Shown one piece after another: positions 1 to 27,018 of a stretch of 27,018 bases of DNA. Every line of letters begins with the position of its first letter. Position 1 is the stretch's first letter. Under the pieces are notes generated by a model that saw only the letters and a program-made list of their open reading frames with translations, was not told where the DNA came from and ran no database searches. The DNA is from a virus. Made by a program: the position numbers and the translations under genes. The DNA is taken from positions 1-27,018 of IMG/VR virus record IMGVR_UViG_3300044949_002234; one strand, 5' to 3'.

Positions 1-109
1 GTTGGCGCTCGTTAAGGCCGTCGGGGCCGTAGACGCGATCAACCACTGGGCGTAAGTGTTCCGATAGGTTCAGACTAGCGGAAGAATATACGGGTGAGAT
101 TGAAGTTGG
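1..109 (-). other. Left edge: possible start of a further minus-strand gene
   Basis: Downstream of the dCTP deaminase stop, one minus-strand frame is open from at least position 73 to the window edge and reads like protein (LNLSEHLRPVVDRV and onward). I see no ATG, GTG or TTG that clearly starts it; the first leucine of this stretch is a CTG. It may be the 5' end of the next gene in the same operon, or chance. The window ends too soon to decide. Confidence 0.3.
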
Positions 110-718
110 CTAGATGCGTGCGGTTACGACGCGCTCGGGTTGGTCCTGATACTTACCGGCGCGGGTTTCGTAGCAGGTGGAGCAAGGAGCTCCGCGGTAG
201 AACAGCGCCTGGACAATGCCTTCGTTGGCATAGATGCGGCAGGGAGAGTCAGAGCTGTTGCTGAATTCGAGGGTGAGGTGCCCTTTCCAGCCGGCTTCTC
301 CGGGCGTTAAGTTAGCAATTACTCCGCAGCGTGCATAAGTGCTTTTGCCGATAAATTGTGCAGTAATGTCTGTTGGTATTTGTAAGCATTCGACGGCGAC
401 ACCAAGGCCGTAGCTGTGGGCGGGTAGCACAAAGTACGAATCGCCCTCGGAGGTGTTGTGGAGCGGTACAGGCTTCAGGTGGGCCGGGTTGAAGTCCTTG
501 GGATCAACCACAGCGTGGTTGTTAGTTCCGGGCTCGCGTAGCGGTTGGAAGACGAGGAACTCACGGTCGCTGAGGCGGAGGTCGTATCCGTAACTGGAGA
601 GGCCGTAGCTGAGGACGCGGCGGTTGTCGCGGCGGGTGCGGACCAGGGCGGGGATGAAGGGTGTGATCATGCCGGCCTCGGTGGCCAGGGCCGTGATCTC
701 GGTGTCGGAGAGGAGCAT
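110..718 (-). CDS. dcd: dCTP deaminase
   Basis: Predicted to deaminate dCTP to dUTP, feeding dUMP to thymidylate synthase. The 202-residue protein has the family landmarks in order: GLSSYGYDLRL near residues 39-49, the GKSTYARCGV nucleotide-binding block in the middle, GWKGHLTLEFSN holding the catalytic glutamate, and the C-terminal AGKYQDQ segment. The frame stays open upstream to position 913, but that part is Pro/Ala/Thr-rich, overlaps the preceding gene and has no family resemblance, so I start at the ATG at 718, giving the usual family length. It sits in the same transcript as thyX, which supports a dTTP-supply role. A dUTPase-like sister function is possible because the folds are shared, but the motifs fit the deaminase better. 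Confidence 0.93.
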   Translation of the reverse strand: MLLSDTEITALATEAGMITPFIPALVRTRRDNRRVLSYGLSSYGYDLRLSDREFLVFQPLREPGTNNHAVVDPKDFNPAHLKPVPLHNTSEGDSYFVLPAHSYGLGVAVECLQIPTDITAQFIGKSTYARCGVIANLTPGEAGWKGHLTLEFSNSSDSPCRIYANEGIVQALFYRGAPCSTCYETRAGKYQDQPERVVTARI

Positions 719-737
719 TAACGGTAGCGTGATGGTG

Positions 738-1217
738 TTATGCGGCCAAGTAGAGGTCGCAGTCTTGGGCGAAGCGGGGGTCTTCGGCGGCCTCGGGGTA
801 GCCGAAGCCGCAGCGGGAGCCGCTCCAGTGGGAGCAGCTGGCGCAGGTGGGGCCGTCCGCGGAGTACTTAGGGCGAGGAGAGCGCCGGGGGATGTCAGGA
901 CGGACTGTGGCAAAGCTGCGGCCGTTGCGGATGTTGGAGATGGATTGGCGGCTGCAGCTGTAGAGGGGTGCGAGAGCGGTGTCGGAGAGAGGGGAGCCGA
1001 GGATGTGGACGATGTCGCTCTCGGTGAGGCCGATCCAGCTGTGGTGACTTGAGCGGGGTGTGGGGGCGGCGCGAGGTGGGAGAGGGCCGTCGAGTGTGGT
1101 CCAGCGGTGAGTGCAGGAGTGGCAGGCGTGGCGGCGGCGGATGGTGCCGTTGCGGAGGTGATCAGTGCGGATGACGTGGGTGTGGGTGGTGCCGCACTCG
1201 GGGCAGGGTGGTGTCAC
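738..1217 (-). CDS. NrdR-like zinc-ribbon/HTH protein
   Basis: 159 residues with three visible parts. The N-terminus has a four-cysteine ribbon (CPECG ... CHSC) followed by HRWTTLDG, very like the zinc ribbon of the ribonucleotide reductase repressor NrdR, but the NrdR ATP-cone domain is absent. The middle (GLTESDIVHIL ... SRQSISNIRNGR) resembles a small helix-turn-helix of the kind attached to HNH endonucleases. The C-terminus has a second cysteine cluster (CASCSHW ... CGFGYPE ... CDLY). I chose the GTG at 1217, whose GTGA overlaps the upstream stop; an ATG at 1244 is also in frame but would overlap that gene by 31 bp. A DNA-binding regulator is a reasonable inference; its target is unknown. 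Confidence 0.72.
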   Translation of the reverse strand: MTPPCPECGTTHTHVIRTDHLRNGTIRRRHACHSCTHRWTTLDGPLPPRAAPTPRSSHHSWIGLTESDIVHILGSPLSDTALAPLYSCSRQSISNIRNGRSFATVRPDIPRRSPRPKYSADGPTCASCSHWSGSRCGFGYPEAAEDPRFAQDCDLYLAA

Positions 1218-1387
1218 GCGGTGAGGTGTTCGGCTAGAGCCCACTGGGCGCGGATGATGTCCTCGAAACAGCGCTCGAGGAGGGGTGCGGTGCCGGCGTA
1301 GGTGAAGGCGCCGTCAGGGCCGTCGTGGAGTTCCCAGTGGTAGTAGCCGTCGGGGGTGGAGCGGATGGTGATGAGGAGGGGATTCAT
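1214..1387 (-). CDS. Small hypothetical protein, 57 aa
   Basis: A short acidic and aromatic protein starting MNPLLITIRS and ending RAQWALAEHLTA. The ATG at 1387 overlaps the thyX stop as ATGA, and its own stop overlaps the GTG of the next gene, so it is translationally coupled on both sides. The frame runs further upstream, but that part lies inside thyX and reads as out-of-frame sequence. The function is not recognised. Confidence 0.72.
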   Translation of the reverse strand: MNPLLITIRSTPDGYYHWELHDGPDGAFTYAGTAPLLERCFEDIIRAQWALAEHLTA

Positions 1388-2016
1388 GTGCTTGGGGGCC
1401 AGGCGGCTTGGGCGATAACGGGGAACTGGGCTTTGAAGATGTCGCGGCACTGCTCAGCTAGGAGGCGATGCTCGAGCTGGGTGCCGGCGTCAGTGCGGAC
1501 GGCGATGAAGTGCAGCCAGCTGCGCAAGGTCCCGTGCATGTAGAGCCGGGTCGGTGTGCACAGGGGCAGGATGCGGCGAGCGGTCTCTTTGGCCACGCCC
1601 TCTGTGAGCATGTCTTCGTAGAGAAGGTAGGCATCTCCAATTACCCGGGCGCAGCGCTCGTCCCAGTGGCGCTTTTGGTCCGTGGTGAGGGTGTCGTGGC
1701 TGCTTTGGCGGTTGATAGGGTCTTGAGTGCGCTGTGCGGGGCATTCCGCTACCGTTGTGCGCGAATAGCGCGTGGATAGCTCCTGGAAGGAGAAGCTCCG
1801 ATGGCGCAGGATCTGGGCGGCGATGTCGCGCTCGGTTTCTATCAGGACACACAACGAGGCCATCTCAAACGGTGACCAGTGGCGGTGCTTGATCAGGTAG
1901 CGGAGAAGCTTGGGACCGGTTTCCCAGTTCTCGTCGTTACCTGGATTGCTGACGCGGGCCATCTTGACGATGAGGCGCTCTGCGTCGGGGGTGCAGTGGA
2001 CGAAGGTGACGCTCAT
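1384..2016 (-). CDS. thyX: Flavin-dependent thymidylate synthase
   Basis: Converts dUMP to dTMP using methylene-tetrahydrofolate, FAD and NADPH. The 210-residue protein carries the diagnostic ThyX signature RHRxxSxxExSxR at residues 71-83 (RHRSFSFQELSTR); a Gln replaces the common Asn before the Glu. The early ARVSNPG segment and the later RHWSPFEMASL and LRSWLHFIAVR blocks also match the family. I start at the ATG at 2016, which overlaps the upstream stop as ATGA; the long in-frame extension upstream is His/Arg/Pro-rich shadow sequence. With dcd and a dNMP kinase in the same window it forms a compact thymidine nucleotide supply set. Confidence is high. Confidence 0.96.
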   Translation of the reverse strand: MSVTFVHCTPDAERLIVKMARVSNPGNDENWETGPKLLRYLIKHRHWSPFEMASLCVLIETERDIAAQILRHRSFSFQELSTRYSRTTVAECPAQRTQDPINRQSSHDTLTTDQKRHWDERCARVIGDAYLLYEDMLTEGVAKETARRILPLCTPTRLYMHGTLRSWLHFIAVRTDAGTQLEHRLLAEQCRDIFKAQFPVIAQAAWPPST

Positions 2017-2210
2017 GCGACGGTTTTGCAAGTGTGGAGGTCGATGATGGTGACGTAGCCTTCGCCGCCCTCGGTGTCCCAGGTGCTGGGGTGTGAGGTG
2101 GCTACGGATTTGGCTTCGTCGAGGGTTGCGCAGGTCTTGATGGGGTAGGAGCTGACGCCGCACTCGATGCAGCCGACTTGATAGACGAGGTAGTTGGGGG
2201 TGTAATCCAT
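2013..2210 (-). CDS. Small hypothetical protein, 65 aa
   Basis: Begins MDYTPNYLVYQVGCIECG and ends IIDLHTCKTVA, with three cysteines and no recognisable fold. Its TGA overlaps the thyX ATG in an ATGA junction, and five bases separate it from the stop of the upstream membrane protein. The composition (mixed, acidic, aromatic) and tight packing support a real gene. No function is recognised. Confidence 0.72.
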   Translation of the reverse strand: MDYTPNYLVYQVGCIECGVSSYPIKTCATLDEAKSVATSHPSTWDTEGGEGYVTIIDLHTCKTVA

Positions 2211-2215
2211 GGGGG

Positions 2216-2611
2216 TTACTTTTCGATGCCGAGGGTGGGGATAGGGAGGCCGCCCTCGGTAGGGACGTAGATGGTGCGGTTGCCTTTTTCGCTGCCTTCT
2301 TGGAGGCCAACGATGTAGAGGTATTGGAGGTAGCGAGGGTTGTCCTTGAGGGAGTCGCCGATGATGCGGTTGGCTTCGGCGACGCCTTTGGCGCGCTCGA
2401 TCTCGGCTTCGGCCTCGAGAGAGGCGGAGTCTTTCTTGGCTTTGGCTTCGAGGACTTTCACCTGGCGGGTGCTCTCGGCTTCCATCAGTGCGGCTTTACC
2501 GGCGAGGGTGCGGTTGTAGACGCCGAGTTGTGGCAGGCCCCAGAGGATGAAAGCGAGCGCGGCGAGACTCGCGATGGTGACGCTGATGGTGAAGGTGGTG
2601 TTGTTTTTCAT
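2216..2611 (-). CDS. Membrane-anchored prohibitin-tail-like protein
   Basis: 131 residues. Residues 8-27 form a hydrophobic N-terminal anchor (TISVTIASLAALAFILWGL). It is followed by a long Ala/Glu/Lys-rich helix (roughly 35-85) with coiled-coil character, then a conserved-looking block GVAEANRIIGDSLKDNPRYL and a C-terminal YVPTEGGLPIPTL. The helix and tail resemble the C-terminal part of SPFH/prohibitin-stomatin proteins, including similar proteins I recall from other phages, but the SPFH domain itself is missing. It probably sits in the host membrane with most of the chain in the cytoplasm. It starts at the ATG at 2611, in an ATGA junction with the gene before. Its role is unproven; assembly into a membrane ring or interference with host membrane proteolysis are possibilities. 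Confidence 0.8.
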   Translation of the reverse strand: MKNNTTFTISVTIASLAALAFILWGLPQLGVYNRTLAGKAALMEAESTRQVKVLEAKAKKDSASLEAEAEIERAKGVAEANRIIGDSLKDNPRYLQYLYIVGLQEGSEKGNRTIYVPTEGGLPIPTLGIEK

Positions 2612-2895
2612 TCGGTTAGTGAGTCAAGGGCGTAATTACTGGGCTCAAGCTCAGTGACAAGAGCAAGGAGTCGGTTGCGGATAGCCTGGCATTGGCGCCA
2701 ATGTGCATTGGTGATGAAATTGCCCATGTGCGGTGAGCTGGCTGGCTCTTGTTGATCTGGCACCACCTGATCAGCAGCAGCTCGCAGAACAGCAGCAACG
2801 CATTGATAATCCCTCTGCATAGGGCCATCTAGCCAGCCGCAGTTATCCATGTAGGCATTCAGGACTGCATTTGCAGCGGGAGAGAGGTCAGTCAT
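2608..2895 (-). CDS. Small cyanophage-type hypothetical protein, 95 aa
   Basis: Starts MTDLSPAANAVLNAYM and contains VAAVLRAAADQVVP, a pattern I associate with a small-protein family of marine and freshwater cyanophages; the C-terminus is RNRLLALVTELE and onward. No catalytic motif is visible. The start at 2895 lies in an ATGACTGA junction that overlaps the upstream stop by 8 bp, and the stop overlaps the next ATG by 4 bp. The function is unknown. Confidence 0.77.
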   Translation of the reverse strand: MTDLSPAANAVLNAYMDNCGWLDGPMQRDYQCVAAVLRAAADQVVPDQQEPASSPHMGNFITNAHWRQCQAIRNRLLALVTELEPSNYALDSLTE

Positions 2896-3067
2896 TGGAC
2901 TGCTCCTCCACAAGCGGCAGTGTGGGGCCAAGGCTTTCAAGCCAACACAACATGCACCAGTGCCCTTCGTGGCCTTCGATGTTGCTGCTGATGTAATGCT
3001 TGTGCGTGCCGTGCTTGGGGCAGACAACCTGCTTTTGAGAAATCTTGAGATTCAGAAAGTCAGTCAT
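2888..3067 (-). CDS. Small zinc-finger-like protein, 59 aa
   Basis: Starts MTDFLNLKISQKQ and carries a CPKHG knuckle followed about 20 residues later by CMLC, a C-x2-H ... C-x2-C arrangement that could bind one zinc ion. It ends in an acidic tail (LPLVEEQSND). Both ends use the same 8-bp ATGACTGA junction. The longer in-frame reading from 3208 overlaps two other genes and was not used. A nucleic-acid or protein-binding role is possible but not shown. Confidence 0.7.
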   Translation of the reverse strand: MTDFLNLKISQKQVVCPKHGTHKHYISSNIEGHEGHWCMLCWLESLGPTLPLVEEQSND

Positions 3068-3245
3068 CAATCGGCTCCATATAGACGCGAACATTGCGGC
3101 CGAAGCCACAGGTGCCCCAGCGGATGCACCACTTGTTGACCCAAGGCGAGACATTACCCATCCAGAGGCGTTCAACGTTGTTGGAGTTGAACCACCAGAG
3201 CTGGCCAATGCGGCCGGTCTCTGAGTCGATATGGAAGTCAGTCAT
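3060..3245 (-). CDS. Small Trp-rich hypothetical protein, 61 aa
   Basis: Starts MTDFHIDSETGRIGQLWWF and is unusually rich in tryptophan (LWW, RLWMG, PWVNKW, IRWG), with an acidic end MEPIDD. It has ATGACTGA junctions on both sides, the same as its neighbours. The function is not recognised. Confidence 0.7.
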   Translation of the reverse strand: MTDFHIDSETGRIGQLWWFNSNNVERLWMGNVSPWVNKWCIRWGTCGFGRNVRVYMEPIDD

Positions 3246-3552
3246 CGAGTTGCTCCACCAGTCTGAGAGCTGTGCCAATGTCTTCGTTCTGAAGTGCCCC
3301 TGTGAGCCTGTCCTTCAAGCTCTGTGGCTTGGGCCGGCGTGCATTGCGGAGTTCACGTCCGTAACTGGGGCAAGGAACACTAAGCCACTCACAGCACGCC
3401 TCCAGTTCAGTGTCTGCGCCCCATTGGGCGGCTTTGGCGCAAACAGAGACGAACCAGCGTGGAGATGATTTGATTTCTTCTCCGTCTTCATAGCACCATT
3501 TGCTCACAAGCTCCGGCGGTGGGGTGATGGGTTGTTGTTGTTGTTTAGTCAT
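3238..3552 (-). CDS. ITPPPELV-family small protein, copy A
   Basis: 104 residues. One of four related proteins in this window. The shared landmarks are an N-terminal PITPPPELV followed by a Trp, a central AAQWGADTELEACCEW, and RRPKPQSLKDRL towards the C-terminus, which ends in RLVEQLDD. The segments between landmarks differ between copies. No enzymatic motif is visible, and I know the family only as a recurrent cyanophage small protein. It is coupled to its neighbours by ATGA (upstream) and ATGACTGA (downstream) junctions. Confidence 0.82.
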   Translation of the reverse strand: MTKQQQQPITPPPELVSKWCYEDGEEIKSSPRWFVSVCAKAAQWGADTELEACCEWLSVPCPSYGRELRNARRPKPQSLKDRLTGALQNEDIGTALRLVEQLDD

Positions 3553-3902
3553 TCAGGTAGCGCCTCAATGGCGCGGCGGATGGTGTCGCACACGAGATCG
3601 CCACCGTGAGACATTCGGAATACGGCTGCAATTCCATCCAACTGCTCTAACGCCTGCTTCTTCAAGCTTGGTGGCTTGGGCCGGCGTGCGGCGCGGAGTT
3701 CGTCGTGTGCCCAATAAGTCTGCTTGCTTTTGACCCACTCACAGCAAGCCTCCAGCTCCTGATCTGCGCCAACACGAAAAGCCTCTTGGATGAGCCATAC
3801 CTCAATTTCTCCTCTTCTGGCGCCATCAACAGCGTGCAAGATGGCTTTATCGCAGAGCTGCTGCACCAGCTCCGGCGGCGGGGTGATGGGGTGTTGTGTC
3901 AT
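3549..3902 (-). CDS. ITPPPELV-family small protein, copy B
   Basis: 117 residues, adjacent to copy A. It shares HPITPPPELVQQ at the start, VGADQELEACCEW in the middle, ARRPKPPSLKKQALEQL and a terminal IRRAIEALPE. The region between the first two landmarks (residues about 15-40) is unlike copy A. ATGA overlaps occur at both ends. Tandem position and shared landmarks point to duplication followed by divergence of the central parts. Confidence 0.82.
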   Translation of the reverse strand: MTQHPITPPPELVQQLCDKAILHAVDGARRGEIEVWLIQEAFRVGADQELEACCEWVKSKQTYWAHDELRAARRPKPPSLKKQALEQLDGIAAVFRMSHGGDLVCDTIRRAIEALPE

Positions 3903-4303
3903 CGCTCTGCCTCGCGCTCGAGGAGCCAGCAGGCGCGGGTGCCGCCGGCGTGTTGGCTGAGCCAGAGGGCAACAGCGTTGAGGACTGCCCGGGCGGCTGT
4001 GTCGTCCTCGGTGCCGTGATCCTTGGTCTGCACAGCGATCAGATCGGCGAGATCCTCAACAAGCGAACTCCTAATTTGGCGATCATTAGAAGTTCGCTTG
4101 GAGTTGGCCTCCAGCGCTTCGATGCGCTTGACCAGTACATCAACGCAGAAGCGGGCGCTCTCTGCTTGCTTCCAGCCGTCGTCTTCAAGCGCGCTGACCC
4201 TGGTGCGGAGCTCCAGGAGGCAAGCATCGGTAGCTCCGACGACGGGGTTGTTCACCCACTCCTCGCACTGGGCCCACTGCTCGGGTGTTGCATAGTCAGG
4301 CAT
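3899..4303 (-). CDS. DYATPEQW-family hypothetical protein, 134 aa
   Basis: Begins MPDYATPEQWAQCEEWV and has LLELRTRVSALEDD and VLVKRIEALEANSK stretches with heptad-like Leu/Ile/Val spacing, suggesting a coiled coil across residues 30-80. The C-terminal part is LNAVALWLSQHAGGTRACWLL and onward. The N-terminal DYATPEQW resembles EYATPEDF at the start of the gene at 11288, so this may be a second small dispersed family. The function is unknown. Confidence 0.78.
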   Translation of the reverse strand: MPDYATPEQWAQCEEWVNNPVVGATDACLLELRTRVSALEDDGWKQAESARFCVDVLVKRIEALEANSKRTSNDRQIRSSLVEDLADLIAVQTKDHGTEDDTAARAVLNAVALWLSQHAGGTRACWLLEREAER

Positions 4304-4454
4304 CGCTGAGGATCTCCTGCATGTCGCGTTGGACGAGCTCGGTGAGGTGTTCTTGGTAGAGGCCGGTGTAGGTGCTGCAGGTGCGGCCGCTGCGTTCGTA
4401 CAGGGCGTCGAGGTAGTCCTGACGACGCTGTTCTGTTTTGGGGTCGATTGTCAT
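4296..4454 (-). CDS. Small charged hypothetical protein, 52 aa
   Basis: Starts MTIDPKTEQRRQDYLDAL and is predicted helical and highly charged, ending MQEILSDA. The start at 4454 overlaps the stop of the 29-residue membrane protein upstream (ATGA). Its end overlaps the next gene by 8 bp (ATGCCTGA). The function is not recognised. Confidence 0.7.
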   Translation of the reverse strand: MTIDPKTEQRRQDYLDALYERSGRTCSTYTGLYQEHLTELVQRDMQEILSDA

Positions 4455-4540
4455 GGCAGGAGTTTGGAGGCGATGAACAGTAGAAGGAAGCAAGCAGCTA
4501 TGTAGATAGCTGTTAGTAGTTCGATCTCGTGCAAAGTCAT
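4451..4540 (-). CDS. 29-residue single-pass membrane microprotein
   Basis: The protein reads MTLHEIELLTAIYI followed by AACFLLLFIASKLLP. A short polar N-terminus leads into about 18 hydrophobic residues and a final Lys and Pro, as in a phage membrane microprotein. The stop overlaps the next ATG as ATGA, the same coupling as in neighbouring genes, which is the main argument that it is translated. No family is recognised; host-membrane targeting is an inference. Confidence 0.62.
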   Translation of the reverse strand: MTLHEIELLTAIYIAACFLLLFIASKLLP

Positions 4541-4552
4541 TTGGTGTGGGTG

Positions 4553-4720
4553 CTACGCAGCGTCATCGTCGTTGCACCATTCGGGAGCGAGTATGAGACT
4601 TAGTATTGTTTCATTGGGGTAAAGCTCTTGCAGACAGACCTTAGCATCTTCTAAGTCAAATGCCATCAAGCCGATAGTGCGGCATTGCAAACGGGCTTGA
4701 TAAAGCTTTGTGCGTTGCAT
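4553..4720 (-). CDS. Small hypothetical protein, 55 aa
   Basis: Starts MQRTKLYQARLQCRT, continues with FDLEDAKVCLQELYPNE and ends acidic (WCNDDDAA). The ATG at 4720 directly abuts the stop of the upstream gene. It lies in otherwise unexplained operon space, and its amino-acid use looks normal for a soluble protein. The function is unknown. Confidence 0.6.
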   Translation of the reverse strand: MQRTKLYQARLQCRTIGLMAFDLEDAKVCLQELYPNETILSLILAPEWCNDDDAA

Positions 4721-4900
4721 TTAGTTGCGTAGTAGGCGAGACAAGCGGCGAGCGAAGCGTTTGGCTTGGGCACGGTCGTAGGTCGTGGTGTGCCAGTCGC
4801 CGCAGATAGGGCAGTGGTACGGGGTGCCGTTGTAGCTGCCGCGGCGGAGGTGTGCGGCAGCTGCCTGGCGGTTCAGGTGAGGGATCTTTGTCGCGCACAT
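4721..4900 (-). CDS. Small zinc-ribbon protein, 59 aa
   Basis: The chosen ATG gives MCATKIPHLNRQAAAAHL, then YHCPICGDWHTTTYDRAQAK and an Arg-rich helix (RFARRLSRLLRN). The CPICGDWH knuckle followed by a basic tail is a pattern seen in many small phage proteins of unknown role, where an early cysteine completes the zinc site. A TTG at 4963 would add 21 residues and lie 10 bases from the upstream stop, so the true start could be there. Nucleic-acid binding is plausible. Confidence 0.65.
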   Translation of the reverse strand: MCATKIPHLNRQAAAAHLRRGSYNGTPYHCPICGDWHTTTYDRAQAKRFARRLSRLLRN

Positions 4901-4973
4901 GGCGCGAGCGCGCTCGATGAAGTGGTCATCAGGGAGTTGCAGAGGGTCGATGTGGGTGGGCAAGGGGTGCGGA

Positions 4974-5144
4974 TCAGTCGTCCTCGGGGGATCCCGGCAG
5001 CTTGGCGGGTGGTGCGGCTGCCGGCAGGGCGGCGCGCTCGAGGGCGCCTGCGAGGTCGGCGGCGCTGAGCAGCACGGGGCCGGCGATGGGGGCGAGCTCG
5101 GAGCAGTAGCGGGCGATGGAGCGGAAGAGGGTGGCTTTACGCAT
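4974..5144 (-). CDS. Small Ala/Pro-rich hypothetical protein, 56 aa
   Basis: Starts MRKATLFRSIARYCSEL and continues ADLAGALERAALPAAAPPAK, ending SPEDD. The start at 5144 overlaps the upstream gene by 8 bp (ATGCGTAA), matching the junction style of this operon. It is helical and Ala-rich, with no recognisable motif. Confidence 0.65.
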   Translation of the reverse strand: MRKATLFRSIARYCSELAPIAGPVLLSAADLAGALERAALPAAAPPAKLPGSPEDD

Positions 5145-5532
5145 TGGTGGCTGTGCGGAAATGTGCAATAGCTGTGTTGATCAGGTCGCTGCGGGTGATG
5201 CCGTAGGGGGTGGCAGCGAGCGCGGCGTCGAGCCAGCTGAGGTTGTCGGGGGTGAGCACGACCTGCAGCTTGAGGCGCTCGAGGTCGCGGCGGAGCTCGC
5301 GGTTGGTGCGGGCAGCCATGCGGCGGGCGGCCTCGGAGCGGTAGCGGTCGAGGTCGTCGCTGGTTATGTAGCCGAGGCCGACGGCCTGCTGCAGGAGCTG
5401 GAGGATGCGTTGGCGGCTGAGGCCGAGCTCGGTGGCCAGGGCGCTCCACTTGACGAAGCCTTGGCGGGAGTAGTGGGCTTCCGCGAGGGTGATCAGTTCG
5501 GTGTAGCGCTCAGGGGGGACGGCTTTACTCAT
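5137..5532 (-). CDS. HTH protein with ribbon-helix-helix-like tail
   Basis: 131 residues. Residues 28-56 (KWSALATELGLSRQRILQLL and following) look like a winged or simple helix-turn-helix. Residues 66-88 form a basic linker helix. Residues 90-126 (VVLTPDNLSWLDAAL ... GITRSDLINTAIAHF) resemble a ribbon-helix-helix fold: a short strand and two helices. Two DNA-binding-like elements in one chain suggest a transcriptional regulator or partition-like protein. It starts at the ATG at 5532, which overlaps the upstream stop as ATGA. The target is unknown. Confidence 0.72.
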   Translation of the reverse strand: MSKAVPPERYTELITLAEAHYSRQGFVKWSALATELGLSRQRILQLLQQAVGLGYITSDDLDRYRSEAARRMAARTNRELRRDLERLKLQVVLTPDNLSWLDAALAATPYGITRSDLINTAIAHFRTATNA

Positions 5533-5798
5533 GGGCGTGTGGGTGGGAGGTAGATGGCGATGACGCGGAGGTCGCGCCAGCCGAGTTGCTGTAGCGCGGC
5601 GGCGCGGCGACCGGCGGTCAGGATGTCGACGAAGCGCGTGGCGCTCTCGGGGGCGGCGGTTGTCGTGATGGGTGGGCCGTCGGCGGCGTGGCTGGCGGCG
5701 AGGAAGCCGCCCTCAGCGCGGATCGTGTAGTAGAGGCGCGTGGAAGGTGTCGGCTGGGTAGTAGCGGCTGGATATCCCGCTGTCTCGTAGTCGGGCAT
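5529..5798 (-). CDS. Hypothetical protein, 89 aa
   Basis: Starts MPDYETAGYPAATTQPTP, then LYYTIRAEGGFLAAS, and ends in a well-formed looking segment TRFVDILTAGRRAAALQQLG and IAIYLPPTRP. The only in-frame ATG gives an 86-bp overlap with the preceding 61-residue gene, much longer than any other overlap here. The N-terminal third is low-complexity, so the real protein may begin later with an unusual start, or a frameshift may join the two. The function is unknown. Confidence 0.58.
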   Translation of the reverse strand: MPDYETAGYPAATTQPTPSTRLYYTIRAEGGFLAASHAADGPPITTTAAPESATRFVDILTAGRRAAALQQLGWRDLRVIAIYLPPTRP

Positions 5799-5898
5799 TG
5801 GCTTGGAGGATCTCGGAGGTGGTGGCGCAAGTGCGATAGAGGATGGTGCCTGTGGTGGGATTGCACAGGTCGTAGTAGGCGAACGCAAGCGAAGCCAT
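5713..5898 (-). CDS. Hypothetical protein, 61 aa
   Basis: Begins MASLAFAYYDLCNPTTGT and continues LYRTCATTSEILQANARLRD and SSRYYPADTF. The aromatic and polar pattern is that of a compact soluble protein and looks more natural than the overlapping start of the next gene. It ends at 5713, inside the next reading frame. The function is not recognised. Confidence 0.6.
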   Translation of the reverse strand: MASLAFAYYDLCNPTTGTILYRTCATTSEILQANARLRDSGISSRYYPADTFHAPLLHDPR

Positions 5899-5977
5899 GC
5901 GAAAGCAACGGCAGGGCCGTGAAGGGGAGTGAAGAGTGGGCCGGGCGGCGCTCAGCGCTCGGAGAGGGCCGGCTTTA

Positions 5978-6382
5978 TCAGTCTGGCAAGGTGCGTCGGA
6001 TGTGGTAGGTGCTCTCGCCGTCGAGCTCGGTGAGGTCGGGGGCGGCGTCGTAGAGGTTGAGGCATGCGTCGATGAACTGGTTGACGCGGGCGTAGTCGAG
6101 GGCGGCGTTGATCCAGCGAGGTTCGAGCTCGTCGTGGTCGTCGATCAGCTTCTCGATCTGCAAGCAGGCGGTGCGGTTGAAGCAGCGCCAGAGCAGGGTG
6201 ATGAAGGCGATCGTGTCCATGAAGGCCGAGTCGCTGAGTTCGCCCTTGGTGAGCTCGGTGTGGAGCAGGTGGACAAGCTTGCGGTGTCGGGGGCGCAGGG
6301 CGTCGTAGTTGGAGAACATCTCGCGGACGCTGCTGTCGCTGAGGTGCTCGAAGAGTGCCTCAGGGCTGTCGGGGATTTGCAC
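5978..6382 (-). CDS. Hypothetical protein, 134 aa
   Basis: Starting at the GTG at 6382 gives VQIPDSPEALFEHLSDSS, then a mostly helical acidic protein with FITLLWRCFNRTACLQIEKL and WINAALDYARVNQFIDACLN, ending RRTLPD. The frame is open further upstream, but that part is Pro/Ala-rich and runs into the DUF932 gene; an ATG at residue 23 is the other choice. It sits 64 bp after the DUF932 gene with a G/C hairpin between. No family is recognised. Confidence 0.65.
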   Translation of the reverse strand: MQIPDSPEALFEHLSDSSVREMFSNYDALRPRHRKLVHLLHTELTKGELSDSAFMDTIAFITLLWRCFNRTACLQIEKLIDDHDELEPRWINAALDYARVNQFIDACLNLYDAAPDLTELDGESTYHIRRTLPD

Positions 6383-6414
6383 GGCTGGAGGGCGCTCTAG
6401 GGCAAGGGTAGGAA

Positions 6415-6431
6415 GGCCGGCGGAGCCGGCC
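6415..6431. repeat. GC-rich hairpin, copy 1
   Basis: The bases GGCCGGCGGAGCCGGCC form a perfect 7-bp stem with a 3-base loop. It lies between the DUF932 gene and the gene after it. A near-identical 15-base core occurs upstream of the same gene at 7551. There is no T tract, so it is not a classical terminator. Confidence 0.7.
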
Positions 6432-6446
6432 ACAGCAGGGTGCTGG

Positions 6447-7529
6447 CTACACCAGCGCCAAGCAGGCTTCGCGGGCGCGCTCGATGCGCTTGGCAGCAGC
6501 GCCGCCCCAGAGCGCTTCGAGACGGGCCCGGGCGCGCTCGGTGGAGTCGGTGGCACGGCCGGAGTCGTGGGTGGCGTGCTGGGTGATGGCGTTGAAGAGG
6601 GCGTAAGCGGTGCCGGGGATGCCGGGAATGTCGTGGATGCCGAGGCCAGTTGTGCCGGAGTAGTGGCTGCGGATGGTGGCGATCTCGGGGAGGTCGGCTA
6701 GCACGCGGGGGCGCTTGTCGCCGGTGGATTTGTCGCGGATGGGGGTGGTGAGTTTGTCGGCGTAGGTGGCTTCGAGGACGCGGCGGGCGGTCTCGGGGGT
6801 GAGGCGCAGGCTGGCGAGGGAGCGCAGATCGTCGATGGAGGCGGCGAAGGTGCGGCGCTCGATGTCGATCAGCTGCGGGAGATGGCGGGCGAACTCGGTG
6901 ACGCTGCTGGTGTGCTTGCGACGGAGGCCGGTGCCGGCGGCCGCGGCAGCGGTGGCGGCGCGGCCGGTGAGGTAGTTGAGCTGATTGGCGCAGGCGAGGC
7001 GGACGTCGCTGAAGAAGACGCCGAAGCCGGAGCTGCCGTCGTGGGAGTTGAAGAGGTGGAGGTAGCGGCGGACGCGGTCGCCGGGGACGACTTCGCTCTC
7101 GGTGTCGATGGCGGCGGTGGCGAAAACGCGGCGGCCGTCGCGGATGGAAAGGACGGTCTCGAGGTGGATGTTCTCGCGGAGGTAGTCGAGGAGGTTGATC
7201 AGGGCGGCGTTCTGCACCGGGGTGTAGGCGGTGCCGTGGATGCCGAGCAGGGCGTCGTTGTCACTGCGGACGATGGAGCAGTGGTCGGGGGCCTCGATGC
7301 GGCGACCGTCGGGGCCCATGTAGAAGACGGGGCGCTTATCGGCGGTCCAGTTGAGGCCGGCGATGGCGAAGGCCTCGGTGGCGGAGGCGCGCTCGGGGAC
7401 GAAGGTACCGAGCTGGGCGGTGAGGGGGTTCACGGCGTAGCCGTGCTCGCGGTACTTGCCGTAAACGGCAGGGCCGCGGCCGTCGGCGGCGTAGGCGGTG
7501 GTGACGGTGTTGGGGCTGTAGTCGCGCAT
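6447..7529 (-). CDS. DUF932 (phage/plasmid-like) protein
   Basis: 360 residues from the ATG at 7529. The order of blocks fits the DUF932 / phage-plasmid-like protein family: an N-terminal PAVYGKYREHGYAVNPLTAQ segment, APDHCSIVRSDNDALLGIHG followed by YTPVQNAALINLLDYL, a central RRYLHLFNSHDGSSG and FSDVRLACANQLNY, and a C-terminal helical part with IPGTAYALFNAITQHATHD. The family is common in phages and plasmids, and its biochemical role is not established. The long Pro/Thr/Ala-rich frame upstream is a shadow of the next gene. Related G/C hairpins lie on both sides, so the gene may have been exchanged as a unit. Confidence 0.85.
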   Translation of the reverse strand: MRDYSPNTVTTAYAADGRGPAVYGKYREHGYAVNPLTAQLGTFVPERASATEAFAIAGLNWTADKRPVFYMGPDGRRIEAPDHCSIVRSDNDALLGIHGTAYTPVQNAALINLLDYLRENIHLETVLSIRDGRRVFATAAIDTESEVVPGDRVRRYLHLFNSHDGSSGFGVFFSDVRLACANQLNYLTGRAATAAAAAGTGLRRKHTSSVTEFARHLPQLIDIERRTFAASIDDLRSLASLRLTPETARRVLEATYADKLTTPIRDKSTGDKRPRVLADLPEIATIRSHYSGTTGLGIHDIPGIPGTAYALFNAITQHATHDSGRATDSTERARARLEALWGGAAAKRIERAREACLALV

Positions 7530-7550
7530 GGTGGTGCGGTAGTGGGGTGG

Positions 7551-7565
7551 GCCGGCGGAGCCGGC
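7551..7565. repeat. GC-rich hairpin, copy 2
   Basis: The bases GCCGGCGGAGCCGGC form a 6-bp stem with a GGA loop. They are identical to the core of the hairpin at 6415-6431. It lies 21 bp upstream of the DUF932 start codon, in the 70-bp gap after the previous gene. Confidence 0.7.
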
Positions 7566-7599
7566 TGCGTTGGTAGCGGAGGCGCAGCCCTCCGGGTGG

Positions 7600-7863
7600 T
7601 CAGACGGGGACGCTGTGGATGTAGGCGTGCCAGAAGGTGGCGTAGCCCTCGTCCTCGGGGAAGGGGTGACCTTCGAGCTCCCAGTCGGATTCGTGGATGC
7701 CGTCGGGGGAGTACCAGCCGCCCTCGTCGCCGGACCAACCGGCGCGGAAGCGGGCGGTGTCGATGCGGTCCTGGGCGGCCATGGCGGCCTCGACGGCGCT
7801 GAGGTGGTCGTACCAGTTGGGGCGCGACTCAAGCTGGAGCAGGTTGAAAGTGGGGTCAGTCAT
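7600..7863 (-). CDS. Acidic aromatic hypothetical protein, 87 aa
   Basis: Begins MTDPTFNLLQLESRPNWYDH and contains AGWSGDEGGWYSPDG and DWELEGHPFPEDEGYATFWH. It is strongly acidic and rich in Trp, Tyr and Phe. The ATG overlaps the previous stop as ATGA. High acidity in a small early phage protein can mean DNA mimicry, but nothing here proves that. No family is recognised. Confidence 0.75.
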   Translation of the reverse strand: MTDPTFNLLQLESRPNWYDHLSAVEAAMAAQDRIDTARFRAGWSGDEGGWYSPDGIHESDWELEGHPFPEDEGYATFWHAYIHSVPV

Positions 7864-8114
7864 TCGCCGAGGTGGATGAGGTGGGCTTCGAGGTACTGCT
7901 GGACGGCGCGGAGGTGGGCGGCGGCGGTGTCGCGCTCGGTGACGGCGGCTGTCCAGGCGCCAGCGGGCTGTACGTAGTAGTCGCGGCAGTTGAATTCGAT
8001 GGCGTTGAAGGCGCGGATGGCGTCTTGCAGGGCGCGGTAAGCGGTGCCGTAGCCCTCAGAGAGGGTGGCGCGGCTGGTGCCGTTGAGGTGGATGGTGGGA
8101 AGGGTGAGACTCAT
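7860..8114 (-). CDS. Hypothetical protein, 84 aa
   Basis: Starts MSLTLPTIHLNGTSRATLSE, followed by a helical region (YRALQDAIRAFNAIEF) and a C-terminal helix (HLRAVQQYLEAHLIHLGE). The ATG at 8114 lies 5 bp after the preceding stop, and the stop overlaps the next ATG. The function is unknown. Confidence 0.73.
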   Translation of the reverse strand: MSLTLPTIHLNGTSRATLSEGYGTAYRALQDAIRAFNAIEFNCRDYYVQPAGAWTAAVTERDTAAAHLRAVQQYLEAHLIHLGE

Positions 8115-8119
8115 GAGAC

Positions 8120-8404
8120 TCAGTAAGAGATGTGCACGGAGGCGATGCCATCGAGTGGAACGCCGAGGCGGTAGGCGGCACCGGCGCTGAGATCCAAACT
8201 TGCGCAGTCGCAGCGGTCGGTGATGGGCACCGTGAGGGTGCGGCCTCGGTGGGAGACGCGTACTCGGGTGCCGCAGGGGAGCCAGGGGTGGGCGGCGGAG
8301 ACGCCCCAGTGTTGGTAGGTCTGGCCGCAATACGTGGTGCGGCCGTGATAATAAGAGTGATAAGTAGTAGCTGTTACTGGCCTAGTGTGGCCAGTTAACT
8401 GCAC
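8120..8404 (-). CDS. RlpA-like double-psi beta-barrel protein without signal peptide
   Basis: 94 residues from the GTG at 8404. The core TTYHSYYHGRTTYCGQTY, then LPCGTRVRVSHRGRTL, VPITDRCDC and SLDLSAGAAYRLG match the order of strands in RlpA-like double-psi beta-barrels, a fold found in septal lytic transglycosylases and expansins. Three cysteines in the barrel could form disulfides, which would suit an exported protein. No signal peptide is encoded, because the frame enters the HNH gene immediately upstream. The frame does stay open to 8731, but that part is out-of-frame HNH sequence. The HNH insertion may have replaced the original 5' end, or the protein may act inside the cell. Confidence 0.7.
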   Translation of the reverse strand: MQLTGHTRPVTATTYHSYYHGRTTYCGQTYQHWGVSAAHPWLPCGTRVRVSHRGRTLTVPITDRCDCASLDLSAGAAYRLGVPLDGIASVHISY

Positions 8405-8993
8405 GTTTAGGAGCAACGTGCTTCCAAGTATTCCCGCTAAGTGCTTGGTATAGCGCCCTGTGGCTAACACCGTACAGCCTAGCCAAGCTCCCAATAGGCG
8501 CCCCTGGCTCCCAGGACAAGCGAAGTTGCTCGACAACTTCAGCGTTGAGTTTCGCCGAGGGACTATCCTCGCCTTTGACCGCTCGTGGTGGCACATAGTC
8601 AACAGATGAGATGAGATGCTGTGAGTTTTCTTGATAAGTAACCCACTCCAGGTTTTCGACGCGGTTGTCATAACGGTCTCTGTTTTTGTGATTAACACAG
8701 GGCTTGTTATCGGGATTAGGAATGAACGCAAGGGCTACAAGTCGGTGTATGTAAAAACGAGTGGAGTCCGGATGGTCGAATAGCGAAACGCCTAGGTACC
8801 GGCCAGACTGTTTCGGTGTAATTATTCGTCCTTTGTGCGAGCGCTTAATACCCGTAAGCTTGTCTACTACGAATCTGTTTAGCGCTCTAACTTGTCCAGC
8901 ACTAGAGACCTCGTATAAGTGAGCGTACCTTGGTATTGGTACAGCCAACCATTCAGGTTTGGCAGTTCCAGGCGTGAGAGTGAAGCGGCGCAT
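8382..8993 (-). CDS. NUMOD4/HNH homing-type endonuclease
   Basis: 203 residues in three parts. Residues 14-40 (EWLAVPIPRYAHLYEVSSAG and following) are a NUMOD4 motif. Residues 81-122 (YIHRLVALAFIP ... VNHKNRDRYDNRVENLEWVT) form the HNH nuclease core. Residues 145-193 (SAKLNAEVVEQLRL ... SLARLYGVSHRALYQAL) are a helix-turn-helix. The gene is much lower in GC (one 60-base block is about 42%) than its neighbours (60-65%), consistent with recent arrival of a mobile endonuclease gene. It cuts DNA at a site-specific target; the target is unknown. Its ATG overlaps the preceding stop (TGATG). Confidence 0.93.
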   Translation of the reverse strand: MRRFTLTPGTAKPEWLAVPIPRYAHLYEVSSAGQVRALNRFVVDKLTGIKRSHKGRIITPKQSGRYLGVSLFDHPDSTRFYIHRLVALAFIPNPDNKPCVNHKNRDRYDNRVENLEWVTYQENSQHLISSVDYVPPRAVKGEDSPSAKLNAEVVEQLRLSWEPGAPIGSLARLYGVSHRALYQALSGNTWKHVAPKRAVNWPH

Positions 8994-9154
8994 CAGTCCT
9001 CCAGCGGGGGGAGTGCGGCGATGAAGCCCTGGATCCAGGTGCCAACGTCCTCAGGGGCGAGGTATGTAGGGACGCCACGGCGGCCGTCCACTTGAACGGC
9101 AAGGCGTGGCTCGGTGCCGTGCTCGCGCACGACTTGAAGGGTGATGATGCGCAT
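8993..9154 (-). CDS. Small hypothetical protein, 53 aa
   Basis: Starts MRIITLQVVREHGTEPRLAV, continues VDGRRGVPTYLAPEDVG and ends AALPPLED. The short beta-rich start followed by a helix suggests a compact fold. Only four bases separate it from the gene upstream. The function is unknown. Confidence 0.68.
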   Translation of the reverse strand: MRIITLQVVREHGTEPRLAVQVDGRRGVPTYLAPEDVGTWIQGFIAALPPLED

Positions 9155-9158
9155 GGGG

Positions 9159-9353
9159 TCAGCGGTTGTAGAAGTAAGAGCCGGGGGCGAAGTCCTCGAG
9201 GATGTGGTTGAAGGCGTTCTCGAGGCGGCGCTTGTTGCTGGGGTCGGCGACGTACCAGGCGGCAGCGAGGGCGCGGCAGAAGCCGCCACCGTGGCGCTCC
9301 ATGGCGGCAACGGTGTGGTGGAGCTCGGTGGGGGAGAGGGCGGTGAGGCTCAT
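9159..9353 (-). CDS. Small hypothetical protein, 64 aa
   Basis: Starts MSLTALSPTELHHTVAAMER and contains FCRALAAAWYVADPSNKRRL and AFNHILEDFAPGSYFYN. It is mainly helical. It is linked to the upstream gene by an ATGA junction. No family is recognised. Confidence 0.72.
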   Translation of the reverse strand: MSLTALSPTELHHTVAAMERHGGGFCRALAAAWYVADPSNKRRLENAFNHILEDFAPGSYFYNR

Positions 9354-9694
9354 GGCTGGTACTGGGTGGTGAGGGCGACGTAGACGGTGGGGGAGTCGGT
9401 GGCGAGGCCTTCGGCCTGCTCGCGGAGTTGGGTTTTGCGGAGGGCCTCCATGGCGGCCTCGGTCTCGGGGGTGTAGGTCCAGCGGTGGCGGAGTTTGCGG
9501 GTGACGATGAGGTCGCCCTGCTCGATGCGGTCGAGGTCGAGGCGCTCCATGCGGTCGCAGAGCCAGGTGCGGTGAGCGGTGAGCGCGGCGGTGATGCGCT
9601 GCGATTGGAGTTGCAGCTCGTGGGCTGCGGTGAGACGGCGGCCGATGGCGCCGGTGGGGCTGTAGGTGCGGGTTGTGCGGGTCGGGTTACGCAT
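9350..9694 (-). CDS. Basic helical hypothetical protein, 114 aa
   Basis: From the ATG at 9694 it reads MRNPTRTTRTYSPTG, then a long helix LTAAHELQLQSQRITAAL, RMERLDLDRIEQGDLIVTRK and a C-terminal YVALTTQYQP. An alternative ATG at 9712 would add six residues. The charged helices suggest a coiled coil, and the basic N-terminus could contact nucleic acid. The function is unknown. Confidence 0.7.
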   Translation of the reverse strand: MRNPTRTTRTYSPTGAIGRRLTAAHELQLQSQRITAALTAHRTWLCDRMERLDLDRIEQGDLIVTRKLRHRWTYTPETEAAMEALRKTQLREQAEGLATDSPTVYVALTTQYQP

Positions 9695-9754
9695 CTGCGT
9701 GAGGTTTAGCAAGGATCGGTGAGGAGCGCAAGGAAGTTAGCAGCTTTGCTGCAG

Positions 9755-9961
9755 TTAGTGCGGATCCTCCACGTAGTGGTGGAGGGTGTAGGGCTGCGCG
9801 CGGGTGGCGTACTCGATGAGGAGGGGCTCGACCTCGATGGGGTCCTCCACCCAGTGCTCGTGTTCGAGGTCGGCGGAGAGGAAGTGCCAGACGCGGATGG
9901 GTGGGGCGTCGGGCTCGGGGTCGCGGGGGCTGAGGGGGCGGGGATCGGGGGCGTCAGTCAT
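9755..9961 (-). CDS. Small acidic hypothetical protein, 68 aa
   Basis: Begins with a Pro/Asp-rich segment (MTDAPDPRPLSPRDPEPDAP), then VWHFLSADLEHEHWVEDPIE and a C-terminal YTLHHYVEDPH. It is acidic and His-rich. ATGA junction upstream; a 60-bp gap downstream contains a small GCAGC/GCTGC hairpin. No family is recognised. Confidence 0.72.
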   Translation of the reverse strand: MTDAPDPRPLSPRDPEPDAPPIRVWHFLSADLEHEHWVEDPIEVEPLLIEYATRAQPYTLHHYVEDPH

Positions 9962-10140
9962 GGGGCGTAGAGGGTGGGGGTGGGGGGCAGTGTGTTGCTG
10001 GGGCGCTGGTAGCCGTAGTCGACGGCCATGGCGGCGAGGGCCAGGCCGAGGAGGACGCCGGCGACGTGCTCGGCGCAGATCCAGGGCGGGACGGGGCGGC
10101 GGGGGCGGGTCATGGTGGTGGTGTGGAGTTTGCGGGTCAT
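9958..10140 (-). CDS. Small single-pass membrane protein, 60 aa
   Basis: The ATG at 10140 (ATGA overlap with the upstream gene) gives MTRKLHTTTMTRPRRPVPPW, then a hydrophobic stretch HVAGVLLGLALAAMAVDYGY at about residues 25-44 and a Pro/Thr-rich end. The basic N-terminus before the membrane segment suggests an N-in orientation. The function is unknown. Confidence 0.7.
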   Translation of the reverse strand: MTRKLHTTTMTRPRRPVPPWICAEHVAGVLLGLALAAMAVDYGYQRPSNTLPPTPTLYAP

Positions 10141-10856
10141 GCGTTGACGTAGGCGGCGCCGACGCCGTGGGCTTCTACGAAGATGTCGGTCTTGGCGCCG
10201 TCGCAGAGGCGACAGGTGAGGCACTGCGCTTGCGAGTCGGCGGCGGTGGCGGGGCAGAGCTTGCCGCTGTAGGCGGCGCTGCCCTGGGGCACGACGGCAA
10301 AGGTGCGCCAGCCCATGTCAGATGCGGCGAGGTAGTCGGCGAAGGAGTCACAGCTCGCCTGGAAGAGACCGCGGCACCATTGCGCCCAGCCGTGGCGCCA
10401 CTGGTGGCTGTAGCCGGTGTGGCCGTCGGCTAGGGCGGTCAACGTGCGAACGACGGACTCGGTGAGGATGGCGGGGTCGCCGTAGGCACCCCAGCGGATG
10501 CGGCGCCCGCGGATATAGCGGGCGTGGAGCGTGGGGTCGTACTCGGGGTAGGAGCCCCGGGTGAGGGCGCGGTAGACGCTGCCGACGCTTTTGCCTACGT
10601 CGACATAGCAGGAGCGCACGTAGCGCTGCAGTTCGTCAGACCAGCGACGGCGGTGGGGGCAGTCGCCGCAGATCGTGCGGTCGGCGCCAGATGCGATGGC
10701 CTCCAGCGGAGGCACGTCCGGGCGGAGGATGAAGACTTGGCACATGTTGCCGGTCTTGGCGTTCTCGGATTGGAGAACAAGCACGGCGATGTAGGGCTCG
10801 CCGTCGATCGGGGAGAGACCGCGATCGACGATGAAGCCGCGAGGTTTGCGGGACAT
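10137..10856 (-). CDS. Conserved phage protein with cysteine clusters, 239 aa
   Basis: The sequence shows two cysteine groups, CGDCPHRRR with a later RSCYV near residues 63-83, and a C-terminal LCPATAADSQAQCLTCRLCDG. Between them are RIRWGAYGDPAILTESVV, HTGYSHQWRHG and SDMGWRTFAVV. I recall this arrangement from a widespread phage protein of unknown function, in which the cysteines probably bind zinc or an Fe-S cluster. It is one of the longest genes of the operon. Two 60-80 bp gaps flank it, unusual for this tight operon. No biochemical role can be stated. Confidence 0.78.
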   Translation of the reverse strand: MSRKPRGFIVDRGLSPIDGEPYIAVLVLQSENAKTGNMCQVFILRPDVPPLEAIASGADRTICGDCPHRRRWSDELQRYVRSCYVDVGKSVGSVYRALTRGSYPEYDPTLHARYIRGRRIRWGAYGDPAILTESVVRTLTALADGHTGYSHQWRHGWAQWCRGLFQASCDSFADYLAASDMGWRTFAVVPQGSAAYSGKLCPATAADSQAQCLTCRLCDGAKTDIFVEAHGVGAAYVNA

Positions 10857-10935
10857 GCTGTCTACAGCTTGTGAAGGGAAGGGGCGAGGCGCCCAGGGAG
10901 CCCGCCCATAGAAGGGGTGGAGCTCCGGGGGAGCG

Positions 10936-11103
10936 TCAGTTGCCGGCTGCCTCTATGTCGTGTTGGAGGGTTTCGACGCGGTCGAGGCAGTTGGACACGT
11001 CACGTAGGACGTGGGTGTACGCGGGGTCGTTGATGGTTAGCTGCTCTATTTGGTGGAGCAGGAACCAGACCTCGGTGGCTTTGGTGTGGGGGTCCATGGT
11101 CAT
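10936..11103 (-). CDS. Small helical hypothetical protein, 55 aa
   Basis: From the ATG at 11103 it reads MTMDPHTKATEVWFLLHQIE, then DPAYTHVLRDVSNCLDRVET and ends DIEAAGN. It is entirely helical with heptad-like spacing. ATGA overlap with the upstream gene. Downstream, a 79-bp gap contains two short G/C inverted repeats and no gene. Confidence 0.7.
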   Translation of the reverse strand: MTMDPHTKATEVWFLLHQIEQLTINDPAYTHVLRDVSNCLDRVETLQHDIEAAGN

Positions 11104-11291
11104 GATTCGCTCTCGATGAAACGGCGGGCGTGGATCTCGTCGATCCAGAGGTGGCGGTCGGTGCCGATGCGGAAGCACACGTCCCACACGAGGTGGGTCG
11201 CCATGCGGCGGTCGACGGAGAACAGGTCAGTGAGCCAGGTGACGGTCTCGGGGAAAGACTCGGTTGGGGCGCGGTGGATGGTGGAGGTCAT
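11100..11291 (-). CDS. Small hypothetical protein, 63 aa
   Basis: Starts MTSTIHRAPTESFPETVTWL and continues MATHLVWDVCFRIGTDRHLW, ending RRFIESES. ATGA junctions at both ends. The mixed composition suggests a folded soluble protein. The function is not recognised. Confidence 0.72.
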   Translation of the reverse strand: MTSTIHRAPTESFPETVTWLTDLFSVDRRMATHLVWDVCFRIGTDRHLWIDEIHARRFIESES

Positions 11292-11491
11292 GGCTTGCGG
11301 CGGGCGAGTTCGTCGGCGTAGGTGAAGGCTTGGTCTTCGTAGTAGCCCTCACGGATGGGGTTGCTATGGCGCAGGGCAGCCGCCGCGGAACGGCAGTCGG
11401 CGATGACGTAGCGCAGGGAGACGGTGCAGAGGGTTTCTGCGTGGCTCCGCCATTTGGCGAAGTCTTCGGGGGTGGCGTACTCGGGGCGCAT
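11288..11491 (-). CDS. EYATPEDF-type small protein, 67 aa
   Basis: Begins MRPEYATPEDFAKWRSHAET, resembling the MPDYATPEQW start of the 134-residue gene at 3899. The rest, helical (DCRSAAAALRHSN) with an acidic aromatic end (YYEDQAFTYADELA), is different. It is therefore a second member of a small family defined mainly by its N-terminus. The function is unknown. Confidence 0.73.
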   Translation of the reverse strand: MRPEYATPEDFAKWRSHAETLCTVSLRYVIADCRSAAAALRHSNPIREGYYEDQAFTYADELARRKP

Positions 11492-11493
11492 GG

Positions 11494-11787
11494 TCAGTTA
11501 CCGAGGTAGAGGTAGTCGTAGGCGCCGGGTTCTTCGGCGCAGTTGCACGCCCAGATCCACAAGACGCGCTTGCGGTTCTCGTTGTGGTTGGCCAGATCCC
11601 GGGCATCCCATGCGCCGAAACCGCGCAGGTACTCGCGGAAAAGCCAGGCGGGGCCGTCGAAATCGAGTCGGTCCACCCATGCGGATACGTCTTCGTCGCG
11701 GTCGCCGGATCCGGAGCAGTCACAGACGCACTCGGGGGGCAGTTGCCTCAGGGATTCGCGGCCGTGGAACCAGGTGTTGCGGTACAT
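11494..11787 (-). CDS. Small Trp/Cys-containing hypothetical protein, 97 aa
   Basis: Starts MYRNTWFHGRESLRQLPPE, followed by CVCDCSGSGDRDEDVSAWVD, FREYLRGFGAWDARDLAN and WIWACNCAEEPGAYDYL. Five cysteines in C-x-C pairs could bind metal. It is the first gene downstream of the noncoding RNA terminator, so it would be the first gene translated after read-through. The longer in-frame start at 11835 would run through the hairpin and terminator and is unlikely. Confidence 0.72.
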   Translation of the reverse strand: MYRNTWFHGRESLRQLPPECVCDCSGSGDRDEDVSAWVDRLDFDGPAWLFREYLRGFGAWDARDLANHNENRKRVLWIWACNCAEEPGAYDYLYLGN

Positions 11788-11811
11788 GCTGAACTCACAG
11801 CTAGAGGGACG

Positions 11812-11830
11812 TGAGATGCAAAGCATCTCA
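11812..11830 (-). other. Perfect hairpin upstream of the left operon
   Basis: The arms TGAGATGC and GCATCTCA (8 bp) are separated by AAA. It lies between the terminator of the noncoding RNA and the first gene of the left operon. There is no T tract, so it is more likely an RNA processing or stability element in the leader of the gene at 11494. Confidence 0.6.
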
Positions 11831-11833
11831 GCC

Positions 11834-11864
11834 AAAAGACCCCCGGACGCAGTGCGCCAGGGGG
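11834..11864 (-). terminator. Rho-independent terminator of the noncoding RNA
   Basis: On the minus strand a CCCCC/GGGGG stem continues through a short internal loop into CGC/GCG with a 3-base loop, and is followed by TCTTTT. It lies between the structured region and the first gene of the left operon, so it would set the RNA 3' end and allow read-through control of the operon. Confidence 0.72.
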
Positions 11865-12367
11865 AACTTCTGGGGGAGATGGTTTATGCGTGTGGAGCAG
11901 AGCCGAATGCTCGGTGCCACGGTTGACACGCGCAACCGTCCTATCACTCATTTGTAGTGCGGCCTGATAGGAGCGCCGCTATCTGTGCTGGGTGTGGGGA
12001 GTTGACTCACCGCGCCCGGATCTGGAGTCCGGGCACACCCCCGCCGTGAGGCGGTGCACGCTAGCCACTACTGTCTTTGGCGTCCTACACCGGTACGAAG
12101 GGTCCGCGTTCGGTTACGGGTCAACACCCACCTGAGCCTTTCGGTTGATCAACTACTCCGCCCCTCACCGGATTCAGCCCGCGTGAAAGCGGGACCGACT
12201 TGTCGGGGGTTTCGCGTTCGCTGGGGTACTAGCCCAGCTCCCTACTTATCTCAGGCCCTAGCGCCCTCGCTCCCCCAGACGGGGATAAGCGGTTCGGCGG
12301 CCGTGGCCTATTTATCGCGCAGGGCCCTGCCCCGCTCTCGGTGTTAGTGCATCGGTGGTTCTGAACT
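11834..12367 (-). ncRNA. Large structured noncoding RNA candidate (about 530 nt)
   Basis: No plausible gene occupies this stretch on either strand. It starts just downstream of a TTGACA promoter at 12374-12403 and ends at a Rho-independent terminator. Read on the minus strand it is dense in strong hairpins: GCTGGG/CCCAGC with a self-complementary 7-base loop, CCCGC/GCGGG, CCGAC/GTCGG, CGCC/GGCG, a 7-bp GCCCGGA/TCCGGGC stem enclosed by GGGTGTG/CACACCC, ACGGTTG/CAACCGT, and a GAAA tetraloop on CC/GG. The words GATAAATAGG and GATAAGTAGG, and two CGAACGCG copies, recur. The size is of the order of the large phage RNA classes GOLLD and ROOL, but I cannot match it to either. I checked for tmRNA, RNase P and tRNA hallmarks and did not find them. 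It could act on its own or as the leader controlling the left operon. Confidence 0.62.
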
Positions 12368-12373
12368 GAGGGA

Positions 12374-12403
12374 AGTGTGGCACACAAGGCGCCGGATTGT
12401 CAA
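12374..12403 (-). promoter_or_regulatory. Promoter P3 of the noncoding RNA
   Basis: On the minus strand TTGACA (12398-12403) is followed after 18 bp by CACACT (12374-12379). It is the closest of three promoters to the structured RNA. The -10 lies within a perfect GTGTG-G-CACAC palindrome (12375-12385), which could be an operator. A CCGG-rich inverted repeat lies directly upstream of the -35. Confidence 0.62.
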
Positions 12404-12485
12404 GCAACCGGCCGGAGCCGGTACCGGCGCGCAGCCGCGGGAAGCTGACCTAAGGCCTAGGCTTCGCGAGGCGGCTGAGCTCCGA

Positions 12486-12510
12486 TGCCCTTGAGCATTG
12501 CACAAGGGCA
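12486..12510. promoter_or_regulatory. Inverted repeat over the P2 -10 box
   Basis: The arms TGCCCTTG and CAAGGGCA (8 bp) flank 9 bases that contain the P2 -10 hexamer. A repressor bound here would block P2. Alternatively it is a hairpin at the 5' end of the P1 transcript. Confidence 0.5.
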
Positions 12511-12522
12511 GCCAGCTGTCAA
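12494..12522 (-). promoter_or_regulatory. Promoter P2
   Basis: On the minus strand TTGACA (12517-12522), a 17-bp spacer, then AATGCT (12494-12499). The -35 is preceded by GC, as in P1 and P3, and by a CCGCC-TCA-GGCGG hairpin. It is the middle promoter of three tandem copies driving the noncoding RNA region. Confidence 0.65.
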
Positions 12523-12585
12523 GCAATCCGCCTGAGGCGGTTGCAATGAGAGCTGAAAACGCGCATGATGTGCGCGCGTGAGGTC

Positions 12586-12614
12586 AGTCTGGCATGGCGC
12601 CGCGCGGCTGTCAA
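12586..12614 (-). promoter_or_regulatory. Promoter P1
   Basis: On the minus strand TTGACA (12609-12614), a 17-bp spacer, then CAGACT (12586-12591). It is the most upstream of the three promoters, with three repeat units immediately upstream (12625-12696) that could bind a regulator. Confidence 0.65.
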
Positions 12615-12624
12615 GCCACCCCAG

Positions 12625-12696
12625 TGAGTCTCATGCGTCGCACCTGAGGGGCATGAGTCTCATCGTGTCGCAAGTTGGGTCTCGCCCTGCGTCGCA
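12625..12696. repeat. Three direct repeats upstream of P1 (operator candidates)
   Basis: Each unit has a TGAGTCTCA-type word followed 4 to 6 bases later by GTCGCA. The words are exact at 12625-12633 and 12654-12662 and degenerate at 12676-12684. GTCGCA is at 12637, 12667 and 12691. The first two palindrome centres are 29 bp apart, close to three helical turns. Related words occur in the divergent region at 16700-16747. Nothing else of note is seen in the remaining A/T-rich stretch 12697-12824. Confidence 0.55.
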
Positions 12697-12824
12697 ACGA
12701 GAATGGGGTAGAGGGGGATATGTCACATCCTGGGCTAGAAAAACTGTATATAAATAAAAGTTGTAGGGGGGTATGCTTTTGATATGGAAGGCATTGAAGT
12801 AGAAGAATTTCTTGTCTGGTAGCG

Positions 12825-13715
12825 CTACTCGTTAAACGCATCCCAGCTATACGTGAGCTCTACTCTTAGTTTGTGCATAGCTTTTTTGTAGATCGATGAG
12901 ATGCAATAGCGGGATATACCGAGCTCGTCGGATAGCTCGTGGCGGCTGCGTTGCTCAAAGTGGATCGCTTGCACCACAAGGAGTTGCGTAGGGTCGAGGG
13001 TCGCAAGGGCTTTTTGTAGGAGCTCTTCGCGCTCGATGAGGGATACGGTGAGTTCTGGGCTTTCTGACGGAGTCGGGTTGTCAGAGCTAAGCACCTCGGA
13101 GATGGGTGCATCAGAGAGTTGACATAGGGCGTCAATGGAGGTGCAGCTGGTAATGGTGCAGCTGATCAAGGTCTCGGTGATGCGCTCAGAGGGAAGCTCG
13201 AGCTCGGTGCTGAGCTCGTCGATAGAAGGGGGTCTGCCGTAATTGGCAGTCAGCGTGTGCATAGCGCGTTTGATCTTGGTAGAAAGATCCTGCACGTTTA
13301 TTGGTAGCCGTATTGTGCGGGAGGAGTTATAGATTGCGCGTGAAATAGATTGGCGGATCCACCAATAGCTGTAGGTGCTGAAGGCGTAGCCGCGGGTTGG
13401 GTCAAAGAGCTCGATGCCTCGGATGAGACCGAGGCTGCCTTCCTGGATCAGATCGCTGAGTTCAAGGCCTCGGTTCTGATATCGCTTGGCGAGATGGACA
13501 ACTAAGCGCAGGTTGGTGCGCACCATGATGTCCAGGGAGCGCTTGCCGGGGCGTGCAATGTGAGCGGGGGCGGCGGAGCGGTCGGGCTCGGTGGAGCCGG
13601 GTGGGGTGTAGTCGACCCATGCGCGGATGCGATAGGCGTGACGGAGTTGGGCTTCGCGCGAGAGGATCGGATGCCGAGAGATGTCACTGAGGTACTGGGA
13701 GATGAGGTCCGACAT
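12825..13715 (-). CDS. Sigma-70 family RNA polymerase sigma factor
   Basis: 296 residues, group 2/3-like. Region 1.2 lies at the N-terminus (YLSDISRHPILSREAQLRHA). Region 2 spans about residues 64-133 with NLRLVVHLAKRYQNRGLEL, LIQEGSLGLIRGIELFDP and FSTYSYWWIRQSISRAI; the WWIRQ core that reads and melts the -10 is intact. Region 3 follows (RTIRLPINVQDLSTKIKR). Region 4 (236-288: TLDPTQLLVVQAIHFEQRSR ... ISRYCISSIYKKAMHKLR) is clearly divergent from the usual -35-binding helix. It would redirect host RNA polymerase to phage promoters. The start at 13715 lies 6 bp after the preceding gene. It could be a host-derived sigma gene adapted by the phage. Confidence 0.95.
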   Translation of the reverse strand: MSDLISQYLSDISRHPILSREAQLRHAYRIRAWVDYTPPGSTEPDRSAAPAHIARPGKRSLDIMVRTNLRLVVHLAKRYQNRGLELSDLIQEGSLGLIRGIELFDPTRGYAFSTYSYWWIRQSISRAIYNSSRTIRLPINVQDLSTKIKRAMHTLTANYGRPPSIDELSTELELPSERITETLISCTITSCTSIDALCQLSDAPISEVLSSDNPTPSESPELTVSLIEREELLQKALATLDPTQLLVVQAIHFEQRSRHELSDELGISRYCISSIYKKAMHKLRVELTYSWDAFNE

Positions 13716-13721
13716 CGCTGA

Positions 13722-13925
13722 TCAAGAAGCAGCGGAGCTGTGAAGGTCGCGGACCAGTGAGCCGAGTAGCCAGGCTCGGGCGTGGGTGAGGCCGTGCTGG
13801 CGAGCGAGTTTGAAGTAGAGCTCGCTGTAGGGGCCGGTGACGGGGTTGCGACGGATGGTTTCGGCAGATGCGCTGGAGGCGAGCCGCATGTACTGCGGTA
13901 GGACGGTGGCGAGATGCTGATCCAC
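13722..13925 (-). CDS. Small hypothetical protein, 67 aa
   Basis: Starts with a GTG that shares its first base with the upstream stop (TAGTG). It reads as a helical protein: MDQHLATVLPQYMRLASSAS, SELYFKLARQHGLTHARAWL and VRDLHSSAAS. It lies just before the sigma factor gene. An anti-sigma or sigma-partner role would be a guess from position only. Confidence 0.68.
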   Translation of the reverse strand: MDQHLATVLPQYMRLASSASAETIRRNPVTGPYSELYFKLARQHGLTHARAWLLGSLVRDLHSSAAS

Positions 13926-14110
13926 TAGAGGGTGATTTTTAGCTGAACGTAGTATGTGGTGCTGAAGGAATCGGCGGTGGAAGCTGGAGTGATTGTTAAA
14001 GCTTCGACGGCTACTCCAGTGATCTCGCTGAAGTCGTTGAGCACTCTGGCTATGTGGTCTTCAACGTTGGTGGAGTGGGCACGCAATTCGGCTACGGATA
14101 GTGAGCTCAT
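13925..14110 (-). CDS. Small hypothetical protein, 61 aa
   Basis: Starts MSSLSVAELRAHSTNVEDHI and ends with a beta-like segment TTYYVQLKITL; the middle is acidic (LNDFSEITGVAVEAL). ATGA overlap with the dNMP kinase gene upstream. The function is not recognised. Confidence 0.7.
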   Translation of the reverse strand: MSSLSVAELRAHSTNVEDHIARVLNDFSEITGVAVEALTITPASTADSFSTTYYVQLKITL

Positions 14111-14718
14111 ATGACTTCGGAGAAATAATCAAACGCGAGGACGTCGTCTACTTGGCTGTATAGCGCGTAAAGGGATTCGTCGTTTTCGATGATGTGGTGG
14201 AAGGCGAGGGAGCAGTCGTTCTCGGGGTCAGTCAGGGCGCGAAGGTGATCTAGGCCGCCTTCAGAGGCGTGGTTGGTGTTGCGCTCAGTTCCAGGGCGCG
14301 TGACTTTCCAGAGATGGGCGCCGAAGCGATCGAGGAGGGCGGCTTCGTTGAGAAAGCGCATGTCATCTACAACGACGCGCTCGATGCCTTGGAGCTGGAG
14401 GCGCATGTAGCGGGAAGTCCAGCAGCGGAGCCAGATGTCGGGGTGGACGCAGCCGCGGCCCCACTCGGTGCCCAGGGTGCGAAGCAGGTGGCGAGCGTCG
14501 ACGTTGTCATCGATCTCGGGGAGAGGGGCGGTTTTGGCGACGTGGGTCGCGTGGTGCGCGTCCTGAGGGCTATAGCCGAAGTCATAGAGCAGCGAGCTGA
14601 TCATTGACTTGAGCGGTTCGGCAAAGCTGAGGTGGGTGAAGCCGTGCTGTGTGACCAGGTGGTCGGCGACGGAAGATTTGCCGCTGCCGGCGGCGGGAGA
14701 GTAGATACCGATGAGCAT
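14107..14718 (-). CDS. Deoxynucleoside monophosphate kinase
   Basis: 203 residues. Predicted to phosphorylate dNMPs, including the dTMP made by ThyX, using ATP. A P-loop lies at residues 7-16 (SPAAGSGKSS). HLSFAEPLKSMISSLLYDFG and LLRTLGTEWGRGCVHPDIWL match phage dNMP kinases of the T4 gene 1 type, and VVVDDMRFLNEAALLDRFGA is the expected nucleotide-binding/lid block. It starts at the ATG at 14718, two bases after the upstream stop. It sits in the cluster with exonuclease and SSB genes, consistent with DNA replication. Confidence 0.9.
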   Translation of the reverse strand: MLIGIYSPAAGSGKSSVADHLVTQHGFTHLSFAEPLKSMISSLLYDFGYSPQDAHHATHVAKTAPLPEIDDNVDARHLLRTLGTEWGRGCVHPDIWLRCWTSRYMRLQLQGIERVVVDDMRFLNEAALLDRFGAHLWKVTRPGTERNTNHASEGGLDHLRALTDPENDCSLAFHHIIENDESLYALYSQVDDVLAFDYFSEVI

Positions 14719-14720
14719 GA

Positions 14721-15110
14721 TCAGGGGCGGATAAAAGTGGGGTGGAGAAGGGTCAGGGTCCAGGCGTACATCGCCTTGGCGGCCTCGTTGTAGATCGGTG
14801 GGGGTTCGTCGCCGTTATGTGCGGGATCGCCGAGTATTTTCCAGAGCGCGGTGGCGAGGTAGCGGACGTTGTAGTCCTTGACCTCGGCGTCGATGAGCAG
14901 TGCTGTCACGGAGCTCAGAACGTGCGAAGCGGCGACTTCAAAGTCGAGGCCTAGGTGCGTGGTGAGCTTGCGGTATAGCTCGAAGGACTCGGGGCTGCTG
15001 GGGTCAGCGAGCAGCTCGGGATCGATGTCCAGCGCATGGGCGTGCTGCACTAGGAGGGAGCCTCCGATGACGTTGCTGACCAGAGCGTGGATAGGGGTGG
15101 TTTCGCTCAT
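14721..15110 (-). CDS. Helical hypothetical protein, 129 aa
   Basis: Starts MSETTPIHALVSNVIGGSLL and has acidic helices (LDIDPELLADPSSPESFELY, LSSVTALLIDAEVKDYNV), ending LLHPTFIRP. ATGA overlap with the exonuclease gene and a two-base gap to the dNMP kinase suggest a role in DNA metabolism, but no domain is recognised. Confidence 0.72.
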   Translation of the reverse strand: MSETTPIHALVSNVIGGSLLVQHAHALDIDPELLADPSSPESFELYRKLTTHLGLDFEVAASHVLSSVTALLIDAEVKDYNVRYLATALWKILGDPAHNGDEPPPIYNEAAKAMYAWTLTLLHPTFIRP

Positions 15111-15787
15111 GCGCGGGACCGGGTGAAGCGTTTGATGCGAGCCTCGAAGTGCTGCATGTACTGGGTGAGCTTGCGGAGCGAGAGCTCTTCGATTTGAGGT
15201 GTTTCGTCGGGGATAGCTACGACGATCAGCGCTCGGGTGATATTTAGGCCTTGTGGTTTGTAGACGTAATTAGCGGCGGCGGTGTAAGCAGCAACTTGCA
15301 ACGAGTATTCGTACATCTTTGCTGGGTTGCGGACTTTATCGGCTGTTTTCCAGTCCAGCAAAGAGGGCTGTTCACCATCGTCCTCTAGATAAGCGATGCA
15401 GTCGAACGTGCCGGCGTAGCGGAGCGGGTGGTAGATAGCTCCTTCGCAGACGAGAGGACGGCGAATGCGGTTGAGGAAGCTGCGCGTGCTGTTCCAGTAG
15501 GGCGTGTTGAGGAAGTCGAAGCCGGGCTCGGTGCCGTCGAGTAGGTAGCGCTCGATAGCGTCGTGGTGGCGGGTGCCGCGGAAGCTGGCGAGGTTGCAGA
15601 TGAAGTCTGCACGGGCTTCGCCGACGGACTCGCGCCATTGCTGGAGCCCGGTGTTATCGCGGGTATTGCTCAGGATGGTGGTGACTGAGCTACAGGAGCC
15701 AAGCGGGGTGGAATAGCTGCGGTCGCCGTTCTCGTGGGAGCGGATTGGCTCGTACTTGGGTAGGCCACGGATGAGGTCAGCCGTCAT
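15107..15787 (-). CDS. PD-(D/E)XK exonuclease (RecB/Cas4-like)
   Basis: 226 residues from the ATG at 15787. The catalytic pattern of the RecB-type nuclease superfamily is visible: GTRHHDAIE near residues 71-79, Glu115, GTFD with Asp129, LLDWKTADK with Asp145 and Lys147, and QxxxY at 164-168 (QVAAY). It probably degrades one strand or double-stranded DNA with magnesium, for recombination, genome processing or host DNA turnover. The longer in-frame start at 15862 overlaps the regulator gene and was not used. Its neighbours are a small helical gene and the dNMP kinase. Confidence 0.9.
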   Translation of the reverse strand: MTADLIRGLPKYEPIRSHENGDRSYSTPLGSCSSVTTILSNTRDNTGLQQWRESVGEARADFICNLASFRGTRHHDAIERYLLDGTEPGFDFLNTPYWNSTRSFLNRIRRPLVCEGAIYHPLRYAGTFDCIAYLEDDGEQPSLLDWKTADKVRNPAKMYEYSLQVAAYTAAANYVYKPQGLNITRALIVVAIPDETPQIEELSLRKLTQYMQHFEARIKRFTRSRA

Positions 15788-16010
15788 AGGGGACACCCTC
15801 GATGGGTAGGAGCAGTGCGTTGGCGTCGCAGCGGAAGACGCGCATGAGATCGCTGAGAACATTGGGATCGATCAGCTTGGTTTTGCCGCTGGCCATGCGA
15901 CCAAGGGAGTAAGGGGATATGCCAGAGGCTTCGGCGACATCGCGGAGGGTCAGCCGTGTGCGGAATAGGTGGAAGCGGATGTTGCGCCCGAGTAGCTGAG
16001 TGGTGTCCAT
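15777..16010 (-). CDS. XRE-family (Cro/CI-type) transcriptional regulator
   Basis: 77 residues. The helix-turn-helix spans about residues 21-58 (LTLRDVAEASGISPYSLGRM, then ASGKTKLIDPNVLSDLMRVF), a typical XRE fold with an N-terminal basic helix and almost no extra domain. It overlaps the exonuclease by 11 bp. It lies 46 bp after the SSB gene, behind a terminator, so it should be less abundant than SSB. It is a candidate binder of the TGAGNCTCA palindromes near 12650 and 16720; this is an inference. Confidence 0.88.
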   Translation of the reverse strand: MDTTQLLGRNIRFHLFRTRLTLRDVAEASGISPYSLGRMASGKTKLIDPNVLSDLMRVFRCDANALLLPIEGVPYDG

Positions 16011-16022
16011 AGCGTGTGGAGT

Positions 16023-16047
16023 AAAAAAGGGGAGTGGTGAGCTCCCC
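16023..16047 (-). terminator. Rho-independent terminator after the SSB gene
   Basis: On the minus strand a GGGGAG/CTCCCC stem with a 7-base loop is followed by TTTTTTAC. It lies between the SSB stop and the XRE start. It probably gives much SSB mRNA and limited read-through to the regulator, exonuclease and sigma genes. Confidence 0.75.
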
Positions 16048-16055
16048 GAGGGAGA

Positions 16056-16589
16056 TCAAACGGAAGCTTCAGCGAAGGGGTCTTCACCGTCGAATAGACG
16101 GTTAAGGTCGCACTTCAGCTCGTCGAAACGCTGTTGGATGTCGGACTTGATCGCTTTGGGTGGGGCGGCAACCAAGGAGTACTCGGTTTTTTTGCCCTCA
16201 CCGGTTTTGCTGATCTTGATGTCGTAGCCGGTGGGGTCGCCATAGTCTTCGTCCGAGATAAACTTGAAGAGCTGATCCATCAGGGTTTTCTGAGTGATCT
16301 GCAGAATCTTGAAGTCGTTGGACGAGTAGTCGTAGACCAGACCGGCGATGAAGCGCTTGATGGTCTGAAAGCCCTCCTGCTGGCGGATGTTGGCGGGAAG
16401 TTCTTCGGGCTTGGTTTCCCAGCGGACAGGCTTGTTGTCCACGGTCCAGGCTTCAAAGCCGGTGATGCCGGAGCCGAAGAACCGCACTCGGACTTCGTCG
16501 GTGATCTTGGCGGGGTTGAGGTAGCGGCCAGAGCCGGAGGACTCCTTGGAGATTTCCTCGATAGCGGAGGCTGACAGGAATGAGGACAT
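16056..16589 (-). CDS. Phage single-stranded DNA-binding protein
   Basis: 177 residues from the ATG at 16589. The N-terminal half has an OB-like pattern with strands around VRVRFFGSGITGFEAWT and the following segment PVRWETKPEEL; FIAGLVYDYSSNDFKILQIT is typical of phage SSBs of the T4 gp32/cyanophage class. The C-terminus is acidic (LFDGEDPFAEASV), the usual protein-recruiting tail. It should coat ssDNA during replication and bring in polymerase and helicase. It is the first gene after a strong promoter and is followed by a terminator, consistent with high expression. The zinc site of T4 gp32 is not visible. Confidence 0.82.
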   Translation of the reverse strand: MSSFLSASAIEEISKESSGSGRYLNPAKITDEVRVRFFGSGITGFEAWTVDNKPVRWETKPEELPANIRQQEGFQTIKRFIAGLVYDYSSNDFKILQITQKTLMDQLFKFISDEDYGDPTGYDIKISKTGEGKKTEYSLVAAPPKAIKSDIQQRFDELKCDLNRLFDGEDPFAEASV

Positions 16590-16655
16590 GTGGCTAGATC
16601 CCGTAAAAAGTGGGTGATGTGCCGGAAACGGAGGGTTGCTCCGTCTCACTTGCAG

Positions 16656-16684
16656 ATCGTACGGGGTAACCCAAGGTCTGTCAA
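16656..16684 (-). promoter_or_regulatory. Leftward promoter of the SSB operon
   Basis: On the minus strand TTGACA (16679-16684), a 17-bp spacer, then TACGAT (16656-16661). Transcription would start about 60 bp upstream of the SSB ATG. The leader contains a short ACGGAG/CTCCGT hairpin. This is the clearest sigma70-type promoter in the window. Confidence 0.78.
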
Positions 16685-16699
16685 CGCTGTGCGTGACAA

Positions 16700-16747
16700 G
16701 TCGCAGAAGTTGATGAGTCTATTGAGACTCATCGCGGCCGGTTGTCG
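16700..16747. promoter_or_regulatory. Operator candidate between divergent promoters
   Basis: A perfect inverted repeat has arms GATGAGTCT (16712-16720) and AGACTCATC (16725-16733) with ATTG between. The right arm is part of TGAGACTCA (16723-16731). GTCGCA occurs at 16700-16705 and GTCGC near 16745. The same words are repeated upstream of P1 (12625-12696). Its place between leftward and rightward promoters fits a switch operator. Confidence 0.6.
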
Positions 16748-16770
16748 CGGCTGGACGGGCTCGGTACGGT
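16742..16770 (+). promoter_or_regulatory. Possible rightward promoter of the replication operon
   Basis: TTGTCG (16742-16747), a 17-bp spacer, then TACGGT (16765-16770). Both hexamers are partial matches. If used, the mRNA would begin at the hairpin at 16779-16819 and run into the primase/helicase gene. Confidence 0.4.
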
Positions 16771-16778
16771 GAAACACG

Positions 16779-16819
16779 GCCAAGAAAAAACCCCCCGCTT
16801 GTGGCGGGGGGTCTTGGCC
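16779..16819 (-). terminator. Strong hairpin/terminator in the primase leader
   Basis: CCCCCCGC (16791-16798) and GCGGGGGG (16804-16811) form an 8-bp stem, extended by the outer arms GGCCAAGA and TCTTGGCC. On the minus strand it is followed by TTTTTTC and is a good Rho-independent terminator for antisense transcription entering from the right. On the plus strand it has only a weak T tract and would lie at the 5' end of the primase mRNA. Confidence 0.7.
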
Positions 16820-16841
16820 TTCACTTGCTGCGTCAATCGTA

Positions 16842-19595
16842 ATGGACAAAGAGCACAAAGGCAACAGCTCGGACTTTCTAAAAGGACGGGCTATTGAACT
16901 GCTGCGTCGTGATGTATTCCCGGATCGTTGGGCATTTGTGCCTGTAGCGGGTAAAGCCACCTACGTAAAGGAGTGGAGCACGAAGCCGCTGACGCGGATT
17001 GAGTGCATGACTGCATATCAGCTCAGGCAGGACTACGTAGGCCTGGGGGTGGTGACGGGTTCGTTCTCGGGGGGATTGATTGCTCTCGATATTGATGGCC
17101 ACGCTGCGGATGAGCGTTATCGCGAGGTAGCGGGCGCGGAGTACGAGCCTTACGGCGAAGAGCGGACGATGTCGTGGACGTCGGGCAAACCGGGGCGACG
17201 GCAAATTCTCTATCTGGTGCCACAGCGGCTGGTGCCAGAGCTCAAGGACGTCAAGACGCTGATCCTGCGAACGGATGACGGGCAATGGCACCTCGGGCAC
17301 GGGGACACGAACCGCGGCGCAGGAGGTGATCGGGATGCGATCAGCGGAGAGGCCTACGAAGAAGTCGTGCTGCGGTTCAACGCGTGTCAGAGCGTGGTGC
17401 CGGGCTCGCCACACCCGGAGACGAAGCAGCCGTACCAGTTCCTCAACTACAACGAAGGCCAGGTAGCACCGGCGCCGCAGTGGGTGCTGGATGTGCTGCG
17501 ACCTCATCGGAAGCCTGTGCAGTGGTTGTCAGAGGCGGAGCAGAAGGAACTGCTTGACGAGCTTGGGGGGCAGACCGCGGTGCCGTCGCGTCAGATCCGC
17601 GGGTGGTTCTTCAAAGAGGAAGTGCAGTCGCTGCTGCGGCCTCGGTTGGCAGACCTCGTGTTCAACCATGTCGTGTTCGACAAGTACGGGTGGAAGCGTC
17701 GTGGAGGTGAGAACCCGCAGCTGATGAGTGGGTGCCCTTGGCACGGTGGGCAGAGCGGTACGGCATTTCAGTACGCGGAGGAAACCGGCTGCTGGGACTG
17801 CAAGGCATGCGGTGTAGGTGGGGACGTTCTCGATTTCGTGCACAAGGTCCGCACAGAGGACATGCATGCGGGGCGGCCTAGTGGGCCTGACCTCGAGTCG
17901 TATGTGGCGGAGTTGGCGGGGGATCTGGGGTACGACTACCCGGCGTGCGCGACGGCGACTGAGGTCACCATCAAAGATGCGCCGCTGAAACGGCTATCGG
18001 GGCAGGAGTTTTTCACGGCAGCCGAGAAGATCATCAATGGGTACGACAATGCCGAGCTCGCGCATTACCAGTTGATGGAGCTGGTGCGGGACTCCGGGCT
18101 GACACACGTGTACAAGTCGGGGCCGCAGGTGGAGTCAGCGCTCGAGCGGTTCCTGCTGCACCAGGAGCAGGTGGAGGAAGACCCGCAGTGGCAGGAGAAG
18201 ATGCGCGGGCAGCGGGATTACCTGATCCCGGACTTTGTGTCGGCACCGAGCTCGATTCTCTTGCACGCAAGAGGCGGGATGGGTAAGACACGCCTTGCCG
18301 TGCTGCTGGCCAAGATCGTGGGCCAAAAGCTGCCGATGAAGGTGCGGGGGCTGACGGTTGAGCCGACGGTCTCGGGGAATGTGCTGTTCATCGGCAACGA
18401 CATGTCGATGACGGACTATGCGGAGTACCTGGATCAGCAGGGGATTGACTCGACCGGTGTCGATACCTGGTTCCGATTCAAACCGCAGTGGCAACAAAGC
18501 CAGTACAGGGTGCTCTTGCGTTGGCTGCAAGAGCTCAAGCCAGTACTGGTGGTAGTCGACTCACTCACGTCGGTGAGCACGATGATTGCGGCCAAGGAGT
18601 ACGAGAAGGAGTACTCGAACACGCTGTACCGCTTGGCGCGGGAGAACGGGACGGCGTTCCCACCGACGACGTTTCTGTGGATCCACCACAACACCAAGGA
18701 CGGGACGAAGTTCCGCGGCACAGACACGCTGCGGAATGCGGTGCACGAGACCTGGGAGCTGAAAGACCTGACGGACGAGGAGCGCGCTCAGTACGGGGAT
18801 CATGCGCTCATCCTCGAAATCGACAAAAGTCGGGGCATGCGGGGTGGGGATCGCTTCCTGGTGCAGGAGGACATTGAGGAAGCGCTGAGCATTGAGGATC
18901 TCACCCCGACGGTGACCCGAGAGAACGGTGGGCAGGGCGATGAGACGCCACGGACGATCGTTCTCGGGATCCTCAAGGAGGCGGAGGCGCCGATGACCGC
19001 CAAGGAGCTGCGCTACGCGCTCAACAGCCGGCTAGCGGGGCGTAGGGGACCAGGGACGATCGTTAGTGAGAAGACGGTTAAGCGGTGGGCGCAGCGGTGG
19101 GTTGTTGCCGGCCTCGTAGAGGAAACACAAGTGAGACAGGCGGGACCTAAAGGTGGGAGACCCCAGGTGGGTTTTTCGGTCAAAGCCCCTATATACGAGG
19201 GTCGGAGTGTCCAAAACCTCCCCTCTTTCTTTGGAACTCCTTGTGCTGGAGGGGATTTGGGTTTTGGACAGGGTCCAGACGAAATTGTCCAAAACCCCAA
19301 AATGTCCAAAACCTCCGAGGTCGAAAAAGTTCAGCAAGGCACAGTATCAACTGAGACGCATGAGACCGAGCTGCCTGTGGAAACTTTTGTGGAAAACCCT
19401 GCCGAAATGCCCCTAGAGGTTTCGGACAGTTTTGGACACACGGAGGGGTTGTCCAAAACCTCCGAGGCTGAAACCCACTCCAGCACAGCGGTTTCGGAAA
19501 ATACACCGGAGGTTTTGGACACGGCCTCGGGGGTATATGGGACCCCCGGTGCTACGCAGGACTACGGAGATTGGGAGGACACTGGTTGGGGTTGA
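16842..19595 (+). CDS. Prim-Pol primase / RepA-like helicase
   Basis: 917 residues. The N-terminal Prim-Pol (bifunctional primase-polymerase) domain covers about residues 20-220, with the metal-binding LDID (Asp83, Asp85) after a GLGVVTG segment. A CHC2-type zinc finger is at 298-323 (CPWH ... CKAC). A RecA/RepA-like helicase follows, with Walker A RGGMGKT (residues 477-483), Walker B VLVVVDS (568-574) and a WIHHNTK sensor block. A winged-helix-like region is at 718-762. The last 130 residues are low-complexity and contain a repeat array at DNA level (see 19208-19521). It should prime and unwind phage DNA. It begins the plus operon; the ATG at 16842 follows the leader hairpin. Confidence 0.92.
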   Translation: MDKEHKGNSSDFLKGRAIELLRRDVFPDRWAFVPVAGKATYVKEWSTKPLTRIECMTAYQLRQDYVGLGVVTGSFSGGLIALDIDGHAADERYREVAGAEYEPYGEERTMSWTSGKPGRRQILYLVPQRLVPELKDVKTLILRTDDGQWHLGHGDTNRGAGGDRDAISGEAYEEVVLRFNACQSVVPGSPHPETKQPYQFLNYNEGQVAPAPQWVLDVLRPHRKPVQWLSEAEQKELLDELGGQTAVPSRQIRGWFFKEEVQSLLRPRLADLVFNHVVFDKYGWKRRGGENPQLMSGCPWHGGQSGTAFQYAEETGCWDCKACGVGGDVLDFVHKVRTEDMHAGRPSGPDLESYVAELAGDLGYDYPACATATEVTIKDAPLKRLSGQEFFTAAEKIINGYDNAELAHYQLMELVRDSGLTHVYKSGPQVESALERFLLHQEQVEEDPQWQEKMRGQRDYLIPDFVSAPSSILLHARGGMGKTRLAVLLAKIVGQKLPMKVRGLTVEPTVSGNVLFIGNDMSMTDYAEYLDQQGIDSTGVDTWFRFKPQWQQSQYRVLLRWLQELKPVLVVVDSLTSVSTMIAAKEYEKEYSNTLYRLARENGTAFPPTTFLWIHHNTKDGTKFRGTDTLRNAVHETWELKDLTDEERAQYGDHALILEIDKSRGMRGGDRFLVQEDIEEALSIEDLTPTVTRENGGQGDETPRTIVLGILKEAEAPMTAKELRYALNSRLAGRRGPGTIVSEKTVKRWAQRWVVAGLVEETQVRQAGPKGGRPQVGFSVKAPIYEGRSVQNLPSFFGTPCAGGDLGFGQGPDEIVQNPKMSKTSEVEKVQQGTVSTETHETELPVETFVENPAEMPLEVSDSFGHTEGLSKTSEAETHSSTAVSENTPEVLDTASGVYGTPGATQDYGDWEDTGWG
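19208..19521. repeat. TGTCCAAAACC iteron-like array (possible replication origin)
   Basis: The 11-mer TGTCCAAAACC is exact on the plus strand at 19208, 19286, 19303 and 19450, and exact on the minus strand at 19260-19270 and 19511-19521. One-mismatch minus copies are at 19418-19428 and 19428-19438. Several copies extend to TGTCCAAAACCTCC. The copies fall in different reading frames and both orientations within the 3' end of the primase/helicase gene, so the constraint is on DNA and not on protein. A CGGGGGT/ACCCCCG inverted repeat lies just after the last copy. Iterons inside a replication initiator gene are a known way to place an origin (lambda O); here the role is inferred. Confidence 0.72.
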
Positions 19596-19605
19596 TGTCG
19601 CACGC

Positions 19606-19827
19606 TCAGCCTTGGCGCCAGGGCAGCTCGTCACCGAGCTCGGCCTGGTAGCTGGGGCTGGGCCCCATGGTTGTTTCGCGAAGCAAGAGTGTTGCTATGA
19701 AACTGCGCGATGTGAAGTGAGACTTAATAAGACTCTTAGCTAGGGCTTTTAGCTCTGCTATATTGGTACAATCATCGATCTGCCTTAGTGCTGCTTCTTG
19801 GGCAAAGCTAAGAGTAAGGTCGTCCAC
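19606..19827 (-). CDS. Small helical protein between replication genes, 73 aa
   Basis: The only minus-strand gene inside the plus operon. Using the GTG at 19827 it reads MDDLTLSFAQEAALRQIDD, then AELKALAKSLIKSHF and SFIATLLLRETTMG, ending in a polar tail. The first 55 residues form two amphipathic helices. The layout LSxxQExxLR, turn, helix ending in LL loosely resembles NblA phycobilisome-degradation adaptors, but no diagnostic match is visible. No Shine-Dalgarno sequence or promoter is evident. If this is not a gene, 19596-19850 holds only a possible TACAAT -10 for the polymerase. Confidence 0.5.
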   Translation of the reverse strand: MDDLTLSFAQEAALRQIDDCTNIAELKALAKSLIKSHFTSRSFIATLLLRETTMGPSPSYQAELGDELPWRQG

Positions 19828-19850
19828 ACAACCACTGCATTTAACCGAGT

Positions 19851-21800
19851 ATGCCGTCCGATGAATCCCTTGCTCACAAGGAAGCTTTAGATAATGTGGA
19901 TTTCGACTTCATTCGTGGCCCACAGGCTGCGGCATTGCTGACCAGGCGCGTATCCGAGCTCGGGCAGGCAGTGGGTCCGCTTGGCGTGGATACAGAGACC
20001 ACTGGCCTGGATCCACTGGCGAATCGCGTGCGTCTCATTCAAGTCGCAAGTTGCGACTATGCGTTGGTGGTCGATGTGGAAGGTTGGCGCACCGAGGGCG
20101 AGCGGCAGCTGCCTTGGGATGCACCAGGGCTACGCCAGCTGAAGGCGTTGCTCGAAGGGCCGAAAAAGAAGGTGCTGCAGAATGCTGCATTTGACTTGAA
20201 CTTCCTAGCGGGAGAGGGGCTCGAGCTCGGAGGATCGATCTTTGACACGATGATCGCCGCCAAGGTGGTCAACAACGGCACAGGGGCAAAGAACGACCTG
20301 GGGAGCTTGGTGAGCCGTGTGCTGAAGGTGCCGCTGCCTAAGGAGCTGCAGAAGGCCAACTGGGCAGGGGAGATCTCGGATGAGATGGTTCGTTATGCGG
20401 CCCGGGACGCGGTGTGTCTACCGAGGATGGTGCCGGCGTTGGTAGCAGCGCTGAAAGAGTCAGAGGTGTCGCCCTCGGTGACGCTGTGGGACATATTCAA
20501 GCTGGAGATGATGGCGCTCCGGCCCATTGCTCGGATGCAGTGGAACGGGTTTGGATTTGATGCGGTGTCTGCCGTGGCGCTGCAAGTCTCATTGCAAGAC
20601 AATGCTGAGACGCTTAAGACGACATTCCTTGAGGCGCTGGATTTGGCGATCAAACAGGAGAACCCGGATGAGCCAGCGGTGTGGCTACCGCGGGATGAGG
20701 ATGGGGTCTTAAACACGCGTGAGAAGGACTCGGGGTCGATCCGCGCTGGAACCAAGCGGTACAAGGGGTTCAACCCGCGCTCGCCGAAGCAGATGGCAGA
20801 GCGGTTCGAGCAGGCGGGCATTCTGCTTCCCCCGGACGAGAAGGGTGCACCGAGTTTGGATCAGAACCTGCTCGCGTTTCTGAAGGGGGAGTACGAGCTC
20901 GTGGCTATGTACATGGAGTGGAAGGCGGCTGTGACGCGTGTGTCTCACATCGAGAAGCTGCTGGAGTCGATTGGACCGGATGGGCGGATCCATGCGGGGT
21001 ACCGGCAGATGGGGACAGAGACGGGCAGGCTGAGTTGCTCAGGTCCGAATCTTCAGCAAGTGCCGCGGGAGGGGGAGTTTCGGCGTTTGTTTCGTGCTCG
21101 TGCGGGTTACACATTGGTTGTGGCTGACTTCAGCCAGGTGGAGCTGAGGGTGGCCGCGGAGCTATCTGGTGAGGAACGCATGCTGGAAGCGTACCGAGCT
21201 GGGCGGGACTTGCACACAGAGACTGCAGCTTTAGTGACAGGTAAAAGTGCTGATACTATTACGAAGAAAGAGCGTACGTCCGCGAAGCTCTGTAATTTCG
21301 GGCTTTTGTATGGAGCAGGTGCTGCTACGTTAAGAAAGCAAGCTGTTGCACAGTATGGTGTAGATATGGAGCTAGAAGAAGCACAGGGTCTTGTTACTGG
21401 GTTCCGTGAAGCGTATCCCCAGCTTTATGAGTGGCAGATGCAAGAAGGCAATAAGACTACGCGCGCTGTGTTTACTAGGTATGGCAGGCGTAGGATACTG
21501 ACAGGCTTTAATGATAAATACACTACGCGTATCAACACGCAAGTGCAGGGTACAGCGGGTGATATCGCTAAGATTGCTATCGCGATGATATGGGACAACA
21601 TAAAAGCGGCTAAGCCAGGGGAAGCAATGCTTATTGCCATGGTGCACGACGAGATCGTTCTCGAGGTTGAAGAGGGGGTAGTGGATAAGTGGGCAAAAAC
21701 CTTAGCCGGAGCTATGGAAGCCGCTGGTGCAGTAGTTTGTCGGTTGGTGCCTATCGTGGCGGAAGCTTCTTTTGGTAGTAGCTGGGCCGATGCCAAATAG
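19851..21800 (+). CDS. polA: Family A DNA polymerase with 3'-5' exonuclease
   Basis: 649 residues; the phage replicative polymerase, without a 5'-3' exonuclease domain. The exonuclease motifs are DTET at 47-50, NAAFD at 111-115 and YAARD at 182-186, so proofreading should be intact. Polymerase motif A is DFSQVELR from Asp426; motif B is R475-xxx-K479-xxx-F483-xxx-Y487; motif C is HDE at 599-601. The residue equivalent to E. coli position 762 is Phe483. From about 21220 the DNA is visibly lower in GC (45-48% in two 60-base blocks, against 60% in one upstream block), a possible recombination joint between motifs A and B. It is encoded downstream of the primase/helicase. Confidence 0.97.
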   Translation: MPSDESLAHKEALDNVDFDFIRGPQAAALLTRRVSELGQAVGPLGVDTETTGLDPLANRVRLIQVASCDYALVVDVEGWRTEGERQLPWDAPGLRQLKALLEGPKKKVLQNAAFDLNFLAGEGLELGGSIFDTMIAAKVVNNGTGAKNDLGSLVSRVLKVPLPKELQKANWAGEISDEMVRYAARDAVCLPRMVPALVAALKESEVSPSVTLWDIFKLEMMALRPIARMQWNGFGFDAVSAVALQVSLQDNAETLKTTFLEALDLAIKQENPDEPAVWLPRDEDGVLNTREKDSGSIRAGTKRYKGFNPRSPKQMAERFEQAGILLPPDEKGAPSLDQNLLAFLKGEYELVAMYMEWKAAVTRVSHIEKLLESIGPDGRIHAGYRQMGTETGRLSCSGPNLQQVPREGEFRRLFRARAGYTLVVADFSQVELRVAAELSGEERMLEAYRAGRDLHTETAALVTGKSADTITKKERTSAKLCNFGLLYGAGAATLRKQAVAQYGVDMELEEAQGLVTGFREAYPQLYEWQMQEGNKTTRAVFTRYGRRRILTGFNDKYTTRINTQVQGTAGDIAKIAIAMIWDNIKAAKPGEAMLIAMVHDEIVLEVEEGVVDKWAKTLAGAMEAAGAVVCRLVPIVAEASFGSSWADAK

Positions 21801-21841
21801 AGCTTTGTGTGATAGGCTGTCTTCGTAGCGTTTTACCACTC

Positions 21842-22222
21842 ATGCTCACAGGGCAAGAACTGCTTTCATTTGTGAAAGCCAATGCGGACATGGATCAAGC
21901 CGAGCTAGCTCGCGAGGCTGGGTACGTGCGAAATACGGATAAGGGTAATGAGCGCCTGCTCATCGGTAAGCTGCACGAGGCACTGCTTGAAGCTAAAGGT
22001 GTAAAACTGAAAACCAACAAAAAGCCAGGTAAGTCAGCCCAGTTTATGACTACCGTACATCGTAATGGTGTTATTTTGGTAGGCAAGACGTACTCGGAGA
22101 AGTTCGGTGTGGAGCCGGGCGATGAATTGCAGATCGTAATAGAGGATGATGCAATTCGGCTTGTGCCTCAATCTGCAGCGAGCGTGAAAGCCTCCAGTAA
22201 GGCTGTGGCTGTAGCTGGTTGA
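21842..22222 (+). CDS. Cyanobacterial AbrB-like (cyAbrB) regulator
   Basis: 126 residues from the internal ATG at 21842; the frame is also open from 21809, but those 11 residues look non-native. The N-terminal helical part (TGQELLSFVKANADMDQAEL, GYVRNTDKGNERLL, HEALLEAKGVKL) followed by the swapped-hairpin part (TVHRNGVILVGKTYSEKFGV, then EPGDELQIVIEDDAIRLV, about 71-108) is the layout of cyanobacterial cyAbrB proteins. These bind DNA broadly and tune carbon and nitrogen genes in the host. A phage copy may reprogram host metabolism or regulate the phage. It is followed by a TGATG-coupled gene. Confidence 0.87.
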   Translation: MLTGQELLSFVKANADMDQAELAREAGYVRNTDKGNERLLIGKLHEALLEAKGVKLKTNKKPGKSAQFMTTVHRNGVILVGKTYSEKFGVEPGDELQIVIEDDAIRLVPQSAASVKASSKAVAVAG

Positions 22223-22446
22223 TGGACGAGAGCGAGCTGCGTTCTCGGCTGTTGGCTCGGCTTAACCGAATCGCAGAGCGTTTACCCAATGGGCTCCTTC
22301 ATCGCTTGGTGGAGGATGCCCAGTTTTTTTATGACTGGAACCTGCGGAAGAAACGAGCTCGGGCGTCGGCGCGCCTGTCGCAGTACCAGGCTTGGCAGGG
22401 TAAGGCGGAGGACCGCTATTGGTGTGAAGTGCAGCGTCGCCGGTAG
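22222..22446 (+). CDS. Small basic hypothetical protein, 74 aa
   Basis: The ATG at 22222 shares a base with the cyAbrB stop (TGATG). It reads MDESELRSRLLARLNRIAER, then LPNGLLHRLVEDAQFFYDW and a basic helix (LRKKRARASARLSQYQ). It is helical, with a C-terminal Arg-rich part. Tight coupling suggests a partner of cyAbrB or a lysis-linked protein; the function is unknown. Confidence 0.7.
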   Translation: MDESELRSRLLARLNRIAERLPNGLLHRLVEDAQFFYDWNLRKKRARASARLSQYQAWQGKAEDRYWCEVQRRR

Positions 22447-22469
22447 CGTGAAGTATCTGCGCGAAATCT

Positions 22470-23609
22470 GTGGCTACTCGCAAGACGTACTCGAACACCT
22501 GGGAGGGTGTGCAACAGGCAGCGAAGGATGCCGGGGCTAGCTACCCCGCGCTTGTGGCAGCACAGTGGGCACTTGAGAGCGGCTATGGGAAGCACACGAG
22601 TGGTAAACATAATTATTTTGGTTTGAAGGGTACTGGGACAGGCAAGGAAACTAAAGAGTTTGTTGACGGAAAGTGGATAACGATAACGGCAGAATTTATT
22701 GACTTCCCTGATCTCGGGGCGTGTGTTAGGTACTTGGTTACTCGGTGGTACAAGGACTGGGACAAATACGAAGGTGTTAATCGGGCGGCGACGCGGGAGG
22801 ATGCAGCGAAAGCGTTGGTGGATCAGGGTTACGCGACGGATCCGACCTATGCCGAGAAACTGATCAAGCTGATGGATGAGCAGGCGCCGCCCTCGGGGAC
22901 GAGTACGTCGGGGATTAAGGCGGATCCAGCGCCGATCTTGTATCGGATCGAGGCGGTGCATGTGACGTGGCTGAAGAAAGAGCCTGTTCCGGCTGCCGAG
23001 CTCGGTGAGAAGGAGAAGGTTCTGGTGCCCGTCGGTAAAGATTATGCAGTGGTTGCATACACGGAGCGGCCGGCGGATGGGCACGCGCAGGTGGAGCTGG
23101 CGGCGGGGGCAGGGACTTGGTTTGTGTTCGAGCCCCACTGGCGCAAGGTGGTCGGCGCGGGGGAAGTGATGCGGGACGAGGTCGACTGGAGCGACTTCAA
23201 CTGCTTAGTGACGCCGAACCTCAGCGTCGGTGAAATTTTGCAATTTGACAAGCGCCGGATCCCAGGGCCGGCGGCGTCGGTGCGGACTCGGTTGCTGCGG
23301 ACTGCTGCAGAGTTTCAGCGAGTGCGCGAGGCTTGGGGGCGCCCCCTTGGGGTGACAAGCTTCTACAGGCCGGAGCCGATCAATGCCCAGGTGGGAGGGG
23401 TACCGGGCTCGAGGCACCTCCTCGGGGAAGCGTTCGATCTCTACCCAGTGGACCGGAGCTTGGAGAGCTTCTACCAGTGGATACGCACTCGGTGGACTGG
23501 GGGGCTGGGTGATGGGCGGTCGCGTGGCTTCGTGCACCTCGACGTGCGCGGTGGGGGTGGCTTTGTGCCAGGTGCCGGGGTCAGACCCGCGGCGGAGTGG
23601 CTGTACTGA
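22470..23609 (+). CDS. Bimodular endolysin: glucosaminidase plus M15 peptidase
   Basis: 379 residues from a GTG start. Residues 5-135 resemble GH73/FlgJ glucosaminidase: AAQWALESGYGKH holds the catalytic Glu36, followed by NYFGLKG and a conserved YLVTRWY block. A linker and an SH3-like middle region (about 155-225) may bind the cell wall. Residues 250-379 are a Peptidase_M15_3-like domain with zinc ligands in GSRHLLGEAFD (His316, Asp323) and FVHLDVR (His356). It should cleave both glycan and peptide bonds of peptidoglycan. No signal peptide is seen, so it needs a holin; a candidate lies on the opposite strand at 23927. Confidence 0.92.
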   Translation: MATRKTYSNTWEGVQQAAKDAGASYPALVAAQWALESGYGKHTSGKHNYFGLKGTGTGKETKEFVDGKWITITAEFIDFPDLGACVRYLVTRWYKDWDKYEGVNRAATREDAAKALVDQGYATDPTYAEKLIKLMDEQAPPSGTSTSGIKADPAPILYRIEAVHVTWLKKEPVPAAELGEKEKVLVPVGKDYAVVAYTERPADGHAQVELAAGAGTWFVFEPHWRKVVGAGEVMRDEVDWSDFNCLVTPNLSVGEILQFDKRRIPGPAASVRTRLLRTAAEFQRVREAWGRPLGVTSFYRPEPINAQVGGVPGSRHLLGEAFDLYPVDRSLESFYQWIRTRWTGGLGDGRSRGFVHLDVRGGGGFVPGAGVRPAAEWLY

Positions 23610-23767
23610 TGGACGACCGCACTCGGGAGAATTGGGCAAAGGTGAAGGAGGCGCTGGAGCGCGCCGGGAAGACGAGCAGCCCCTTCTATGCGAGGGCGGT
23701 GGCGGTGCTCACGACGGGGAGGGACCCGGGGCCGGATTTTGGAGCTAAGCCAGGGGGGTTTGCTTAG
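23609..23767 (+). CDS. Small hypothetical protein after the endolysin, 52 aa
   Basis: The ATG overlaps the endolysin stop (TGATG). It reads MDDRTRENWAKVKEALERAG, then a helical middle (FYARAVAVLTTGRD) and ends with a Gly/Pro-rich tail (GAKPGGFA). Its last 23 bp overlap the end of the convergent gene on the other strand. No family is recognised; a lysis accessory role is suggested only by position. Confidence 0.6.
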   Translation: MDDRTRENWAKVKEALERAGKTSSPFYARAVAVLTTGRDPGPDFGAKPGGFA

Positions 23768-23930
23768 GGTCCCAGCCCATGCCTTCGAGGTACATCATTG
23801 CGATGTAGTGGTCTTCGGCGTAGCGACAGATGCTGTCTTTGCAGGCGCGGTAGTACAGTTCGCCGCGTTCGTTCTCCAGTTGGTCCAGGCTGAAGCCGTT
23901 GCCGTAGTCGGTAGTGTTGACGACGCTCAT
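23745..23930 (-). CDS. Small hypothetical protein, 61 aa
   Basis: Starts MSVVNTTDYGNGFSLDQLEN and continues LYYRACKDSICRYAEDHYIA and MMYLEGMGWDPKQTP. ATGA overlap with the holin-like gene upstream; convergent overlap of 23 bp with the 52-residue gene. It looks like a compact soluble protein. The function is unknown. Confidence 0.68.
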   Translation of the reverse strand: MSVVNTTDYGNGFSLDQLENERGELYYRACKDSICRYAEDHYIAMMYLEGMGWDPKQTPLA

Positions 23931-24178
23931 TTTTTGCTGCCAACGGTCATTTCGATGTGGCGCACGCGGGTTTCAAGATCGGTGAGTCGTTCTTTGGAGT
24001 CGTTTTTGAGTTCTTGGATATCGGCGGCGACGGTGCTGACGGACTGGTCCAGCTTGGCAACTTGCATAAAAAGGCCAGCTAAACCGACCACCGCAGCGGT
24101 CAGTAGAGCTGGCACGATTTGGTTGAAGGGGTTTTCAGGTGGTTTGGTGCTAACGGGTGCCTCGTCGAAGTGCTCCAT
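23927..24178 (-). CDS. Holin-like (XhlA-type) membrane protein
   Basis: 83 residues from the ATG at 24178. A Pro-rich soluble start (MEHFDEAPVSTKPPENP), one hydrophobic segment at about 24-41 (LLTAAVVGLAGLFMQVA) and a coiled-coil-like C-terminus (LDQSVSTVAADIQELKNDSK and on). This layout matches XhlA-type holin partners that accompany endolysins. The endolysin gene lies about 300 bp away on the opposite strand. It probably helps make membrane lesions at lysis; a pure structural membrane protein remains possible. Confidence 0.62.
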   Translation of the reverse strand: MEHFDEAPVSTKPPENPFNQIVPALLTAAVVGLAGLFMQVAKLDQSVSTVAADIQELKNDSKERLTDLETRVRHIEMTVGSKK

Positions 24179-24209
24179 TGCGAGACATGCCGCTGACCTT
24201 TTTCTCAGA

Positions 24210-24347
24210 TTAGCGGCCTTGGCCGACTCGTTTTTTCTTGCCGCGACGGCGTGGTCGGCTGTGTTGGCCATAACCCTGACTTGTGGTCTTGGGGCGGCCG
24301 GCTGTGTGTTCGACGCGCCCCAAGGCTGTTTTGCTTTTAACTGCCAT
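24210..24347 (-). CDS. Small highly basic conserved phage protein, 45 aa
   Basis: Starts MAVKSKTALGRVEHTAGRPK and ends with a run of basic residues (RPRRRGKKKRVGQGR). The pattern SKTALG ... GRPKTT ... QGYGQHSRP recalls a small protein that I believe recurs in cyanophages. TAATG overlap with the 36-residue membrane gene. It may bind nucleic acid or coat virion components; the role is not established. Confidence 0.68.
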   Translation of the reverse strand: MAVKSKTALGRVEHTAGRPKTTSQGYGQHSRPRRRGKKKRVGQGR

Positions 24348-24457
24348 TACCAATAACGGTCTTGCCAATCAGAAGTATGACACCACTGACGCCAAATCAT
24401 GCCTGCAAGGATGAGGCCGATCAGCAGTAGAGCGCCAGTAGTAATCAGCCAGCCCAT
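24347..24457 (-). CDS. 36-residue single-pass membrane microprotein
   Basis: It reads MGWLITTGALLLIGLILAG, then MIWRQWCHTSDWQDRYW: a hydrophobic segment at 3-22 followed by an aromatic and charged tail. The stop overlaps the next ATG (TAATG) and the start overlaps the upstream gene by 13 bp. Its position near the endolysin and holin-like gene makes a lysis role (holin or antiholin) a possibility. Confidence 0.62.
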   Translation of the reverse strand: MGWLITTGALLLIGLILAGMIWRQWCHTSDWQDRYW

Positions 24458-24759
24458 GGCAGACCGGCGGCTTTGCTCGGGTGATGCTGCTCTTCAATTT
24501 GAGATTGGAGGGCCTCTTCAATTTCAAGCACTTTTTCGTCGCCGAGTTTTTCTTTGATCCAGTTGATCACGATCTCGGGGGTGAGATCGGCAAAAGGGAT
24601 CATGCTGGTGTCCGGGCGCTCTAGACCCAGAGACCCGTAAGCGCCAGCGGAATAGGTGCCGTCGTTGGCGTTGATGGTGTAGTGGACGGTGAACACGTAA
24701 CCGTCAGCGGTTTCCCGCTCCAGATTCGCCACACCCCAAATAAAAACAGTGTCAGCCAT
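24445..24759 (-). CDS. DUF7936-like phage protein, 104 aa
   Basis: Starts MADTVFIWGVANLERETADG, then VFTVHYTINANDGTYSAGAY, GSLGLERP and LTPEIVINWIKEKLG, ending in a helical acidic region and GLPWAG. I recall this arrangement (FxWGxANLERET ... GTYSAGAYGS ... DLTPEIVI) from a protein family found near tail genes in cyanophages, named DUF7936 as I remember it. Its role is not known. The ATG overlaps the previous small open frame by 8 bp. Confidence 0.75.
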   Translation of the reverse strand: MADTVFIWGVANLERETADGYVFTVHYTINANDGTYSAGAYGSLGLERPDTSMIPFADLTPEIVINWIKEKLGDEKVLEIEEALQSQIEEQHHPSKAAGLPWAG

Positions 24760-24871
24760 TAGTGTCGGTGCTGTAGTAGCAGGTTAGTACGCCGCAGCGT
24801 GGGTGGGTAGTGAAGGTGACTACGACGCTTGAGCGGCCTTGTCTTGAATGCCGTAATAGGCACAGTCCCAT
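24752..24871 (-). CDS. Possible 39-residue protein
   Basis: The ATG at 24871 lies inside the 3' end of the upstream gene (52-bp overlap). The non-overlapping half reads VVVTFTTHPRCGVLTCYYST and ends DTNG, which looks like real protein, and its stop overlaps the next ATG by 8 bp as at several other junctions here. The start is doubtful; a shifted start or frameshift from the gene at 24820 would also explain it. Confidence 0.38.
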   Translation of the reverse strand: MGLCLLRHSRQGRSSVVVTFTTHPRCGVLTCYYSTDTNG

Positions 24872-25134
24872 TTGGTGTTGCATTGCATCGCGTAGCAGCA
24901 GTTCTGGCGGATTTCGTTGGGATCATCGAAGACGCAAGGGGTTGGTTTGATCCCAGGTTCATCATCAAGCCAGCAGTTCTTGGGGATCTGGCCTTCTTGT
25001 GCCTTCAAGTAAGCGTGGGCCTCGTCGATGAGACCATGAGCGCGTTTAATGTCCTCTAGTTCACCGAACGCCACCCAAATTTCAAGCTCATCAGTCAGAC
25101 GTTTAATCAGGTAACTGGCGGTGTCATCTTTCAT
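24820..25134 (-). CDS. Cysteine-containing hypothetical protein, 104 aa
   Basis: Starts MKDDTASYLIKRLTDELEIW, has a helical middle (LEDIKRAHGLIDEAHAYLKA) and a cysteine-rich end (QNCCYAMQCNTKWDCAYYG). The C-terminal cysteines could bind metal. The gap to the gene upstream is 18 bp. The function is unknown. Confidence 0.72.
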   Translation of the reverse strand: MKDDTASYLIKRLTDELEIWVAFGELEDIKRAHGLIDEAHAYLKAQEGQIPKNCWLDDEPGIKPTPCVFDDPNEIRQNCCYAMQCNTKWDCAYYGIQDKAAQAS

Positions 25135-25152
25135 CAGCAGTAGGGGAAGCGA

Positions 25153-25335
25153 CTACTGAGCGTCGAGACAGAACAGTTTGCGGATACGAGCCGTTTCCTG
25201 CTCATAAACGTTCATACCCTCGAACTCGTCGATGCCTGCAAGACGACACATTTTTGCAAGATCCTGTCGAAGGCTTTCATCAAAGAGACGTTCATAAAGA
25301 AACTCTCGGATTTCAATTTTGTGCTGGCGGATCAT
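25153..25335 (-). CDS. Small acidic helical protein, 60 aa
   Basis: Starts MIRQHKIEIREFLYERLFDE and continues LRQDLAKMCRLAGIDEFEGM, ending RIRKLFCLDAQ. ATGA overlap with the upstream ITPPPELV gene. It is helical and charged; no family is recognised. Confidence 0.68.
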   Translation of the reverse strand: MIRQHKIEIREFLYERLFDESLRQDLAKMCRLAGIDEFEGMNVYEQETARIRKLFCLDAQ

Positions 25336-25676
25336 TCAGGAAGCTGCTCCAGTGCGCGGCGGATCAAGTCAGCGTGAGCAGGATCTCCGTAATAACCTTT
25401 CATGAGGATCTGTAGTGAGCCCAGCGCCTGCTCTTTCAAGCTCAGCAGCTTGGGGCGGCGGGTAGTCCAGATGTCTTCGGTTAAACGAACACGGTCACTG
25501 GTTTCGTCAATGTAAAAACGTCCTGCTCCGTCAATGATCTCCATGCGACATGCCTCCAGCTCCTGGTCTGCGCCCCATTGGGCGGCGTGACGAGCCAAGT
25601 CGTACTTAGTGACGTGATCTTGCATCCATTGCTCAACCAGCTCAGGCGGTGGGGTGATGGGATGTTGTTGTGTCAT
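25332..25676 (-). CDS. ITPPPELV-family small protein, copy C
   Basis: 114 residues. It carries HPITPPPELVEQW at the start, HAAQWGADQELEAC in the middle, RRPKLLSLKEQAL and a terminal LIRRALEQLPE. It is closest in plan to copies A and B, about 22 kb away, but the stretch GAGRFYIDETSDRVRL after the central landmark is its own. The DNA around the start (GGCGGTGGGGTGATGGG on the plus strand) is also shared. The function is unknown. Confidence 0.82.
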   Translation of the reverse strand: MTQQHPITPPPELVEQWMQDHVTKYDLARHAAQWGADQELEACRMEIIDGAGRFYIDETSDRVRLTEDIWTTRRPKLLSLKEQALGSLQILMKGYYGDPAHADLIRRALEQLPE

Positions 25677-25695
25677 GGGTGATTAGTGGTAATGG

Positions 25696-25866
25696 TTACG
25701 AGGCTTGGGGAACTTGAATCTCTTGACCTAAATCACTGAGTTCTTCCAAGCAGCGTTGCCGGTATCCCCACTCAGCGGCTTTGAGAATGATTTCAAGATG
25801 ATCACCACGGGCTGCCTTGCACCATTTCTGGATCAGCTCAGGCGGCGGACAAAGTTTATTTTTCAT
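25696..25866 (-). CDS. ITPPPELV-family small protein, shortened copy D
   Basis: 56 residues. It starts MKNKLCPPPELIQKWCKAAR and keeps LKAAEWGYRQRCLEEL in the middle, but lacks the SLKxQAL and IRRALEQLPE end. It is a shortened or diverged member of the family, 19 bp from copy C. It may be a decaying duplicate or a distinct small protein. Confidence 0.68.
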   Translation of the reverse strand: MKNKLCPPPELIQKWCKAARGDHLEIILKAAEWGYRQRCLEELSDLGQEIQVPQAS

Positions 25867-25870
25867 AAAA

Positions 25871-26143
25871 TTAGCCGATCTTGATTGCGCCATCAGACAT
25901 TTGAATCACAGCATCGCCGGTCATCTTGATGCTGCCACCCTCTTTGGTGGTGATGGTGATGCCTTCGACTTGTTCAGCGGCGTGCTTGATCAGCTCGGTC
26001 ACGTCTTCGTCATTGTCTTGGGCGCGGATCTCAAGTTTCGTCGCAGGAGTCCGAGTCTTCCATTCTTTGTTTCCGTCAACGCGGGCGTACTCTTCGCCGC
26101 CTGAACGGAAGACGAGATCGTTGTCGTAATCTGGTTTGGTCAT
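25871..26143 (-). CDS. Acidic hypothetical protein, 90 aa
   Basis: Starts MTKPDYDNDLVFRSGGEEYA, then EWKTRTPATKLEIRAQDND and a beta-like C-terminus (ITITTKEGGSIKMTGDAVIQ, MSDGAIKIG). The repeating short strands at the end suggest a beta-helix or spike-like fold. Its place next to the tail fibre gene suggests a virion-associated role; this is inference. Confidence 0.7.
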   Translation of the reverse strand: MTKPDYDNDLVFRSGGEEYARVDGNKEWKTRTPATKLEIRAQDNDEDVTELIKHAAEQVEGITITTKEGGSIKMTGDAVIQMSDGAIKIG

Positions 26144-26204
26144 GGTCTCCAGGGGATCGTGGCCAGGGGCAGGAGGTGCAAACTCGCTGCCCCACCATTA
26201 TGCC

Positions 26205-26303
26205 CTAACAGCGATGCAGCGGAATACGGATGAGCTGGAAGAATCTCCCAACCCACCCGATCTGTTCACCGCAACGTTGGCAGCAATAAGAAACGTGAGG
26301 CAT
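26205..26303 (-). CDS. 32-residue cysteine-rich microprotein
   Basis: The ATG at 26303 lies 15 bp after the tail fibre stop. It reads MPHVSYCCQRCGEQIGWVG and ends RFFQLIRIPLHRC. A CCxxCG knuckle and a terminal HRC could bind one zinc ion. No ribosome-binding site is obvious. The rest of the gap 26144-26204 holds nothing I can name. Confidence 0.55.
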   Translation of the reverse strand: MPHVSYCCQRCGEQIGWVGRFFQLIRIPLHRC

Positions 26304-26317
26304 CGCAGTGAGTAGGA

Positions 26318-27018
26318 CTACGCGCCTTCGAGGGCTGCAACTTTGGATTGCAGTTCAGAGATGATGGCTTGCTGCTCTTGAATGGATTTCACACAAAGCG
26401 AAACCATGTTGCCGTAGGCAAGCGAATCCGGGCTGCCATCTGATGCGTATTGAACAAACTCGTGCAAACCAGCGGCATCTACCTCTTCGGCAATGAGGCC
26501 ACCAAATACGGTTTCGCCATCGTTTTCGCCTTTGCCTTTGTATGTCACAGCCCTTAGCTGCAATAGTTCTGCAAGACCATGAACAGTATCCTGCACATCG
26601 CGCTTGTATTTCAGCGAAGAAGTAACTCGCTGAAGGGCGCCGTTGCCATCCATGTTGACGTTCGCGGCACTACCTGTCGTCAGGTTGTAGGGAGAGTTTG
26701 CCGCGCTGCCTGTAATAAAGTAACCATCGTTTCTAACCCTGAACAGGTCAGTCGATGCACTATTTCTAAAGTCACAGTTATAAACGCTGCTGTTTGCTGT
26801 CGAGCCGTAGGTTTTAAGGGTGCCAGCGCTATCAATCCTCATCCGCTCCGTCGGGCTGCTCGCTCCGTCGGCGGTAGTGGAGAACACTAGACTCGTTGGA
26901 AGATCAGTTGTATCACCAGAAGTGAACGGATCTCCATCTACTTCTGCAGAAATCCTTGCGCCTTCATTAGAAAGGTCTGTACCGTTGGCGCCATAAAAAC
27001 GAATCATCCCAAGATAAT
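26318..27018 (-). CDS. Tail fibre/spike protein, C-terminal part with S74 chaperone
   Basis: The frame is open to the window edge, so the N-terminus is missing. The visible part begins YLGMIRFYGANGTDLSNEG, followed by a fibre-like repeat region (AEVDGDPFTSG, LVFSTTADGASSPTERMRI, NPYNL-type turns). The last 100 residues are an intramolecular chaperone of the peptidase S74 type: VTSSLKYKRDVQDT, FGGLIAEEVDAAG, YGNMVSLCVKSIQEQQAII and a coiled-coil end KVAALEGA. Such domains help trimerise the fibre and then cut themselves off at the serine before LKYKRD. It should be a receptor-binding or tail-associated protein. Confidence 0.93.
   Translation of the reverse strand, partial: YLGMIRFYGANGTDLSNEGARISAEVDGDPFTSGDTTDLPTSLVFSTTADGASSPTERMRIDSAGTLKTYGSTANSSVYNCDFRNSASTDLFRVRNDGYFITGSAANSPYNLTTGSAANVNMDGNGALQRVTSSLKYKRDVQDTVHGLAELLQLRAVTYKGKGENDGETVFGGLIAEEVDAAGLHEFVQYASDGSPDSLAYGNMVSLCVKSIQEQQAIISELQSKVAALEGA

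Follow-up and report, generated by a model that had tools for sequence, protein, structure and literature searches.

What is encoded by a gene-free block at the head of a phage operon? The block in question occupies approximately positions 12367-11824 on the minus strand of a viral DNA of 27,018 nucleotides (IMG/VR record IMGVR_UViG_3300044949_002234; this whole stretch is referred to as the window), where it lies between a sigma factor gene and the next operon. A preliminary description, made from the sequence of the window, had read it as a large structured noncoding RNA enclosed by a perfect TTGACA promoter and a Rho-independent terminator, and had wavered between an independent RNA and an antitermination or attenuation leader. 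To our knowledge, very few large structured phage RNAs have been found, and GOLLD and ROOL are without established function.

Results

Comparison of relatives reveals a structured noncoding RNA

On its RNA strand the block holds no open reading frame (ORF) of at least 60 aa and no conserved protein gene, and is gene-free as first described. An antisense ORF of 97 aa is interrupted by an in-frame stop in the relative L033 (loci of relatives carry the prefix L), and a protein-coding gene in the block was ruled out because no ORF is conserved. The stems singled out earlier are all present (GCTGGG/CCCAGC, CCCGC/GCGGG, GCCCGGA within GGGTGTG/CACACCC, ACGGTTG/CAACCGT and a GAAA tetraloop), as are the repeated words GATAARTAGG and CGAACGCG. 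Folding energy does not go beyond chance on the minus strand (z = -1.0; 16 of 100 shuffles equally good) and gives z = -0.4 on the opposite strand; it was dropped as a proof of structure. A sigma-70 scan found no canonical -10 boxes in the promoters of the block. As energy does not set the block apart and the scans for promoters and terminators are negative, the case for an RNA rests on the comparison of relatives.

Some 40 IMG/VR contigs were retrieved with the sigma protein (41-99% identity), followed by more distant ones; a search with the conserved 3' module yielded 46 contigs, and later searches added L127, L130, L137, L203-L208 and L210. About 45 IMG/VR relatives share a common layout, in which the sigma gene is followed by tandem TTGACA promoters, a minimal ORF, an RNA of 500-700 nt, a 3' module and the operon; in its fuller form, an AT-rich stretch and TGAGACTCA-like repeats come after the sigma gene and a ribosome-site hairpin comes after the 3' module. 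Promoter layout, covariation and conservation across about 45 contigs together lend strong support to a large structured noncoding RNA, and we regard the block as a structured RNA with near certainty.

In the window, the gene for the phage RNA polymerase sigma factor lies at 12825-13715 on the minus strand (Pfam Sigma70_r2/r3/r4; PHROG sigma factor, 5e-56), and a sigma gene stands on the same strand, 0.9-1.7 kb upstream of the RNA, in every locus whose fetched DNA reaches it. Three promoter-like direct repeats follow on the minus strand: P1 (12586-12614; TTGACA-N17-CAGACT), a member of direct-repeat family D1 whose position is kept in relatives; P2 (12494-12522), TTGACA then TGTGCAATGCT; and P3 (12374-12403), TTGACA then TGTGCCACACT, the last before the RNA. 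The perfect TTGACA promoter box reported previously is indeed found, at 12403-12398 (minus strand), as the third of a tandem three (12614, 12522, 12403). A TTGAC(A/G) box precedes the RNAs of relatives too, usually with two or three such promoters.

Downstream of the block, roughly two dozen minus-strand ORFs fall within the window. The first gene of this operon (11494-11787, minus strand; 97 aa) has no family match. Its start codon is abutted by a hairpin with a ribosome-site-like loop, GCTG-UGAGUU-CAGC (11788-11801, minus strand), which is kept in relatives, GCTG...CAGC becoming GCAG...CTGC in L020, L033 and L120. With promoters up to 12614, and with 3' hairpins and the ribosome-site hairpin down to 11788, the whole unit exceeds the span first described.

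The interval between P2 and P3 (12404-12490, minus strand) holds a further conserved structured segment (GAAGCCTAGGCC...AGCUUC, of the GCAGCCGC/GCGGCUGC type), which may be a second small RNA or a leader. After the sigma gene, at about 12735-12760, lies an AT-rich element, TATTTATATACAGTTTTTCTAG, which is TACATATACATTTTTTCTAG-like in relatives; between it and P1, at about 12620-12715, are TGAGACTCA/TGCGACGCA-like repeats, similar in relatives. Element and repeats (12610-12760, minus strand) look origin-like or operator-like. Elsewhere on the minus strand the phage carries a nucleotide-metabolism set consisting of a dCTP deaminase-like protein, ThyX and a dNMP kinase (110-913, 1384-2310, 14107-14718).

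Covariation in the RNA body and the 3' pseudoknot domain

At least seven sequence classes can be told apart in the middle of the RNA. Class A comprises the window, L002, L014, L033 and L034, to which the chimera L208, class A in its 5' half, is more distantly related. The class A body (12060-12310, minus strand; alignment A5) is predicted by RNAalifold from six sequences to form 14 helices with 71 pairs, and 98.8% of cells are paired, a percentage favoured by predicting the structure from the very alignment on which it is scored. Shuffles of the changed pairs provide a fairer test, albeit with six related sequences, which are few: 8 pairs have changed on both sides, and none of 500 shuffles came as high. 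Slid versions of the structure yield no such pairs. The both-side changes are located in helices 2, 3, 4, 8, 10 and 13, and two of the stems noticed at the outset covary: GCTGGG/CCCAGC turns into GCTGAG/CTCAGC in L033 and ACTGGG/CCCAGT in L208, and CCCGC/GCGGG turns into CCCAC/GTGGG in L208. The own cores of classes B and C likewise show covariation; since MAFFT aligned the class C hairpin poorly in alignment A2, the other class C alignments were relied on.

The body is followed by a middle segment (11939-12059, minus strand), recognised by sequence, in which GGGTGTG/CACACCC surrounds GCCCGGA-CUCCAGA-UCCGGGC; it is conserved in class A and replaced in L208. The CUCCAGA loop of the window resembles a tryptophan anticodon loop, but ARAGORN was negative and the candidate tRNA was rejected.

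Next comes a 3' pseudoknot domain (11888-11938, minus strand; alignment A1). It is built from a stem, CGGTTG/CAACCG (11938-11933 / 11925-11920), and a pseudoknot helix, GCGTGT/ACACGC (11931-11926 / 11893-11888), both of which covary, and it contains a hairpin, GAGCA/TGCTC, with the loop UUCGGCUC. Across 16 sequences from classes A, C, D and E and from L088, 5 pairs have changed on both sides, in 21 cells, and the covariation score is 0.124 versus 0.066 (0 of 500 shuffles); the plain count of changed pairs was matched by 50 of 500 shuffles, and we put the weight on cells and score. A covariance model of the domain matches the window at 8e-29 and seven loci outside its training set at 1.8e-17 to 2e-15. 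The loop word GGCUCUG (about 11899-11906 in the window, minus strand) is met again close to the 3' end of most classes, some of which have no pseudoknot.

The 3' H module is a conserved pairing

What had been taken for a Rho-independent terminator is the 3' H module (11824-11881, minus strand; alignment A6), a 23-bp interrupted hairpin (CAUCUC / CCAGAAG / CCCCC ...), and here the earlier assignment finds no support: the terminator scan is negative, and the U-run is base-paired inside a covarying hairpin. Eight of the 23 pairs have changed on both sides, in 22 cells and with nucleotides of the U-run among them, a result equalled in 0 of 500 shuffles; L208, which MAFFT had misplaced, was realigned, two Ns standing in for a deletion of one pair. 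The partner of the T-run strand CTTTTGG is CCAGAAG; the corresponding strands read TGCTTGG/CCAGGCA in L208 and TGTTTGG/CCAGACA in L204. The T-rich tail itself is not preserved as a U-run (TTGCTTGG in L208; TTGTTTGG in L204, L205 and L207); selection evidently keeps the pairing rather than the U-run. Those G-U pairs that stay unchanged, or nearly so, in alignment A6 would turn into A-C mismatches if the opposite strand were the RNA, and mark the minus strand as the RNA strand. Covariation among relatives, a check suggested in the preliminary description, thus exceeds chance in the body, the 3' pseudoknot domain and the H module.

The outer 3' strand of the H module (11829-11824, GAGRTG) can find its partner at 11881-11876 or at 11819-11813, the latter within a competing hairpin, GAGATGC-TTT-GCATCTC (11813-11829, minus strand), which is pairable in all relatives looked at despite sequence change. 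Having two alternative partners, this strand implies two mutually exclusive foldings of the 3' end.

In L021, L039, L040, L045, L127, L130 and L137, the H module is replaced by a tRNA-like end. Intact versions consist of an acceptor-like stem and a T arm, UUCAA(A/G)U, without a normal D arm, and vary in sequence with the pairing kept; the T arm reads GG(C/G)GG-UUCAA(A/G)U in L130, L039, L040 and L127, and is interrupted by an insertion in L021. Neither ARAGORN nor Rfam recognises the tRNA-like ends of these relatives as tRNA or tmRNA. An extra hairpin of the TAGTGCT-TCG-AGCACTA type stands right before the H module in two distant phages, L005 (near 6460) and L205.

A minimal ORF precedes the first hairpin

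About 15 nt past the expected RNA start lies a minimal ORF, AUG-CAC-UAA (12344-12352, minus strand), which is conserved in leaders. An ORF of this kind (AUG, one codon or none, stop) occurs in 36 of 36 leaders, as against a mean of 2.8 and a maximum of 8 in dinucleotide shuffles; many of these leaders are closely related, and the independent cases are fewer, by our estimate perhaps ten. In most classes it begins 15-25 nt past the expected start. The middle codon varies (CAU, CAC, CGU, CGC, AGU, AAU or none), and so does the stop, which is UAA in 30 of the 36. L093, whose start is uncertain, was omitted from the count, and has AUG-UGA in its likely leader. Among loci fetched later, L203 carries AUG-GUU-UGA, and the distant L205 and L208 have no minimal ORF past the last promoter. 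Judged by the leaders compared, the minimal ORF is nearly, not fully, universal. A clear Shine-Dalgarno-like sequence precedes it in some relatives only (GGAG or AGGAGG in L020, L137, L045 and L038), and not in the window. Leader ORFs of two codons are capable of acting in cis, possibly via mRNA protection, and UAA has been described as their most toxic stop (PMC8708949).

A first hairpin, GCGGGGC-AGG-GCCCTGC (12319-12335, minus strand), stands 8 nt past the stop of the minimal ORF. Most classes have a hairpin in the same place, 6-8 nt after the stop, with different sequences (for example GCGGAGC-TGT-GCTCCGC and GCGGCT-GGA-AGCCGC).

RNA bodies are exchanged between related phages

The sigma genes of L004, L012, L010 and L009 are 97% identical to that of the window, yet their RNAs have class B bodies without detectable similarity. 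Conversely, the bodies of L033 and L034 are 95-97% identical to that of the window, with neighbouring genes at 73-77% and promoters at 69%. The H module is 97-99% identical throughout this comparison, and the first downstream gene is likewise exchanged between relatives. Going by these identities, RNA bodies swap between related phages as cassettes. After the sigma gene, L093, L204, L207 and L210 carry blocks that are richer in AT, differ in sequence and terminate in this H module or a diverged form of it; they would make up further classes. Matches of the class C pattern to L133 and L135 were discarded, as they resemble unrelated coding DNA and have no sigma gene.

Known families, host and occurrence

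None of the 4227 models of Rfam 15, which include OLE, group I and II introns, RNase P, tmRNA and riboswitches, matched the window and 15 loci at the gathering threshold or the window block and 12 loci at relaxed thresholds (22 loci in all); the best match in the window block had E = 0.7, far below the gathering score. The covariance models of GOLLD and ROOL remained unmatched in the window and relatives at any threshold used, and the doubt voiced earlier about these two families was correct. ARAGORN found no tRNA genes in the window or in 16 loci. No earlier description of the RNA family was found in the literature, of which our coverage was partial and excluded preprints.

The nearest cellular relatives of the sigma protein are cyanobacterial, and the sole phage record that matches the primase is Synechococcus phage S-LBS1, so that a picocyanobacterial host is likely; photosystem genes, sought as evidence of the host, were absent from 11 records. 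S-LBS1 and S-CBS3, isolated cyanophages with a related sigma gene, lack the block, so that such phages can in general do without it. Neither the window nor three other block types matched any of 50,697 phage records at the DNA level, and no exact match of the H module, as a host or prophage copy, was found in GTDB genomes. A covariance-model search turned up nothing in 299 genomes from a single cyanobacterial order, which is weak evidence, as no known positive was among them.

Discussion

Comparison of sequences establishes a fold, a minimal ORF, a fixed place after the sigma gene and an exchange of bodies. How might these belong together? We put at about one half the probability that the block gives rise to a stable, trans-acting phage noncoding RNA, which engages a ribosome at its 5' end and is released from the transcript of the operon by a cut at the 3' end. 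The tandem promoters downstream of the sigma gene would yield a long transcript, on which a ribosome would start and stop at once at the 5' two-codon ORF, probably shielding the 5' end of the RNA from nucleases. The next several hundred nucleotides would adopt an elaborate fold; this part of the RNA is probably the functional one and, because bodies are exchanged, probably acts in trans. The 3' module, be it the H hairpin or, in relatives, the tRNA-like end, is probably where the RNA is cut loose from the operon mRNA; processing is suggested by two unrelated 3' modules both resembling cutting signals (of RNase III, and of RNases P and Z).

Several points weigh against this explanation: few relatives have a clear Shine-Dalgarno-like sequence before the minimal ORF, L205 and L208 have no such ORF, S-LBS1 and S-CBS3 lack the block, and the -10 elements are non-canonical. 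In addition, the competing 3' pairings and the ribosome-site hairpin look like cis regulation. Conceivably, the block serves as a 5' UTR and governs the operon behind it (attenuation, antitermination or translation control) by means of just these elements; it stands at the operon head, and relatives keep both alternative pairings of 11829-11824 as well as the hairpin. However, the T-rich tail is not retained as a U-run, some relatives have a tRNA-like end instead, bodies unrelated in sequence occupy one position, the first gene downstream varies as well, and such a switch needs no 500-nt body. We therefore hold a cis-acting leader to be possible, but clearly less probable than a trans-acting RNA. 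With respect to the choice left by the preliminary description, cassette exchange and 3' modules that resemble processing sites speak for an independent RNA, and the competing 3' pairings keep a leader in play. An RNA directed at the ribosome, whose start-stop ORF and tRNA-like 3' end act on translation, for example by tying up ribosomes or tRNAs, would account for a nearly universal minimal ORF ending mostly in UAA and for the T arms of L130, L039, L040 and L127; it appears unlikely, since the window has no tRNA-like end, Shine-Dalgarno sequences are weak or absent in most leaders, and neither ARAGORN nor Rfam scores the tRNA-like end as tRNA or tmRNA.

Two further alternatives look to the DNA around the RNA. 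The AT-rich stretch, the TGAGACTCA-like repeats and the promoters might constitute a phage origin whose transcript primes or regulates replication, and similar sequence is indeed found at the same place in relatives; yet there is no GC-skew switch at the site, and an origin leaves body exchange and the minimal ORF unexplained, which makes it very improbable. We give still less credence to an element that acts at the level of DNA, such as a recombination hot spot or a packaging site, without a functional RNA: the very high identity of H-module DNA between distant phages and the evident recombination would fit, whereas compensatory changes keep the helices, G-U pairs are found on one strand only and the minimal ORF is conserved. 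A bolder idea, which we advance with considerable doubt, is that the block represents a novel class of phage RNA working together with the host ribosome, being loaded by way of a 5' start-stop ORF, ending in a tRNA-like structure or a long hairpin, and carrying an exchangeable core that may diversify under pressure from hosts or rival phages.

The RNA family is found at a defined genetic address, behind a phage sigma gene, and its natural chimeras mark the borders of its modules. A nearly universal 5' minimal ORF and interchangeable 3' modules provide testable handles, so that the function of large phage RNAs becomes open to domain-swap and start-codon experiments.

Relation to known systems

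In late-operon control by 6S/pR' of phage lambda, a promoter, a short RNA and a stop signal are followed by a long operon. Promoter, RNA and long operon have the same order here, but our RNA is about 540 nt long, has a conserved fold and an exchanged body, and has a covarying long hairpin as its supposed terminator. RNase III sites in the early mRNA of phage T7 are long interrupted intergenic hairpins; so is the H module, which differs in its competing pairing and whose cutting is putative. Like tmRNA and tRNA-like ends, the ends of some relatives combine an acceptor-like stem with a T arm and lack a normal D arm; they have neither a tag reading frame nor a shown CCA, are not detected by ARAGORN and are absent from the window.

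Lambda bar is an example of a two-codon minigene. With bar and with the axe-txe leader (PMC8708949), our leaders have AUG-codon-stop in common, conserved beyond chance in 36 of 36 and absent from L205 and L208; here, however, it stands at the head of a large structured RNA, and the next gene is about 550 nt away.

As to the large ornate phage RNAs, the complex fold supported by covariation places the block among their kind, of which GOLLD and ROOL form homo-oligomers or cages. ROOL, which has been described near tRNA islands (PMC12286853), is likewise a large phage RNA with pseudoknots, and differs in location, in architecture and by the lack of an Rfam match here. Many GOLLD members are longer than 800 nt and are located close to tRNA islands (PMC12286853). 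Our RNA is similarly a large ornate phage noncoding RNA with a conserved 3' part and a variable 5' part, but measures 500-700 nt, follows a sigma gene, has no tRNA gene beside it, and combines a minimal ORF with exchangeable bodies. The best reading is thus of a new and modular RNA family, of the same kind as GOLLD and ROOL but unrelated to either.
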